Shown here: piece after piece, positions 1 to 51,883 of the stretch
Position numbering within the stretch: position 1 is the stretch's first letter
How the letters are laid out: each line of letters begins with the position of its first letter
DNA from: a virus
Virus record (IMG/VR): IMGVR_UViG_3300030380_000566
Span: 1 to 51,883 of that record
Length of the DNA stretch: 51,883 nt
Direction: 5' to 3' (one strand)
Made by a program: the position numbers and the translations under genes
Notes under the pieces: model-generated
Database searches by the model: none
Told to the model about the DNA's origin: nothing
Seen by the model: the letters and a program-made list of their open reading frames with translations, nothing else

Positions 1-296
1 GAGGAACTACTAATTTTGGTAGAAGTCCTGCTAATAGTGGTTCTTATTATGATGGATATATAGCAGAAGTAATAGTTGTTGATGGTTCAGCATCTTATAC
101 AGATGTAGGTGAATTTAAAAATGGTGTCTGGATTCCTAAAAAATATACAGGAAGTTTTGGAAATAATGGATATCATCTTAAGTTTGAAAATGCAAGTGAT
201 TTAGGTAATGATAGTTCAGGAAACAATAATGATTTTACAGCAAATAACATGGGTGCAGACCATCAAGTGACTGATAGTCCAACATTTGGGAGTTAA
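1..296 (+). CDS. LamG-like tail protein, C-terminal part (5' end outside window)
   Basis: The reading frame is open from base 3 to the TAA at 294-296, about 97 codons. It includes YYDGYIAEVIVVDGSA and a later GVWIPKKYTGSFG segment, then SSGNNNDFTANN. This is the usual ending of concanavalin/LamG-like domains in marine phage tail proteins, which are thought to bind host-surface glycans. The start lies outside the window. The truncated gene at 51662-51883 looks like the N-terminal part of the same kind of protein, so the two may be one gene. The next gene begins two bases after the stop. The domain assignment rests on motif memory only. Confidence 0.7.
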   Translation, partial: GTTNFGRSPANSGSYYDGYIAEVIVVDGSASYTDVGEFKNGVWIPKKYTGSFGNNGYHLKFENASDLGNDSSGNNNDFTANNMGADHQVTDSPTFGS

Positions 297-298
297 TT

Positions 299-2125
299 AT
301 GGCGAGTAGTGGAAATTTTTGTACGATAAACCCTTTAGGAGCACAAGGAGGAGGAACAACAAGTCCTAGTGCTTTATCTAATGGTAATACTGCAGCAACT
401 ATTCAGACTGACACACTTTTAGGAAATTTTGGTGTAACAAGTGGAAAATGGTATTGGGAATGGGCTTTGACTGGTAGTAGTACAAGTGGACAAGCAGTAG
501 GTTGGGCTAATCAACAAGTAAATACATTAGCAGAACTTGGATATAATAGTCCTTCATCAGCAACAGGAGCACAAATAGTTTATATGTATTTATCTAAAAA
601 TCCACCAGAAATAATATCTGATGCTCCTAAAAGTGGATCTAGTGGTACTGATTCTGATATGAGTGCAGCAATAGCACAAAATGATATTATAGGTTTAGCT
701 GCAGATTTTGATAATGATAAATGGTATTTTTCTATAAATGGTAGTTTTACAAATATGAGAAGTGGACAAAATCCTTCTGATGGTAGTAATCCTATGTGTA
801 GTGCATCTGGTGGAGGTGGATTAGTAACCATAGCTAGAACAGCAGGACTTACTTGGTTTCCTGCAATGGGAAATTGGTCTGCAGCTACAAGAGATATTAA
901 AGTTAATTTTGGTCAAGATTCTACATTTTCTGGAAGTTTTTCAGCAGGTGGTAATGCAGATGGTAATGGCTTTGGTGATTTTAAATATTCTGTACCAACA
1001 GGATTTTTAGCTTTATGTTCAGCTAACGTACCAACATCAGATGACATAGACCCTGCTGGAGATGATGGAGAAACAGAAAACCCTACTAAACAATTTAATA
1101 TACTTACTTATACAGGTAACTCTACAACAGGACAGTCACTAACTGGATTAGGCTTTAAACCTGATCTTATATGGGCAAAATGTAGTAGTCACGCACAAAA
1201 CAATCAATTATATGATTCTTCAAGAATGAATACCAGAGGAACACCTACACCATTTGGATTAAGAAGTGATACTAATGGTGCAGAGTTTGATGACCAATCA
1301 ACAGGAAACACTAATCCTATTATATCTTCTTTTGATACAGATGGTTTTACTTTAGGAACAAGTGGAAGTGGACCAAATGATAGTGGTAGAGAATATGTTG
1401 CGTGGTGTTGGAAAGCTAATGGAGGCACGACAGCTACGAATAATGAAGGTAATCATACTTGCACTTTACAAGCAAATGCAAAAGCAGGATTTAGCATAAT
1501 GACATTAGGCAATTATACAAGTGCTAGTGGAGTTACTATAGGTCATGGACTTGATACTGCTCCTGCTTTTTATATTCATAAATCTCGTGCATCATCTGGT
1601 GACTGGCATGTCTATCATAAATCTTTAGGTGCTACTAAAGCTTTGATATTAAATTCAAAGACTCCTCCTTTAACAGCAATAGGATATTGGGCTAATACAG
1701 AACCAACTGCTGATGTATTAAGTTTAGGAAATACATTTGCAGGAACAAATAATGGAGTAGTATATGCGTGGTCAGAAGTTGAAGGGTACAGTAAGTTTGG
1801 AAAATATATGGCAAATTCTAATGCAGATGGACCATTTATCTACACAGGGTTCAGACCCAGAATGGTATTTATAAAAATGGGTGCAGTTGAACAAGATAGT
1901 TGGTACGTTATGGATACCGAAAGAAGTAAATTTAATCAAATAGATAAATCATTAAGATGGAATCTTACGGATGCTGAACAGCAAGTATCACACACACGTA
2001 TAGATTTTTTATCTAATGGTTTTAAAATAAGAAATAATGAAGCATCATTAAATAGCACATCTTATGACCCATATTACTGGGGTGCATGGGGAGACGTGCC
2101 ATTCAAATATAACAATACTTTTTAG
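299..2125 (+). CDS. Tail adhesin with SPRY-like N-terminal domain
   Basis: The product has 608 residues. The first 200 residues (TSGKWYWEWALTGSS, then DIIGLAADFDNDKWYFSING) resemble a SPRY/concanavalin-like sandwich. A second segment begins near residue 265 with FNILTYTGNSTTGQSLTGLGF and contains REYVAWCWKANGG and GDWHVYHKSLG, a repeat unit common in marine phage tail proteins. The protein is rich in Gly, Ser, Thr and Asn, as extended adhesins often are. The start is supported by GGGAG at 288-292, six bases upstream. The gene sits between the LamG-like gene and a fibre accessory gene. A receptor-binding role is inferred from composition and context. Confidence 0.7.
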   Translation: MASSGNFCTINPLGAQGGGTTSPSALSNGNTAATIQTDTLLGNFGVTSGKWYWEWALTGSSTSGQAVGWANQQVNTLAELGYNSPSSATGAQIVYMYLSKNPPEIISDAPKSGSSGTDSDMSAAIAQNDIIGLAADFDNDKWYFSINGSFTNMRSGQNPSDGSNPMCSASGGGGLVTIARTAGLTWFPAMGNWSAATRDIKVNFGQDSTFSGSFSAGGNADGNGFGDFKYSVPTGFLALCSANVPTSDDIDPAGDDGETENPTKQFNILTYTGNSTTGQSLTGLGFKPDLIWAKCSSHAQNNQLYDSSRMNTRGTPTPFGLRSDTNGAEFDDQSTGNTNPIISSFDTDGFTLGTSGSGPNDSGREYVAWCWKANGGTTATNNEGNHTCTLQANAKAGFSIMTLGNYTSASGVTIGHGLDTAPAFYIHKSRASSGDWHVYHKSLGATKALILNSKTPPLTAIGYWANTEPTADVLSLGNTFAGTNNGVVYAWSEVEGYSKFGKYMANSNADGPFIYTGFRPRMVFIKMGAVEQDSWYVMDTERSKFNQIDKSLRWNLTDAEQQVSHTRIDFLSNGFKIRNNEASLNSTSYDPYYWGAWGDVPFKYNNTF

Positions 2126-2138
2126 GAGGTGAAATAAT

Positions 2139-2774
2139 ATGTGGGCTTATATAAAAGATAATAAAATAGAGGAAATAATAGCTAGACCAAAAGATATGGT
2201 CATCGATGATATTAGACATTCTCGAAGAATATTTAGTGCATGGACTTGGGATGAATTAAATGCCATAGGTATTTATACAGTAGAAGCAGGAACACAAGGT
2301 GATGATAGGTTTGAAACAACAAGTCAACCTACATACACTTTTAGTAGTTCTGATAAAAAAGTAACTACTAAATATACTACATCTGATAAAGCTTTAGATG
2401 ATGCAGAAGCTAAAGATGAGGATGGTAAAAATATATTAGACATTAATGGTAATAAAGTAATTAATTATGGATTAAAAACACTAGCTAAAAATCAATGTAA
2501 GATTACTGCTAATGAATTAATAGCTAGATTTAATTGGTTAGTAGAAAGAAGTATTTATGATAGTAGTAAAGCTATACCAGATGCAGTAAAAACTTATGTT
2601 GCTTCAATACGAACAGATTGTGCAGAAATAGAAACAGCAATAACAAATGCAAGTGATATGGATGCATTTAAAGTATTGTATACAGACGAGTTAAATAGTG
2701 ATGATACAGTAAAAACAGTAGCAAGAATACATAGGTGGACAAGTGATAGCACAGTTAAAAACTATATTAGGTAA
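2139..2774 (+). CDS. Tail fibre accessory/assembly-like protein
   Basis: The product has 211 residues. It opens with MWAYIKDNKIEEIIARP, the short beta-strand opening seen in tail-fibre assembly-type proteins, followed by RRIFSAWTWDELNAIGIYTV. The C-terminal half is helical (ANELIARFNWLVERSIYD) and resembles the DUF4376-like helical region of tail-fibre proteins. A perfect Shine-Dalgarno, AGGAGGTGA at 2124-2132, lies six bases before the ATG, so strong translation is expected. It follows the SPRY-like adhesin and probably helps fold or attach it. That role is inferred from position. The last 32 bases overlap a small AT-hook ORF in another frame. Confidence 0.55.
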   Translation: MWAYIKDNKIEEIIARPKDMVIDDIRHSRRIFSAWTWDELNAIGIYTVEAGTQGDDRFETTSQPTYTFSSSDKKVTTKYTTSDKALDDAEAKDEDGKNILDINGNKVINYGLKTLAKNQCKITANELIARFNWLVERSIYDSSKAIPDAVKTYVASIRTDCAEIETAITNASDMDAFKVLYTDELNSDDTVKTVARIHRWTSDSTVKNYIR

Positions 2775-2853
2775 AATAAAACAAAGACTATTTGGTAAAC
2801 TTTGTGAGTGTAAGCCTAAGAAAAAAAGAGGCAGACCGAGGAAGGCTAAATAA
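2743..2853 (+). CDS. Small AT-hook peptide (GTG start)
   Basis: This 36-codon frame starts at GTG 2743, inside the end of the fibre accessory gene. AGGTGG lies about four bases upstream. The peptide ends KCKPKKKRGRPRKAK-like, in detail CECKPKKKRGRPRKAK, a textbook AT-hook (RGRP core in a basic setting) that could bind the minor groove of AT-rich DNA. Its TAA shares bases with the ATG of the holin gene (TAATG at 2851-2855), suggesting translational coupling. It could instead be a frameshift extension of the upstream protein. The AT-hook is visible, but the expression mode is inferred. Confidence 0.5.
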   Translation: MIAQLKTILGKIKQRLFGKLCECKPKKKRGRPRKAK

Positions 2854-3236
2854 TGGCATTATTAAGTTTAATTGGTCCTGCGACTAAATTAATCGGTAAG
2901 TTTGTAAAAGATAAGGATAAACAAGCTCAACTTGCTCATGATTTATCTACTATGGCTGAAAGGCATGCTCAAGAACTAGCCTTAAAACAAATTGAAGTAA
3001 ACAAAGCTGAAGCACAAGGCAATTGGTTTCAATCTTCGTGGCGACCTCTAATAGGTTGGATCTGCGGATTATCATTAGCTATAAATTATATGGTAGCACC
3101 TATATTTGCTGGGTTCGGTGTAATTATACCACAAGCTGATATGAGTGTAATGATGCCGTTATTATTTGGTATGTTGGGTATTGCTGGTATGAGGTCATAT
3201 GATAAAACTAAACAAACAGACACAAAAGGAAAATAA
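2853..3236 (+). CDS. Holin, GTA 3TM-like family
   Basis: The product has 127 residues. An amphipathic, charged N-terminal half (residues 20-55, rich in Lys, Gln and Glu) precedes the motif NWFQSSWRPLIGWICG, which is characteristic of the gene-transfer-agent 3TM holin family. Hydrophobic segments lie at about 66-88 and 97-113, followed by a short charged tail. Holins form membrane lesions that release endolysin. The endolysin is about 37 kb away, at 39869, so the lysis functions are split unless the genome is circular. The ATG overlaps the upstream stop (TAATG). Confidence 0.75.
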   Translation: MALLSLIGPATKLIGKFVKDKDKQAQLAHDLSTMAERHAQELALKQIEVNKAEAQGNWFQSSWRPLIGWICGLSLAINYMVAPIFAGFGVIIPQADMSVMMPLLFGMLGIAGMRSYDKTKQTDTKGK

Positions 3237-5081
3237 ATGCCTTTAACTGGTATAGATTTTAAACCTGGAATTGTAAAAGATATAACTACTTATTCTGCTG
3301 GTAAGGTTGGACCATATTGGACTGATGGGGATAAAGTAAGGTTTGTAAATGGCTTACCAGAAAAAATAGGTGGTTGGGTAAGAGAAACTACAACACCTAC
3401 TACTTTAACTTCTCATGATACTGTTGTTGCTGGTAGGTGTAGGGCTATGGTTAACTGGAGAGGTTTAGATGGTACAGATTTTGTAGCCTTTGGCACTGAG
3501 AAGCAATTACTAATATTATTAGGTGGTCAATTTTATGATATAACACCTTTAAGATCTACAAGCAGTTTAGGTAGTAATCCTTTAGCTACTACAGATGGTA
3601 GCAACGTAGTTACAGTAACTGATAACAGCCATGGAGCAGTAGCTGACGAGATTGTTACTTTTTCTAATGCTAGTGCTTTTAATAATGTTACTATTGAAGG
3701 TGCTTATCAAATTACTGAAGTAGTTAATGCTAATAGCTATAAAATAACTGCTGCGACTACTGCTAATGCTACTGGTGCTGGTGGTGGTGGTAGTATAACA
3801 GCTAAACATTTAATCGGTAAAAGTGAAGGATTATTGAATGCTTCTGCTTCAACTGCTCTTGGTTGGGGTACTGGTACTTGGGGTAGTGGCACATGGGACA
3901 CAGCCAGAAGCACAGGCTCTGTAACCTTAGAGTTAACAATATGGAGTTTAGAACTTTGGGGTGAAGATTTAATAGCTACAGTTAATAATCATAAAATGTA
4001 TTACTGGGATACCAGTGGTGGTGTAACCAGTAGGGCTACAGTAATAAGTAATGCACCTATAAAAAATAGATTTAGTATTATATCTTTCCCAGATAGACAT
4101 TTAGTGTCTATGGGTGCGTATGATAGTGGTGTTAGTGCACAAGATCCTATGTTAGTAGCTTTTTCAACACAAGGTGATTTTAACAACTGGACAGTATCAA
4201 CATCCACTACAGCAGGTTCTCAAAGATTGCAACTAGGTACTAAGATAATGGCAGCAGTATCAACTCGTGAGGAGATATTTATTGGTACGGATGAAGCGAT
4301 GTATGGTATGGCTTTTGTTGGACCACCATTTACTTTTGCTTTTAGATTGTTGGGTACTGGTTGTGGACCAATATCACAAAGGTGTATGGTTAATGAATCT
4401 GGTACAGTGTTCTGGATGGCTAGAGATAACTTTTTTATATTTGATGGTCAAGTTAGAGAGTTGCCTTGTCCTGTTCAGTATTTTGTATTTAACGATATGA
4501 ATAAACAACAAGTACAGAAAATATTTGGAGCTCTTAATAGAAAGTTCAAAGAAGTTATGTGGTTTTATGTTAGTAAATCAGCTAGTGATGAAGAGCCTGA
4601 TAAATATGTAATGTATAATTATGAACAAAATGTTTGGTCTATAGGTAGTATGACGAGAACTAATTGGAGAGATTCTTTTGGTATAAGAGAGGTGCCTTTT
4701 GCTACTGATAAAGAAGGTAGACTGTATAATCATGAAACTGGTACAGATGATGCTGGGTCTGCATTAACTGCGTTTATAGAAAGCTCTCCTGTTGAGTTAA
4801 GTGTGCCTAATGCACCTGATGGAACTAACTTATTTATGATAGATAGGCTTATACCAGACGCAACAATAACAGGCAATATGAAAGTAGAGTTAAAATCTAA
4901 AAAACACCCTTTAGGAACAGAAGTGACCAAAGGACCATTTACTATTTCACCATCTACCAGTAAAGTAAGTTGTAGGGCTAAAGGTCGGCAGATACAAGTT
5001 AAACTATCTAACACAGATGTTGGTGATACTTGGGCTTTAGGTAGATTTAGGATTAATTTAAAAGCAGATGGGTTACGATGA
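3237..5081 (+). CDS. Large tail structural protein, P22 gp10-like stabilisation type
   Basis: The product has 614 residues. The N-terminus (MPLTGIDFKPGIVKDITTYS, then YWTDGDKVRFVNGLPEKIGG) is the hallmark of a structural protein common in marine podoviruses and often compared with the P22 packaged-DNA stabilisation protein gp10. Repeated short beta segments such as TREEIFIGTDEAMYGM and GTVFWMARDNFFIFDG suggest a propeller-like fold. A Trp-rich insert, GWGTGTWGSGTW, lies at residues 209-220 and recurs in the 48580 gene product. AAGGA lies six bases before the ATG, which directly follows the holin stop. A tail or portal-closing position is likely; the exact role is inferred. Confidence 0.6.
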   Translation: MPLTGIDFKPGIVKDITTYSAGKVGPYWTDGDKVRFVNGLPEKIGGWVRETTTPTTLTSHDTVVAGRCRAMVNWRGLDGTDFVAFGTEKQLLILLGGQFYDITPLRSTSSLGSNPLATTDGSNVVTVTDNSHGAVADEIVTFSNASAFNNVTIEGAYQITEVVNANSYKITAATTANATGAGGGGSITAKHLIGKSEGLLNASASTALGWGTGTWGSGTWDTARSTGSVTLELTIWSLELWGEDLIATVNNHKMYYWDTSGGVTSRATVISNAPIKNRFSIISFPDRHLVSMGAYDSGVSAQDPMLVAFSTQGDFNNWTVSTSTTAGSQRLQLGTKIMAAVSTREEIFIGTDEAMYGMAFVGPPFTFAFRLLGTGCGPISQRCMVNESGTVFWMARDNFFIFDGQVRELPCPVQYFVFNDMNKQQVQKIFGALNRKFKEVMWFYVSKSASDEEPDKYVMYNYEQNVWSIGSMTRTNWRDSFGIREVPFATDKEGRLYNHETGTDDAGSALTAFIESSPVELSVPNAPDGTNLFMIDRLIPDATITGNMKVELKSKKHPLGTEVTKGPFTISPSTSKVSCRAKGRQIQVKLSNTDVGDTWALGRFRINLKADGLR

Positions 5082-5332
5082 GTTCAGGAGTTAGAAGAGG
5101 TAGATTACCAACACCACCAAGAACATATGATGCAACTTGGGCAAATCAGTTGGTTAATCAATTAGAATTAAATTTATCAACTACTAATTTAAGTTCATCT
5201 AAAGAGAGGTTTAATGTAACTAATGTTACTGATGATAGAACCTATGACGCAGACAGTACAACACTAGCAGAATTAGCAGATGTACTAGGTACACTAATAA
5301 ATGATTTAAGAGCAAGAGGATTAATAGGATAA
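5078..5332 (+). CDS. Small conserved virion-cassette protein
   Basis: The product has 84 residues. The start overlaps the upstream stop as ATGA, indicating coupled translation. The N-terminus is basic and Pro-rich (RRGRLPTPPRTYD). The C-terminus carries RTYDADSTTLAELADVLGT followed by a short amphipathic helix, a pattern I recall from marine phage structural cassettes. It has no enzyme motif. It lies between two virion genes and is co-translated with both, so a minor structural or assembly role is the best guess. Confidence 0.6.
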   Translation: MSSGVRRGRLPTPPRTYDATWANQLVNQLELNLSTTNLSSSKERFNVTNVTDDRTYDADSTTLAELADVLGTLINDLRARGLIG

Positions 5333-6786
5333 TGGCAGTAGATGATAAAATATTAAGTGAACAAGATTTAGGTCTTAGTGGTATGGGTGGTTTAGGTAGC
5401 CTAAAATCAGAAGAAGGTATCCCTTATAAAACGTCTCAAGAAGTTGTACCACTATCAGAAGGTGGAGGATATTTTTACGGAACATCCGCAACCCCATCTC
5501 AAAGGTTTATATTTAGAAAAATAATGACAGACGCAGAGGGTAATCCTCAAAAGTTATTTGAAAACTTTAATACTTTAGATGATATTGAAAAACAATTTAT
5601 AGCTGAATCTGACCAACGCAGAGAAGAATTAACCCCAGAAGAACTTTCTACTTTAGATTTATTAAAAGACGCAGGAATAATAACAGCTGTTGAAACAGGC
5701 AAACCAGCAGTTAAAGCAGGGCTACAAACTTTAGTAGAAGGTGGCACGATGGATGCAGCTAAGGATGCAGCTAAAGGTGCATTACCTTTTGTACAAAGTG
5801 ATGCAGAAATTAGTAAGTCTATTACAGACCAGTTTACTTCTGATTATACTTTTGATGCTGGTGCTAGTGCTACAATAAGTGATACTCTAACTTCAGCACA
5901 AAAAGACCAACTTGTAAGAAGTGGTGATGCAACTAAAATTAAATTAAGAGATGGAAGCACAGGTTATGCTGTAGACCCTAATAGTGTATCAGGTAAAGAC
6001 TTTATAAGTCAAGGTAGTACAACTTATAGTAATCTTCCTCCTGGTGCAGGTGTTTCATATAGTACTCCTGGAGGTAGTGCACCTAATGTTAATTCTCCTA
6101 ATTACACTAGTGCTTATGAAACTCAAACAGCAATAGGTGGTGTTCCAACAACAGGAACATCAAGTTCAACAGGTGGATTTTTTAGTAAAGGTTCTGTTAA
6201 AGCTAGATATGACCAAGCTTTTAAAGCAGAGACTTTAGGGACTAATTTTGCTGTAGACTTTGCAGTAAACTTGGCTCTTGGTGATGGTAAGCCTAAAGAA
6301 AGAATAGAAGCAGCAGCAAAATCAGCAGCACTTTCAACTGCTGGTACAGCCATAGGTACAGCCATAGGTGGACCAGTAGGAGGTTTTATAGGTGGCACTA
6401 TTGGTAGTGTTGTGGCGAGTGGTGGGAGTGTTATATGTAGCGAATTATATAGGCAAAGATTAATTACTAAAGAAGATTATTTTATAAACCTAAGATTTAC
6501 AAGGTCGCATTTAATACCACAAAGAGGTTATAGCATTTTACAAGGATATTGGTTCATGGCTATACCTGTAGTAAAGATTATGCGTAAAAATAAAACAATG
6601 ACAAGAATATGGAAGCACATCTTCCAAAAAAGAACCTCAGACCTAAAATGGAGATTAGGTAAAGGTAAATTTAATTTATTAGGTAGAGTGTATAGTTTAG
6701 TTTTTGAGAACACTTGTGCTGTACTTGGTAAATTTTGTAGTGAGCAAGATTATCAAATATTATATAAGGAGAAAGCTAATGGCTGA
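5332..6786 (+). CDS. Putative virion/tail protein with glycine-zipper segment and conserved C-terminus
   Basis: The product has 484 residues. A disordered, Gly/Ser-rich middle is followed by a glycine-zipper stretch (TAIGTAIGGPVGGFIGGTIG, about residues 337-356), typical of membrane-inserting segments in ejected virion proteins. The C-terminal region opens with VICSELYRQRLITKEDY and continues with a Trp/Tyr-rich GYSILQGYWFMAIPVVKIM. This module recurs at the ends of several phage tail or internal proteins. The ATG overlaps the upstream stop (TAATG). A DNA-ejection or internal virion role is plausible but unproven. Confidence 0.5.
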   Translation: MAVDDKILSEQDLGLSGMGGLGSLKSEEGIPYKTSQEVVPLSEGGGYFYGTSATPSQRFIFRKIMTDAEGNPQKLFENFNTLDDIEKQFIAESDQRREELTPEELSTLDLLKDAGIITAVETGKPAVKAGLQTLVEGGTMDAAKDAAKGALPFVQSDAEISKSITDQFTSDYTFDAGASATISDTLTSAQKDQLVRSGDATKIKLRDGSTGYAVDPNSVSGKDFISQGSTTYSNLPPGAGVSYSTPGGSAPNVNSPNYTSAYETQTAIGGVPTTGTSSSTGGFFSKGSVKARYDQAFKAETLGTNFAVDFAVNLALGDGKPKERIEAAAKSAALSTAGTAIGTAIGGPVGGFIGGTIGSVVASGGSVICSELYRQRLITKEDYFINLRFTRSHLIPQRGYSILQGYWFMAIPVVKIMRKNKTMTRIWKHIFQKRTSDLKWRLGKGKFNLLGRVYSLVFENTCAVLGKFCSEQDYQILYKEKANG

Positions 6787-7114
6787 ACAAGATATGAAAA
6801 AAGATATGCCTATGCCCAAGCCAACAATGCCAATGCCTCCTGAGGGTGCTAGAACTTTAAATGAAGCTATGCCTCCTGAGGGTGTTGATGTTATGAAAAG
6901 ACCAGACCAATCTATACAGATGGTTCTACTTTCAAGGCTAGAAAGCATGTCACCAGAAGAACTAAAAGAATTAGATAGAGCAATAGACAGTAAAACTGCT
7001 AAAGTATTAATGAAATTACTACCAGAACTAGAGGAACTTATAAATAGATCTATGAGTGCTAAAGGTGGTGCACCTAAAGATGATATGGGTGCTCTTGGTG
7101 GTATGATGGGATGA
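6779..7114 (+). CDS. Small Met/Pro-rich virion-cassette protein
   Basis: The start is placed at ATG 6779, not at the longer frame start 6704, because AAGGAGAA at 6766-6773 lies five bases upstream and the longer form would overlap the previous gene by 83 bases. The 111-residue product begins MAEQDMKKDMPMPKPTMPMP, contains MPPEG twice, then has a helical stretch (SMSPEELKELDRAI) and ends in Gly/Met-rich sequence. No family is recognised. It overlaps its upstream neighbour by eight bases and its downstream neighbour through ATGA. A structural or chaperone role is a guess from context. Confidence 0.6.
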   Translation: MAEQDMKKDMPMPKPTMPMPPEGARTLNEAMPPEGVDVMKRPDQSIQMVLLSRLESMSPEELKELDRAIDSKTAKVLMKLLPELEELINRSMSAKGGAPKDDMGALGGMMG

Positions 7115-7545
7115 CTATAAGGTCTGCTAACCTTTTAGATACATCCGCATTAATATTAATGATTATGAAGATGCACACAGAATCAAAAGCTGATATACCA
7201 CCTCTAAATGTTAGTAAAGTTAGTGATGCTGTTACTGGTGCTATAAAGACTGGGTTAGTATACGTTGCTCTTGAGAAAGAGAACTTAATAGGTTCTATAG
7301 GTGGGGTAGTATCTACTGATTGGTTCTCTGAAGAGAAGATTTTAGGTGATTTATGGTTTTATGTAGATGATAAACATAGATCCTCAAATACAGCAGTTAG
7401 ACTAATAAAACAATTTATTTCTGCTGGTAAAAAAGCTAAAATAAAAATACGATTAGGACATATTTATTTTGGTGATATGGAACGTAAAGATGCTTTTTAT
7501 AATAAGTTAGGTTTTAATTTAATAGGACAAATATATTCGGAGTAA
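7111..7545 (+). CDS. GNAT-like acetyltransferase fold protein
   Basis: The product has 144 residues. The order of elements fits a GNAT fold: an N-terminal helix pair, central strands (GLVYVALEKENLIGSIGGVV), WFYVDDKHRSSNTAVRLIKQ in the position of the acyl-CoA-binding R/Q-x-x-G/A loop and helix, and a C-terminal AFYNKLGFNLIGQIY like the usual 'FYEKLGF' ending. The canonical pyrophosphate loop is weak (HRSSNT), so catalysis is uncertain. GNAT-like genes are common in marine phage structural cassettes. Translation is coupled through ATGA with the preceding gene. The substrate is unknown. Confidence 0.6.
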   Translation: MTIRSANLLDTSALILMIMKMHTESKADIPPLNVSKVSDAVTGAIKTGLVYVALEKENLIGSIGGVVSTDWFSEEKILGDLWFYVDDKHRSSNTAVRLIKQFISAGKKAKIKIRLGHIYFGDMERKDAFYNKLGFNLIGQIYSE

Positions 7546-7548
7546 AAT

Positions 7549-8619
7549 ATGGGTGGTTTTTGCACAACAGGAACTCAAACAATACCAACAGAAACAGATG
7601 TATTAAAAGGCACCGAGATACCAGAGTATGTATCTCAAGGTGGTCAATTATTATTTTCTGAAGCTGTAAACTTAGCTGAACAACCTTTAGCTACTTTTGA
7701 AGGTTCTAGGTTGCCAGTGTATGGTAAAGTAGACCCAACAACAGGACAGCCAGCAGAACTAACTTATGAAACAATAACAGACCCAGATACAGGTGAAGAA
7801 ACTAGAAGGCTAACAACACCAACAACAGACTTATCTAAATTATCTCCAACAGAACAAATAGCACAACGCAAGTTATTAGACGCACCAGAAAGTTACGAAA
7901 GATTTATAACAGGAGGTCAAGGAACTCCTGGATTTGAAAATTTAATGGGTGATTTTTCAGCTAACATAGGCAACCTACAACCTACAGAGTTTGGTACAGC
8001 AGACGTTAATAAATACATGCCTACTTTTTTAACTTCTGTTGACCCAGCATTACAAGATGTATCGGATACATTTACAAGAAGAAGACAAGAGCTCGAAGGT
8101 ACTATGGGTGGCAGTGCATATGGTAGTTCTAGAATGGGTGTTGAGTCTGCAGAGCTCGCAAGAGGTGAAGCAAGAGAGCGAGGAAGATTGCTCGCTGATG
8201 CTGGGGCAAGAGGTCTAGAATTTTCTGCTGCCCAAGCAGAACGAGACAAGAATCGTGAAGAAAGAATATTTGATGTAACTCAAACTGCCAGACTAACAGG
8301 AGCAAGATCCTATCAAGATATTGTACCTGTTGTACGTTCTATAAGAGAATCTGAGGTAGCTGGTGAGTTAGGTGTAGGTGAAGGTCAAAGAATGTTAGAC
8401 ACACAAGCCTTAGAACTAGCCTACAGAGATTTTGTTGAACAGAGAGAGTATCCTTTTAGTGCTTTGAACTTTGCTATAGGTGCATTGAAGGGTATACCTT
8501 TTGAAACTAGAGAGTTTGCTCTACAAAGAGGTGGTGAAGTAGTACAATCACCTAGTGTATATGGTCAAACTATCGGTGGTTTAGGCACATTGTATAGTGC
8601 TTATAAGATGTTGAGTTAA
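7549..8619 (+). CDS. Virion protein, conserved marine phage family
   Basis: The product has 356 residues. The middle reads TFTRRRQELEGTMGGSAYGS then SRMGVESAELARGEARERG, followed by a long helix rich in Ala, Arg and Glu (residues about 205-245). The C-terminal QREYPFSALNFAIGALKGIP is another recurrent piece of this family, which usually lies among tail or internal virion genes of marine podoviruses. GGAG at 7540-7543 supports the ATG. The biochemical function is unknown. A role as a long helical virion component, perhaps ejected with DNA, is an inference. Confidence 0.5.
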   Translation: MGGFCTTGTQTIPTETDVLKGTEIPEYVSQGGQLLFSEAVNLAEQPLATFEGSRLPVYGKVDPTTGQPAELTYETITDPDTGEETRRLTTPTTDLSKLSPTEQIAQRKLLDAPESYERFITGGQGTPGFENLMGDFSANIGNLQPTEFGTADVNKYMPTFLTSVDPALQDVSDTFTRRRQELEGTMGGSAYGSSRMGVESAELARGEARERGRLLADAGARGLEFSAAQAERDKNREERIFDVTQTARLTGARSYQDIVPVVRSIRESEVAGELGVGEGQRMLDTQALELAYRDFVEQREYPFSALNFAIGALKGIPFETREFALQRGGEVVQSPSVYGQTIGGLGTLYSAYKMLS

Positions 8620-8621
8620 TT

Positions 8622-9923
8622 ATGGTAGATATAAGTAATACAAATAAATTAGGTGCTAGTGAAACAGACCCAAAAGATTTACCTAACAATTTAGGTACAC
8701 TAGCTTTATTTCCTCAAGCTGCACAGTTTGCTGAAACTTTAGTTCCTAAAACTACTACTATATCTCCAGAAGAACAAGCCTTTTTATTCTTTACTAAAAT
8801 GGCAGCAGAAGCATCTAAACCAGGAGCCACTGCTATAGGTGCTGCTGGTGAAGCTGGGCAAGATTTAGTTAAAACTAGAATAGCACAAAAAACCTTAGAT
8901 AGTAAAAGAGCAGGTGATGTGGCGAGTGTTGCGAGTTCTATATTTAGTGCTATAAAGCCTAAAGTGGGAGCACCTAAGAGTGTTATAACTGATATAGCTA
9001 AAGATGTAACTACAAATAAACCTAAAGTAAATGATGCTGGTAAACAATTATATGTTTACACTAATTATGGTCCTAATGGTGAAATATTAGGAACTTTTGA
9101 AGCACCTAAGAGTGATGCTAGTACAACTGTTAACTTAGGTGGAGATGAAGCTGAAAAGATATTCGGTAAAAAGAAAGCTGAAGGTGTAATAAAATTTTAT
9201 GAAGGTGCTGGTACTGGTGATACTTTTAAACCAGGAGTTCCAGGACAAGCAATAAAAGCAGTAGACAACTTAACTAAAATAGAAACGATTGAAGCTTTTT
9301 TATTAGACCCAGAGGTTCAAACAGGTTACGGACAGCAATCTATTAATAAAGGTAAGCAACTTTTAAATAGAATAGGTTTTGGTGATTTTAATGAGCAGGC
9401 AATAGGTAAAGCTCAATCTGCAGAAGCTTTAACTAGTCAAATGGTTTTAGAAAGTGTACAGCAAATGAAAGGTGCATTGTCTGATAAAGAACTAACATTC
9501 TTACAAGAAATGCAAGGATCTGTAGGCAATACTAAAATAGCTAACTATTTAATTTTACTAGGTGCTAAACATGGTTTAAGAAAAAATTTAGAGTGGAATG
9601 ATTTCTTTAAAAAATTTAAAGAAGAAAGAAATCTTGACCCAGATGCTTCTCCATTAAGTATGGGCACTGATACTAAATCTAATTTAAAATTAGCTGAGAC
9701 TCTTAGGTCTAAATGGGAAAATTATGTAGTAAAAGATAGAGACAATATGTACGAGTTTCTAAAAAAAGATGCAGATAAATTTGTTAATGATTTAGAAGCA
9801 CAAGGTAAAAGTGATGATGAAATTGCTACAGCTTATCAAAATAAATATACTTTTATGGATAAAGGTAAAAGAGTCGACTCTTTACAATTAGTTGAGAGTA
9901 TATTTAATAGGATTAATAGATAA
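8622..9923 (+). CDS. Hypothetical large virion protein
   Basis: The product has 433 residues. No family is recognised. The N-terminus (residues 1-110) is Ala-rich and helical. The middle carries VYTNYGPNGEILGTFEAPK, a possible small beta unit, and the C-terminal half is charged and helical. The next ATG overlaps its TAA (TAATG). Its size, lack of enzyme motifs and place among virion genes suggest an internal virion protein. That is inference from context. Confidence 0.45.
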   Translation: MVDISNTNKLGASETDPKDLPNNLGTLALFPQAAQFAETLVPKTTTISPEEQAFLFFTKMAAEASKPGATAIGAAGEAGQDLVKTRIAQKTLDSKRAGDVASVASSIFSAIKPKVGAPKSVITDIAKDVTTNKPKVNDAGKQLYVYTNYGPNGEILGTFEAPKSDASTTVNLGGDEAEKIFGKKKAEGVIKFYEGAGTGDTFKPGVPGQAIKAVDNLTKIETIEAFLLDPEVQTGYGQQSINKGKQLLNRIGFGDFNEQAIGKAQSAEALTSQMVLESVQQMKGALSDKELTFLQEMQGSVGNTKIANYLILLGAKHGLRKNLEWNDFFKKFKEERNLDPDASPLSMGTDTKSNLKLAETLRSKWENYVVKDRDNMYEFLKKDADKFVNDLEAQGKSDDEIATAYQNKYTFMDKGKRVDSLQLVESIFNRINR

Positions 9924-12295
9924 TGGATGAAGAAAGCTTATTAGATAGAATACAAAAAAAAGTTATGGGTTCTCCTGATAAGAGTAATGTAACCACTTTT
10001 GACCCAGATGAAGAGTTTAAAGAATTTACACCTAAAGAAGAAAAAGCTGATAGTTATTTAGAATTATTAAATAATAAATTTAGTGGTGCTGCAGATTTTA
10101 TAAGTAAAGTCCCAGGACTTATAAAGCAACTACCACCAGCAATACGCAGAGCAACACTAGGCTTAGAAGTAGGTGAAGATGGAGTAGAAAGACCAAAGCA
10201 ATTAGAATATGACTTCCCAGAAATTAGTGATGCGGAAGATCTAAGTTTTCTTGAAAGTTTAAATACAACTAATCAAAAAGCATTATTAACTTCAGACACT
10301 AATGAGAAAATAGACATATTAAATAAAGGCTATGCTGATGATGAAAGATTCGGTAGCGAAGGTAAAAGAACAGTCCAAGTAGATAAATTTGGTAATCCTA
10401 TAATTGTGTGGAAAGGTAAGCCTTATTATTTAAATAAACCAGGATTTTCAGAAGTTGACTTTGATAGCTTACTTGCACAAACAATTTATTTTCTACCTGC
10501 TGTAGCTCAAAGAGATAAAAAATTAATGAATAGAATATTAACCACAGGTGCTAAAACTGGAGGATTAGAATTAGGCAGACAACTTCTTACTAAAAAAGAT
10601 GGAATAGACAAAGGTGAATTAGCTACTACTGTTGGTGTTGGTGCTGCGACTGAAGCTTTGCCTTTTGGTAGGTTTACTAAATTTATTGCAGATAGAGTTA
10701 GAAAAAATGCAGAACAAATAGCAAAACTACCTGTTTATAGTGCTATACCAGCAGAAAAGCAACTTACTTCAGCTATACAAGGTCAACTAGTTGCACCTAA
10801 AGATACTACAACCATGGTTGATAAATTAAAAGTTTTAAATAAAACTAAAGGACAACGCACAGGTAAAGACAAAGATTTATTAATGGAAGATTTAATGCGT
10901 AACACTGAATTGTATGGTGTTAGGTCTCAAGAGTTATTAAAAGACTTTGACGCAGAACAACTACAAATTATAACTGATAATATAGATATATTGTTAAATA
11001 ATATAGGTGCTGGTAAAGTTAAAGTTGGAGAAGGTAGTGCTGTAGATATCGGAGAACTTATAACTAAAGAGATACAAGACACTGCTTCACAATTAAAAAA
11101 TTTAGGTAAAGAAGCATACAATGAAGCTAGTAAAATGGCACCTACGTTTTTATCTGGTCCTGGAGTTTTAGGTCTTGCGCAAAGTTTAAAACAAAATGCT
11201 ACTAATTTTATGCAAGGTGGTCGGCAAGTTAAAATAGATGCCAGCAGACTTGAAAGAATGCCTATAGTTCAAAACAACATTAAATACTTAAATAGAATTA
11301 TAAAAATATACAGCAACCCTAAAGCTAAATCAGTTAATTTTAATGCTATAGAAGATTTTAGAATTAGATTAAACTCTGATATAAAAGGAGCAACTCCAGG
11401 ATCCCCAGAACAATTAGTTTTACAGCAAATGAAAAGAGGTCTGGACGATTACATGAATGAAGCTGTTGAAAATGGATTATTATTTGGTGATGATGAAGCT
11501 GTAAATTTAATTAAAAATGCTCGTAAATCTTACAAGGCTTATAAAGATTTTCAAATTGGTGCTGGTTCAGCAAAGAATCAAATGCCTAAAATTATTGATG
11601 GTAACAAGTCAGCTTTGGAAGTTACAAATATAATATTTGGTGGTGCTAATAAATTAAATGATAAAGGTTTAGGTATAGACATTATAAAAAGAATAATAAA
11701 AGCTGAAGGGCAAAATGGTCCAACTTCAGAGTTGCTTAAAAATGCTATACTGTTAAGAACTTTCTCAGACCCTAAAGGTGGTATAACTAGAGCAAAAATA
11801 GTAGGTAATTTTAAAGATAATTTTATTAAGAATAAAGAAATTACAAAGTTATTATTTACAGGAAAAGAAATACAAGGTTTAGATTTATTTGTTAAAGATG
11901 TAGCTAAAACTTTACCAGTTGAACAAAAGTTAAACCCTCCAGGATCTGGTTACACTGCTGTAAATGCTGCTCTGCAAAGAGGAATTATAAAACCTATATT
12001 AACTAAATTACCTATAATAAGGAATGTAACTGAAACTGTAGGTGAAGTTGCAGAAGGTTTAAGAGGTGGTGGTGCAGCTCAAGGAGTGATTGCCCAACCA
12101 GGAGATGATTTAAAAAACTTTTTAAATTTAATGTTTTCACCTATACGAGCACTACCTACAGCAGCAACCCCAGAAGGCACTATGGAAAGAGACATGGAAC
12201 AAAAACCTGATGAAACAAGTCAATCTTCTAGCTTAAATAAAATAATGAGTAACCTAAAGCCTGACACTATGCAAAAGCTTCAATCGTTTATTTGA
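9923..12295 (+). CDS. Hypothetical internal virion protein (790 residues)
   Basis: This is the last and largest gene of the left rightward block. The start overlaps the upstream TAA. The product is long, helical and Lys/Asp/Glu-rich, with an acidic N-terminus and a stretch of hydrophobic character around LLAQTIYFLPAVAQRDKKLM. No catalytic motif is seen. Very long helical proteins at this position in podoviruses often act as ejection or internal proteins, which is the inferred role. Its last 16 bases overlap the convergent minus-strand gene ending at 12280, and no terminator hairpin is obvious at the junction. Confidence 0.45.
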   Translation: MDEESLLDRIQKKVMGSPDKSNVTTFDPDEEFKEFTPKEEKADSYLELLNNKFSGAADFISKVPGLIKQLPPAIRRATLGLEVGEDGVERPKQLEYDFPEISDAEDLSFLESLNTTNQKALLTSDTNEKIDILNKGYADDERFGSEGKRTVQVDKFGNPIIVWKGKPYYLNKPGFSEVDFDSLLAQTIYFLPAVAQRDKKLMNRILTTGAKTGGLELGRQLLTKKDGIDKGELATTVGVGAATEALPFGRFTKFIADRVRKNAEQIAKLPVYSAIPAEKQLTSAIQGQLVAPKDTTTMVDKLKVLNKTKGQRTGKDKDLLMEDLMRNTELYGVRSQELLKDFDAEQLQIITDNIDILLNNIGAGKVKVGEGSAVDIGELITKEIQDTASQLKNLGKEAYNEASKMAPTFLSGPGVLGLAQSLKQNATNFMQGGRQVKIDASRLERMPIVQNNIKYLNRIIKIYSNPKAKSVNFNAIEDFRIRLNSDIKGATPGSPEQLVLQQMKRGLDDYMNEAVENGLLFGDDEAVNLIKNARKSYKAYKDFQIGAGSAKNQMPKIIDGNKSALEVTNIIFGGANKLNDKGLGIDIIKRIIKAEGQNGPTSELLKNAILLRTFSDPKGGITRAKIVGNFKDNFIKNKEITKLLFTGKEIQGLDLFVKDVAKTLPVEQKLNPPGSGYTAVNAALQRGIIKPILTKLPIIRNVTETVGEVAEGLRGGGAAQGVIAQPGDDLKNFLNLMFSPIRALPTAATPEGTMERDMEQKPDETSQSSSLNKIMSNLKPDTMQKLQSFI

Positions 12296-12696
12296 AGTAC
12301 ATAAAACTCTTCTGGTTCATTATATAACCATTCAGCTTTATAAATAGTAGTCTTACCTTTTTTAGATATTAGTTCTGTGGCTATGTAATCTTGGTGTTGT
12401 GGTTTGTAAAAACATTTATTTTCAGCTACTAACTGTAAGGCTAATAATTTAATGTCCCATTCTATAAATCGTACTATCATGTGCCAGTGTTCTGGTTTAG
12501 AGCAATAGTATCTTGTTGAGTCTTTAAATAAACCTTTTAGCACTCTTCTTGGTTCTTGGTCTGTCCAAGTTAATTCTGTGTAATCGCAATCTTTACTACA
12601 ACGCATAATTTTTTTAGACTTTATATTCTCTGCTAAACTATAAGTTGTAAAAGTCAGTGCAAATATGAATAGCCAAATTATTCCACTTTTCTTCAT
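12280..12696 (-). CDS. Secreted cysteine-containing protein with signal peptide
   Basis: The start is placed at the ATG ending at 12696 (MKKSGIIWLF) because GGGAG lies about eight bases upstream. A longer form would begin 15 bases earlier. The 138-residue product has a classical signal peptide: MKK, a hydrophobic core IIWLFIFALTF, and a likely cut after SLA near residue 22. The mature part has four or five Cys residues (MRCSKDCDYTEL, YYCSKPEHW, NKCFYKP), consistent with disulfides in the periplasm. No family is recognised. It is the promoter-distal gene of the leftward block and overlaps the nuclease gene. Confidence 0.6.
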   Translation of the reverse strand: MKKSGIIWLFIFALTFTTYSLAENIKSKKIMRCSKDCDYTELTWTDQEPRRVLKGLFKDSTRYYCSKPEHWHMIVRFIEWDIKLLALQLVAENKCFYKPQHQDYIATELISKKGKTTIYKAEWLYNEPEEFYVLQIND

Positions 12697-13054
12697 CCAT
12701 GCTCCCTTCATTAACCCAAACAGCTTTCATTAGAAGATATTCTCTTTTATAGCTTTTTGTTAAATCTTCTGCCCCATCAAATAATAATATTGTAGTATCA
12801 GCTTTTAATAATATCCAACATTTTCCTCTTTGAGATTTATAATCTTTTAACCAAATGTGTTGTTCTTGTTTTAAGCCTATATTTATTTTTTTATCAGGCT
12901 CAAAGCTTTTAACAAACTTTAATTCTATCCAACCAGAGTTGCCACTCTTTACAAAATGTATATCAGGCATACCCTTAGAAACTTTATTCTCTACCCTATA
13001 CATTTTTATAGGTAGAATTCCTCTCATATAAGACCAAAAGTTTTTCTCACTCAT
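12638..13054 (-). CDS. VRR-NUC-type nuclease
   Basis: The start is set at the ATG ending at 13054. AGGAGG sits about five bases upstream, whereas the longer GTG start would overlap that site. The product (138 residues) carries VENKVSKGMPDIHF then GWIELKF. Together these give the E, D and E-x-K of the PD-(D/E)XK fold in the VRR-NUC arrangement (GxPD...IELK). VRR-NUC proteins cut structured DNA such as junctions or flaps. The SNF2 helicase gene directly upstream overlaps by eight bases, and this nuclease-helicase pair is frequent in phages. Involvement in recombination or replication-fork processing is inferred. Confidence 0.8.
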   Translation of the reverse strand: MSEKNFWSYMRGILPIKMYRVENKVSKGMPDIHFVKSGNSGWIELKFVKSFEPDKKINIGLKQEQHIWLKDYKSQRGKCWILLKADTTILLFDGAEDLTKSYKREYLLMKAVWVNEGSMDEEKWNNLAIHICTDFYNL

Positions 13055-14732
13055 TATCACCTCCTAGGAAAGAGCATTTAGGATCTTCATTAACCATATC
13101 AGCTAAAGACTTCTTTTTGCGTAAAGCTTTTATTATATAAGTATCTAATGTGTTATTAGCTTCAATGTCTATATAAGTAACATTGCTGGTTGTACCTATT
13201 CTATGACATCTATCTTCAGACTGTAAACGCATCTCTAAATCAAAACTATTAGAGTAATACACAGCATATTGTGCAGCAGTAAGGTTTAAACCTAATCCAC
13301 CAGCTTGAGCATGTCCTATAAAGTATTTTATCTGTGGATTTTCTTGAAATAGCTTTATATTGGTCGCTCGTTGGTCATTAGGTATATCTCCATAGTATAA
13401 CACACAAGAACCCTTTAACATGTTGTGTATGGCCATTATATCAGCTCGAAATCGACACCAGATGATTGTTTTTTGGTCAATTACACTTAAAACGTCTGAT
13501 AATGCTTTTAGGCGAGGATTATTTTCTTCTATGGGTTTTAAGTCTTTATCATAAGGAAACCAATTACAAACTACTTGTTGTAATCGTAACATTCTAGTTA
13601 TAGTTTCAGGTACAGAAACTTCTTCTCCATTAAGTTCGGCTACAAATTGCTCTTTTAGTGAAGTGTATAATCTTTTTTGTTCTTTTGATAATTCATATTT
13701 ATGTCTTTGATATATTTTAGGTGGTAGGTCTAGGCATTCTGATTTTAATACTCTGAATGAATGACCTTTAATGCTATGTATTAATTCATCAGTGTTTCTG
13801 TAACCTACTATCCATCTACGACCTTCATGCTCCCTAGTTATACAGTAGTTAGCTTTAAAGGTATAAAAGCTATCGTATCCTAATATGTAAGGATCTAAAA
13901 AAGTAAATTGTGCGTATAGATCTTCTACACCTTTTGTTACTGGTGTGCCTGTTAGTATTCTTTTATATTTAGCTAGTTTACCTAGCTTAGTTACAACTTT
14001 AGTTCTGTTGGCTCCAGGAGTTTTAATCCTAGAACTTTCATCAACCACTAATAATGTCTCATGTGAGAGTAATATTTTTTCTAAATAATCCTTAGACTTT
14101 TTAGATACAAAAGATTCAATATTAAAAGCAAAAACTTTTAAGATCTCTTTTTTAGCTATTAGTGCATTGAACTTTGTTTCATGGTTCTTATTCATACCAG
14201 AGTAATAATGTATACTCTCATGTATGCACCAATCAGGCATATGGTCTGGTAATTGTTTATCTAACCATTGGTTATGTACACCATTAGGTGCTATAATGAC
14301 TAGGCAGTTAATTCTACTTTTACTGTATAAGTATGCAGCAGTGTCTATGGCAACTTTTGTTTTACCTGTACCTTGTTCCATGAACAAGCCGAAGTTGTCT
14401 TTATCTCTACTTAGGTAAAATGCTTTCCTTTGATGTTCGTAAGGTTTAGTCTTGAACATAAAGTCATCCGTATCAGGAGTAGTAAAGTTACGAGTATCAG
14501 TAGCACTTTTAACTACATCACTATATTGTTCTAAAAATACTAAAGCATCATTATCCCAATCAGCTGATGGCCAATGCTTTTTAACATACTCAATATTAGC
14601 ACCTGTTGGGCTAAATGCTACATGCCTACCAACCCACTTTCTAAATCCTGGTAGGTTGGTAAACAATTGCATATTCTCTGAAGTTAAAGGAAACTTAGCT
14701 AATAAAAATTTACCTTGAACATTTATTTGCAA
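13047..14732 (-). CDS. SNF2-family helicase/translocase
   Basis: The product has 561 residues. Visible motifs are a Q-motif-like KPYEHQRKAF (97-106), Walker A GTGKT (121-125), DEAH-box variant DESS (231-234), motif III TGTP (261-264) and motif VI SEDRCHRIG (505-513). This is a compact SF2 ATPase of the SNF2 class found in many phages. It should translocate on double-stranded DNA. A TTG start at 14732 is used, with GGGAG about seven bases upstream. The gene overlaps the VRR-NUC gene and a 46-codon ORF, indicating one operon. Confidence 0.88.
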   Translation of the reverse strand: MQINVQGKFLLAKFPLTSENMQLFTNLPGFRKWVGRHVAFSPTGANIEYVKKHWPSADWDNDALVFLEQYSDVVKSATDTRNFTTPDTDDFMFKTKPYEHQRKAFYLSRDKDNFGLFMEQGTGKTKVAIDTAAYLYSKSRINCLVIIAPNGVHNQWLDKQLPDHMPDWCIHESIHYYSGMNKNHETKFNALIAKKEILKVFAFNIESFVSKKSKDYLEKILLSHETLLVVDESSRIKTPGANRTKVVTKLGKLAKYKRILTGTPVTKGVEDLYAQFTFLDPYILGYDSFYTFKANYCITREHEGRRWIVGYRNTDELIHSIKGHSFRVLKSECLDLPPKIYQRHKYELSKEQKRLYTSLKEQFVAELNGEEVSVPETITRMLRLQQVVCNWFPYDKDLKPIEENNPRLKALSDVLSVIDQKTIIWCRFRADIMAIHNMLKGSCVLYYGDIPNDQRATNIKLFQENPQIKYFIGHAQAGGLGLNLTAAQYAVYYSNSFDLEMRLQSEDRCHRIGTTSNVTYIDIEANNTLDTYIIKALRKKKSLADMVNEDPKCSFLGGDNE

Positions 14733-14850
14733 ATTTAATCTCCCTTAGTTTATCTAATACTTTTGACCAATAGTTGTAAGCCCAAGTATCTCTTTTTAGA
14801 TAGGTGAGGTGTTTCCTCACCCTTTCTATTAGTTTATCTATTTGTCCCAT
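14710..14850 (-). CDS. Small hypothetical ORF between protease-like and helicase genes
   Basis: This 46-codon frame starts with ATG at 14848-14850 (MGQIDKLIERVRKHLTYLKR) and ends inside the SNF2 start region. AAAGGG sits about eight bases upstream of the ATG. It overlaps the end of the papain-fold-like gene by 13 bases and the helicase gene by 23 bases, and so fills an otherwise unexplained gap. The peptide is basic, helical and Trp-containing (WAYNYWSKVLDKLREI). No family is recognised. It is likely translated in the operon, with unknown function. Confidence 0.5.
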   Translation of the reverse strand: MGQIDKLIERVRKHLTYLKRDTWAYNYWSKVLDKLREIKFANKCSR

Positions 14851-15539
14851 TCTACATGCCCTTTCTTTACATCCCAAGTTAAGTCTTTAGCCCTACCACC
14901 TTTTTTAATAAAGGCTTCATATTGAATACCATCAGGATTATCTAAAATTATTTGCATAGAGTGCCAACCGAATGTATTAACTTTTCTAGGATTATCTTTT
15001 ACTTTAGGATATATCATAGTAAAGCTTTTTTCTAGAACTCTTTTAAATTGTCTTTTAGGTAGTATCTCAATAACTGATACTACTTTTTTATTCTTACCCC
15101 AGAACTCGTGAATAGGTTGACTACCACCTTGGTCTATGACCCAGCCACCCTTTACAACTTGTACATGACGAGTGGTAGTGATGATATAGGTTGAAGTAAA
15201 GTTACAACTCCACTTTACATACTTTTGTAAACTTACAGGATAATATTCAAAATTTAATTTGCTACGTTTTGTAAGTCTACCATTTATAGTTATATTTTCC
15301 CATGTTTTATGCTCTCTAAACTTAGCATTTAATTTATGTAACACTAACATTCTTTCACCATCATAAGTGCTACCCTTCCACTTATTAGATTTTTTACCAA
15401 CTCTTTTATGTAACTCCCATGACTGTTTAAAAGTTATTCCCATGGCTATAGCTATAGCAGTCACACCACAATTAGGACCACCACGCTGGTCATCAGGATT
15501 TACAAAGCCTTCAGGTTTTTCATTAATAATTTTTTTCAT
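14838..15539 (-). CDS. Papain-fold-like cysteine peptidase with shared C-terminal module
   Basis: The product has 233 residues. The N-terminal part has GGPNCGVTAIAIAMG with Cys24 at the head of a helix, then TTRHVQVVKGGWVIDQGG with His125 and Asp136. The order Cys, His, Asp fits a papain-like or C39-like cysteine peptidase, or an amidase. Residues 183-233 form a separate module (NPRK..., then YEAFIKKGGRAKDLTWD) that also ends the 22631-23200 protein. The gene follows a clear promoter with a GAGAAAGGAAT ribosome-binding site. A role in host takeover is conjecture, and the fold call is moderate. Confidence 0.55.
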   Translation of the reverse strand: MKKIINEKPEGFVNPDDQRGGPNCGVTAIAIAMGITFKQSWELHKRVGKKSNKWKGSTYDGERMLVLHKLNAKFREHKTWENITINGRLTKRSKLNFEYYPVSLQKYVKWSCNFTSTYIITTTRHVQVVKGGWVIDQGGSQPIHEFWGKNKKVVSVIEILPKRQFKRVLEKSFTMIYPKVKDNPRKVNTFGWHSMQIILDNPDGIQYEAFIKKGGRAKDLTWDVKKGHVEWDK

Positions 15540-15566
15540 TTTATTCCTTTCTCAATTTATATATTT

Positions 15567-15595
15567 ATTATCTCTTATTTGAGCAGATAAGTAAA
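15567..15595 (-). promoter_or_regulatory. Sigma70-like promoter P1 with internal operator
   Basis: Read on the minus strand, TTTACT (15590-15595) is followed by a 17-base spacer and GATAAT (15567-15572). A GAGAAAGGAAT ribosome-binding site and the 15539 ATG follow. The bases upstream of the -35 (GGGGGACGATTATTG) also match promoter P2. It should drive the papain-fold-like, SNF2 and nuclease genes. Confidence 0.65.
15575..15590. promoter_or_regulatory. Operator-like imperfect palindrome O1
   Basis: The site TTATTTGAGCAGATAA has half-sites TTATTTG and TTATCTG (reverse complement of CAGATAA) that differ at one base. It fills the spacer of P1, overlaps the last -35 base and ends two bases from the -10. 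Near-identical sites lie at 16307 and 28991 with the same geometry. Binding by a regulator is inferred. Confidence 0.6.
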
Positions 15596-15621
15596 CAATA
15601 ATCGTCCCCCATGGAGACTAA

Positions 15622-16269
15622 TTAAAGTCCCCAATTATCACGACATATTGGACCCATGCCCAAATCAATACTAACTTTATTAGTTAGAGTTCTGCTACAC
15701 ATACAACATCTGCCTAATCTCTGACCATATTCTTTAGCCATTTTAAATGGATCTTTAGCTATATCATATAATCTGTTAACAGTATTTTCATCAGCTGTTG
15801 ATGAATGGTAAAAAATATTCTCAACAATTTTACCTTGATAATAATTGTAGCCACCTTTTTTAATAGCCACATACACAGCACCAGCATTAGCACTCTCTGG
15901 TTTAGCTAATGATAAAATAAGGTCATCAAATTTAACAATAGGTCTTTTTAAATTATTACCCACAGCATCATCAAACATTTTATGTATTCTTGATAAAGGA
16001 GCAGTATCACCAAATTTATCAGCAAGGTGCTCAGACTTACACTTTTGCTCTTGCTTATGTTTTTTATTTTGCTCCATTTTAATAAACATTGTATTAGCAG
16101 CAAACTTTTGCTTATCAGATAAAAAGCCTTTGGTGTTGATTTGCTCTACTAAACTTTTAGCAAAATCATTCCATGAAGTCATACTTAATAACTTTTCAAA
16201 AAGTTTTACATTTTCTTGGTTGTTATTGTTATCAGTAAATTGGTCTTTATAAAATTTATATTGTGTCAT
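15622..16269 (-). CDS. Protein with C-terminal zinc-binding DUF6011-like domain
   Basis: The product has 215 residues. The C-terminal GRCCMCSRTLTNKVS followed by DLGMGPIC (Cys188, Cys191, Cys209) matches the CxxC...GxGPxC pattern of DUF6011-type zinc-binding domains of phage and bacterial DNA-associated proteins. The N-terminal two thirds are helical and charged, with a Lys-rich patch near residues 65-80. The gene has its own promoter (P2) and ribosome-binding site. Nucleic-acid binding is likely, but the function is unknown. Confidence 0.65.
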   Translation of the reverse strand: MTQYKFYKDQFTDNNNNQENVKLFEKLLSMTSWNDFAKSLVEQINTKGFLSDKQKFAANTMFIKMEQNKKHKQEQKCKSEHLADKFGDTAPLSRIHKMFDDAVGNNLKRPIVKFDDLILSLAKPESANAGAVYVAIKKGGYNYYQGKIVENIFYHSSTADENTVNRLYDIAKDPFKMAKEYGQRLGRCCMCSRTLTNKVSIDLGMGPICRDNWGL

Positions 16270-16298
16270 TTTTTATTCCTTTCTCAGTATATACCTAT

Positions 16299-16327
16299 AG
16301 TATCGTTTATTTGAGCAGAAAAGTAAA
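16299..16327 (-). promoter_or_regulatory. Sigma70-like promoter P2 with internal operator
   Basis: On the minus strand, TTTACT (16322-16327), a 17-base spacer and GATACT (16299-16304) precede the GAGAAAGGAAT site of the 16269 gene. The sequence is nearly the same as P1 over about 36 bases, including the upstream GGGAGACGATTTTTG. The 110-base gap 16270-16379 also holds a weak A/T-rich inverted repeat near 16360-16380 that could end DnaE transcription. Confidence 0.65.
16307..16322. promoter_or_regulatory. Operator-like palindrome O2
   Basis: The site TTATTTGAGCAGAAAA differs from O1 at one base. It occupies the same position in the P2 spacer, overlapping the last base of the -35 and ending two bases short of the -10. 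The function is inferred from recurrence. Confidence 0.55.
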
Positions 16328-16379
16328 CAAAAATCGTCTCCCGCAAATGCCTATAAAACCAACCTTTTTAAAAAAAGTT

Positions 16380-19166
16380 TTAAGTTAATTTTCTCCACTT
16401 GTCTACATACACTTTTCTAAAGCCTTTTTTAACAAGACCTTTTACTAAATACCAATCACCTATTTTACCCTCTTCAACTATCTGTTTACCTATGCGAGTA
16501 TATTTAAATCTATCAATGGTACTTATAATTGGACCAGTGTCATCTTCAAAAGTTAAGTTTAACCATAAATGATTTCTATCAACTCTACGTCCACCTCTTT
16601 TAGCTAAGTTGACTGTCTCGTTCATATCTCGTAAGTTTTTCTCTGTTAACTTGCCGAAGAATACAAATCTTCCTGGTCGGTCTGCATCTAGTTCAGATAT
16701 GTCAGTAATGTCTGAAACTATGCCATGCTTCTCTGGTTCTTTTTTAATATGGCCAAACCTTCTCTCACATTCAAATATATCATCATATGGAGTAGTGCCT
16801 TCATTTAAAAGTTTTTCTTGTCTTGGGGTAAGGTTTATTTTTTCAATGCGTCTATTAATAATATCTTCAGCAACTTTTAATCCTACACCTTTTATATTTG
16901 TTAGCCCACCTATTAGTTTACCTTCTTGTACAGACCAATTTAGTTGAGATAAAAATTTATCAAAAGGTCTATACTCAAAACCTTCCTTAACTAATTCTCT
17001 TAATAATTTTATCCCTTGAGTTTCATCCCTAACATTTCGCAAACATGCAGCAGCAAACTCAAGAGGAAACTTAGACTTAAGAACACAACACCAATAAGAA
17101 AGTAAACCATAACTAATAGCATGAGACCTATTAAAAGCCCAAGACCCCATAGTGTTGATATTATCCCATATCCTTTTTGCATCAGCTTCTTCAAGACCAT
17201 TTTCCTTTGCTCCTATTTTAAACCTTTCCCAATATTGGTCAAAGAACTCTTGACCTAATGATTTGCTCATGGCTTTACGCAGTTGTGATATATCTTCCCA
17301 AGATAGCTTACCTACATGACGACCTATTTCCATAACTTGTTCTTGGTATACAACTATGCCATAAGTTATTTCAGTTATATCTTTTACTATTGGGTGAAGA
17401 TACTCTACTGGTTTTGCTCCTGTGTGCCTACTTATATATTGAGTAGTTCCTCCAGAAACTAATGGACCAGGACGACCCAAAGCAGTCAGAGCAGCAATCT
17501 CTTCAAACTTATAAACTTTCATTTGTCTAGTTAAAGACTGTAGAGCATAACCCTCAAACTGAAATATACCAGAATACTTTTCATCATTTAAAACTTTAAA
17601 AGCTAGTTTATCATCTAATGGATAGTCTACTAATTTTTGTCGTTCCCATTTGACTTGGTCTAATACATCTTGAAGAACTGATAGAGTTCGTAAACCTAAA
17701 GCATCTATTTTAAGTAGGTTTAATTTTTCTGCATCATATTTATCAACTTGTAAGGCTTGGGTTTGTTCATTGAAAGAACAATATTTATTAACAGCATTTT
17801 CAGTAACAACTATACCAGCAGCATGTACCCCATTGTGCCTAGCATGAAACTCCATTTGTGAAGCTATGCGCATTTGAGGATACTTTTTTAATATTTCTCT
17901 ACCGATATCTAAATCATTAAATGTATCCATAATACAAAAAGCAGCACGAGCATCACCACCACTCCTTTCAATAATAGCACCTTTTAAATCATTAACTTCC
18001 CATTGTGGTATATTTAATTCTTTAGCTACTTCAGTGATAGTGCTTTTAGCTTTATATCTACTTATTGTACCTAGCTTAGCAACATTAGCATTACCATACT
18101 TTTCTCTCAGATAATCATATACCATATCTCTTCTATCATCTTGAAAATCTATATCAATATCTGGTAAGTCTGCTCTGTTAAGATCTATAAATCTTTCAAA
18201 TAATAAATTATGTACCAGTGGGTCAACATCAGTAATGCCTAACAAATAACAAACTAAAGACCCAGCACTACTACCTCTAGCTGGTCCAACTAGCATATGT
18301 TCCTTAGCATAGTTAACCATATCAGCTATAACAAAAAAGTAATCCTCATACTTTTTATTATCTATTAAACCTAATTCATAAACCAATCTATCATAGTATT
18401 TTTTGTCTTTTAGGTTGATGTTTAATTTAGTGGCACCTTCTTGGCAAAGTTGTAATAATGTCTTTTTACTGTTAAACTTAACCATATTGGCTTGTTTTAA
18501 TGTCGCTACGCACACTTTAGCTATTGAATAGGTATTATCTATTGCCTCTTTTGGAGCCCAATTTACACAATCTTTATATTCCCACTCGTTTAAAATATGC
18601 ATAGGTTTTGTTCTATCTGTTCTGTTTCTACCTACTAAAACCTGATAAACTTTTCTATCGGATATGGTTGGGTAGTAATTATCGCTGGTAGCTACTAATG
18701 GGAACTTTTTAGTTAAACAACTCTTATCACTTATAGGGCTACATTCAGCAAATATGTTTTCATTAGCTTTAGGTAACAATCCCCAATTAGGATTAGGACC
18801 ACTAAATATTATAACATTATCACTCACATCAAATAATTGTGTATAGTCTAATCTAGGCACATAGTAGAAATTTTCTTTCTTTAATGATTCAGAGTTTAAC
18901 CTATATATCTCTTCAAGACCTTTATTGTTCTTAGCTAAAAATGTCATATAATTGATAGGTTGTTTTGTACGTTCTTTACTATCTTCAACAAAACCTATCT
19001 CAACTCCGTAGATTGGTTTTTTGCAGATCTTCGAAAATGGCACATGTCCCCATGTACTGTTATCTGTTATAGCTACAGTATCATTATTACAAGTCTCTAT
19101 AACTTTATTAAGTGGACCATAAGCTTTACGGAAAGAATATTCTGTGCGTACTTTTAAATTAATCAT
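16380..19166 (-). CDS. dnaE: C-family DNA polymerase III alpha subunit (DnaE-like)
   Basis: The product has 928 residues. Catalytic motifs are GPARGSSAGS (294-303), PDIDIDF (335-341, the first two Asp) and KIDALGLRTL (Asp488, the third Asp). A C-terminal OB-fold-like region begins near GRFVFFGKLTEKN. The N-terminal PHP region is degenerate: the metal-binding H-x-H-S pattern is replaced by LKVRTEYSF, and TDHG by ITDNSTWG. PHP proofreading is therefore probably lost, and the DnaQ-like gene just upstream may supply it. It is shorter than cellular DnaE (about 1160 residues). It overlaps the exonuclease gene by eight bases. Confidence 0.92.
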   Translation of the reverse strand: MINLKVRTEYSFRKAYGPLNKVIETCNNDTVAITDNSTWGHVPFSKICKKPIYGVEIGFVEDSKERTKQPINYMTFLAKNNKGLEEIYRLNSESLKKENFYYVPRLDYTQLFDVSDNVIIFSGPNPNWGLLPKANENIFAECSPISDKSCLTKKFPLVATSDNYYPTISDRKVYQVLVGRNRTDRTKPMHILNEWEYKDCVNWAPKEAIDNTYSIAKVCVATLKQANMVKFNSKKTLLQLCQEGATKLNINLKDKKYYDRLVYELGLIDNKKYEDYFFVIADMVNYAKEHMLVGPARGSSAGSLVCYLLGITDVDPLVHNLLFERFIDLNRADLPDIDIDFQDDRRDMVYDYLREKYGNANVAKLGTISRYKAKSTITEVAKELNIPQWEVNDLKGAIIERSGGDARAAFCIMDTFNDLDIGREILKKYPQMRIASQMEFHARHNGVHAAGIVVTENAVNKYCSFNEQTQALQVDKYDAEKLNLLKIDALGLRTLSVLQDVLDQVKWERQKLVDYPLDDKLAFKVLNDEKYSGIFQFEGYALQSLTRQMKVYKFEEIAALTALGRPGPLVSGGTTQYISRHTGAKPVEYLHPIVKDITEITYGIVVYQEQVMEIGRHVGKLSWEDISQLRKAMSKSLGQEFFDQYWERFKIGAKENGLEEADAKRIWDNINTMGSWAFNRSHAISYGLLSYWCCVLKSKFPLEFAAACLRNVRDETQGIKLLRELVKEGFEYRPFDKFLSQLNWSVQEGKLIGGLTNIKGVGLKVAEDIINRRIEKINLTPRQEKLLNEGTTPYDDIFECERRFGHIKKEPEKHGIVSDITDISELDADRPGRFVFFGKLTEKNLRDMNETVNLAKRGGRRVDRNHLWLNLTFEDDTGPIISTIDRFKYTRIGKQIVEEGKIGDWYLVKGLVKKGFRKVYVDKWRKLT

Positions 19167-19701
19167 TTAAGTGTCCTTCTTTTTTATACCATTTTAAAAC
19201 TTCAATAGTAGCCTTAACATCGTCTATGGCTCTGTGAGCACCTTTGTGTTCCTTACCTGTTACCTCTAAATAGATGTCTGTAAGCTTTCTTTTTATACCC
19301 CAAACTTTTTCTCCTACTTCTATTGTACATAAATGTTTAGGTGGCCATGGGAACTTTATCAACTTATCAATTCTAATTAAATTATACTTTAACACATTGG
19401 AATCAAAAGGTAAGTTGTGTGCAGCTAAAACTTTTTCTCCTATAAAAAATTCTACTAACTTATCATAGTAAGCTATGAAGGGTGGTTGGTCTTTTAGGTC
19501 TTCATTTTTAATACCTGTTATTTTAGTTATCTTGGGTGATAGTTCTTGGTTGGGATTAACTAAGAACCCCAACTCCTCTTTTACATTTAAATCTTTATCT
19601 AACTTAACAGCACCGAACTCTATTATATAAGGTTGCTGTTTTATATCTACTGCATCTGGCATAACTAAGCCAGTAGTTTCAAGATCCATTACTATCATCA
19701 A
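19159..19701 (-). CDS. dnaQ: DnaQ-like 3'-5' exonuclease (DEDDh)
   Basis: The product has 180 residues. Exo I is DLETTG (Asp6, Glu8), Exo II is AHNLPFDSNVL (Asp100) and Exo III is HRAIDD (His156, Asp161), giving a complete DEDDh set. This is the proofreading class of exonuclease. Its gene directly precedes and overlaps the phage DnaE, whose own PHP domain looks inactive, so it is likely the editing subunit. A physical complex is inferred. It overlaps the upstream 96-residue gene by 23 bases. Confidence 0.88.
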   Translation of the reverse strand: MMIVMDLETTGLVMPDAVDIKQQPYIIEFGAVKLDKDLNVKEELGFLVNPNQELSPKITKITGIKNEDLKDQPPFIAYYDKLVEFFIGEKVLAAHNLPFDSNVLKYNLIRIDKLIKFPWPPKHLCTIEVGEKVWGIKRKLTDIYLEVTGKEHKGAHRAIDDVKATIEVLKWYKKEGHLND

Positions 19702-19969
19702 TATCCTCCAAAATAAATGAATAAACTCCTAAGTCATGTATTGAGTCTTGGTGCTTGTCTGACCATTGATTACAGTACCTAATTAATTTAGTTACCATCA
19801 TGTTTACTGCACCTAGCCTATTCCAATCTTCTACTGAATTACATTTTAAACCATTAGGGAAAAGACTTTTCATAACCTCCCCATGTATCATGTAAGAGTG
19901 TCCATATCTTTTACCTTTATACTCTGCAGTCTTTAGAGCTGTTTTAATTTTATCAGCGAGCATCTTCAT
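19679..19969 (-). CDS. DUF1599/Nmad1-like all-alpha protein
   Basis: The product has 96 residues. The pattern RYGHSYMIHGEVMKSLFPNG, then MMVTKLIRYCNQWSD and DSIHDLGVYSFIL, resembles the all-alpha nucleotide-associated DUF1599 (Nmad1) or DUF6378 families. In those, a conserved 'K-x-x-R...D-x-x-x-D-x-x-x-Y' helix pair is typical. Relatives have been linked to nucleotide pyrophosphohydrolase folds or modified-nucleotide metabolism. Here the setting is a replication and nucleotide operon. The assignment is from motif shape only. Confidence 0.5.
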   Translation of the reverse strand: MKMLADKIKTALKTAEYKGKRYGHSYMIHGEVMKSLFPNGLKCNSVEDWNRLGAVNMMVTKLIRYCNQWSDKHQDSIHDLGVYSFILEDIDDSNGS

Positions 19970-20168
19970 CTCCTTCTAATTTAAGTTGAGCAATCTCGTC
20001 TTGAAGTTCATGACAAGTATCCATGAGTTGTTCTATTTTAGCTTCATGGTCTTCATAATTATTTATTATATCTTCAAGCTTATCTCTCAAAGTAGGTCTC
20101 ACATCTAATATACGAGCAACAGGCTCTCTATCTAATTCAATATTATTATTTATTATTCTTAGTTCCAT
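19953..20168 (-). CDS. Small coiled-coil protein
   Basis: The product has 71 residues. The first 20 residues are short beta-like segments (MELRIINNNIELDREPV). The rest is an acidic helix with heptad spacing (KLEDIINNYEDHEAKIEQLM) and an ending EIAQLKLEGDEDAR. No family is recognised. It overlaps the downstream gene by 17 bases and abuts the upstream HAD gene, so it is co-transcribed with replication genes. Confidence 0.6.
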   Translation of the reverse strand: MELRIINNNIELDREPVARILDVRPTLRDKLEDIINNYEDHEAKIEQLMDTCHELQDEIAQLKLEGDEDAR

Positions 20169-20618
20169 TTAATAATCTCCTTTGTTTACTTGTAGACAAG
20201 TTAAGCCTAAGTCTTCTCTGTACATTTGTACTACATCATCTCTATCTTCTAATACAAACCAAACTCTTTTAGGATTAACATATTCTTTTACAATTTTTAA
20301 TTTAACATCCGCATCAGAGTTTTTATCCCCATCATTACGCATTAATAAATTATCATAAGGTATTTCATTTAATCTTAGCCAGTGTTGAGTTATCTTCTTC
20401 CACTTTTTCTCTCTGGCTGTAATTAAATAAATTTTAGTTTCTGCATCTTTTAGATTCCTTACAATATTAGCTATATCTTCAATACAACCAGATGTTGTTG
20501 ACCGAGCATTAAACTCATCATAATCTTTTTCAGTGAGTTCATCTTTTTCTAATATTTTAGCCCTGTCACCTATAGTAGCTAATGTACCATCAATATCGCA
20601 TAATATAATTCTTTTCAT
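20169..20618 (-). CDS. HAD-family phosphatase, polynucleotide 3'-phosphatase-like
   Basis: The product has 149 residues. HAD motif I is CDIDGTLATI, motif II is IYLITAREKKW, and the C-terminal acidic motif is VWFVLEDRDDVV. The stretch TQHWLRLNEIPYDNLLMRND followed by DADVKLKIV is characteristic of the T4 polynucleotide kinase phosphatase domain. The kinase half is missing, as in many stand-alone phage versions. The expected reaction is removal of 3' phosphates from nucleic-acid ends or dephosphorylation of nucleotides. It lies next to ThyX. Confidence 0.75.
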   Translation of the reverse strand: MKRIILCDIDGTLATIGDRAKILEKDELTEKDYDEFNARSTTSGCIEDIANIVRNLKDAETKIYLITAREKKWKKITQHWLRLNEIPYDNLLMRNDGDKNSDADVKLKIVKEYVNPKRVWFVLEDRDDVVQMYREDLGLTCLQVNKGDY

Positions 20619-20619
20619 A

Positions 20620-21273
20620 TTACACCTTTTTGTTTAATGGTTTAGCCATTGAAGGAGCAGACCACTCTTTTGGAGTTAAAAATGGTTCTGCCCAATCATG
20701 TACTTTAATAACTTCAGCTACCATAAGCTTGAAGACCTCTCTGTATTCACCTTGTGCTCTTGGGCTTAATCTAGACTTAGCCATTTCATGCAAAGTTCTT
20801 AAATTAAATTTAGCTACGATATTAGTGTGAATATTTGTAGGCAATATACCTCTAGCATCTTCTGCATTTACTCCTGAGTTTCTTAACTTTTGATAATACT
20901 CATTTATAGTTTTCATAGCTTCATCATAATGATGTTTACCTGCTGGGTACTTTTCTATTTCTTCAGGTACAAAATAACCGAAGCCTTGCATATCCACTGT
21001 ACGTTGTGATTGTTGTGCGTAGCTACCTTGTCTTGTGCGTACAAACTGATGAGTAAAGCCACGAGTAACTTCTCTAATATCAAATACATAATCAACAAAC
21101 TCCCATGATGATTTTATAGTATTTAGCATATAATCCAGTTCAGCTTGTTTTTTATCTTCTGGCCAATCTTTAATTTTAGCATACGCATCATCTTCATTCA
21201 TTAACCTAGTATTCTTAGTAAACAATAAAAGGTTTTTAGCATCGCTAGTATAATTTATTAATTTAACCTTCAT
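20620..21273 (-). CDS. thyX: Flavin-dependent thymidylate synthase
   Basis: The product has 217 residues. The ThyX signature RHRxxSxxxxSxR appears as RTRQGSYAQQSQR (79-91), with His replaced by Thr but both Ser and the flanking Arg kept. The C-terminal NLRTLHEMAKSRLSPRAQGE matches the substrate-binding 'R...AQ.E.R' region. ThyX makes dTMP from dUMP using FAD, NADPH and methylenetetrahydrofolate. A phage copy raises dTMP for an AT-rich genome. It overlaps the lipoprotein gene by 11 bases. A flavoprotein-like gene lies upstream in the operon. Confidence 0.88.
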   Translation of the reverse strand: MKVKLINYTSDAKNLLLFTKNTRLMNEDDAYAKIKDWPEDKKQAELDYMLNTIKSSWEFVDYVFDIREVTRGFTHQFVRTRQGSYAQQSQRTVDMQGFGYFVPEEIEKYPAGKHHYDEAMKTINEYYQKLRNSGVNAEDARGILPTNIHTNIVAKFNLRTLHEMAKSRLSPRAQGEYREVFKLMVAEVIKVHDWAEPFLTPKEWSAPSMAKPLNKKV

Positions 21274-21712
21274 TGTCTAACTCCTCTATCAACTCATTGG
21301 TAAACTGATGAGGAACAGCCAACATTACATAAGCCTCAAAATTACTACCACTCTTTTTAATATTAACTTTAACTCTTTCAAAGTTTTCAATACGCATATT
21401 AATAGTTTCAATAAAAGCTACTTCAGTATTTTGAGCTGAACCTCTTGATAAATAATATTTTGATTTGCCTTTTACTTCACTAGCTATCATATCAGCTGCT
21501 GTACGTTTTGCTGCCATTGTTGCCATATCTAAGGCAAGTTGTTTATGTTTAGATTTACCATACCCACTGACTACAGTGCTACCTTCTACTGTTGGTGGGT
21601 CAATGTACCATATTGGGTCAGGAGAGTTAAAGTTATAAGAACACCCTCCTAAAAATTTTATTACTATGACAAATATTACAATGCCTATAAATAATTTTAT
21701 GTATTCTCTCAT
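21263..21712 (-). CDS. LPP20-like lipoprotein
   Basis: The product has 149 residues. A hydrophobic signal segment (residues 5-20) ends in a lipobox LGGC (Cys24), predicting lipid attachment after signal peptidase II cleavage. The mature part has VVSGYGKSKHKQLALDMATM, then AAKRTAADMIASEVKGKS. This resembles the 'GxGxS...A...A...A' core of LPP20 lipoproteins. The ribosome-binding site AAGAAAGGAAT belongs to the phage's common type. It would sit in the host outer or inner membrane. Blocking of superinfection, as by T5 Llp, is a possible role but only a guess. Confidence 0.7.
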   Translation of the reverse strand: MREYIKLFIGIVIFVIVIKFLGGCSYNFNSPDPIWYIDPPTVEGSTVVSGYGKSKHKQLALDMATMAAKRTAADMIASEVKGKSKYYLSRGSAQNTEVAFIETINMRIENFERVKVNIKKSGSNFEAYVMLAVPHQFTNELIEELDNEG

Positions 21713-21713
21713 A

Positions 21714-22634
21714 TTATATTCCTTTCTTACTGTGTAGTTGAATTAAATAATTATCACCAATCATATTATCAATAACATTTATATCATCAACAATATCATC
21801 AAGCAATAACTGCCTCCATGTAGCAAACCTACCCACAGAAAAAATATTATACTTTTGTGTTAAATACAAAATAAATTCTTTACGAACTTTTTCTTCTATT
21901 GGTAAAAGTTTACCATACTTCATCTCAGACACTGTTATGTATTTTAACTCATATGGCTTTACACCAAAATCATCTTTTAAAAAACTAAAAATATCTGAGC
22001 CGTCTTTTGTTGGTCTAGAAATGTACTCTGCCATAACTACATTACCAGTTATTGATACTCTGTAGCAATCTGTTATATCACTAGGATAATAAACAGTCTG
22101 ATACAAAGATGTTTTAGGATTAGTTATAACAGCCCTTTTAGACCAAATAGTCTTAAACTTAAAATCAGGTTTATTTGGCCAACTAATTATCTTCATCATA
22201 GTCGGCATAGGTATTGTGGATAAAATAGGTTCTCTAAAATTGTTACAAGCTTCATAATTTAAAATTTCATTATACTCAATATTTAAACTATTAGCCATTA
22301 AGCTTATAAATTTTAAAGGTGCTATGTATCTGTGTACTGGTTCAAGATTACTAATAGACCTATCATAATAAGCACCTGTTACTTTTAAAGAATATTTATT
22401 GCTTAAAAATAAATCAGGTTTAGTAATCAACCTATCTTCATACTTTATAGCCTTACTAACTTTTACCTTTTTAAAAGGGATACCAGTGGCTATAGCTACC
22501 TTATCAGACCTAAACCTTAACAATGCGTCATGGTTGTTGGGTAATGAAGGTTGTCCTTCTTTTATAGTTGGATTATATCTGCGTAACATATTAGCAGTTA
22601 ACAGACCACCCATACCTGCACCATAGATAATCAT
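21714..22634 (-). CDS. FAD-dependent oxidoreductase-like protein
   Basis: The product has 306 residues. It starts directly with a Rossmann dinucleotide loop MIIYGAGMGGLLTANMLRR (GxGxxG at 5-10). Near the C-terminus YNIFSVGRFATWRQLLLDDI recalls the FAD-contacting 'GR...W...D' end of UDP-galactopyranose mutase and amine-oxidase-type flavoproteins. No linked catalytic motif is clear. Position beside ThyX and a lipoprotein could suggest redox supply or sugar/surface modification, both speculative. It overlaps the upstream gene by four bases. Confidence 0.65.
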   Translation of the reverse strand: MIIYGAGMGGLLTANMLRRYNPTIKEGQPSLPNNHDALLRFRSDKVAIATGIPFKKVKVSKAIKYEDRLITKPDLFLSNKYSLKVTGAYYDRSISNLEPVHRYIAPLKFISLMANSLNIEYNEILNYEACNNFREPILSTIPMPTMMKIISWPNKPDFKFKTIWSKRAVITNPKTSLYQTVYYPSDITDCYRVSITGNVVMAEYISRPTKDGSDIFSFLKDDFGVKPYELKYITVSEMKYGKLLPIEEKVRKEFILYLTQKYNIFSVGRFATWRQLLLDDIVDDINVIDNMIGDNYLIQLHSKKGI

Positions 22635-23200
22635 CTCTTGAACCTAATTCTGCCTTTTGCTAGATCCCATGCTAGGTCTTGACGTCTACCACCTTTAGCT
22701 ATAAAATCTTCATATGTTAACCCTTTATTTTTAATAACAATATCTAAAGAACTAAAGCCATGACTTTCTCTACGTCTTGGGTTTACAATTAAGTCTGTGG
22801 TAAGCTTTCTGCCTTTAAAAAATGACTTACGTCCTCGAGTTTCTTCACCATTTAAACTTCTATTAGACTTAGGTTTTTTATTAGTAGGTTCTGGGTCAAG
22901 CTTACGGATGATACCTTCAGTTCTTAGTTTTTCAAAAAGATTCATTAGTCGCTCTGCTCCAGTCCTGCGGTCAGCGAATCTTCTAACCCTTTTAACTTTT
23001 GTTCTATCGGTATAACTATTATAAAGTTCTACCATATCATCAGAAGTTATTGTACTGTAATTATCAATTAGGTCGTTTATGTTTCTAATTAATATACCTG
23101 ATTTAGCGTCGTCTTTAGCTTGAGTTATTGTATCAAAACAAGCCACAGTGCTAAGTTGATTCTTACTATACTTTTTTAAAAATAATTTATATATCGCCAT
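22631..23200 (-). CDS. Basic DNA-binding-like protein with shared C-terminal module
   Basis: The product has 189 residues. Residues 57-93 (MVELYNSYTDRTKVKRVRRF, then ADRRTGAERLMNLFEKL) match a short module found in DUF3489-like phage and bacterial proteins. A very basic linker follows, including TRGRKSFFKGRK. Residues 140-189 (NPRRRESHGFSSLDIV, TYEDFIAKGGRRQDLAWDL) form the same C-terminal module as in the 14838-15539 protein. DNA binding is likely from charge and fold-like pattern, so it is one candidate regulator of the early operators. The role is inferred. Confidence 0.6.
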   Translation of the reverse strand: MAIYKLFLKKYSKNQLSTVACFDTITQAKDDAKSGILIRNINDLIDNYSTITSDDMVELYNSYTDRTKVKRVRRFADRRTGAERLMNLFEKLRTEGIIRKLDPEPTNKKPKSNRSLNGEETRGRKSFFKGRKLTTDLIVNPRRRESHGFSSLDIVIKNKGLTYEDFIAKGGRRQDLAWDLAKGRIRFKR

Positions 23201-23414
23201 TATCTGCTCCTTCCTCTTCTTTAAGTTTTGATAAAATATTATCTTGTGAAGTTAAAAAACTTTGTACCATGTTCAACATACGTTCTTGTTGTGCCATAGC
23301 TTTTACAGTATAATCTATATATTCATAATAATCTTTTTTTAATAGATCGTACTTTTCTTGTGTTGTTATTTCAGCTACATCTATAGCCTCAATATATTTT
23401 TTTACATAATGCAT
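23187..23414 (-). CDS. Small helical protein, unknown function
   Basis: The product has 75 residues and is almost wholly helical, rich in Glu, Lys and Tyr (YDLLKKDYYEYIDYTVKAMA) with an acidic end. No family is recognised. It has a strong GAGAAAGGAAT ribosome-binding site and its own candidate promoter in the 67-base gap before the UvrD gene end. It overlaps the downstream basic protein by 14 bases. Confidence 0.6.
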   Translation of the reverse strand: MHYVKKYIEAIDVAEITTQEKYDLLKKDYYEYIDYTVKAMAQQERMLNMVQSFLTSQDNILSKLKEEEGADNGDI

Positions 23415-23440
23415 AATTTATTCCTTTCTCAATATTGTTA

Positions 23441-23468
23441 GTATTATTTAAAATCATTTTAATTACAA
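23441..23468 (-). promoter_or_regulatory. Candidate promoter P5 with palindromic spacer
   Basis: On the minus strand, TTGTAA (23463-23468), a 16-base spacer and TAATAC (23441-23446) precede the ribosome-binding site of the 23414 gene. The spacer is filled by the palindrome TTAAAATCATTTTAA (23448-23462), unrelated in sequence to O1-O3 but in the same place. The match is weaker than for P1-P4. Confidence 0.4.
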
Positions 23469-23481
23469 CATTTATTTTACG

Positions 23482-24957
23482 TCAGTTAAAATCAAAGTGT
23501 TTCAAAGTTCTTGGTTGTACGATGTATAATTTATTTTTCGCCCTAGTTATAGCCACATACCAAACTCGTAACTCTTCATCACTATAAATATTATCAAAAC
23601 TTTTTTTGCCCATATCTGTCAATAATAATACATTATCAGCTTCACCACCTTTAATTTGATGGATGGTACTAATTATTATTTTAGGCTTATCACTAAACTT
23701 TTCTCCATTGCGTAAACATGCTCTTAAATATTCTCTATCTTGAAGTGGGATTAATTTTAAAACTTTAAGCCATGATTGTTTTAACATATCTTTAGGTAAA
23801 CCGATATCATTAACTCCATAAGTTTCGAGATCTTCTAATTTGTGTTTTATTGGAATAAATTTTAAAACATTTTTAGCTTCACTTATAGATAGCTTATTAC
23901 CTTTGCGTAAACTTTCCCAAGATACTATAGCTTTAGTTATATCTGTACTTAGGGAACTATTGTTATGTATGATGTAACCTCTGCCTTGTTGTATGGCTAC
24001 TTGTTTACATCGGTTGAGTAAATACTTTGACCTAGCTAATAAAAGCCAATCACCTTTTAAATTAATTTCTTGTTCACTAGCCACCCACTCAACTGCACCT
24101 TCATATTCTCTAGGGTGCCAAGTTTTAGAATATCTCTTTTTTATTCTTTTTAATATTTTATTAGCTAAGTGATGAATGGTTGATGGTATTCTATAAGATT
24201 GTGGTAGGACTATCTTGTTCCCTTTTAAAGATAAAAATTTATTAACATCAGCACCAGCCCATCCAAAAATAGCTTGGTCATCGTCACCTGCTATAAAAAC
24301 TTTTTTTGCAGACTTGGCTAACCTTATACCTAGCTTGTATTGCAAAGAAGATAAATCTTGTGCCTCATCAAATATACAAACATCAACAGGTAGTGTGCCT
24401 TCATACTTTTCTAACATATCAGTAAAATCAAATAACCCAAACTCATGTTTATATTTTTTTAAAGTTTGTTTGTATTGTTCTACCGCATGATATGTTAAAT
24501 CTGTTACATTAGATAATTCAAATTGTTGCTCAGTTGTGCGCATTGTCATCCTAGCTAGTGCATCTATTCTAGCACATTTATCTCCAAGACCATCGCCCAC
24601 AGGTAACATTGTAACCTCGTCATAAATACCTTTAAAAGTTAAACCCATAGCCCTACCAAATTTTTTATAATGACTAGGTGTCATAACTTCATCAGACCTC
24701 AACCCTAATTGTTTAAAAGCTAAAGAGTGTATTGTTCTAAAGAATGGCATTCTATCTTCATCAAACCCAAACCTAGCTATGGCACGTTCTATGGCTTCAT
24801 TTGCAGCTTTACGAGTAAAAGCTAAAAATGCAATACGTTCCGGAGGTATACCACTCTCAATAGCTTCATCCACTATATTTAATAGAGCAGTAGTTTTACC
24901 AGTTCCAGGAGGACCAAGTATTATATTAACCCTGTGTGAAGTCTTTAATTTTACCAT
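23482..24957 (-). CDS. UvrD/Rep-like superfamily 1 DNA helicase
   Basis: The product has 491 residues. Motifs in order are Walker A GPPGTGKT (15-22), Ia FLAFTRKAANEA, II DEAQD (197-201), III GDDDQAIFGWAGAD (224-237), IV LPQSYRIPSTI, V STIHQIKGGEAD and VI VAITRAK (468-474). This is a complete 3'-5' SF1A helicase. It is shorter than UvrD (about 720 residues) and lacks most of the 1B/2B insertions. It probably unwinds DNA at phage replication forks or takes part in repair. It overlaps the upstream 81-residue gene by 32 bases. Confidence 0.9.
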   Translation of the reverse strand: MVKLKTSHRVNIILGPPGTGKTTALLNIVDEAIESGIPPERIAFLAFTRKAANEAIERAIARFGFDEDRMPFFRTIHSLAFKQLGLRSDEVMTPSHYKKFGRAMGLTFKGIYDEVTMLPVGDGLGDKCARIDALARMTMRTTEQQFELSNVTDLTYHAVEQYKQTLKKYKHEFGLFDFTDMLEKYEGTLPVDVCIFDEAQDLSSLQYKLGIRLAKSAKKVFIAGDDDQAIFGWAGADVNKFLSLKGNKIVLPQSYRIPSTIHHLANKILKRIKKRYSKTWHPREYEGAVEWVASEQEINLKGDWLLLARSKYLLNRCKQVAIQQGRGYIIHNNSSLSTDITKAIVSWESLRKGNKLSISEAKNVLKFIPIKHKLEDLETYGVNDIGLPKDMLKQSWLKVLKLIPLQDREYLRACLRNGEKFSDKPKIIISTIHQIKGGEADNVLLLTDMGKKSFDNIYSDEELRVWYVAITRAKNKLYIVQPRTLKHFDFN

Positions 24958-25171
24958 TGCGTATTTTTTCCAATATTATTTTAGCAGTGCTAACCCAACC
25001 GAAGTCATCAGTTTTGAATGTACCATTTTCTAAAATAGTTTCTAAAGCCATAAATAATTCAGCTATATCGTCGTCTGTTAAATCTTCTCTAACTCTACGG
25101 AACAGTTCTACATTTTCATGCTTGTTCTGCCAGTTAGTTAATCTCCATGATTCAATTGGTGGTATTGTCAT
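24926..25171 (-). CDS. Small hypothetical protein between primase and helicase
   Basis: The product has 81 residues. It opens MTIPPIESWRLTNWQNKHEN and continues with a helical acidic middle (REDLTDDDIAELFMALETIL). No family is recognised. The ATG directly follows the primase stop, and the end overlaps the UvrD-like gene by 32 bases, which indicates translation within the replication operon. It could be a small helicase or primase partner, but that is only from location. Confidence 0.55.
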   Translation of the reverse strand: MTIPPIESWRLTNWQNKHENVELFRRVREDLTDDDIAELFMALETILENGTFKTDDFGWVSTAKIILEKIRNGKIKDFTQG

Positions 25172-26704
25172 TTAAAAATCCTCCTGTATTGTTGATGGTA
25201 AGTCTAGGTCTTCTTCTTCATAAAACTCTGGTGCTGTAACGGACCAGACCTTGACAGGTTTACCTTTTATTTTAAAAGTTTTACGTTCTGCTCCTGCATC
25301 TCTAAGCCAAGACCATATTTGATGTTGGTTAGAATATTTGTACCTTCTAGTTTCTAAGTAGATGAAAAGATCTTCAGATCTAAAAAATACTCTTTTAGTT
25401 TCTATATCATGATAAGGTTTACCATTCATTATTTCATCTCTATGACGAGCCTGCACCTTACCAGTTAAGAATGTATCTAAGAATCTTTCAAACTGACCTT
25501 TAGGTGAAGCATCATCAGGATCTTGTACAATCTCTACTACTTCAAGTAATTCATTTATACGATGCTCCCACCTTTGAGCAGGCATAGTGGATGGGCATTT
25601 GTTTAATCTTTCTACACAAAGTTTTTGTAACTTGCGTTGGTCTAATAATTGGTCGGTGTTTGTTTCAATACGTTCCCCACCTATTTCAATATACCATCGT
25701 ACAGATTCTTTATTTGTAGTTTCATATTTAGTAATACTATCTATTTCAATACTAGCCCCAGACATATTAGACCCAACCCCAAACTTACGTTTAATACATT
25801 TAACTCTTTCACAATAGTTACAGATGGGTGCTTGTTTGCAGGTATATTCATAATCCTTTTTAGCTACACCTTTAACTATGCCACTAACCTCTGAAGCTGA
25901 TAGGGGAGGTTTAACATATTCATAGTTATGCTTCATGACGTCTTCTTGCCAATCGTCTGGGTTCTTTTTTCTATAGTAAACTCCTATATTAAATAAGGAC
26001 ACATTCCTAGTACCCTCAGGAAAGCCCATAGTAGATAAATGTTGTAAGCATGGTGGACCATCTTCAAACATATCTATGAGTCTTGGTTGATAGGATTGTA
26101 ATTTTTCTAAGGTTGTTGTTTTACTTTCTGCATAATCTAAAAATTCTTTTAGCGATAATTTTTTACCATCTTTAATAGCATATCGCTCTGAGTTCTCGCC
26201 ACCATGATAACATAAGTTAATCCAATTACCTCTATCACGTTCATTGGCTCGATTAGTTTGTTTAGGAAATATCTCTACACCACCATAGCCTAATTGTGCT
26301 GCGAACTCATTTAGCTTACTTACTACCTTAGTAGCTTTGACTGGTGGGTCTAAGAATAAATAAAGATGGGCTCCTCCACTTTTACTACGGCACAGAACTA
26401 ATGGGGTATCTTTTATTCTTTTTTCAAGATCTTCTAATTTTTCATTTAAAGTTATAGCACCTTTAATATCTATATCAATCGCTCCAAAGCTACATGTATT
26501 ATCACTCTTTAACATTATAATACCTAATATATAGTCTTCACCATTGAGGTGGTCTTGATAATTTTTAATGGTGGGAGGTTCGGATATAGTTAAAGCCCTG
26601 CCAGATAACTTACCTTCAGCTGACTTGTTGAATACTTTATATTGACCATAAGCATGTTCATAGCCACTAAAGAGTTTCATAAACCTTTTAATGTTATCTG
26701 GCAC
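25172..26704 (-). CDS. Archaeo-eukaryotic-type primase (TOTE-like PrimPol)
   Basis: The product has 510 residues. The catalytic core shows FGAIDIDIK (Asp77, Asp79), CRSKSGGAHLYLFLDPP (His113 in the SxH motif) and GGVEIFPKQTN (144-151), the order seen in AEP primases of the TOTE-conflict type. A zinc-type cluster Cys289, Cys295, Cys298, Cys303 follows, then a C-terminal domain near GKVQARHRDEIM. It would make primers, or act as a primase-polymerase, for the phage DnaE polymerase. No DnaG or replicative DnaB-type helicase is seen nearby. Confidence 0.82.
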   Translation of the reverse strand: MPDNIKRFMKLFSGYEHAYGQYKVFNKSAEGKLSGRALTISEPPTIKNYQDHLNGEDYILGIIMLKSDNTCSFGAIDIDIKGAITLNEKLEDLEKRIKDTPLVLCRSKSGGAHLYLFLDPPVKATKVVSKLNEFAAQLGYGGVEIFPKQTNRANERDRGNWINLCYHGGENSERYAIKDGKKLSLKEFLDYAESKTTTLEKLQSYQPRLIDMFEDGPPCLQHLSTMGFPEGTRNVSLFNIGVYYRKKNPDDWQEDVMKHNYEYVKPPLSASEVSGIVKGVAKKDYEYTCKQAPICNYCERVKCIKRKFGVGSNMSGASIEIDSITKYETTNKESVRWYIEIGGERIETNTDQLLDQRKLQKLCVERLNKCPSTMPAQRWEHRINELLEVVEIVQDPDDASPKGQFERFLDTFLTGKVQARHRDEIMNGKPYHDIETKRVFFRSEDLFIYLETRRYKYSNQHQIWSWLRDAGAERKTFKIKGKPVKVWSVTAPEFYEEEDLDLPSTIQEDF

Positions 26705-26715
26705 GAGCTCTTCCT

Positions 26716-27537
26716 CTACATTACGTCAGAGTCATTATCATCATCTTTAGAATCTTCTGGGGCAACTTTTACATCGCCTGACTTAATTTGGTCTCTGAAG
26801 GCTCTAGCTGATAAATAGATTTGGTCACCATTTTTAAGTTGCTTCATGATGCCTCCACTATCACTATCAAACATAGGCTCAACATCCCAACCAAACCATT
26901 CACCTTTATCATTACTCATAGGCACAGTCTTTAACTTATAAGCATTATAAAAGATAGCAGGATTAAACACCCCATTACCATCAGGCTTAGGAACTTGTAG
27001 AGCAGCAGTCATACTATTCCATCTACGAGCAACCTTTAACATACTACTTGTCATAGATATTAAAGCTTGAGTAGTGGCTCCTGTTTTTTCATCATACAAG
27101 TACACAAAGTACTCTGCTGTAGTTACTACTTCATTACCCTCAGTGGTGATGTCTTTCATTGAACCTTGAGGCTTCTCACACATCTCAAGGATACTGCTAT
27201 TAGTGCCATGGTCTTTAACTAAACCACCACCAGCATCTCTAGGCTTCCACTCAATGTACTTTCTATTATAGTTAACTGGGATTACTGTTACACCCTTTTC
27301 TCCACTATAGATATCTTTAGTTACTGAGTTCATAATATCCCCAACCTCAGCACCTTCAATATACTTACCATCCCTTTTATTAACTTGTGGGGAATTAGTT
27401 TGTAAGACTTGAAGTCTGGGTATCATGTAGTCTTCGTTGGTCATACCTTCTTGACCGACACTAGCATCTTCCATTAGCATAGCTGGGTCAATTGTTGATA
27501 CTGTAGTATCATTCTTTTTTTGTACTGCTTTCACCAT
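26716..27537 (-). CDS. Probable single-stranded DNA-binding protein
   Basis: The product has 273 residues. A conserved core (EDYMIPRLQVLQTNSPQVN, then EKGVTVIPVNYNRKYIEWKP and ARRWNSMTAAL) is seen in many phage replication clusters. The tail EDSKDDDNDSDVM is strongly acidic, as in T7 gp2.5 and bacterial SSB, where it recruits partners. Position between primase and a conserved early gene supports an SSB role. No OB-fold motif can be proved by eye, so the name is an inference. Confidence 0.55.
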   Translation of the reverse strand: MVKAVQKKNDTTVSTIDPAMLMEDASVGQEGMTNEDYMIPRLQVLQTNSPQVNKRDGKYIEGAEVGDIMNSVTKDIYSGEKGVTVIPVNYNRKYIEWKPRDAGGGLVKDHGTNSSILEMCEKPQGSMKDITTEGNEVVTTAEYFVYLYDEKTGATTQALISMTSSMLKVARRWNSMTAALQVPKPDGNGVFNPAIFYNAYKLKTVPMSNDKGEWFGWDVEPMFDSDSGGIMKQLKNGDQIYLSARAFRDQIKSGDVKVAPEDSKDDDNDSDVM

Positions 27538-27538
27538 A

Positions 27539-28132
27539 TTAATTACTCCTTTTTATAACGGCACGATGGCCAGTGAAAATTTTAAAAACGTCATAGGGAA
27601 CTTCTTTACCATTGGCTATTTGTTCTTTGAGCCAAGAGTTAAGTCTCCTAGGATTTACTTCAGACTTGTTAGCAAAGTCTAATTCTTTATCATTTAATAT
27701 CTTTTCAAATTCTAAAGCCTTAGTATCTTCACCAGTTTGAAACTGAACTACATAGTTGTTACTAATTAAAGACTCAGCCTTATTACTTCTAAGGTAAGTG
27801 TAACAGCTATCTTTACGTTGTACGAGTTCCTGCTTGAGTTCACCTTTGGCTCTATCTATGGCACCATTACTCGGTGTACTACCAGAAACTACATCATTCA
27901 CTGAAACCTTTGTACCATCATTTAACTTAAACTCTTTTACGTTAAGGTTGTTCATTAACTCTGGTAAGTCTATTTCAGAAACTTGTCGTAAGTTCTGCTT
28001 CGCTAGTTTGAGTTGTTCTTCAAGACGGATTACCTCATCTTCGAGTTGGATCTGTCTTTCAGCTAACTCACTACATGCACCTATTTCATTGGATGAAGGT
28101 GCTACATCCTCTAGCAAGTTTATTTTAGTCAT
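27539..28132 (-). CDS. Conserved early phage protein with coiled coil
   Basis: The product has 197 residues. Residues 20-60 form a coiled coil (LAERQIQLEDEVIRLEEQLK, then AKQNLRQVSEIDLPELM). Further on come EFKLNDGTKVSVNDVV and a C-terminal NSWLKEQIANGKEVPYDVF. I recall this pattern as a conserved early protein of marine podoviruses, always near the SSB-like gene. The ribosome-binding site is TAGAAAGGAAAT. The function is unknown. It overlaps the upstream gene by eight bases. Confidence 0.6.
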   Translation of the reverse strand: MTKINLLEDVAPSSNEIGACSELAERQIQLEDEVIRLEEQLKLAKQNLRQVSEIDLPELMNNLNVKEFKLNDGTKVSVNDVVSGSTPSNGAIDRAKGELKQELVQRKDSCYTYLRSNKAESLISNNYVVQFQTGEDTKALEFEKILNDKELDFANKSEVNPRRLNSWLKEQIANGKEVPYDVFKIFTGHRAVIKRSN

Positions 28133-28499
28133 GCTTTATTTCCTTTCTAAATTCCAAGGTGGTCGGCATGTACCAGCCAGCTCTTCTATCCCTATCACCT
28201 TGCTCGATGTTACGTTCCCATCTGAGAACATTAATGATTGGAGATACTTCTGCAGCCAAAGCTGATACTATCATCACTGCTATTGGATCTCCACCTCCTG
28301 CCCAAAGTATATAGTCATTGGGACTGAAGTCTTTTAATAACCTACGAGCTTTCAAGATGGATGGTCCTGTTAAGAACTGAGGCTTTTCATTAGGCTCAAA
28401 TATAACCTTCATTGAACCATAACGAGTAGCATCTGTTAAATCAGGAGTCCATCCAAATTTATTCTCTCGTGGTCGTTGTACTAAGTAGACTGTTGCCAT
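28125..28499 (-). CDS. Conserved hypothetical early protein
   Basis: The product has 124 residues. The C-terminal half carries DYILWAGGGDPIAVMIVSAL and NVLRWERNIEQGDRD, a pattern I have seen in short early proteins of many tailed phages. No catalytic set is visible. It overlaps genes on both sides by a few bases and belongs to the first leftward transcription unit. Its function is unknown. Confidence 0.6.
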   Translation of the reverse strand: MATVYLVQRPRENKFGWTPDLTDATRYGSMKVIFEPNEKPQFLTGPSILKARRLLKDFSPNDYILWAGGGDPIAVMIVSALAAEVSPIINVLRWERNIEQGDRDRRAGWYMPTTLEFRKEIKHD

Positions 28500-28786
28500 G
28501 GATCTGTTTCTTTTATCTTATCATAATTGTTAGGTGATACATCTAAATAGAGTTTTGTAAAATCCTGCTTGGTTGAACTTTTAGTCCACTTAAAGTTTTT
28601 AGGATCTTTTGGGCTCATTATAATTAACCTAAACTCATCATTATTATGAGGCATTGCAAAAGTAACAGGGTACACCATGTCGTCTTTTAAATTATCTATG
28701 TAGCCTTCTTTGATGTTTCTATTACGACCTACTTTTATAGATTCATCATTAAAGTCTTTTAATTGTTGCTTAGTTAAATATTGCAT
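28481..28786 (-). CDS. First gene of leftward early operon, hypothetical
   Basis: The start is set at the ATG ending at 28786 (MQYLTKQQLKDFNDES), because the longer TTG start lies inside the GAGAAAGGAAT ribosome-binding site. The product has 101 residues and is mixed alpha/beta, with RLIIMSPKDPKNFKWTKSST and YLDVSPNNYDKIKETD. No family is recognised. It is the first gene after promoter P4, so it is probably among the earliest proteins made and could act on the host. Confidence 0.6.
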   Translation of the reverse strand: MQYLTKQQLKDFNDESIKVGRNRNIKEGYIDNLKDDMVYPVTFAMPHNNDEFRLIIMSPKDPKNFKWTKSSTKQDFTKLYLDVSPNNYDKIKETDPWQQST

Positions 28787-28816
28787 AGTTAATTCCTTTC
28801 TCAATAATATTGTTAT

Positions 28817-28845
28817 ACTATATATAGAAAATAATTTAAAGTAAA
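28817..28845 (-). promoter_or_regulatory. Sigma70-like promoter P4 for early operon
   Basis: On the minus strand, TTTACT (28840-28845), a 17-base A/T spacer and TATAGT (28817-28822) precede the GAGAAAGGAAT site of the 28786 gene. It has the same -35 and spacing as P1-P3 but no palindrome in the spacer, so it may be unregulated or differently regulated. It diverges from P3, and the GGTAAC repeats lie between them. Confidence 0.6.
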
Positions 28846-28867
28846 ATATTTTTTTCCTAGGATCTGG

Positions 28868-28980
28868 GGTAACTTGGTAACTGCGGTAACTTAATCTCTG
28901 TAAGCCTTAGTTAGTAAGGATTATATCTGGGTAACCAGAGTAAGAATCTGTTGGTAACTTTTTTAATACTTTGGTAACTT
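28868..28980. repeat. Six GGTAAC repeats (iteron-like) in divergent control region
   Basis: GGTAAC occurs at 28868, 28876, 28885, 28930, 28953 and 28973, all on the plus strand. Four copies extend to GGTAACTT. The first three are 8-9 bases apart; the others are 45, 23 and 20 bases on. The 238-base gap 28805-29042 holds nothing else but promoters P4 and P3. Such arrays are typical of replication-initiator or transcription-activator sites, so this is a candidate origin or early control region. Confidence 0.6.
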
Positions 28981-28985
28981 TAGGC

Positions 28986-29014
28986 TTTACTTATTTGAAC
29001 AGATGGCGTATAAC
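28986..29014 (+). promoter_or_regulatory. Sigma70-like promoter P3 for rightward early gene
   Basis: TTTACT (28986-28991), a 17-base spacer and TATAAC (29009-29014) are followed by GAGAAAGGAAT (29027-29037) and the ATG at 29043. The layout equals that of P1 and P2, on the opposite strand. Confidence 0.65.
28991..29006. promoter_or_regulatory. Operator-like palindrome O3
   Basis: The site TTATTTGAACAGATGG shares 13 of 16 bases with O1. It overlaps the last -35 base and ends two bases before the -10 of P3, as O1 and O2 do in their promoters. Because the site is close to palindromic, it works in either orientation. Regulator binding is inferred. Confidence 0.55.
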
Positions 29015-29042
29015 ATAGTTATAACTGAGAAAGGAATAAATT

Positions 29043-29684
29043 ATGATAGTACAATATGATTATAAAGGCGAACCAATTCAAACTTTTAGAAGAACTTTTG
29101 AACATAGAAAAAAGTACACTGGTAATGAGCCTACTAAATGGGAACACTTTAAGGATGACTTCAATCAAATCAGAAAACATTTTGAAACTGGTCGTTGTAG
29201 ATTTTATAATGATGATGAGAAAAAAGTTTATGTTCACTCTAGAAAGATAGTAGACCATGTAGAGAAATATGGTGAAGAACCTATGGACGTTTGCTTAAGT
29301 GATGTTTGGGATTTAAGTGATTTAGTTAGTTTTGTTTTAAAAACTTTAGAACATAGAAAGTCTCCTGTTCATTATAACTATGCTAACCATATGGGTTGGA
29401 CTGATGTTAACCCTTGGGAGGTTACTATGATAGTTAGTGAGAAGACTATTGAAGTTAAAGAGATGACTGCTACTAAAGATGATTCTGTTAAACTTAAATG
29501 GGTAGCTGGAGGGTTTGCTGGTCATTGCGTTAATCAAAGAGACCAAGAATGGTTTATAGAATCTAATCCTAATGGTGCAAGAAAAAGAATCCGTAGAAGA
29601 AAAGATGGATTCTGGTATGATAAATATAACAACAGATTTGTATTATCATTTGAACCACATAAGTTTTACGACTATAACTTTTAA
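29043..29684 (+). CDS. Lone rightward early protein, unknown function
   Basis: The product has 213 residues. The C-terminal third (WVAGGFAGHCVNQRDQEWFI, then RKRIRRRKDGFWYD and SFEPHKFYDYNF) is basic and aromatic and looks conserved. The N-terminal part is charged (RTFEHRKKYTGNEPTKWEHF). No known enzyme motif is visible. It has its own regulated promoter and ends before a strong terminator, so it is a one-gene unit pointing away from the early block. A regulatory or host-takeover role is plausible but only inferred. Confidence 0.65.
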   Translation: MIVQYDYKGEPIQTFRRTFEHRKKYTGNEPTKWEHFKDDFNQIRKHFETGRCRFYNDDEKKVYVHSRKIVDHVEKYGEEPMDVCLSDVWDLSDLVSFVLKTLEHRKSPVHYNYANHMGWTDVNPWEVTMIVSEKTIEVKEMTATKDDSVKLKWVAGGFAGHCVNQRDQEWFIESNPNGARKRIRRRKDGFWYDKYNNRFVLSFEPHKFYDYNF

Positions 29685-29703
29685 TAATTATTTTCATAAT
29701 AAT

Positions 29704-29750
29704 AAAGGGCTACTTACTCCTTAATTCTTACTCCAATCAAGTAGCCCTTT
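29704..29750. terminator. Bidirectional rho-independent terminator
   Basis: AAAGGGCTACTT (29704-29715) pairs perfectly with AAGTAGCCCTTT (29739-29750), a 12-bp stem with a 23-base loop. T-rich tracts flank both sides (TTATTTTTTC to the right; the left flank reads T-rich on the minus strand). It separates the convergent genes 29043-29684 and 29751-30062. Confidence 0.8.
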
Positions 29751-30062
29751 TTATTTTTTCTTTTGTTGTTTATTTTTTAGAACTTGTTTAGCTTTCTTTG
29801 CAATTTTAACTACTTCATTCTTGCCCATAACTTTTGCCCTTTGTTCCATTACAGTTAAGATTTGAATCTTTCTTGCATATGGTTTAGAAATCTTTTTAAC
29901 TTTCTTTACAGTTTCTCTGGCATCAGATGGAGTAGCAAATTTTATTTTTACAGTATCTTTAGGATTCTCATCTGTATATAATCTTCTTGAAGACCCTTTA
30001 GGTTTTCTACCTGTACCAACTTTAGGATCTTTCTTTTTTCTTTTTGTAATTTTATTTGCCAT
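29751..30062 (-). CDS. Small strongly basic protein
   Basis: The product has 103 residues, about a third Lys or Arg, with basic ends (MANKITKRKKKDPKVGTGRK; KQVLKNKQQKKK). A central segment KFATPSDARETVKKVKKISK may be helical. No family is recognised. No Shine-Dalgarno is seen, and TAAAAT lies just six bases before the ATG, so the message could be leaderless. It is isolated on the minus strand between a terminator and the terminase region. Nucleic-acid binding is likely from charge. Confidence 0.55.
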   Translation of the reverse strand: MANKITKRKKKDPKVGTGRKPKGSSRRLYTDENPKDTVKIKFATPSDARETVKKVKKISKPYARKIQILTVMEQRAKVMGKNEVVKIAKKAKQVLKNKQQKKK

Positions 30063-30066
30063 AATA

Positions 30067-30166
30067 TTTTAGCCGAAGCAGTAAACTAAACACAACATAT
30101 AGTAATTTATCCCCAAATTATCATAACAATTGTTATTAATGGTTTTAAAAAATACTTCGGCTAAAA
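30067..30166. repeat. Long-range inverted repeat enclosing a palindrome beside terminase
   Basis: TTTTAGCCGAAG (30067-30078) and CTTCGGCTAAAA (30155-30166) are exact inverted copies 76 bases apart. Between them lies the perfect 14-bp palindrome ATAACAATTGTTAT (30123-30136). The full gap 30063-30310 also has a direct repeat AAAGTGTTAATT/AAAGTGTTGATT (30196 and 30244) and no convincing gene. Its place between a basic gene and the small terminase makes a pac/cos site or a divergent operator the main candidates. Confidence 0.55.
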
Positions 30167-30310
30167 ATAATTATCTTATTCCAATAAATAAAAATAAAGT
30201 GTTAATTAAGTTATTAATCAAATAATTCTGCACATATAAATTAAAAGTGTTGATTTTCATAAGTTATTTTTTATTTTAATTAGGAATTGCAACATTTATG
30301 CGAGGATAAA

Positions 30311-30877
30311 GTGTCGGAAGAAAATACAGAAAATAAAAGAAAAAGAGGAAGACCACCAAAGCCACCAGAACCAAAGGTTCAAGTGCAAAGACCAATTAAA
30401 AATGGACCACACAATAAATTCAATGGATCTTTTAAATCTGTAGAGCCATTAGGCACAGAAAAGGTTTTTAGGAAAAAGAGATATAAGTGGAACCATCAAG
30501 CATTAATAAACTGGATTATGGGACAAGCAGATCCTGCAGGCTTTCTTGGTGCAGTGATGACAGGCAAAGAAATATTCCCAGTATACAAGCAAGATGGTGA
30601 AGGTAAAGTAGAACATGTAGGCAAAGTATCAGCTGACCCAGAATTAAGAGTTATGGCAGCAAAAACTCTGTTAGGTAAATGTGTTCCTGATTTAAAAGCT
30701 GTAGAAATTAATTCAACAGTTGAGCAAAAGAAAGTAATTGACATAACAAGGATATCAAGCGATGACCTCAATACCATTGAACGAGCTCTTGAGCACTCTG
30801 TCATTGAATCAAGTGAAGGCAGAGAAGAGCAGGAGGAGTCTGAAGGAGTTTATCAAAAACAGCTGGACAACAGTTGA
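30311..30877 (+). CDS. terS: Terminase small subunit
   Basis: The start is set at GTG 30311 because GAGG lies five bases upstream. A TTG at 30287 has a poorly spaced site. The 188-residue product opens MSEENTENKRKRGRPPKPPE, an AT-hook-like basic segment, followed by YKWNHQALINWIMGQADPAG and MAAKTLLGKCVPDLKAVEIN. The ending is acidic and helical. Position directly upstream of and overlapping the large terminase supports the call. It should recognise the packaging site and recruit the ATPase subunit. Confidence 0.7.
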   Translation: MSEENTENKRKRGRPPKPPEPKVQVQRPIKNGPHNKFNGSFKSVEPLGTEKVFRKKRYKWNHQALINWIMGQADPAGFLGAVMTGKEIFPVYKQDGEGKVEHVGKVSADPELRVMAAKTLLGKCVPDLKAVEINSTVEQKKVIDITRISSDDLNTIERALEHSVIESSEGREEQEESEGVYQKQLDNS

Positions 30878-32264
30878 ACCTGGAAGAGACTTCCACGACA
30901 ATTGGCACATTGATGCTATATGCGAACACTTACAAGCAGTAGTTGAAGGTGACATTAGGCGATTAATAATAAACATACCACCAAGACACATGAAGTCAAT
31001 TACAGCATCAGTGGCACTACCAGCATGGTGCTGGACTAAATATCCTAACAAGAGATTTCTGTTTGCTAGTTATGCCAACTCTTTGTCAATAAGAGATTCT
31101 GTAAAATGTAGAAGATTAATAGATAGTAAATGGTATCAAGAGCATTTTGGAGATATGTTTGATTTAACTACTGACCAGAACCAAAAGCAAAGGTTTGAGA
31201 ATAATAAAACTGGGATGCGCATAGCTACGTCAGTTGATGGAGCATTGACTGGTGAGGGTGGTGACATTATAGTTATAGATGACCCACACAATGTCAGAGA
31301 AGCAGAATCTACAACAGTACGTGAAGGTGTTCTTGATTGGTGGGACCAAGCCATGCAGACCAGACTCAATGACCCAAAGACAGGTGCATTCATTATTATC
31401 ATGCAACGAGTACATGACAATGACCTAACTGGCCATATACTTAGCAATGACTATGATTGGGACCATTTATGCCTACCAGCCAGACATGAAGCAAACCACC
31501 CATACCCATCAACCTCTACTATAGGCTTCAAAGACCCACGCACTGAAGAGGGAGAATTACTTTGGCCAAACAGGATAGACGAGTCCACACTAGACAAGCT
31601 TGAGCAATCACTAGGCATGTATGCTGCTTCTGGTCAATTACAACAACGACCATCACCCAAAGGTGGCTCAATATTAAAACAAAGATGGTGGCGAGAATGG
31701 GAAAGTGCAGACTTACCTTCTGTAGAATATGTGATACAATCATGGGACACTGCCTACTCAACAAAAGAGAAGTCAAGTTACTCTGCTAGAACTACTTGGG
31801 GTGTTTTTAAATATGAAGGTTGTTGGAATGCTATTGCTCTTGACTGTTGGTATGATAGAGTAAGCTATCCTGACCTCCGCAGAGAAGCACAAGAAGCATA
31901 TGACGATTATGAACCAGACGTTGTTCTAATTGAAAAGAAGGCTAGTGGTCAATCCCTAATACAAGACCTTAGGATGAGTGGTGTACCTGTGTTACCCTAT
32001 ATGCCAGACCGAGACAAAGAAGCACGTGCCCATGCAGCATCTGCACTTTTAGAAGATGGTAGAATCTGGTACCCAGCAAAAAAGAAGTGGGCAAAAGATC
32101 TGATTGAAATATGTTCTTCCTTTCCAACAGGAGAAAATGACGATATAGTAGATACATGTACACAAGCATGGCTCAGGCTACGCAAGTCTTGGTTCTTGAC
32201 CCACTCAGAAGATTGGGAAGATGAAGACCAAGAAATTATAGATAGGAAACCATTATATGGCTGA
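30762..32264 (+). CDS. terL: Terminase large subunit
   Basis: The product has 500 residues. The ATPase has a variant Walker A PPRHMKS (73-79) and Walker B IIVIDDP (169-175). The nuclease has SWDTAYS (Asp329), VVLIEKKASG (Glu391) and PTGENDDIVD (Asp460/461). This is the DNA-packaging motor and headful or cos nuclease. AAGGA lies nine bases before the ATG, supporting the start even though it overlaps terS by 116 bases. Its last eight bases overlap the portal gene. Confidence 0.93.
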   Translation: MTSIPLNELLSTLSLNQVKAEKSRRSLKEFIKNSWTTVEPGRDFHDNWHIDAICEHLQAVVEGDIRRLIINIPPRHMKSITASVALPAWCWTKYPNKRFLFASYANSLSIRDSVKCRRLIDSKWYQEHFGDMFDLTTDQNQKQRFENNKTGMRIATSVDGALTGEGGDIIVIDDPHNVREAESTTVREGVLDWWDQAMQTRLNDPKTGAFIIIMQRVHDNDLTGHILSNDYDWDHLCLPARHEANHPYPSTSTIGFKDPRTEEGELLWPNRIDESTLDKLEQSLGMYAASGQLQQRPSPKGGSILKQRWWREWESADLPSVEYVIQSWDTAYSTKEKSSYSARTTWGVFKYEGCWNAIALDCWYDRVSYPDLRREAQEAYDDYEPDVVLIEKKASGQSLIQDLRMSGVPVLPYMPDRDKEARAHAASALLEDGRIWYPAKKKWAKDLIEICSSFPTGENDDIVDTCTQAWLRLRKSWFLTHSEDWEDEDQEIIDRKPLYG

Positions 32265-34671
32265 AGATAAAAATGTAATACCCTTTACCGAAGGTGCTCC
32301 TCCTGACGACCTTGAAGTAGAGGAGACAAATGATGGTAATGTTCTTATAGGTGAAGCAGAAGAAACCACAGAACCAAAAACAGATTTTTACAGTAACCTA
32401 GCAGAACAAATCGACGAAAGAGAATTATTAGGACACTCCTCAGAGTTGCTAGACTACTACCACACAGACCGAGAAGCAAGATCCAACTGGGAAGAAAGAT
32501 ATAAAGAAGGTTTAAAAACTCTTGACCCAGACGGAGGTCTACAAGAAGACGACTCAGAAAGAGCAGCAAGAGGATTAAGCCAAGTTGTGCATCCTATGAT
32601 AGCTGAAGCTGCAACACAATTTCAATCTAGGGCTATAGCCGAACTGTTTCCTGCTGCTGGTCCTGTAAAGACTGTAACAGTAGGTGAGTCAGACGAAGCA
32701 GTCAAAGAACAAGCCACTAGAGTTAAAGATTATATGAATTACCAACTTCTAGAAGAGATGCCTGAGTACTTCCCTGATATAGACCAGATGTTATTTCATC
32801 TACCACTCATCGGGCAAACTTTTAAAAAAGTATGGTACGACCCATCCATGGGCAGAGTGACGAGTCGCTTTGTTAAAGCTGAAGACTTCGTGGTTGCTGC
32901 AGAGAGTACTGACCTTTTAACTTCTCCTAGATATACGCATGTTATTCAATTACCTCGTAACGAATACAATAGGTTTGTACAAGCTGGGTATTATCTGCCT
33001 GTGGATAGTTATTCTGGTGATGGTGGGGATAGTTATGATGAAACTGTATACGAGGTCGAAGGTGTAAGCCCAGAAGGTTCTGAAAGCATAGATGAGCAGA
33101 TGACCTTACTAGAGATGCACACTTATAGAATATTAGATGGTATTGATGGAGCCAATGTTGAGGACGAGAACTTTGTTGCTTTACCTTACGTGATAACAAT
33201 AGATTCAGGTTCACAACGCATTGTCTCTGTAAGACGTAACTGGGACGAACAAGATGAAGATAAAAAGAAACGTAACTGGTTTGTAGAATATAAGTTCTTA
33301 CCAGGATTAGGATTTTATGGCTTTGGACTTTACCACTTGATTGGTGGGCTGGGTCGTGCTGCTACTGGTTCACTAAGAGCATTACTAGACTCCGCAGCAT
33401 TTTCAAATATGCAAGGTGGCTTTAAATTAAAAGGTAGAGTTCCAGGAGGAGACATGCAAATCAATCCTGGAGAGTTTGTTGATTTAGATGCTGCGGTTGA
33501 TGATGTGAATAAGGCTATATTGCCTTTACCTTTTAAAGAGCCTAGTGGTACATTATTTAATTTATTAGGTTTTATTGTTGATGCTGGTAGAAGGTATGCA
33601 GCAGTAGCAGATTTAAATGTAGGTGATGCTAATCCTAATGCACCTGTGGGCACAACTATAGCAATGTTGGAACAAGGTTCTAAAATATTCTCAGCTATTC
33701 ATAAAAGACTACACTACGCACAAGGTCAAGAGTTTAAAATGATAGCTAAGTTGAACTCCGAGACGTTGCCTGAGGTTTTTAAGTTTGCTGCGAGTGGTGC
33801 GAGTAAGATGATTAATGCTGCGGACTTTGATGATAGAATAGATATTATCCCAGTTAGCGATCCTAGTATTTTTAGTTCTACTCAACGTATCGCACAAGCC
33901 CAAGCTATACTACAACTCGCTCAATCAGCACCGCAACTCCACGATGTATATGAAGCTTATAAAAGAATGTATGAAGCTATACGAGTGCCCAACATTGATG
34001 AGATATTAAAAAAACCTGAGCAGGCTCCAAAGCTTGACCCAGTAGACGAGAATATTGCCGTCATGTTAGGTAAACCTATAAAAGCCTTCATAGACCAAGA
34101 CCATGAAGCACACATCGCTGTACACATGCAGTTTTTATCAGACCCATCCTTAGCTGGTAATAAGTTAGCACAAAAGACTATTGGTCCTGTATTGATTGCC
34201 CATATTGCGGAACACATGGCTCTACTTTATAGAGTCAGGATGCAAAAAGCTATGGGTGTAGAATTACCACCACTACCAGATATCAGAGATCCTAAGTTTA
34301 AGTTTGAAGATGTGTCGCCACAGATGGACAATATGATTGCTGAAAGAGCAGCACAAGTCATACAACAAGCTCCAAAGATGAAGCCAATCCCAGGAGTAGA
34401 TAAACTAGGTGGAGGAGACCCAATGAATTATGCACAACAACTCGCTAAAATTGAAGCCGAAGCAGTTAAGGCAAGGACTCAAGCCGAAATCCAAGCTGAC
34501 CAAGCAAAGGCAAAATCAGATATCCAGATTGACCAAGCTAAAGCACAAGTCGATATTCAAAAATCTATGCAAAAGCTAAAAGCTGAACTTGAAGGTAAAA
34601 TGGCTAAACTTCAAGCTGAAATACAAATAGCCAGAGAAAAAGAAATTATAAAAGCTAATAAGGAGACTTAA
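32257..34671 (+). CDS. Portal protein (P22-like, long)
   Basis: The product has 804 residues. The N-terminal ERAARGLSQVVHPMIAEAAT and the central GFYGFGLYHLIGGLGRAATG and LLDSAAFSNMQGG match the P22-like/large podovirus portal pattern. The last 70 residues are a continuous helix rich in Ala, Gln and Lys (IEAEAVKARTQAEIQADQAK), which would form the long barrel seen in P22 portal. It forms the dodecameric DNA gate at the capsid vertex. It overlaps terL by eight bases and abuts the next gene. Confidence 0.88.
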   Translation: MAEDKNVIPFTEGAPPDDLEVEETNDGNVLIGEAEETTEPKTDFYSNLAEQIDERELLGHSSELLDYYHTDREARSNWEERYKEGLKTLDPDGGLQEDDSERAARGLSQVVHPMIAEAATQFQSRAIAELFPAAGPVKTVTVGESDEAVKEQATRVKDYMNYQLLEEMPEYFPDIDQMLFHLPLIGQTFKKVWYDPSMGRVTSRFVKAEDFVVAAESTDLLTSPRYTHVIQLPRNEYNRFVQAGYYLPVDSYSGDGGDSYDETVYEVEGVSPEGSESIDEQMTLLEMHTYRILDGIDGANVEDENFVALPYVITIDSGSQRIVSVRRNWDEQDEDKKKRNWFVEYKFLPGLGFYGFGLYHLIGGLGRAATGSLRALLDSAAFSNMQGGFKLKGRVPGGDMQINPGEFVDLDAAVDDVNKAILPLPFKEPSGTLFNLLGFIVDAGRRYAAVADLNVGDANPNAPVGTTIAMLEQGSKIFSAIHKRLHYAQGQEFKMIAKLNSETLPEVFKFAASGASKMINAADFDDRIDIIPVSDPSIFSSTQRIAQAQAILQLAQSAPQLHDVYEAYKRMYEAIRVPNIDEILKKPEQAPKLDPVDENIAVMLGKPIKAFIDQDHEAHIAVHMQFLSDPSLAGNKLAQKTIGPVLIAHIAEHMALLYRVRMQKAMGVELPPLPDIRDPKFKFEDVSPQMDNMIAERAAQVIQQAPKMKPIPGVDKLGGGDPMNYAQQLAKIEAEAVKARTQAEIQADQAKAKSDIQIDQAKAQVDIQKSMQKLKAELEGKMAKLQAEIQIAREKEIIKANKET

Positions 34672-35142
34672 ATGGACGAAAAAACTTTTATGGACAAGTA
34701 CATGGCAGCATTTAGTAAATTTACAGATGCTCAAGCCAAAGGTGAAGATGTTAATCAAGTGTTTGCTGATATGAAAAAGAATATGCCAGGAGCAATGACT
34801 GATAAAGAATTAGATTTTATGTCAAACAAAGACAGATACCCAGTAGATAAATCAGGACCAGTTAGTGATAAAGAATTAGAATTTATGAACAAGATGGCTG
34901 ACCCAGGACCATCCGCAGACTACACAACAGGACCAATAGAGATTCCTGAAGGTGTTGACCCATCAATGTTTAATGAAATACCAACAACAAAAGAAGACAT
35001 GGGCTCACTACCAGGACCAGTTAGTGATAGAGACATGCAGTTTATGCAAAAAACAATGCCACAAGCAGTCAGCCCTATGGGTAGTATGATAAACAATGTA
35101 GAAGATTTTTTAAGTAACTTAGGTAGAAAGGTAGGAAAATAA
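34672..35142 (+). CDS. Virion-cassette protein with triple 'DKEL-FM' repeat
   Basis: The product has 156 residues. A short motif appears three times: GAMTDKELDFM (40-50), GPVSDKELEFM (62-72) and GPVSDRDMQFM (115-125). It is otherwise acidic, Met- and Pro-rich. No family is recognised. It begins directly after the portal stop and overlaps the next start by one base. The repeat looks like a docking peptide that binds a repeated partner such as the portal or scaffold; that is inference. Confidence 0.55.
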   Translation: MDEKTFMDKYMAAFSKFTDAQAKGEDVNQVFADMKKNMPGAMTDKELDFMSNKDRYPVDKSGPVSDKELEFMNKMADPGPSADYTTGPIEIPEGVDPSMFNEIPTTKEDMGSLPGPVSDRDMQFMQKTMPQAVSPMGSMINNVEDFLSNLGRKVGK

Positions 35143-35381
35143 TGCCAAATAATGTAGATGTAATGGGAATGTTTGAAGCTAAGATGGGCTTTTCAGCTAG
35201 TGAAGTACCAATGACCGAAGAACAAGTAACACAGTTCATGCTCCTCTGTCAGCAACAAATGTTAGGTTTACCAGAAGAAGAACACATGGAAGACGAAGAA
35301 CCTATGAAGAGTGGTTCTGTAAAAATAATTAAGATAGGCAAAGGTTCATCAATGATGGACAATATGCTAGAAGATGGCTGA
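35142..35381 (+). CDS. Small acidic protein downstream of portal
   Basis: The product has 79 residues. It is acidic in the middle (LPEEEHMEDEEPMKSG) with a helical Met-rich stretch EVPMTEEQVTQFMLLCQQQM. No family is recognised. It overlaps neighbours by one and eight bases, so it is translated with the head operon. An assembly or packaging accessory role is guessed from location. Confidence 0.5.
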   Translation: MPNNVDVMGMFEAKMGFSASEVPMTEEQVTQFMLLCQQQMLGLPEEEHMEDEEPMKSGSVKIIKIGKGSSMMDNMLEDG

Positions 35382-36060
35382 TAAAGTTACAGGAGTTTTA
35401 AACCTTTTAAAAGGTTTAGTAAAACAAACCCCAACTTCTAAAAGTACAGACCTAGTCATACCCACTAAAGCTGAGTTAGAAAAATTACCTCCAGACGATT
35501 TAGAAAAAATATCTAACCAACTTAAACAAGCCACCAATGTAGACCGAAGAGAGCTCATGAGAGGTGCTTTAGGTACTATAATGAATACAGCTATGGATGT
35601 AGGCACTTTAGGTAAAGTTGTTAAAGCTATTGAGCCACCTAAAAAAGTTAAACCAATAAAAGAATCTATAGACCTTATACCTAAATTTTTTGATGACTTT
35701 AGAGAAGATCTTCGTGAGAGATTAGTAGATAATAAAATAGATGAGTTTATGGCTGAAGAAGGCATAGATGATTTAGATGCATATGCTGCTGAAACAGGTG
35801 TTGAAATTGACCCTGTAATAGATTCTTACGAGTTAGACCAACCTTTAGTAGAACTTTGGATGTATTTGAAAAAACCTAAAAAAGACATAGAGTATGAATA
35901 TTTAGATAATGAATTATCAGATATCGAAACATTTATGAAAGATAATAATATATCTAATGAAGAGATGATTAAAAAAATAGAAGAGCAAGGTTTAAAACCC
36001 GATAACCAAGAATTAAAAGATTATGGTTTAGAAGAACTTATAGAGAAAAAAGATGGTTAA
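35374..36060 (+). CDS. Head-cassette protein sharing N-terminus with putative ART
   Basis: The product has 228 residues. Its N-terminus TGVLNLLKGLVKQTPTSKST, then IPTKAELEKLPPDDL, resembles the start of the following 36053 product (PGALLNLLKQTPK..., IPNKQELERASIRDL). The rest is acidic and helical (DDFREDLRERLVDNKIDEFM). No enzyme motif is seen. The shared N-terminal tag suggests both are sent to the same place, possibly inside the capsid. Function is unknown. Confidence 0.5.
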   Translation: MADKVTGVLNLLKGLVKQTPTSKSTDLVIPTKAELEKLPPDDLEKISNQLKQATNVDRRELMRGALGTIMNTAMDVGTLGKVVKAIEPPKKVKPIKESIDLIPKFFDDFREDLRERLVDNKIDEFMAEEGIDDLDAYAAETGVEIDPVIDSYELDQPLVELWMYLKKPKKDIEYEYLDNELSDIETFMKDNNISNEEMIKKIEEQGLKPDNQELKDYGLEELIEKKDG

Positions 36061-37195
36061 ACTTACTCCAGGAGCATTGCTTAATTTATTAAAGCAAACA
36101 CCAAAAACTAATCCACCTTCAGGTACAATATCTAAAATACCTAATAAACAAGAACTTGAAAGAGCATCAATTAGAGATCTTCAATTATTTAAAATGAATA
36201 AAGGTAGAGAGCCTACTCCTGAAGAAACTAAACTCATATTAGACAATAATATAGGTGCATTAGGTTTTGTAAATTTAAGCGACTTAGTAAACAGAGGTGC
36301 ACTAAAAGATATTTATAGAAGTCCAGGAATATTAAGAGAAGGATATGCTGATGATTTAGGTCAAGTTGGTAGACCTACTCCCAAAACTTTAAGTCGTGAA
36401 GGTACAACTAAATCAACTAGCTTAATTGATACTGGAGATGTTGAGTTGAATGACTTTGTTAATAGTCTGCGTTTAGATCCTAATAGTGGTGATGGTGGTC
36501 TCGCAGATACTATAAAAGGAATATTATATGATAAAGCTAATAAAGGTGCTGGGTTTTACGAACAAGATTTTTATACAGACATTATTACTAATAGTAAAGG
36601 TGAACGCATGGGCTATAGGAATAGTGATGAGTATAAAGAAGCTATGTTAGAGTATGATGACTTTGATGAAATGCTTAATCCTCAAGTTCGTATAAGAGTT
36701 CCAAAACATAGTAAAGTAGTTAATTATTTCAAAGACACTGCTAAAAATTACTTAGATGAAAAAGGTTTAGGAGATAAAATTTATTTATTTAGACAAGGCA
36801 GATTAGACAAAGGCGAGATAAAACATGATCCTGACCCAAAAGAGCCACTGTCTTTTTCATTAAGCCCAGAGCCTAAAGGTAATATTTTTCAAGTAAACTC
36901 TCGTGTTGATGTGTACGTTATAGACAAAAACGATGTACAAGCTTTACCAAACCTTCATAAAAGAGGAGGTTCAGACTATGCTCTTGAAGAAGAAGTTTTA
37001 GCTGCAGGTGAAGATGTAGCTTATGTAGGTTCAATAGGTGATTATACTTTCGAAAGTGGTATTAAAATTAAAGATGTTGATGGTAGTAATCCTTACATCT
37101 ATAAAGACAAACAAGGCAATACTATTGAAGAATTAAGTAAAAAAGCTAAAATAGATTCAGAGCAATTTTTAAATCAACTCAAAGGAGATAAATAG
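36053..37195 (+). CDS. Putative ADP-ribosyltransferase (R-S-E type) in head cassette
   Basis: The product has 380 residues. The C-terminal half has KIYLFRQGRLDKGE (Arg247), EPLSFSLSPEPKGNIF (Ser267 and Ser269) and YALEEEVLAAGEDV (Glu312, Glu314). These match the Arg, S-x-S and E-x-E order of mono-ADP-ribosyltransferases. Between them RVDVYVIDKNDVQAL fits the expected strand. ART proteins of phages such as T4 Alt are packed in the virion and modify host proteins on entry. Residues 1-43 resemble the neighbouring 35374 product. The target is unknown. The family call rests on motif order only. Confidence 0.5.
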   Translation: MVKLTPGALLNLLKQTPKTNPPSGTISKIPNKQELERASIRDLQLFKMNKGREPTPEETKLILDNNIGALGFVNLSDLVNRGALKDIYRSPGILREGYADDLGQVGRPTPKTLSREGTTKSTSLIDTGDVELNDFVNSLRLDPNSGDGGLADTIKGILYDKANKGAGFYEQDFYTDIITNSKGERMGYRNSDEYKEAMLEYDDFDEMLNPQVRIRVPKHSKVVNYFKDTAKNYLDEKGLGDKIYLFRQGRLDKGEIKHDPDPKEPLSFSLSPEPKGNIFQVNSRVDVYVIDKNDVQALPNLHKRGGSDYALEEEVLAAGEDVAYVGSIGDYTFESGIKIKDVDGSNPYIYKDKQGNTIEELSKKAKIDSEQFLNQLKGDK

Positions 37196-37464
37196 TGGCT
37201 AAACTACCTAAAGTAAAAAAAGTAAAAACTCCAGGAGGTTACATGGTACCAGCTAAGTATGTGGCTGGGTTAAGTGGTGAACAACGTAAGAAGAGATTAT
37301 TAGCCCTTGAAAAAATGCGTAAATCAGGTAAAGTTCTAGGAGATCTTCCAGGAGATAAAACACCTTCTGGTAAAAAAAGGAAAACAAAAGAATCTATATA
37401 CACTAAAAAATTTAGGAAAATGTATGGCAATAAACGCAAAACAAAAAAAGGCTCTAAAAAATAA
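37195..37464 (+). CDS. Lysine-rich small protein (GTG start)
   Basis: The product has 89 residues. The start is GTG 37195 with AAAGGAGATAAATA upstream. It opens MAKLPKVKKVKTPGGYMVPA and ends KKRKTKKGSKK-like, in detail NKRKTKKGSKK. The middle has a helical RKKRLLALEKMRKSGKVLG. It is extremely basic. No family is recognised. It overlaps the preceding stop by one base and the next ORF by 41 bases. It may bind DNA in the capsid. Confidence 0.5.
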   Translation: MAKLPKVKKVKTPGGYMVPAKYVAGLSGEQRKKRLLALEKMRKSGKVLGDLPGDKTPSGKKRKTKESIYTKKFRKMYGNKRKTKKGSKK

Positions 37465-37717
37465 AGCAGAAAAAGCCAACGCACCACTAGGTGCTCTAAC
37501 TACTATTTATAATAAAGGGTTAGGTGCTGCTGCTAGTGGCGGTCGTCGTCCAGGAGTCTCACCTTCAGCTTGGGCTATGGCTAGAGTTAACTCTGTATTG
37601 ACAGGTGGTAAAGCTAGACAAGTTGATAAAAAGCAGTGGGAACAAATACAAGCTTATCGTAGGAAGAACAAAGGTAAGAAAAAGAAAACATCACCAACAA
37701 AAAAAGGAGGTAAATGA
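37424..37717 (+). CDS. Basic DUF5824-like phage protein
   Basis: The product has 97 residues. GRRPGVSPSAWAMARVNSVL followed by TGGKARQVDKKQW resembles a short conserved phage protein type (DUF5824-like: 'P-x-W-A-x-x-R-V-N'). The N-terminus and C-terminus are Lys-rich. It overlaps the previous gene by 41 bases in another frame, and its TGA overlaps the next ATG. The function is unknown. Confidence 0.55.
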   Translation: MAINAKQKKALKNKAEKANAPLGALTTIYNKGLGAAASGGRRPGVSPSAWAMARVNSVLTGGKARQVDKKQWEQIQAYRRKNKGKKKKTSPTKKGGK

Positions 37718-37839
37718 TGTACGGAAAAAAGACAATGAAAAAGAAGACAACTAAAAAAATGACCATGAAAGAAAAAATGGCAAAGCTTAGAAAAATGAAG
37801 GGCAAAAATAAAAAGAAGAAAACTTCTTCTTATAGCTAA
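37717..37839 (+). CDS. Tiny lysine-rich peptide (40 residues)
   Basis: The frame starts at ATG 37717, five bases after a perfect AAAGGAGGT at 37703-37711. The upstream stop and this start overlap (TGATG). The peptide MYGKKTMKKKTTKKMTMKEK continues with KMAKLRKMKGKNKKK and ends TSSYS. Nearly half of the residues are Lys. The strong ribosome-binding site argues for real expression. DNA or RNA charge neutralisation is conceivable. Confidence 0.6.
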   Translation: MYGKKTMKKKTTKKMTMKEKMAKLRKMKGKNKKKKTSSYS

Positions 37840-37973
37840 TGCCAGTCAGAAAAGTCAAAGGTGGCTATAGGTGGGGTAGTAAAGGTAAAATCTACCCTAC
37901 TAAAGCTTTAGCAGAAAAGCAAGGCAGAGCAATCATGGCTTCTAAAGGAAAAAAGAAGGGTGGCAAAAGCTAA
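37839..37973 (+). CDS. Tiny basic peptide with YRWGSKGK motif
   Basis: This 44-codon frame begins in the TAATG overlap at 37837-37841. It starts MPVRKVKGGYRWGSKGKIYP and ends KGKKKGGKS. The pattern 'GGYRWGxxGKxYPTKAxAxxQGRAI' recurs in small phage proteins that I recall. It is coupled to the preceding Lys-rich peptide. The function is unknown. Confidence 0.6.
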   Translation: MPVRKVKGGYRWGSKGKIYPTKALAEKQGRAIMASKGKKKGGKS

Positions 37974-38124
37974 AAAAATAATCCAAAAAGACGGCACAAC
38001 CAGTCATTGGAAAAAACTAATACAGCACAAAAGTTGCTCCTTCTGTTCAAATGAAGCTATGCATTATGAAAAATTTAAGTATTATTGTAAACAGTGTTAT
38101 AAGGAGAAAATAAATGGCAAATAA
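37960..38124 (+). CDS. Zinc-ribbon-like small protein (GTG start)
   Basis: This 54-codon frame starts at GTG 37960, with AAAGGA about ten bases upstream, and overlaps the previous ORF by 14 bases. It has CSFC (26-29) and CKQC (43-46), two CxxC knuckles 13 residues apart, which fits a small zinc ribbon. The N-terminus is basic (MAKAKKIIQKDGTTSHWKKL). Nucleic-acid binding is likely. Confidence 0.6.
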   Translation: MAKAKKIIQKDGTTSHWKKLIQHKSCSFCSNEAMHYEKFKYYCKQCYKEKINGK

Positions 38125-38299
38125 AACAGTATTAGCACCTAAAGGTTTTCATTGGATGAAAGCAGGTAAAGGTTATAAGTTAATGAAAGGTGATTATAAA
38201 CCTCACACAGGTGCAGTTAAAAGAGCATCTTTTGAGATACAAAAGGTACATAAAAATGGCAAAAGCAAAAATAAAAAAGGTGGCAGCAGCAGAAATTAG
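38114..38299 (+). CDS. Small conserved basic protein
   Basis: The product has 61 residues. AAGGAGA at 38101-38107 precedes the ATG by six bases. The sequence begins MANKTVLAPKGFHWMKAGKG and then YKLMKGDYKPHTG, a pattern I recall as recurrent in marine phages. The end is Lys/Ser-rich. It overlaps the zinc-ribbon ORF by 11 bases and the next gene by 44 bases. The function is unknown. Confidence 0.6.
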   Translation: MANKTVLAPKGFHWMKAGKGYKLMKGDYKPHTGAVKRASFEIQKVHKNGKSKNKKGGSSRN

Positions 38300-38447
38300 A
38301 GCTGCAAAAAAATTTTTAGAACGTAAAGGATTTAAAGCTACTGATATTCCACCAAGACTTTTTGCTATGGCTGCAAAAGAACTTGATAAATCTTTTACTC
38401 AAACTCTACAAGTATTAGCACAATCCCAAACAGCAGGAACAGTTTAA
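38256..38447 (+). CDS. Small helical basic protein
   Basis: The start is ATG 38256, with AAAGGT about eight bases upstream. A longer frame from 38190 would overlap the upstream gene more deeply without a ribosome-binding site. The 63-residue product has AAAEIRAAKKFLERKGFKAT, then IPPRLFAMAAKELDKSF. It may be helix-turn-helix-like, but no family is recognised. Its TAA overlaps the next ATG. Confidence 0.55.
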   Translation: MAKAKIKKVAAAEIRAAKKFLERKGFKATDIPPRLFAMAAKELDKSFTQTLQVLAQSQTAGTV

Positions 38448-38683
38448 TGACTATAGATCCTTTTTTGGTTTGGAATATAGTTTTGTCTTTTATAGTTGTG
38501 CCTTTTGGATGGGCATTTGGCAAGATGTTTTCAGAGGTAAAAAGATTGCAAATATTATTAAACAGAACAAGAGAAGATTACGCAACAAAATCCGAGCTTC
38601 GCAATGAAACAAGAGAAATCAAGGAATTAGTAATTCGCATAGAACAAAAGCTTGATAGATTCATTGAGAAGCAAAATGGTTGA
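38447..38683 (+). CDS. Small membrane-anchored coiled-coil protein
   Basis: The product has 78 residues. A single hydrophobic segment lies at 5-25 (PFLVWNIVLSFIVVPFGWAF). It is followed by a charged helix with heptad character (KSELRNETREIKELVIRIEQ). This topology resembles small lysis-associated (holin-modulating or spanin-like) proteins, and the lysozyme lies 1.2 kb downstream. The role is inferred from topology and place. Confidence 0.55.
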   Translation: MTIDPFLVWNIVLSFIVVPFGWAFGKMFSEVKRLQILLNRTREDYATKSELRNETREIKELVIRIEQKLDRFIEKQNG

Positions 38684-39320
38684 ACCTGTAACAGCTGTAC
38701 TAACAGGTATAGCTTTAGTAAAAAAATCTGTAGATTTTATTAAACAAAATATACAAACCTGTAATGATATAGGAGATATCATTGGTCATATAGATAAAGC
38801 TATGACTGGTGAACAACAAGTTATAAAAGAAAGAGATAAATCTGGTGCAGATCCTTTTGCTGTGGGTACTGTGGCTCAAGAAATTATAGATGCTAAATTA
38901 GCCAGAGAACACTTAAACCAAGTGCGCAATCTTGTTAATTTAAGGTTTGGTCCTGGTACATGGGAATATATATTGCAAGAACGTAAAAAACGTATTGATG
39001 CACAAAAACAAGCTATCAAAGAAGCAAAAGCTGCAAAATTAAAAAAGCAGCAAGAAATAGCAGAGTACATTAAGTACGGATTAATTACTATTATAACTTT
39101 AGCTTTTATAGGAGTAGCTATAGGTATTACATTTAAATTTTTTGTATCAGCAACTAATAAAGTATATGCACACAATATTGAGCAAGATGATGGGAGCTGT
39201 AGGCTTTACGATTATAAATATTTTTTAATATGTATGAATGAAGGCAGAGATTATGCAGATACAGAATTATATTTAGATTATAAAAAGCAGAAAGAGCAAT
39301 GGATTGAAAGTATTGATTAA
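38676..39320 (+). CDS. Membrane-associated protein of lysis region
   Basis: The start is set at ATG 38676 (MVEPVTAVLTGIALVKKSVD), eight bases inside the previous gene. A longer frame would overlap more. The 214-residue product has a long charged helix (98-130), a hydrophobic segment at 133-157 and a C-terminal domain with two Cys (CRLYDYKYFLICMNEG). I recall this family near lysis genes of marine phages. A spanin-like or envelope role is possible but unproven. Confidence 0.5.
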   Translation: MVEPVTAVLTGIALVKKSVDFIKQNIQTCNDIGDIIGHIDKAMTGEQQVIKERDKSGADPFAVGTVAQEIIDAKLAREHLNQVRNLVNLRFGPGTWEYILQERKKRIDAQKQAIKEAKAAKLKKQQEIAEYIKYGLITIITLAFIGVAIGITFKFFVSATNKVYAHNIEQDDGSCRLYDYKYFLICMNEGRDYADTELYLDYKKQKEQWIESID

Positions 39321-39347
39321 TTTATCATTTAACAGTATAAATAAGAT

Positions 39348-39551
39348 ATGAAGCCAGAGAACTTAGATAAATGGCGCATATGGCCAAGACTGTTAATTAC
39401 TCTTTATGGTTTAGCTTTTTTTAGAGTAACAGAGTGGTTTATGCAACTTGAAGATCCAACTAATGCACAGTCTGCTTTTGTTAGTGTTTTAGTAGGAGCA
39501 GGTGCTGCATGGTTTGGTTTATATTGTGGGACTGGTAAGAAAAGTGAGTAA
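39348..39551 (+). CDS. Putative holin, two-TM small membrane protein
   Basis: The product has 67 residues with hydrophobic segments at about 10-28 (IWPRLLITLYGLAFFRVTEW) and 41-60 (SAFVSVLVGAGAAWFGLYCG), and a short charged tail. Size, two-segment topology and position 320 bases before a T4-type lysozyme gene favour a holin or antiholin. It would be the second holin-like gene in the window. The overlap of its stop with the next GTG is eight bases. Confidence 0.6.
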   Translation: MKPENLDKWRIWPRLLITLYGLAFFRVTEWFMQLEDPTNAQSAFVSVLVGAGAAWFGLYCGTGKKSE

Positions 39552-39882
39552 CAAAGAAGCTAAACTTAAAAAGTATGGTTTAAAAGGTTTAAATAAACCT
39601 AAACGAACCCCAAACCACCCAACAAAGAAAGGTATAGTAGCAGTTAAAGATGGTGAAAAAATTAAAATTATTCGCTTTGGCGACCAAAAAATGGGTCACA
39701 ACTATAGTGACGAAGCTCGTAAAAACTTTAAACAACGGCATGCTAAAAATATTAAAAAAGGTAAAACAAGTGCTGCATTTTGGGCGAACAAAGTTTTTTG
39801 GTCTGGTGAAAAGGGCTCTAAAAAGAATCCACCAAAAAGTCAAAAGCATGTTAAAGGGAGAGTAAAAGGTGGCAGATCTTAA
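39544..39882 (+). CDS. Conserved basic phage protein (GTG start)
   Basis: The start is taken as GTG 39544, not 39502, because the conserved sequence begins at SNKEAKLKKYGLKG. The 112-residue product has KPKRTPNHPTKKGIVAVKDG, then IRFGDQKMGHNYSD and HAKNIKKGKTSAAFWANKV. I recall this as a common small protein of marine and T4-like phages. It is basic; its function is unknown. It overlaps the lysozyme gene by 14 bases. Confidence 0.6.
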   Translation: MSNKEAKLKKYGLKGLNKPKRTPNHPTKKGIVAVKDGEKIKIIRFGDQKMGHNYSDEARKNFKQRHAKNIKKGKTSAAFWANKVFWSGEKGSKKNPPKSQKHVKGRVKGGRS

Positions 39883-40333
39883 AAGTAAATTAATAGACTT
39901 AATATCTTTACATGAAGGTGTTAAGTATAGAGTGTATGATGATGCTAATGGTAAGGAGATTAAAGCTGGTGATACTTTAGTTGGTCATCCTACTATTGGT
40001 GTTGGTAGGAATGTGGCTAGTGATGGGCTAGGTTTAAGTATAGAAGAAATAAATTTTATTCTAGTCAATGATATTAACAGAGTAATAGGAGAAGCTAAAG
40101 ATTGGGTATTTTTTAATGGGCTAAGTGAAGTAAGACAAGCTGTTATTATAGATATGCTCTTCAACATGGGCAGAACTAGATTCAATCCTGGTAAATGGCC
40201 GAACTTCTTCGGAGCAATAAAAGACCATAACTGGGAAAAAGCTTCTAAAGAGATGTTAGACTCTTCTTGGTCAAAGCAAGTCAAATCAAGAGCTGAAAGG
40301 CTAAGTAAAATGATGTTAACTGACCAATGGTAA
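39869..40333 (+). CDS. T4-type lysozyme (endolysin)
   Basis: The product has 154 residues, with a GTG start at 39869. The catalytic region LISLHEGVKYRVYDDANG, then GHPTIGVGRN, gives Glu16, Asp24/25 and Thr42, matching the Glu-Asp-Thr triad of T4 lysozyme (GH24). A C-terminal helical half includes QAVIIDMLFNMGRTRF. It cleaves peptidoglycan glycan strands. No signal peptide is present, so release needs a holin, such as 39348 or 2853. Confidence 0.88.
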   Translation: MADLKSKLIDLISLHEGVKYRVYDDANGKEIKAGDTLVGHPTIGVGRNVASDGLGLSIEEINFILVNDINRVIGEAKDWVFFNGLSEVRQAVIIDMLFNMGRTRFNPGKWPNFFGAIKDHNWEKASKEMLDSSWSKQVKSRAERLSKMMLTDQW

Positions 40334-40364
40334 TTTTACTTTTAAATAATTGTGGTTATAATAA

Positions 40365-40454
40365 ATGACATTAATTAGAGCAAAGTTTAGCAAACTTTTA
40401 AAACCTAACAAAAAGAAGAAGAAGAAAAGGAGAAAAAAGAAAAATGCAAAATGA
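40365..40454 (+). CDS. Possible 29-residue polylysine peptide
   Basis: The frame MTLIRAKFSKLLKPNKKKKK continues into KRRKKKNAK and stops at 40452-40454. It lies in the 110-base gap after the lysozyme gene and has no good Shine-Dalgarno (only GTGG upstream). Its composition matches the cluster of tiny lysine-rich ORFs at 37195-38447. It overlaps the next small ORF by 11 bases. It could be a chance frame in A/G-rich leader sequence. Confidence 0.3.
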   Translation: MTLIRAKFSKLLKPNKKKKKKRRKKKNAK

Positions 40455-40596
40455 TGTAACAATTAATGTAACTGGAGTTTCTTCAAAAAGCGAGGTGCAA
40501 CTTGACAATAACAGACCTACTGGAGAAGATAAAGAAGACGTTAGAAAGCCAGAGACAAAATCTAGCGAACGAGATGATAGAGGGCAGGATAAGTGA
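40444..40596 (+). CDS. Small acidic ORF overlapping next gene
   Basis: This 50-codon frame starts at ATG 40444 with AAAAGGAG about 11 bases upstream. It reads MQNDVTINVTGVSSKSEVQL, then a hydrophilic RPTGEDKEDVRKPETKSS stretch. Its last 95 bases overlap the 40502 gene in another frame. It may be a genuine short gene or a leader that couples translation of 40502. No family is recognised. Confidence 0.45.
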   Translation: MQNDVTINVTGVSSKSEVQLDNNRPTGEDKEDVRKPETKSSERDDRGQDK

Positions 40597-40699
40597 TTTT
40601 GCTCAATATCAAAAGACTGTCGGTATTGCTGAAGGCTTAAAACAAGCCACCATCGAAATCGATAGAGTTTATAAACAATTAGATAGAGAGGATGAATAA
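40502..40699 (+). CDS. Small conserved helical head-region protein (TTG start)
   Basis: The product has 65 residues from TTG 40502, with AGGTG about six bases upstream. It reads MTITDLLEKIKKTLESQRQN, then EMIEGRISDFAQYQKTVGIA, a pattern I recall in small phage head-cassette proteins. It is helical. It lies just before the GroES-like gene. The function is unknown. Confidence 0.6.
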   Translation: MTITDLLEKIKKTLESQRQNLANEMIEGRISDFAQYQKTVGIAEGLKQATIEIDRVYKQLDREDE

Positions 40700-40701
40700 A
40701 C

Positions 40702-41100
40702 ATGGCTCATCTCCATGCAGCAAACTGGGACAACGACCCAGAAACAAACGTTCCTAAAAACTTACCAGAACCTACAGGATGGCGAGTTTTAATTCAACCA
40801 CAAGCCCCAAAAAAGAAAACCACAGGTGGCATTTATTTACCATCACAATCTCAAGACAATGAAGAGTATTTAACAGCACATGGTATTATATTAGCTGTTG
40901 GTCCTCTAGCATGGTGCGAAAGAGCATCAGGCAAACCATGGGAAGGTGGTAATTGGGCTAGATGTGGAGACCATGTTACCTTTGGAAAATATGCAGGACA
41001 AAAGCTTATCATAGAAAGAGTAAAATTATTACTTTTAAATGATGACGAGATTACTTCTGTATTACCATCAGGGTGCAACATACAAAATTATTTACCATAA
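40702..41100 (+). CDS. GroES-like co-chaperonin
   Basis: The product has 132 residues. EPTGWRVLIQPQAPKKKTTG, GGIYLPSQSQ and the turn HGIILAVGPLAWCE, followed by CGDHVTFGKYAGQK, match the Cpn10 beta-barrel pattern, including the variable mobile loop (KKKTTGGIYLP). Like T4 gp31, it should cap host GroEL to fold phage proteins, most obviously the major capsid protein 2 kb downstream. It lies directly before the scaffold gene. No catalytic residues are expected. Confidence 0.72.
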   Translation: MAHLHAANWDNDPETNVPKNLPEPTGWRVLIQPQAPKKKTTGGIYLPSQSQDNEEYLTAHGIILAVGPLAWCERASGKPWEGGNWARCGDHVTFGKYAGQKLIIERVKLLLLNDDEITSVLPSGCNIQNYLP

Positions 41101-41121
41101 CTTAATGAAAGGACGTGGCTC

Positions 41122-41994
41122 ATGACCATGGAAAATGAAAAAGAACAAGAAGAACTTGAAGTAGAAATAGAAGAAAATAAAGCTGAAGAACCTGAAGTAG
41201 TAGAAGAATCCACTCAACCAACAAAACAAGAAGTAACTCCAACAGAAGAAGATGAAGAATACTCTCAAAGGGTTCAACGTAGAATAAATAAATTAGTACA
41301 ACAACGTAAAGAGTCTGATGCTAAAGCTGAAGAAAAAGACCAAGAACTTACAGCATTAAAACAAAGACTAGAAAGACTCGAACAAGGTGAAACAGTAAAG
41401 GCTCAAAAGCAGTTTGAAGACAGATATGTTTCTGTAAAGCAAGAGATGCAAAAAGCTATAGAAGAAGGTGACACAGCTAAACAAGTTGACTATGCAGAGC
41501 AATTAGCTGATATCCGTGCAGCAATGAAAGTATCAGAACTTCAAAGGCAACAAACTGTTCAACAAAAAACTCAATCACCTACTGTAGGTCGTGCTGCCCA
41601 ACCTCAAGCACCAAAAAAGGCTATGGACTGGTGGGGTAAGAATCAGTGGTTTAACTCAGCTGGATATGAGAGAGAAACTGCTGCTGCTAGGTCTATAGAT
41701 GTTCAATTAGATTTAGAAGGCTATGATAAAGAATCTGACCAATATTATGAAACTTTAAATAATCGTTTACAAAAAATATTTCCCGAGTTAATATCAAAAA
41801 CAGATATGCCAGTTAAAACGAGACCAAAAAGCAGTCAAACAATAGTCGCACCATCTGCAGGTGGGTCAACAAAAACAGGTAATAGAGTTAAGATGACAAA
41901 GGAGCAATTACGCATGGCTAGAGAAATAGGTTTAACAACACCTGACCAAATTAAAGCTTATGCAGAAGAACTAAAAAAACAGGAGAGAACCTAA
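41122..41994 (+). CDS. Head scaffolding protein
   Basis: The product has 290 residues. Residues 1-45 are very acidic (NEKEQEELEVEIEENKAEEP), 50-155 are a coiled coil (KESDAKAEEKDQELTALKQR), and the C-terminus is basic and helical (RVKMTKEQLRMAREIGL). This layout fits internal scaffolds that guide capsid assembly, with a basic capsid-binding end. Location between the GroES-like gene and the capsid genes supports it. The next ATG overlaps its stop by one base. Confidence 0.72.
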   Translation: MTMENEKEQEELEVEIEENKAEEPEVVEESTQPTKQEVTPTEEDEEYSQRVQRRINKLVQQRKESDAKAEEKDQELTALKQRLERLEQGETVKAQKQFEDRYVSVKQEMQKAIEEGDTAKQVDYAEQLADIRAAMKVSELQRQQTVQQKTQSPTVGRAAQPQAPKKAMDWWGKNQWFNSAGYERETAAARSIDVQLDLEGYDKESDQYYETLNNRLQKIFPELISKTDMPVKTRPKSSQTIVAPSAGGSTKTGNRVKMTKEQLRMAREIGLTTPDQIKAYAEELKKQERT

Positions 41995-42476
41995 TGGTAG
42001 AAAAAAGAAATGTAAGAGCTCAAGAAACTCAATCTAATTCTCGTGAGCAAAATGCTCGTGACAATACAAGCTGGAAACCACCATCATTACTGGACGCTCC
42101 TCCAGCACGACCAGGAATGGTGCAAAGGTGGATAGCTACCTCGATTCTGGGGAAGGAAACTCCCGACAATGTTTATAAAAGAAAAAGAGCAGGTTGGGAA
42201 CCAAGACCATCAGATACAGTGGGAACTTTTGCAGTGCCTACTTTGAATCATGGTCAGTGGGCAGGATGTATCGGTGTTGAAGGCATGATACTTTGTGAAA
42301 TGCCAGAAGAAAAATTCAGTCAAATGAAGGCTTATTACAAAGAAAAAGATATAGAACAAAACATGTCTGTAAGCAGTGATTTACGAACTGCAGAAAGAGC
42401 TGGTGGTATTCCGATTCAGGAGACAAGAAAAAGTAGTGTTAGTCGTGGCAGAGACATATCCGTCATGGACGATTAA
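41994..42476 (+). CDS. Head-cassette protein, conserved hypothetical
   Basis: The product has 160 residues. A Pro-rich WKPPSLLDAPPARPGMVQRW, then SDTVGTFAVPTLNHG and EGMILCEMPEEKFSQMK, gives a pattern I recall beside scaffold genes in marine phages. No enzyme motif is seen. The TAATG overlap with the scaffold gene suggests coupled translation. A minor head protein is likely. Confidence 0.55.
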   Translation: MVEKRNVRAQETQSNSREQNARDNTSWKPPSLLDAPPARPGMVQRWIATSILGKETPDNVYKRKRAGWEPRPSDTVGTFAVPTLNHGQWAGCIGVEGMILCEMPEEKFSQMKAYYKEKDIEQNMSVSSDLRTAERAGGIPIQETRKSSVSRGRDISVMDD

Positions 42477-42507
42477 CAATTTTTAATTTTTTTATAGAGA
42501 GGTAAAT

Positions 42508-43059
42508 ATGGCAAACGTAGATTCACCATTTGGTTTTGTACCATCTAGGCATATGTCTGGTTCTCCTATAAGAACAAACAAATATACTATTACTAGTGGA
42601 TTAGCTGAAAACATCTTTAATGGTGATTTAGTTATTCTAACTGCTGATGGGGTTATAACACCTCACACAGCTACAGAAGTAAATAATCTCGGTGTATTTG
42701 CTGGAGTGTCTTATACAGCTTCAGATGGTTCTTATCAATATAGCGAGTACTGGCCATCAGGCACAACTGGTACAGATATTATAGCTTATGTGTATGACGA
42801 TCCTTACATTATATACAAAGTTCAATCAGACGGCTCACCAGCACAAACAGATCTTGGTGCTTGTGCAGATGTAGTAGCTGACGCAGGTTCAACAACTACT
42901 GGACAGTCTGGTTTTCAACTTAATTCAAGCATGGGTACAGGTACAGCAACATGTAAGATTATAGGACTTTATCAATCCCCAGAAAATGCATTTGGGGCAA
43001 ACGCAGTTGTGGAAGTGTTAATTAATGAGCACATCCTCAAAGCAACAGCAGGAATATAG
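42508..43059 (+). CDS. Head decoration-like protein
   Basis: The product has 183 residues and is beta-rich. It opens ANVDSPFGFVPSRHMSGSPI, then NGDLVILTADGVITP and GVFAGVSYTASDGSY. This is the pattern of capsid decoration proteins that precede the major capsid gene. AGAGAGGTAAAT precedes the ATG. It probably stabilises mature capsids. The decoration role is inferred from position and strand pattern. Confidence 0.6.
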   Translation: MANVDSPFGFVPSRHMSGSPIRTNKYTITSGLAENIFNGDLVILTADGVITPHTATEVNNLGVFAGVSYTASDGSYQYSEYWPSGTTGTDIIAYVYDDPYIIYKVQSDGSPAQTDLGACADVVADAGSTTTGQSGFQLNSSMGTGTATCKIIGLYQSPENAFGANAVVEVLINEHILKATAGI

Positions 43060-43070
43060 GAGATTAAATT

Positions 43071-43982
43071 ATGGCAATGAATAGAGCACAATTTGCTAAA
43101 ATGCTAGAGCCAGGATTGAATACCTTATTCGGGCTAGAGTATGCAAGATACCCTGAAGAGTATCAAAAAGTATTTGAATCAAATACTTCTAACAGGGCAT
43201 TTGAAGAGGATGTATTGCTTGAGGGATTCGGTAATGCACCTGTAAAAGGTGAAGGCGCACCTGTAAGTTATGACTCAGCGAGTCAAGGATTTACAGCTAG
43301 ATATCAACATGAAACTATTGCATTAGCTTTTAGTATCACTGAAGAAGCAGAAGAAGATGGACAGTATGGTTCAATTGCTGGTAGGTATACTAAGGCTTTA
43401 GCTAGGTCAATGGCTTCAACTAAAGAAATCAAAGCTGCAAATATTTTAAATAATGCCACATCAGCAGGAGCATTTGCTGGTGGAGATGGTGTTGCTTTAC
43501 TAAGCACTAGTCATCCAACTAGAGCTGGTAACCAAAGTAACACATTAGCAACAGCAGCAGATTTAAGTGAGACATCTCTTGAAACTATGTTAATTAACAT
43601 AGCTGATATGAAAGATGACAGAGGACTAAGAATCGCAGCACAAGGAACAATGTTAATTATTCCTACTGCTTACATTTTTACTGCTCAAAGATTACTTGAG
43701 TCTACTCTAAGAACTGGCACAGCAGACAACGATCTTAATGCAATTAACTCTGGTAATTATTTACCACAAGGGTTTCATGTAATGAGAAGACTGTCTGATA
43801 GTGATGGTTTCTTTATTAAGACAGACGTACCTGACGGACTTAAAATGTTCCAAAGAACTGCCTTGAAAAAAGGTATTGAAGGTGAGTTTGAAACTGGTAA
43901 TGTTCGCTACAAAGTTAGAGAAAGATACAGTTTCGGTTTTACTGACTGGAGAGGAATATTCGGTACCGAAGGTGCTGCTTAA
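43071..43982 (+). CDS. Major capsid protein (Mu gpT-like HK97 fold)
   Basis: The product has 303 residues. It opens MAMNRAQFAKMLEPGLNTLF and contains AFEEDVLLEGFGNAPVKGEG, ETIALAFSITEEAEEDG, and a P-domain-like CKTDVPDG-region read as FIKTDVPDGLKMFQRTALKK. These match Mu-like major head subunits (gpT family, HK97 fold). It should be the main shell protein. A strong hairpin follows its stop. Position after scaffold and decoration genes is standard. Confidence 0.82.
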   Translation: MAMNRAQFAKMLEPGLNTLFGLEYARYPEEYQKVFESNTSNRAFEEDVLLEGFGNAPVKGEGAPVSYDSASQGFTARYQHETIALAFSITEEAEEDGQYGSIAGRYTKALARSMASTKEIKAANILNNATSAGAFAGGDGVALLSTSHPTRAGNQSNTLATAADLSETSLETMLINIADMKDDRGLRIAAQGTMLIIPTAYIFTAQRLLESTLRTGTADNDLNAINSGNYLPQGFHVMRRLSDSDGFFIKTDVPDGLKMFQRTALKKGIEGEFETGNVRYKVRERYSFGFTDWRGIFGTEGAA

Positions 43983-43999
43983 TATATTCACCCTAAAGG

Positions 44000-44022
44000 T
44001 AGGGGAGTTACATACTCCCCTA
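44000..44022 (+). terminator. Strong hairpin just after major capsid gene
   Basis: TAGGGGAGT (44000-44008) pairs perfectly with ACTCCCCTA (44014-44022) around a five-base TACAT loop. CCCT at 43991-43994 could compete for the AGGG. No T-run follows, so it is more likely a partial terminator, an RNA processing site or a translation barrier than a full terminator. It lies between the capsid stop and the 44030 ATG. Confidence 0.6.
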
Positions 44023-44029
44023 ACTTCAA

Positions 44030-46906
44030 ATGGAATTAAACCTAAATAAAAAAGACGGAGCTCTTCCGTCCGCTGAAGAATTAAGCACAGTTAAAAAAAT
44101 TTTTCCAAATAGAGATCCTTTAGAAGCTTATCAATGGTGGGATTCAGTTGGCTTCCCTGTTACAGAGTTAATGAATGCAGTAACACCAGTTGATACACCT
44201 ATAGATGAGTTACCAGAAGGACTAGCTAAATACTATGCTAATAAAAGATTATCAGGCACTGGCATGAGTGGTAGCGAGTTAGCGATGCTACAAAATCAAG
44301 ACAAGCTAGGAGCAATACCAGAATTAATGAATCGTTTTGCTAGAGAAGTTCCTATAGTAGAATTTACACCTGAAGATGCAAAATTTGGAGTATTTGGTGA
44401 TGTATCTTTAGGTAGAGTAAAAACGAAAGCTGAAGATTTTACAGAACAATCAGCACAAAAAACAGCTGATGCTTTTACAGCAGGTTATGGTTTAAAAACT
44501 TTACCTCTTTATGCATTTCCACTCACTGAACCTGTAGCTATAGGCATAGACATATTGGAGGGTATAGCTACAAGAGACCCAATTCAAACAGGTACAGCAG
44601 CATTATTATCACAATCTATGAGCCCTAAGGCTCAAGCTATAATTGCTGGGGCTTCTGTATTTATGCCTTTTGATGCTGAGGCAGTTAAGATAGTTGGTTC
44701 TCCTGAATTATTTAGTGGGGTAGTAGAGAAAATAAAAGGTGCTCCTAGTAAAGTCAGAGGAGAAGAACTCAAACAAAAGCCTGAGAACTGGATGGGTGGT
44801 ATGTTAAAAGGTGGCACTACTCTTAAAATTAACAATATGGAAATACCTATAAAAACTAGTGAAGTTGAAAATATGATGAGGCTTATTAAAAATAATAAGC
44901 TGGACGATAAATTATTGTCTAGGGATGAGATGGTAAAAGTTTTAGAAGACCAATATTATACATCCTTTATATCTGAAAAAACTAGCCCTAATTATTTTAA
45001 TAGGTTAGGCAATATGGAAACTACTAAAATAGAATTACCTAAAGATGGTGATGTACCTAAAGATTTATTAGAAATAGCTAACTATCTAACTAGAGATGCA
45101 GGAGTTCACCATGGCGGTGAACAAGGTATCATAAGCCACTCACTAATTAAAAAAGATACTAATTTTGGTAGTGATATTGATACAAGAACTATTAATTACG
45201 AAATTACAGAGATACAAAGTGACATGGCTTCAGATGCACATAAGTTCGGTATATTCGGTAGTCCTAAAAATAATATGTATCAAGACCTTAAACAGTCTTA
45301 TAAAGATATACGTGGTCGAGCTAAATATTTAAATTTAAGTCCTGCTGGTGGAAAATTACCAGATTTAAATTCAGTATATTTACCTACTAATAGAGATAAA
45401 ATAATAGAAAAGTATGGTGCAGGTGATGCTGTAGGTGGTGGCAATAGAGTAGACAGCTATGCTGCTGCAGTATTTGATAGATATAAAGGTGCATTACAAG
45501 AAGTTGATAGTCTTTATACAGACGAATATTTAGGTAAGCTTTACGACTTATCTACTGATAAATTATTTAAAAATAAATATGAAAAAGATGAATTTATAGA
45601 TCTTACTAGAAAACGCATGAAAGATAGAATAGTCAATAGCTTAGACTCAGGAGAGACTAACGGAGCAAATGTTATACAGTTATTAGACATGACAGCTAGA
45701 GGTTACACAACTTCTCCTAGATCTTTATATAGTTCTGTTTATAATGCTTTACAGAAAAAAGTTAACGACTTACACCCTTCTTATAACAGAGATGATTTTA
45801 ATACTTTAGGATTTAATTCAGAACAAGAAGAAGTATATGATGTATTTAAAAAAGTAGAAGGAGGTATAAAAGACTTTGATACTCTATCAAGGGCTAATCC
45901 TATAAATCAAGGTAGTGTACCAGCTCAAACTCCTTTAATGAAAAATTTAGATTATGTTGAGTTTGAAATAAAAAAGCACCTTGTAAAAGCTGCAAATGAA
46001 GATGCTAGCAAATTTATACTTCCAGGAGAAGAACCTGTAAGATATTGGTCTCAGAGAGGGCAAAATGAACAATTTTTAAATACTATATATAGTTTAGTGC
46101 CTGATAGTAAAAAAGGTTACAAAGGTAAAATAGGTCAAGTTCTAACTAAACTCAGTAAAAAGTACAACATACCTTTTAGGCTAGAAGGTGATGTAGATGT
46201 TAAAAATACAACTATGAACAATATATTTAAAAAAGATTTAAATGGTTTAAGGAATTTATCAGATTTAAGTGGTGAAGATGCTATAAGCACTGTTGATAAT
46301 CCTGGTAATCCTTTAAATGAAATTATGGAATCAACAAACTCTACAATTAAACAAAGAGTTAGAGATTATAAAAGAGATTACATACAAGACTATTACCGAA
46401 GAAATAATATAACAGAAGATGATTTCATGGTTTATGAAGGCAATGCTATCGACGAATTTAATACTTTTGTAAGGGACAACCCTAATGAATTAATAAAAGA
46501 GACTGAGATGTTAGATATTGTTGATTGGGATGGCATAGGTAAAGGTTTTGATGCGATGGCTAAAGGTAGTGAATTTAAAGATGTAAAACTAGCCTCAGAC
46601 ATGCTAATGCAAATATCAGGTAATACTAGAAACATATTTGATTATACTATACAGAATTTAAAAGGTTCAGATGGTTGGAATTTTGGAAATATTCAAAATC
46701 TTGAAGAACTTATGCAAAGTAAATTAAAAGAAGCTATAAAACGAGGTAAACGAGAATTTTTAGATACTCTCCCAACTTCTAAGAAAAATGAGTTATTAGA
46801 AGCAGGAGTTATAGGTTTAGATGAAAATGCTAAATTTGTAGTTGAATTAGATGATGTTCTAAAAGAGCAGATTATTGAACAAGGCTTTCCAATAACTGGT
46901 TTATAA
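44030..46906 (+). CDS. Large polyvalent-type phage protein
   Basis: The product has 958 residues. Residues 250-410 (PENWMGGMLKGGTTLKINNM, a helical LDDKLLSRDEMVKVLEDQYY, HHGGEQGIISHSLI and YEITEIQSDMASDAH) resemble a domain of phage large polyvalent proteins with an 'EIQSD' signature. Residues 155-215 hold hydrophobic stretches. No nuclease or protease motif is certain. No Shine-Dalgarno precedes the ATG, and a strong hairpin lies eight bases upstream, so expression is probably far lower than the capsid gene's. It may be a virion-delivered protein. The function is unknown. Confidence 0.5.
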   Translation: MELNLNKKDGALPSAEELSTVKKIFPNRDPLEAYQWWDSVGFPVTELMNAVTPVDTPIDELPEGLAKYYANKRLSGTGMSGSELAMLQNQDKLGAIPELMNRFAREVPIVEFTPEDAKFGVFGDVSLGRVKTKAEDFTEQSAQKTADAFTAGYGLKTLPLYAFPLTEPVAIGIDILEGIATRDPIQTGTAALLSQSMSPKAQAIIAGASVFMPFDAEAVKIVGSPELFSGVVEKIKGAPSKVRGEELKQKPENWMGGMLKGGTTLKINNMEIPIKTSEVENMMRLIKNNKLDDKLLSRDEMVKVLEDQYYTSFISEKTSPNYFNRLGNMETTKIELPKDGDVPKDLLEIANYLTRDAGVHHGGEQGIISHSLIKKDTNFGSDIDTRTINYEITEIQSDMASDAHKFGIFGSPKNNMYQDLKQSYKDIRGRAKYLNLSPAGGKLPDLNSVYLPTNRDKIIEKYGAGDAVGGGNRVDSYAAAVFDRYKGALQEVDSLYTDEYLGKLYDLSTDKLFKNKYEKDEFIDLTRKRMKDRIVNSLDSGETNGANVIQLLDMTARGYTTSPRSLYSSVYNALQKKVNDLHPSYNRDDFNTLGFNSEQEEVYDVFKKVEGGIKDFDTLSRANPINQGSVPAQTPLMKNLDYVEFEIKKHLVKAANEDASKFILPGEEPVRYWSQRGQNEQFLNTIYSLVPDSKKGYKGKIGQVLTKLSKKYNIPFRLEGDVDVKNTTMNNIFKKDLNGLRNLSDLSGEDAISTVDNPGNPLNEIMESTNSTIKQRVRDYKRDYIQDYYRRNNITEDDFMVYEGNAIDEFNTFVRDNPNELIKETEMLDIVDWDGIGKGFDAMAKGSEFKDVKLASDMLMQISGNTRNIFDYTIQNLKGSDGWNFGNIQNLEELMQSKLKEAIKRGKREFLDTLPTSKKNELLEAGVIGLDENAKFVVELDDVLKEQIIEQGFPITGL

Positions 46907-46922
46907 GGTATAAATAATTATT

Positions 46923-46977
46923 CTGGGAATTTTAAGCTATAAGGACTGTCCCAGCAGACTCTCAAAAGACCTTATAG
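46923..46977 (+). ncRNA. Predicted H-type RNA pseudoknot in 5' leader
   Basis: Two perfect stems interlock. CTGGGA (46923-46928) pairs with TCCCAG (46949-46954), and CTATAAGG (46937-46944), inside that loop, pairs with CCTTATAG (46970-46977), beyond it. Loops are 8, 4 and 15 bases. This leaves T5 and GAGGAGGTC just before the 47002 ATG. I do not recognise a known riboswitch class. Regulation of the virion gene below or ribosome control is plausible. Confidence 0.5.
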
Positions 46978-47001
46978 TAAACCCTTTTTGAGGAGGTCAA
47001 T

Positions 47002-47484
47002 ATGGCTAATACAACTTTTAATGGTCCAGTCCGTTCGGAGAATGGATTTAAAACTATTATAAAAAATTCTACTACTGGTGCAGTTACCAGTGATATGACT
47101 TTATCAACTTACAGCACTTCAATAACTGTTGCTGCTACTGGTACTGACCACAAAGAAACTTCTATAGGCATACCAGCAAACTTTATACCCATGGGTGTAG
47201 CGATAACTGTAACTAGTGCTTCAGCTAATGCAGTTAATGTGGTCGACATAGGCACTGAAGATGATGATGATGGTTTTGTTGATGGTATAACAGCAGCACT
47301 AAACAGCACAGGCTTTAAAGGTTTCTTTCCTTGTAATGGAGTTTTAGGTATGAGTGGTGGTACAACAACTGCTGCTACTGCAACACCTGACGAAGTTCAA
47401 CTTGTAGTTTCTGGCACAGCTGGTGCTGGTGGAGTAGTCGCACTTAAATTTTTTGGTATATCTTCTGATTCGCCAACAACTTAA
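47002..47484 (+). CDS. Virion protein downstream of capsid genes
   Basis: The product has 160 residues and is beta-rich and Thr/Ala/Gly-rich. It opens ANTTFNGPVRSENGFKTIIK and later has GISSDSPTT at the end. I recall 'NGPVRSENGF' starts in marine phage virion proteins next to capsid genes. A strong GAGGAGGTC ribosome-binding site and an upstream structured leader suggest high or regulated expression. A decoration or structural role is inferred. Confidence 0.6.
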   Translation: MANTTFNGPVRSENGFKTIIKNSTTGAVTSDMTLSTYSTSITVAATGTDHKETSIGIPANFIPMGVAITVTSASANAVNVVDIGTEDDDDGFVDGITAALNSTGFKGFFPCNGVLGMSGGTTTAATATPDEVQLVVSGTAGAGGVVALKFFGISSDSPTT

Positions 47485-47496
47485 TAGGAGTTTTAA

Positions 47497-47910
47497 ATGG
47501 CTAACATAGTAACAACCACTAAACTTTCTGAAAATGTAAATGAGGTTGTTTTTGCTTTTCAACTTCAATATGTTGACACAAGTGATGAATCAGGTGTAGT
47601 GAAAGTAGACGTATCAACTTTAGAACCAAACTCTAATGGAGATGCTTGTACTGGAGTTAAGATATTGGAATGTACTTGGGTTATATCAACTATGACTGTA
47701 CAAGTAGAAGCAGCAGCAGACACTAGTGTTATAATGCTTCACCTTACAGAGAACCAATCAGGCTATGTAGATTATAGGTCTATAGGAGGTTTACCTAATA
47801 CTAAAACTTTAGGCACAAACCCAACAGGCGATATTAAATTCACTACTACTGGTTTAGGTGCTACTGGTGATTCATATCAAATTGTAATGAGATTGAAGAA
47901 GAAATATTAA
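47497..47910 (+). CDS. Small virion protein
   Basis: The product has 137 residues and is beta-rich (SENVNEVVFAFQLQYVDTSD), ending in QIVMRLKKKY. It is similar in style to the preceding gene product and follows it by 12 bases after ATAGGAGTTTTAA. No domain is recognised. Its stop overlaps the next ATG by one base. A virion role is inferred from context. Confidence 0.55.
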   Translation: MANIVTTTKLSENVNEVVFAFQLQYVDTSDESGVVKVDVSTLEPNSNGDACTGVKILECTWVISTMTVQVEAAADTSVIMLHLTENQSGYVDYRSIGGLPNTKTLGTNPTGDIKFTTTGLGATGDSYQIVMRLKKKY

Positions 47911-48578
47911 TGGCAACTTCAGGAACAGTAGCATACAGACCTAATATAGAAGAAGTTATAGCAGAGTCTTTTGAGCGATGTGGCATAGATCCACAAACTC
48001 AAACAGGTCAAAAAGCTACCAGTGCCAGAAGAAGTTTAAATTTACTTTTTACTGAATGGTCTAATAGAGGTTATAACTATTGGACTGTTCAGTACAATAC
48101 TATAACTTTAACTGCAGGTACATCTAATTATAGCTTAACTGCAGGCATAGTAGATGTAATAGATATGGTCTATAGAAATAATAGTAATGACCAACCTATG
48201 CAAAGAATATCAATCTCTGAATATAATCAATTACCAGATAAAACTACATCAGGAAAATCATCACAGTTCATGTTAGACCGCCAATATACTCCAACAATAA
48301 ATGTATGGCCAGTGCCTGATAGTGCTGATGATACTATTAGATATTACGGTGTTTATCAACTTGAAGATGTAACAGCATCTTTTCAAGATACTGATGTTCC
48401 TTATAGGTGGACAGACGCAATGTGTGCAGGCTTAGCAGCAAAATTAGCAACTAAATTTGCACCTGAAAGGGCTGAAGGATTATATGTTCTTTATGAGAGA
48501 GCTTTTAAATTCGCTTCAGATGAAGAAGGTGCGAGTGTAACTTTGAGGGTTAGACCTTCTGGTCTAAATTTATACTGA
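47910..48578 (+). CDS. P22 gp4-like tail accessory/head-tail adaptor
   Basis: The product has 222 residues. ESFERCGIDPQTQTGQKATS, ARRSLNLLFTEWSNRGYNYW and the middle LTAGTSNYSLTAGIVDVIDM match the pattern of the P22 tail accessory factor gp4 family. The C-terminal AGLAAKLATKFAPERAEGLY is a helix. The protein should bind the portal after packaging and connect it to the tail. The P22-like portal supports this. Confidence 0.72.
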   Translation: MATSGTVAYRPNIEEVIAESFERCGIDPQTQTGQKATSARRSLNLLFTEWSNRGYNYWTVQYNTITLTAGTSNYSLTAGIVDVIDMVYRNNSNDQPMQRISISEYNQLPDKTTSGKSSQFMLDRQYTPTINVWPVPDSADDTIRYYGVYQLEDVTASFQDTDVPYRWTDAMCAGLAAKLATKFAPERAEGLYVLYERAFKFASDEEGASVTLRVRPSGLNLY

Positions 48579-48579
48579 T

Positions 48580-49416
48580 ATGGCTAGGCATGCAAAAGGC
48601 AAACGATCTTATGCAATATCAGATCGCAGTGGCTTTAAAGTACGTTATAGAAATCTAAAAACAGAGTGGAACAATCTAAGAGTTGAGCCATCAGAGTATG
48701 AGCCTAAACATCCTCAACTTACTCCACCTAAAAATATAATAGATGCTCAAAGTTTATTTCAACCTCGCCCAGATAACGATCCTGAAAATATATCTATATT
48801 TATAGGCTTTAATTGGTTTGCTCCTAAGCAGAGTATGATGGCTAGTGATTATGATGCTCCTCGTACTATAGGTATAAGGGCTGAAGGTAATGTAGGTAAA
48901 GTAGAGATAGAATTTAATAAAGAAGTTGTAGTAACAGGAGTAGGTGCTACTATTTTATTAGATGCTAATAATGAAGATGAAAGACAAGCTATAACTAATC
49001 CAACAGGTTTAAATGCTACTGGTAATGTAGGTGTTGAAAGTTTTGAAACTGAGCAAGTTGTAACAGGTGTTGCTGGTACTAGTGCTGTAGCAACTGTTGG
49101 TAGTAATTTAGGAATAAATATTTTAGTATCAGGAGTTGAAGCTACTGGTAATATAGGAACTGAACTAATAGAACAAGATAATCCTTCATGGGGAACAGGT
49201 ACATGGGGTGGTGGTGCTTGGGGTATTAGTCTTACAACAGTTGATGTTAGCAATGTAGGAGTTGAAGCTACTGGTAATATAGGTACAGAAACACCAACAA
49301 TAGAATTAACTGAAACAGGAGTAGCTGGTACTGGTACTACTGGTAGTGAATCTATTAACATTGACACATCTTCATGGGGTGATGAAGCTTGGGGTGAGGA
49401 CAACTGGGGACAATAA
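48580..49416 (+). CDS. Structural protein with GVEATGNIG repeats and Trp-rich element
   Basis: The product has 278 residues. The N-terminal part is basic and compact (MARHAKGKRSYAISDRSGFK). From about residue 115 short beta repeats of the type TGV-G-T and GVEATGNIGTE (185-195, 227-237) recur. SWGTGTWGGGAW lies at 203-214 and SWGDEAWGEDNW near the end. A closely similar Trp-rich element is in the 3237 product. A tail-associated structural role is inferred from repeats and neighbours. Confidence 0.6.
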   Translation: MARHAKGKRSYAISDRSGFKVRYRNLKTEWNNLRVEPSEYEPKHPQLTPPKNIIDAQSLFQPRPDNDPENISIFIGFNWFAPKQSMMASDYDAPRTIGIRAEGNVGKVEIEFNKEVVVTGVGATILLDANNEDERQAITNPTGLNATGNVGVESFETEQVVTGVAGTSAVATVGSNLGINILVSGVEATGNIGTELIEQDNPSWGTGTWGGGAWGISLTTVDVSNVGVEATGNIGTETPTIELTETGVAGTGTTGSESINIDTSSWGDEAWGEDNWGQ

Positions 49417-49417
49417 A

Positions 49418-50041
49418 ATGAATTTTACAAATTTAGTAACAAATATTAAAAATTTTATAGAGGATGATAGTACAGAGTTTGATACTTCTATACCTACTAT
49501 AATAACACAAGCAGAAAGACTTATATTTCAAAGAGCACCAAATTTACCTTGTTATAGAAATATAACCACTGGTACATTAACTGCAGGTACTGAAGATTAT
49601 ACTATCTCTACAGCTAGGATGATTAGAAATGTTTCTATAATTGTTAGTAATGAAAGAGTATTTTTAAATCATAGAGTAGATTCTTATTTACATGATTATT
49701 GGAAGAATAGTTCAACTCAAGCACAACCAGAAATATATGCAACAAAACAAGCAACAACATCTGGTGTAATTATTAAACTTGCTCCTACACCAAATTCAAA
49801 CTATACTTATTTTGTCGATTTTATTAAACCAGAAACAGGTTTGTCGGCTAGCAACTCTAATAATTGGGTTGGTGATAATGCGGAGAATGTTTTGTTAAGT
49901 GCTTGTTTATATGAAGCTAGTGCATTCCTAAAAGCACCAGAAACATTAGCAACATACAAGACTCAGTTTGATGAAGCAATAACTTTATTAGGCGAAGAAA
50001 TGAAAAGAAATTATCAAGCAGAATATGACGGAGGAATATAA
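49418..50041 (+). CDS. Tail adaptor/tubular-like protein
   Basis: The start is set at ATG 49418, one base after the previous stop region, with GGGGA upstream. A longer frame from 49346 would overlap the previous gene by 71 bases. The 207-residue product opens MNFTNLVTNIKNFIEDDSTE, then IPTIITQAERLIFQRAPN and DYTISTARMIRNVSII. This resembles podovirus tail-tube/adaptor proteins (T7 gp11-type). The fold is inferred from pattern. Confidence 0.6.
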   Translation: MNFTNLVTNIKNFIEDDSTEFDTSIPTIITQAERLIFQRAPNLPCYRNITTGTLTAGTEDYTISTARMIRNVSIIVSNERVFLNHRVDSYLHDYWKNSSTQAQPEIYATKQATTSGVIIKLAPTPNSNYTYFVDFIKPETGLSASNSNNWVGDNAENVLLSACLYEASAFLKAPETLATYKTQFDEAITLLGEEMKRNYQAEYDGGI

Positions 50042-50043
50042 CC

Positions 50044-50460
50044 ATGGCAATAACTCAAGCAATGTGCACCAGCTTTAAAGCTGAAATATTGGACGAACAA
50101 CACGACTTAGTAGCTGACACTATAAAAATAGCTTTGTTTACTAGCAGTGCTAGTTTAGGAGCATCAACCACAGCCTACTCTACCAGCAATGAAATATCAG
50201 GCACTGGTTATAGTGCTGGTGGTGAGGCATTGACAAGTAAAGTAGTAACTACCACAGGAACAACTGCATACTTTGACTCAGCTGACCCAACCTGGACAGG
50301 AGCAAGTTTTACAGCAAGAGGTGCATTAATTTACAATAGCACCAACAGTGATAAAGCTATAGCAGTTCTAGACTTTGGTGGTGATTTTACAGTTAGTGGT
50401 GGTACATTTAAAATAGTGTTCCCAGCAGCAGGAGCCAACGCAATAATAAGGATAGACTAA
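50044..50460 (+). CDS. Conserved virion/tail protein
   Basis: The product has 138 residues. CTSFKAEILDEQHDLVADTI, then KIALFTSSASLGAST and GTGYSAGGEALTSKVV, form a beta-rich pattern I recall for small marine phage tail proteins. AGGAGGAATATAACC-like sequence (GGAGGA before the ATG) gives good translation. It lies just before the tail fibre gene. The function is inferred from place. Confidence 0.6.
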   Translation: MAITQAMCTSFKAEILDEQHDLVADTIKIALFTSSASLGASTTAYSTSNEISGTGYSAGGEALTSKVVTTTGTTAYFDSADPTWTGASFTARGALIYNSTNSDKAIAVLDFGGDFTVSGGTFKIVFPAAGANAIIRID

Positions 50461-50461
50461 T

Positions 50462-51649
50462 ATGGCAAGTTCATACTCAACAAATTTTAAAATAGAAAAA
50501 ATGGCTACAGGTGACCAATCAGGCACTTGGGGCACAACTACTAATCACAACTTAGATATACTTGATAGGATCGCAGCATTTAAAGCAGTAGCTTTATCAG
50601 ATTCAGCAACAGCAACTTTAACAGTAGCAGCAGGTTCACCTAGCAGTGGCTCTAGTAATGTACAAGATGGGATGTTTAGAGTTATTAAATTTACAGGATC
50701 TTTAAGTCAAGCTTGTACAATAACTATAGCACCTTCAACTACAACAGCTTACTTTATTATTGAAAATGGCACCACTGGTAGTCAGAATATAATTATGAAA
50801 CAAGGCTCAGGTGCACAAACTGTTACTATTGCTGCTGGTAAGTCTGATATAATATATTGTGATGCTAGTGATGAGGTTATATCAGTAGGAACTAAAATAC
50901 CTATAACTTTTAATGTTGTTGAAGATACTTCTCCTCAACTAGGTGGTAATCTTGATATGAATGGTCAAGACATTGTTACCACATCTAATGCTGATATAGA
51001 TTTAGCACCTAATGGAACAGGTAAAACAGTATTAAAAGGCAATACTAATCCAGGAACAATGGTTTTTAACTGTGAGAGCAACTCTCATGGACAAACAGTT
51101 AAATCACAACCTCACTCAGCTAGTGTTACTAATGTATTAACACTTCCTCCTGGAGGTGACCAAGAGATTGTAGGTACAACAGCTACACAAACTTTAACAA
51201 ATAAAACTATAGGAGTAGCACAATTATCAGGTCAAGTTGCCATAGCTAATGGTGGTACTGGAGCAACTAGCTTAGCTGGTGCTAATATTGTTGCTTCTAA
51301 TGCAAACACAACTTTTACAAAAGCCTTAAGAGGATCTACTCAAACAGCAGGTTCTCAAACTGGTAGTGTCACCTTAGATTTTGACACATATCAAAACTTC
51401 GTGCTGACAGCTACTGGTAATGTTACTTTAGCTAATCCTAGTACAGAAGCAGTAGGACAATCTGGTATTATAGTTTTCATACAAGATGGCACTGGTAGTA
51501 GAACATTAAGTCTTGGTACAGATTATGAAACTGCTGGTGGTGCTGGTTTAACTATAAGCACTGCTGCGAGTGCAGTTGATGTTATACCATATTTTGTTAA
51601 GGCTTCTGGGTCAATACAATTAGGAGCACCACAACTTGCGTTTGCATAG
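50462..51649 (+). CDS. Tail fibre/appendage protein
   Basis: The product has 395 residues. The N-terminal SSYSTNFKIEKMATGDQSGT, then WGTTTNHNLDILDRIA, is a common tail-fibre start. The middle has TSPQLGGNLDMNGQDIVTTS and GTTATQTLTNKTIGVAQLSG, the repeat-like shaft pattern of trimeric fibres. The C-terminus is a beta-rich head. It probably attaches to the tail and helps recognise the host. It is next to the LamG-like gene. Confidence 0.72.
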   Translation: MASSYSTNFKIEKMATGDQSGTWGTTTNHNLDILDRIAAFKAVALSDSATATLTVAAGSPSSGSSNVQDGMFRVIKFTGSLSQACTITIAPSTTTAYFIIENGTTGSQNIIMKQGSGAQTVTIAAGKSDIIYCDASDEVISVGTKIPITFNVVEDTSPQLGGNLDMNGQDIVTTSNADIDLAPNGTGKTVLKGNTNPGTMVFNCESNSHGQTVKSQPHSASVTNVLTLPPGGDQEIVGTTATQTLTNKTIGVAQLSGQVAIANGGTGATSLAGANIVASNANTTFTKALRGSTQTAGSQTGSVTLDFDTYQNFVLTATGNVTLANPSTEAVGQSGIIVFIQDGTGSRTLSLGTDYETAGGAGLTISTAASAVDVIPYFVKASGSIQLGAPQLAFA

Positions 51650-51661
51650 GAGAAAGTATTA

Positions 51662-51883
51662 ATGCCAGTACAAGGTGAATTTTTTCAAAATCCTGGTTCA
51701 GGTGGTAGTGGATTTTATTCACATCAGATAAACCACTCAGTTAGATTTGATGATGGAAGTAGTAGTTATTTATCTCGTAGTAATAGTGGAACAGCTACTA
51801 ATGAAGATGTAGGTTTAATATCTTTTTGGTTTAAAAGAGGTAATAATCTAGGTTCTACAACTAATGAAGCTATAGCAGGAGGT
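51662..51883 (+). CDS. LamG-like tail protein, N-terminal part (runs off the window end)
   Basis: The frame starts at ATG 51662 after AGGAGA, and stays open for 74 codons to the last base. It reads MPVQGEFFQNPGSGGSGFYS, then SVRFDDGSSSYLSRSNSG and VGLISFWFKRGNNLGS, the usual N-terminal half of LamG/concanavalin domains in phage tail proteins. The C-terminal half of such a protein is at 1-296. Joining the ends directly would break the frame, so bases are missing. It is probably a receptor-binding appendage. Confidence 0.75.
   Translation, partial: MPVQGEFFQNPGSGGSGFYSHQINHSVRFDDGSSSYLSRSNSGTATNEDVGLISFWFKRGNNLGSTTNEAIAGG

Follow-up and report, generated by a model that had tools for sequence, protein, structure and literature searches.

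Comparative sequence analysis confirms the leader of a probable capsid cement gene as the site of a real, evolutionarily conserved H-type pseudoknot, formed by the interlocked stems P1 and X'X. The leader is part of the window, which means the whole stretch of 51,883 nucleotides of viral DNA analysed here. Judged by its core and its genomic place, the RNA is a knotted, previously uncatalogued form of Mu-gpT-DE (Rfam RF03012). It probably acts in cis on the cement gene, as a translational operator.

The leader and the capsid locus

The initial annotation had described two perfect interlocking stems at 46923-46954 and 46937-46977, in a 95-base gap with a T5 run, before the ATG at 47002. The stems were exact on checking the sequence, and the gap is as claimed. 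It extends from 46907 to 47001 and is the leader between a 958-aa ORF (44030-46906) and a 160-aa gene (47002-47484). Stems X'X (6 bp) and P1 (8 bp) interlock in it. A search of the window for second leader copies found none. The annotation had overlooked a third helix (P3), a hairpin-type sister RNA in Rfam at the same locus, Mu-gpT-DE, and the cement-type nature of the downstream gene. The features are as follows.

43071-43982, + strand: Mu-gpT/Phage_capsid_4 major capsid gene, upstream; 79% identical to the CRP-902 major head subunit
46909-46916, + strand: TATAAATA, tentative A+T-rich promoter-like stretch just 5' of the structure; a weak TATAAT match in the window
46923-46928, + strand: X', CTGGGA, upstream strand of stem X'X; pairs with 46949-46954; at least 10 compensated sequence types among relatives
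46929-46936, + strand: L1, linker of 8 nt that spans P1
46937-46944, + strand: P1a, CTATAAGG; perfect pairing with 46970-46977
46945-46946, + strand: core AC; invariant in alignments A1, A2 and A3
46947-46956, + strand: TG-[X]-CA, putative P2 hairpin remnant with the 6-nt loop X
46949-46954, + strand: X, TCCCAG, 3' strand of stem X'X; perfect pairing with X' (46923-46928)
46957-46959, + strand: core GAC; invariant in alignments A1, A2 and A3 and found in 224/224 parsed leaders, GA[C/T] at that position having been demanded by the parser
46960-46967, + strand: loop J, TCTCAAAA, which holds P3a, CUCAA (46961-46965); pairs with the Shine-Dalgarno (SD) flank, with P3 partners that change together across lineages
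46968-46969, + strand: core GA; invariant in the alignments
46970-46977, + strand: P1b, CCTTATAG; perfect pairing with P1a
46985-46989, + strand: T5 run
46988-46992, + strand: P3b, UUGAG, overlapping the first bases of the SD run; a longer pairing over 46985-46993 is possible in the window
46990-46996, + strand: SD sequence GAGGAGG, 5 nt 5' of the ATG at 47002
47002-47484, + strand: gene of the 160-aa cement/decoration-like capsid protein (phrog_36974), directly downstream of the leader

We parsed 224 distinct homologous leaders, 147 of the pseudoknot type and 77 of the hairpin type by an automatic rule; one of them, L051, was reassigned afterwards to the hairpin class. Nearly all have a Mu-gpT-like major capsid gene upstream and a small capsid-cement-like gene downstream. 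Scans with a core-only pattern gave extra loci, nearly all at the same genomic place. The leader directly follows the capsid gene at 92 of the 112 loci that have an upstream ORF. The window is an exception, with its 958-aa ORF between the two. PHROG and Pfam gave no match for this ORF. In other pseudoknot phages (e.g., L284, L307, L311 and L336), ORFs of about 835-880 aa that look unrelated are seen at or near the same point, and the cultured relatives CRP-901/902 are without such an ORF. Two contigs filed as a Euryarchaeota MAG (L276) and a Sphingobacteriales MAG (L277) carry the phage gene and a hairpin-type leader. They are probably phage contigs binned to the wrong organism.

The 160-aa protein has hundreds of homologues in viral contigs. 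Direct cultured relatives of its gene were not found by tblastn. Instead, the cultured context was reached through the capsid neighbour: Roseobacter phages CRP-901/902, DSL-LC04, 023Pt_psg01 and Pelagibacter phages HTVC023P/HTVC027P. No such core was seen in the capsid-downstream gaps of Planktothrix phage Pag-Yong1 and the Alcaligenes and Caulobacter relatives, and the text of the HTVC027P infection transcriptome paper is without leader-level data. The protein is probably a capsid cement or decoration protein. This assignment draws on its position, on the DSL-LC04 counterpart, which is annotated 'cement protein', on a weak Foldseek match, and on the stoichiometry of a comparable podovirus, where capsid and cement proteins are present at 540:540 (PMC9698820). 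The structure model is all-beta (pLDDT 74). Third among its Foldseek matches, and weak, is 7eel_H (E 0.03, prob 0.97), a chain from the asymmetric unit of the Pam1 capsid. A search for sequence relatives of the cement or capsid protein in the PDB gave none that were convincing.

The downstream proteins of L278-L455 share an N-terminal MxxTTFxGPVxS, which is followed by unrelated bodies of 62-331 aa. This pattern suggests that the N-terminal arm is a capsid-docking tag with swappable domains. RNA structure extending into the coding region was rejected as the cause of the conserved N-terminus: codons 4-12 are as variable at their synonymous third bases as other codons, which places the conservation at the protein level.

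Covariation of the interlocked stems

The evidence from the window sequence by itself is modest. The nested fold of the leader has unremarkable stability (z = +0.61), and nested folding energy is uninformative as support for the structure. Of 1000 dinucleotide-shuffled leaders, 4 contained an equally strong H-type pseudoknot, and among 2204 window tiles there were 10 that did. Since this single-sequence case is only fair, relatives were compared, and the comparative data are, in our judgement, the decisive evidence for the pseudoknot.

In 33 leaders including the window, 98.9% of the P1 cells are paired and 8/8 pairs have changed on both sides. The P1 covariation score of this set is 1.063 versus 0.326 +/- 0.030 with shuffled partners, and slid registers give at most 0.191. 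A further 36 leaders have 95.8% paired cells in P1 and 7/8 doubly changed pairs. The 43-leader alignment covers both stems: paired cells make up 98% of P1 and 90% of X'X, and double changes occur in 8/8 and 5/6 pairs, respectively. Combined over these 43 full leaders, X'X and P1 are 94.5% paired, with 13/14 pairs doubly changed and a score of 0.717 versus 0.217 for shuffled partners and at most 0.123 for slid versions. Stem X'X, which is CTGGGA/TCCCAG in the window, occurs in relatives as CTAGG/CCTAG, the flipped CCTAG/CTAGG, ACTATAC/GTATAGT, ACTGTAT/GTACAGT, CCAAGT/ACTTGG, CCGAGC/GCTCGG and TACTGCAC/GTGCAGTA. Partner swaps between leaders abolish the stem pairing. All stems are intact in the 13 nearest copies (L469-L481), which were collected by exact core pattern search. 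L1 varies from 5 to 15 nt in relatives, and the sole outlier, of 30 nt, is the mis-parsed hairpin member L051.

Some caution is due, as part of the leader set was collected through its core and then parsed on the basis of pairing. In the fixed-window swap test, sequences were chosen without pairing. P1 scored 15.3 with its own partner versus 7.3 +/- 0.44 with swapped partners. The result for X was weaker (8.9 versus 6.4 +/- 0.8), because false core hits stayed in the set.

The initial annotation had named related phages as the place to look for compensatory change. Both stems show such changes in many lineages, and related leaders do not break either stem without compensation. Two interlocked helices that covary are therefore present, and the H-type pseudoknot proposed for this virion-gene leader is borne out. 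Chance interlocked complementarity in an A+T-rich gap would agree with the unexceptional nested fold and with the equally high-scoring window tiles. It is refuted by the strong covariation of three helices over many lineages, and its probability is negligible.

Relationship with the hairpin RNA Mu-gpT-DE

The hairpin type (type B) is arranged as P1a-AC-[P2 hairpin]-GAC-J-GA-P1b and matches RF03012. The pseudoknot type (type A), to which the window belongs, is arranged as X'-linker-P1a-AC-TG-X-CA-GAC-J-GA-P1b. The segment from AC to GAC in type A is 10 nt in 146/147 leaders, with TG/CA (126) or GA/TC (16) as flanks, and some type B members, such as L010, have TGC...GCA in P2. In sequence, the type A segment looks like a type B P2 that was trimmed to two pairs, with its loop X paired upstream. 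L271 reads as an intermediate: its P2 forms a hairpin (AGG/CCT), and TAGGG further upstream matches the CCCTA of the hairpin loop. A mixture is seen in L467, Manatee Spring phage ct7L0027, where P2 is a hairpin, yet P3 is at the SD.

The hairpin leaders mostly score 49-72 bits against RF03012, whose gathering threshold is 49 bits; L051 is just under it, at 48. The window lies outside the family by score, with no match even at E 10. None of the pseudoknot leaders L004, L008, L012, L015, L025 and L458-L461 reached the threshold (L015, 11.2 bits). The nested P2 hairpin within P1 is also missing from the window, where P2 is TG/CA around a 6-nt loop that pairs upstream. The core AC...GAC...GA flanked by P1 is present and is invariant in the gap-free pseudoknot alignments; it is also present in the hairpin leaders, a count that is not independent, as AC and GA beside P1 were demanded by the parser. 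The position downstream of a Mu-gpT-like capsid gene is the same.

Mu-gpT-DE thus resembles the window form in its place before a cement-type gene, its core, its single copy and its pairing of J with the initiation region, at the start codon. It differs in that the hairpin is nested, there is no X' strand, and the SD is within P1b. Matches to RF03012, such as L003 2951-3003, extend no further than the third base of the start codon, so P3 is outside the Rfam model. In the accessible part of the literature on Mu-gpT-DE function there is a single mention, an alternative covariation fold for RF03012, with which the P3 of the hairpin form may overlap in part (PMC7657543).

When A/B labels were mapped on a tree of 174 capsid proteins, the label switched at least 12 times, against about 50-60 switches with random labels; some of the 12 may reflect recombination between capsid and leader. 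In this tree a B phage is the sister of the window (A), whose closest capsids all belong to type B. Among 17 near-complete phage records, 11 have type A, 6 have type B and none has both, each with a single copy. This interchange, together with one copy per phage, indicates that A and B are alternatives for one job at one locus. Type A may be a permutation of Mu-gpT-DE by descent.

A third helix and the proposed control of cement synthesis

Across hundreds of aquatic phages, loop J, which lies between GAC and GA, forms P3 through its complementarity to the region where translation starts. The window pairs CUCAA (46961-46965) with UUGAG (46988-46992), and the GAGGAGG run begins within this second strand, at its last three bases. 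Within the window's subgroup, J variants retain CTCAA and lose the P3 extension. Other SD-type P3 pairs, at or beside the SD, are CCTAG/CTAGG, CCTAA/TTAGG, CTTATA/TATAAG, TTGTAGAG/TTCTACAA, GTAGCAG/CTGCTAC, TATTAG/CTAATA and TTCTC/GAGAA. In most other members, GCCA in J is complementary to aUGGC at the start codon. Here J changes with codon 2: GGN is accompanied by CCCA (CCCA/UGGG; L432 and L433), with L403 as an exception (ACCA), and TCN by TAGACA (TAGACA/TGTCTA; L272). Pairing of J-5 with +5 is found in 30/31 leaders versus 25.5 when shuffled (0/500 shuffles). The hairpin-type P3 has six pairs, UAGCCA/UGGCUA. Codon 2 is GCU in 42/44 hairpin-form genes versus 9/65 and 14/38 in the pseudoknot forms, as expected if its third base pairs with J. 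In UUG-start genes, nine leaders pair the entire start codon (UAGCCGA/UUGGCUA).

J scored higher with its own initiation region than with those of others, both in the pseudoknot form (12.5 versus 10.3 +/- 0.34) and in the hairpin form (14.1 versus 12.7 +/- 0.40), and the fixed-window swap test gave 11.6 versus 8.6 +/- 0.5 for P3. P3 is short in many members (4-5 bp), and its position in the UAGUAG/CUACUA group is beside the SD, which it does not cover. In the four-pair start-codon P3, 3/4 pairs seldom vary, so the support there comes from few compensations, with the one exception of L403. Covariation, with compensations at the SD flank and at the start codon, shows P3 as the third helix of the RNA, and the swap tests support it in both architectures. 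Among the L402-L455 leaders, one subgroup presents P3b as a hairpin loop, in a small GUG-[CUACUA]-CAC hairpin just 5' of the SD, so P3 there would be a loop-loop contact. The strand order X' P1a X J P1b P3b corresponds to a kissing-hairpin (ABACBC) topology.

In the operator proposed here, X' pairs with loop X of the minimal P2 hairpin and P1a-P1b closes across it. Loop J, held between X and P1b, pairs with the ribosome-binding region as P3. In the folded state a helix would enclose the SD flank, as in the window and many relatives, or else the start codon, as in most relatives; initiation would thereby be held down or metered. The hairpin sister form would do the same job, but there P1b contains the SD and P3 the start codon. 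P3 is expected to lower translation, perhaps to match cement output to major capsid output, and the window pseudoknot probably controls the amount of cement-like protein made. By analogy with autogenous control, a virion protein of the phage, either capsid or cement, may bind the switch. A virion protein is the first guess for the trigger because the RNA is confined to the capsid-cement locus. The RNA core is conserved, but the cement bodies differ greatly. This speaks against the cement body as the ligand, and the conserved capsid protein would be the better candidate.

A constitutive tuner is also conceivable, in which the fold fixes a low or high cement:capsid ratio without any trigger. The short P3, its varied targets and the interchangeable architectures fit this explanation, to which we assign a limited share of the probability. 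However, a weak SD would suffice for a fixed low rate, and an invariant tertiary-type core in two architectures suggests specific binding.

The initial annotation had offered both ligand sensing and ribosome access as functions. Ribosome-access control gained support from P3, in which the loop pairs with the SD flank or the start codon; for ligand sensing there is no evidence of a small molecule. A riboswitch would bind its ligand at the junction of AC, GAC and GA and use P3 as the expression platform. The combination of an H-type pseudoknot, an invariant core and an SD-sequestering helix is a common riboswitch build, and the core is invariant across hosts. However, every context found was that of a capsid-cement gene in lytic-type phages, and none involved a metabolic gene. 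The strictly conserved unpaired bases (about 7) are few for an aptamer. Furthermore, neither the window nor the pseudoknot leaders match an Rfam riboswitch or other family, in line with the earlier remark that this is not a known riboswitch. We regard a riboswitch as quite unlikely.

Transcription signals raise another explanation. In relatives, a TATAAT-like box is most frequent at 6-8 nt 5' of X' in the pseudoknot form and at 7-9 nt 5' of P1a in the hairpin form, so many transcripts probably begin at the structure. At hairpin-type and many pseudoknot-type loci, a terminator-like hairpin with a T run follows the capsid gene about 30-70 nt upstream of the RNA start, and a -10-like box comes next. 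This order implies that the capsid and cement genes are transcribed separately. In the window, TATAAATA was also considered as a phage-wide T4-type late promoter and rejected, as it is not enriched and its frequency is not above chance. The RNA could be an mRNA 5'-end stability or processing element that takes no part in initiation, its first stem protecting the message against 5'-dependent decay (RppH/RNase E). Transcripts starting at the first stem and the terminator-like hairpins between capsid gene and leader agree with this. Yet it leaves the pairing of P3 with the SD or start codon and the choice of codon 2 unexplained, and several members (L171, L197 and L043) have no room for a promoter. 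Such an element is improbable, if marginally less so than a riboswitch. As the -10 boxes often put the transcript start at the first stem, some leaders may gain 5' stability instead.

The translational operator remains our preferred explanation. A broader version is possible but doubtful. It would be a widespread kissing-hairpin operator class in aquatic phages, a non-circular permutation of Mu-gpT-DE with repeated swaps, in which the SD or start codon is locked and readout of free capsid or cement keeps cement and shell subunits in step. With the operator function, the orphan family RF03012 would gain a testable role, initiation control of a capsid cement gene. The comparison also shows this orphan RNA in a knotted form with permuted strands, which current models do not detect. 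Its carriers include phages of Pelagibacter (HTVC023P/HTVC027P) and Roseobacter (CRP-901/902), marine hosts that are very abundant.

Non-circular permutation of natural RNAs has been documented so far for hammerhead ribozymes, in whose SGC, CSG and GCS forms the helix strands are reordered around a conserved core to give a pseudoknot (PMC10085705). Those RNAs are self-cleaving and experimentally proven, whereas the permutation in the window is deduced from comparative sequence and no cleavage is claimed. In E. coli rpsO, the pseudoknot traps the bound 30S subunit, and its loop is not paired with the SD or start codon. This S15 operator resembles the proposed one in controlling initiation of its own mRNA by a pseudoknot (PMC3014915), but it belongs to a ribosomal gene and has a different fold. 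Viral translational-operator pseudoknots are rare, and the gene 32 leader was perhaps the sole viral pseudoknot in translational autoregulation according to a 2010 review (PMC3014915). The gene 32 leader of T4, T2 and RB69 is likewise a pseudoknot in a phage mRNA leader, upstream of the ribosome-binding site, with translational control, as is proposed for the window. However, it has no sequence relation to the window RNA, and gene 32 encodes the replication SSB. The gene 32 pseudoknot is located about 67 nt from the start codon and makes no pairing of its own with the ribosome-binding site.
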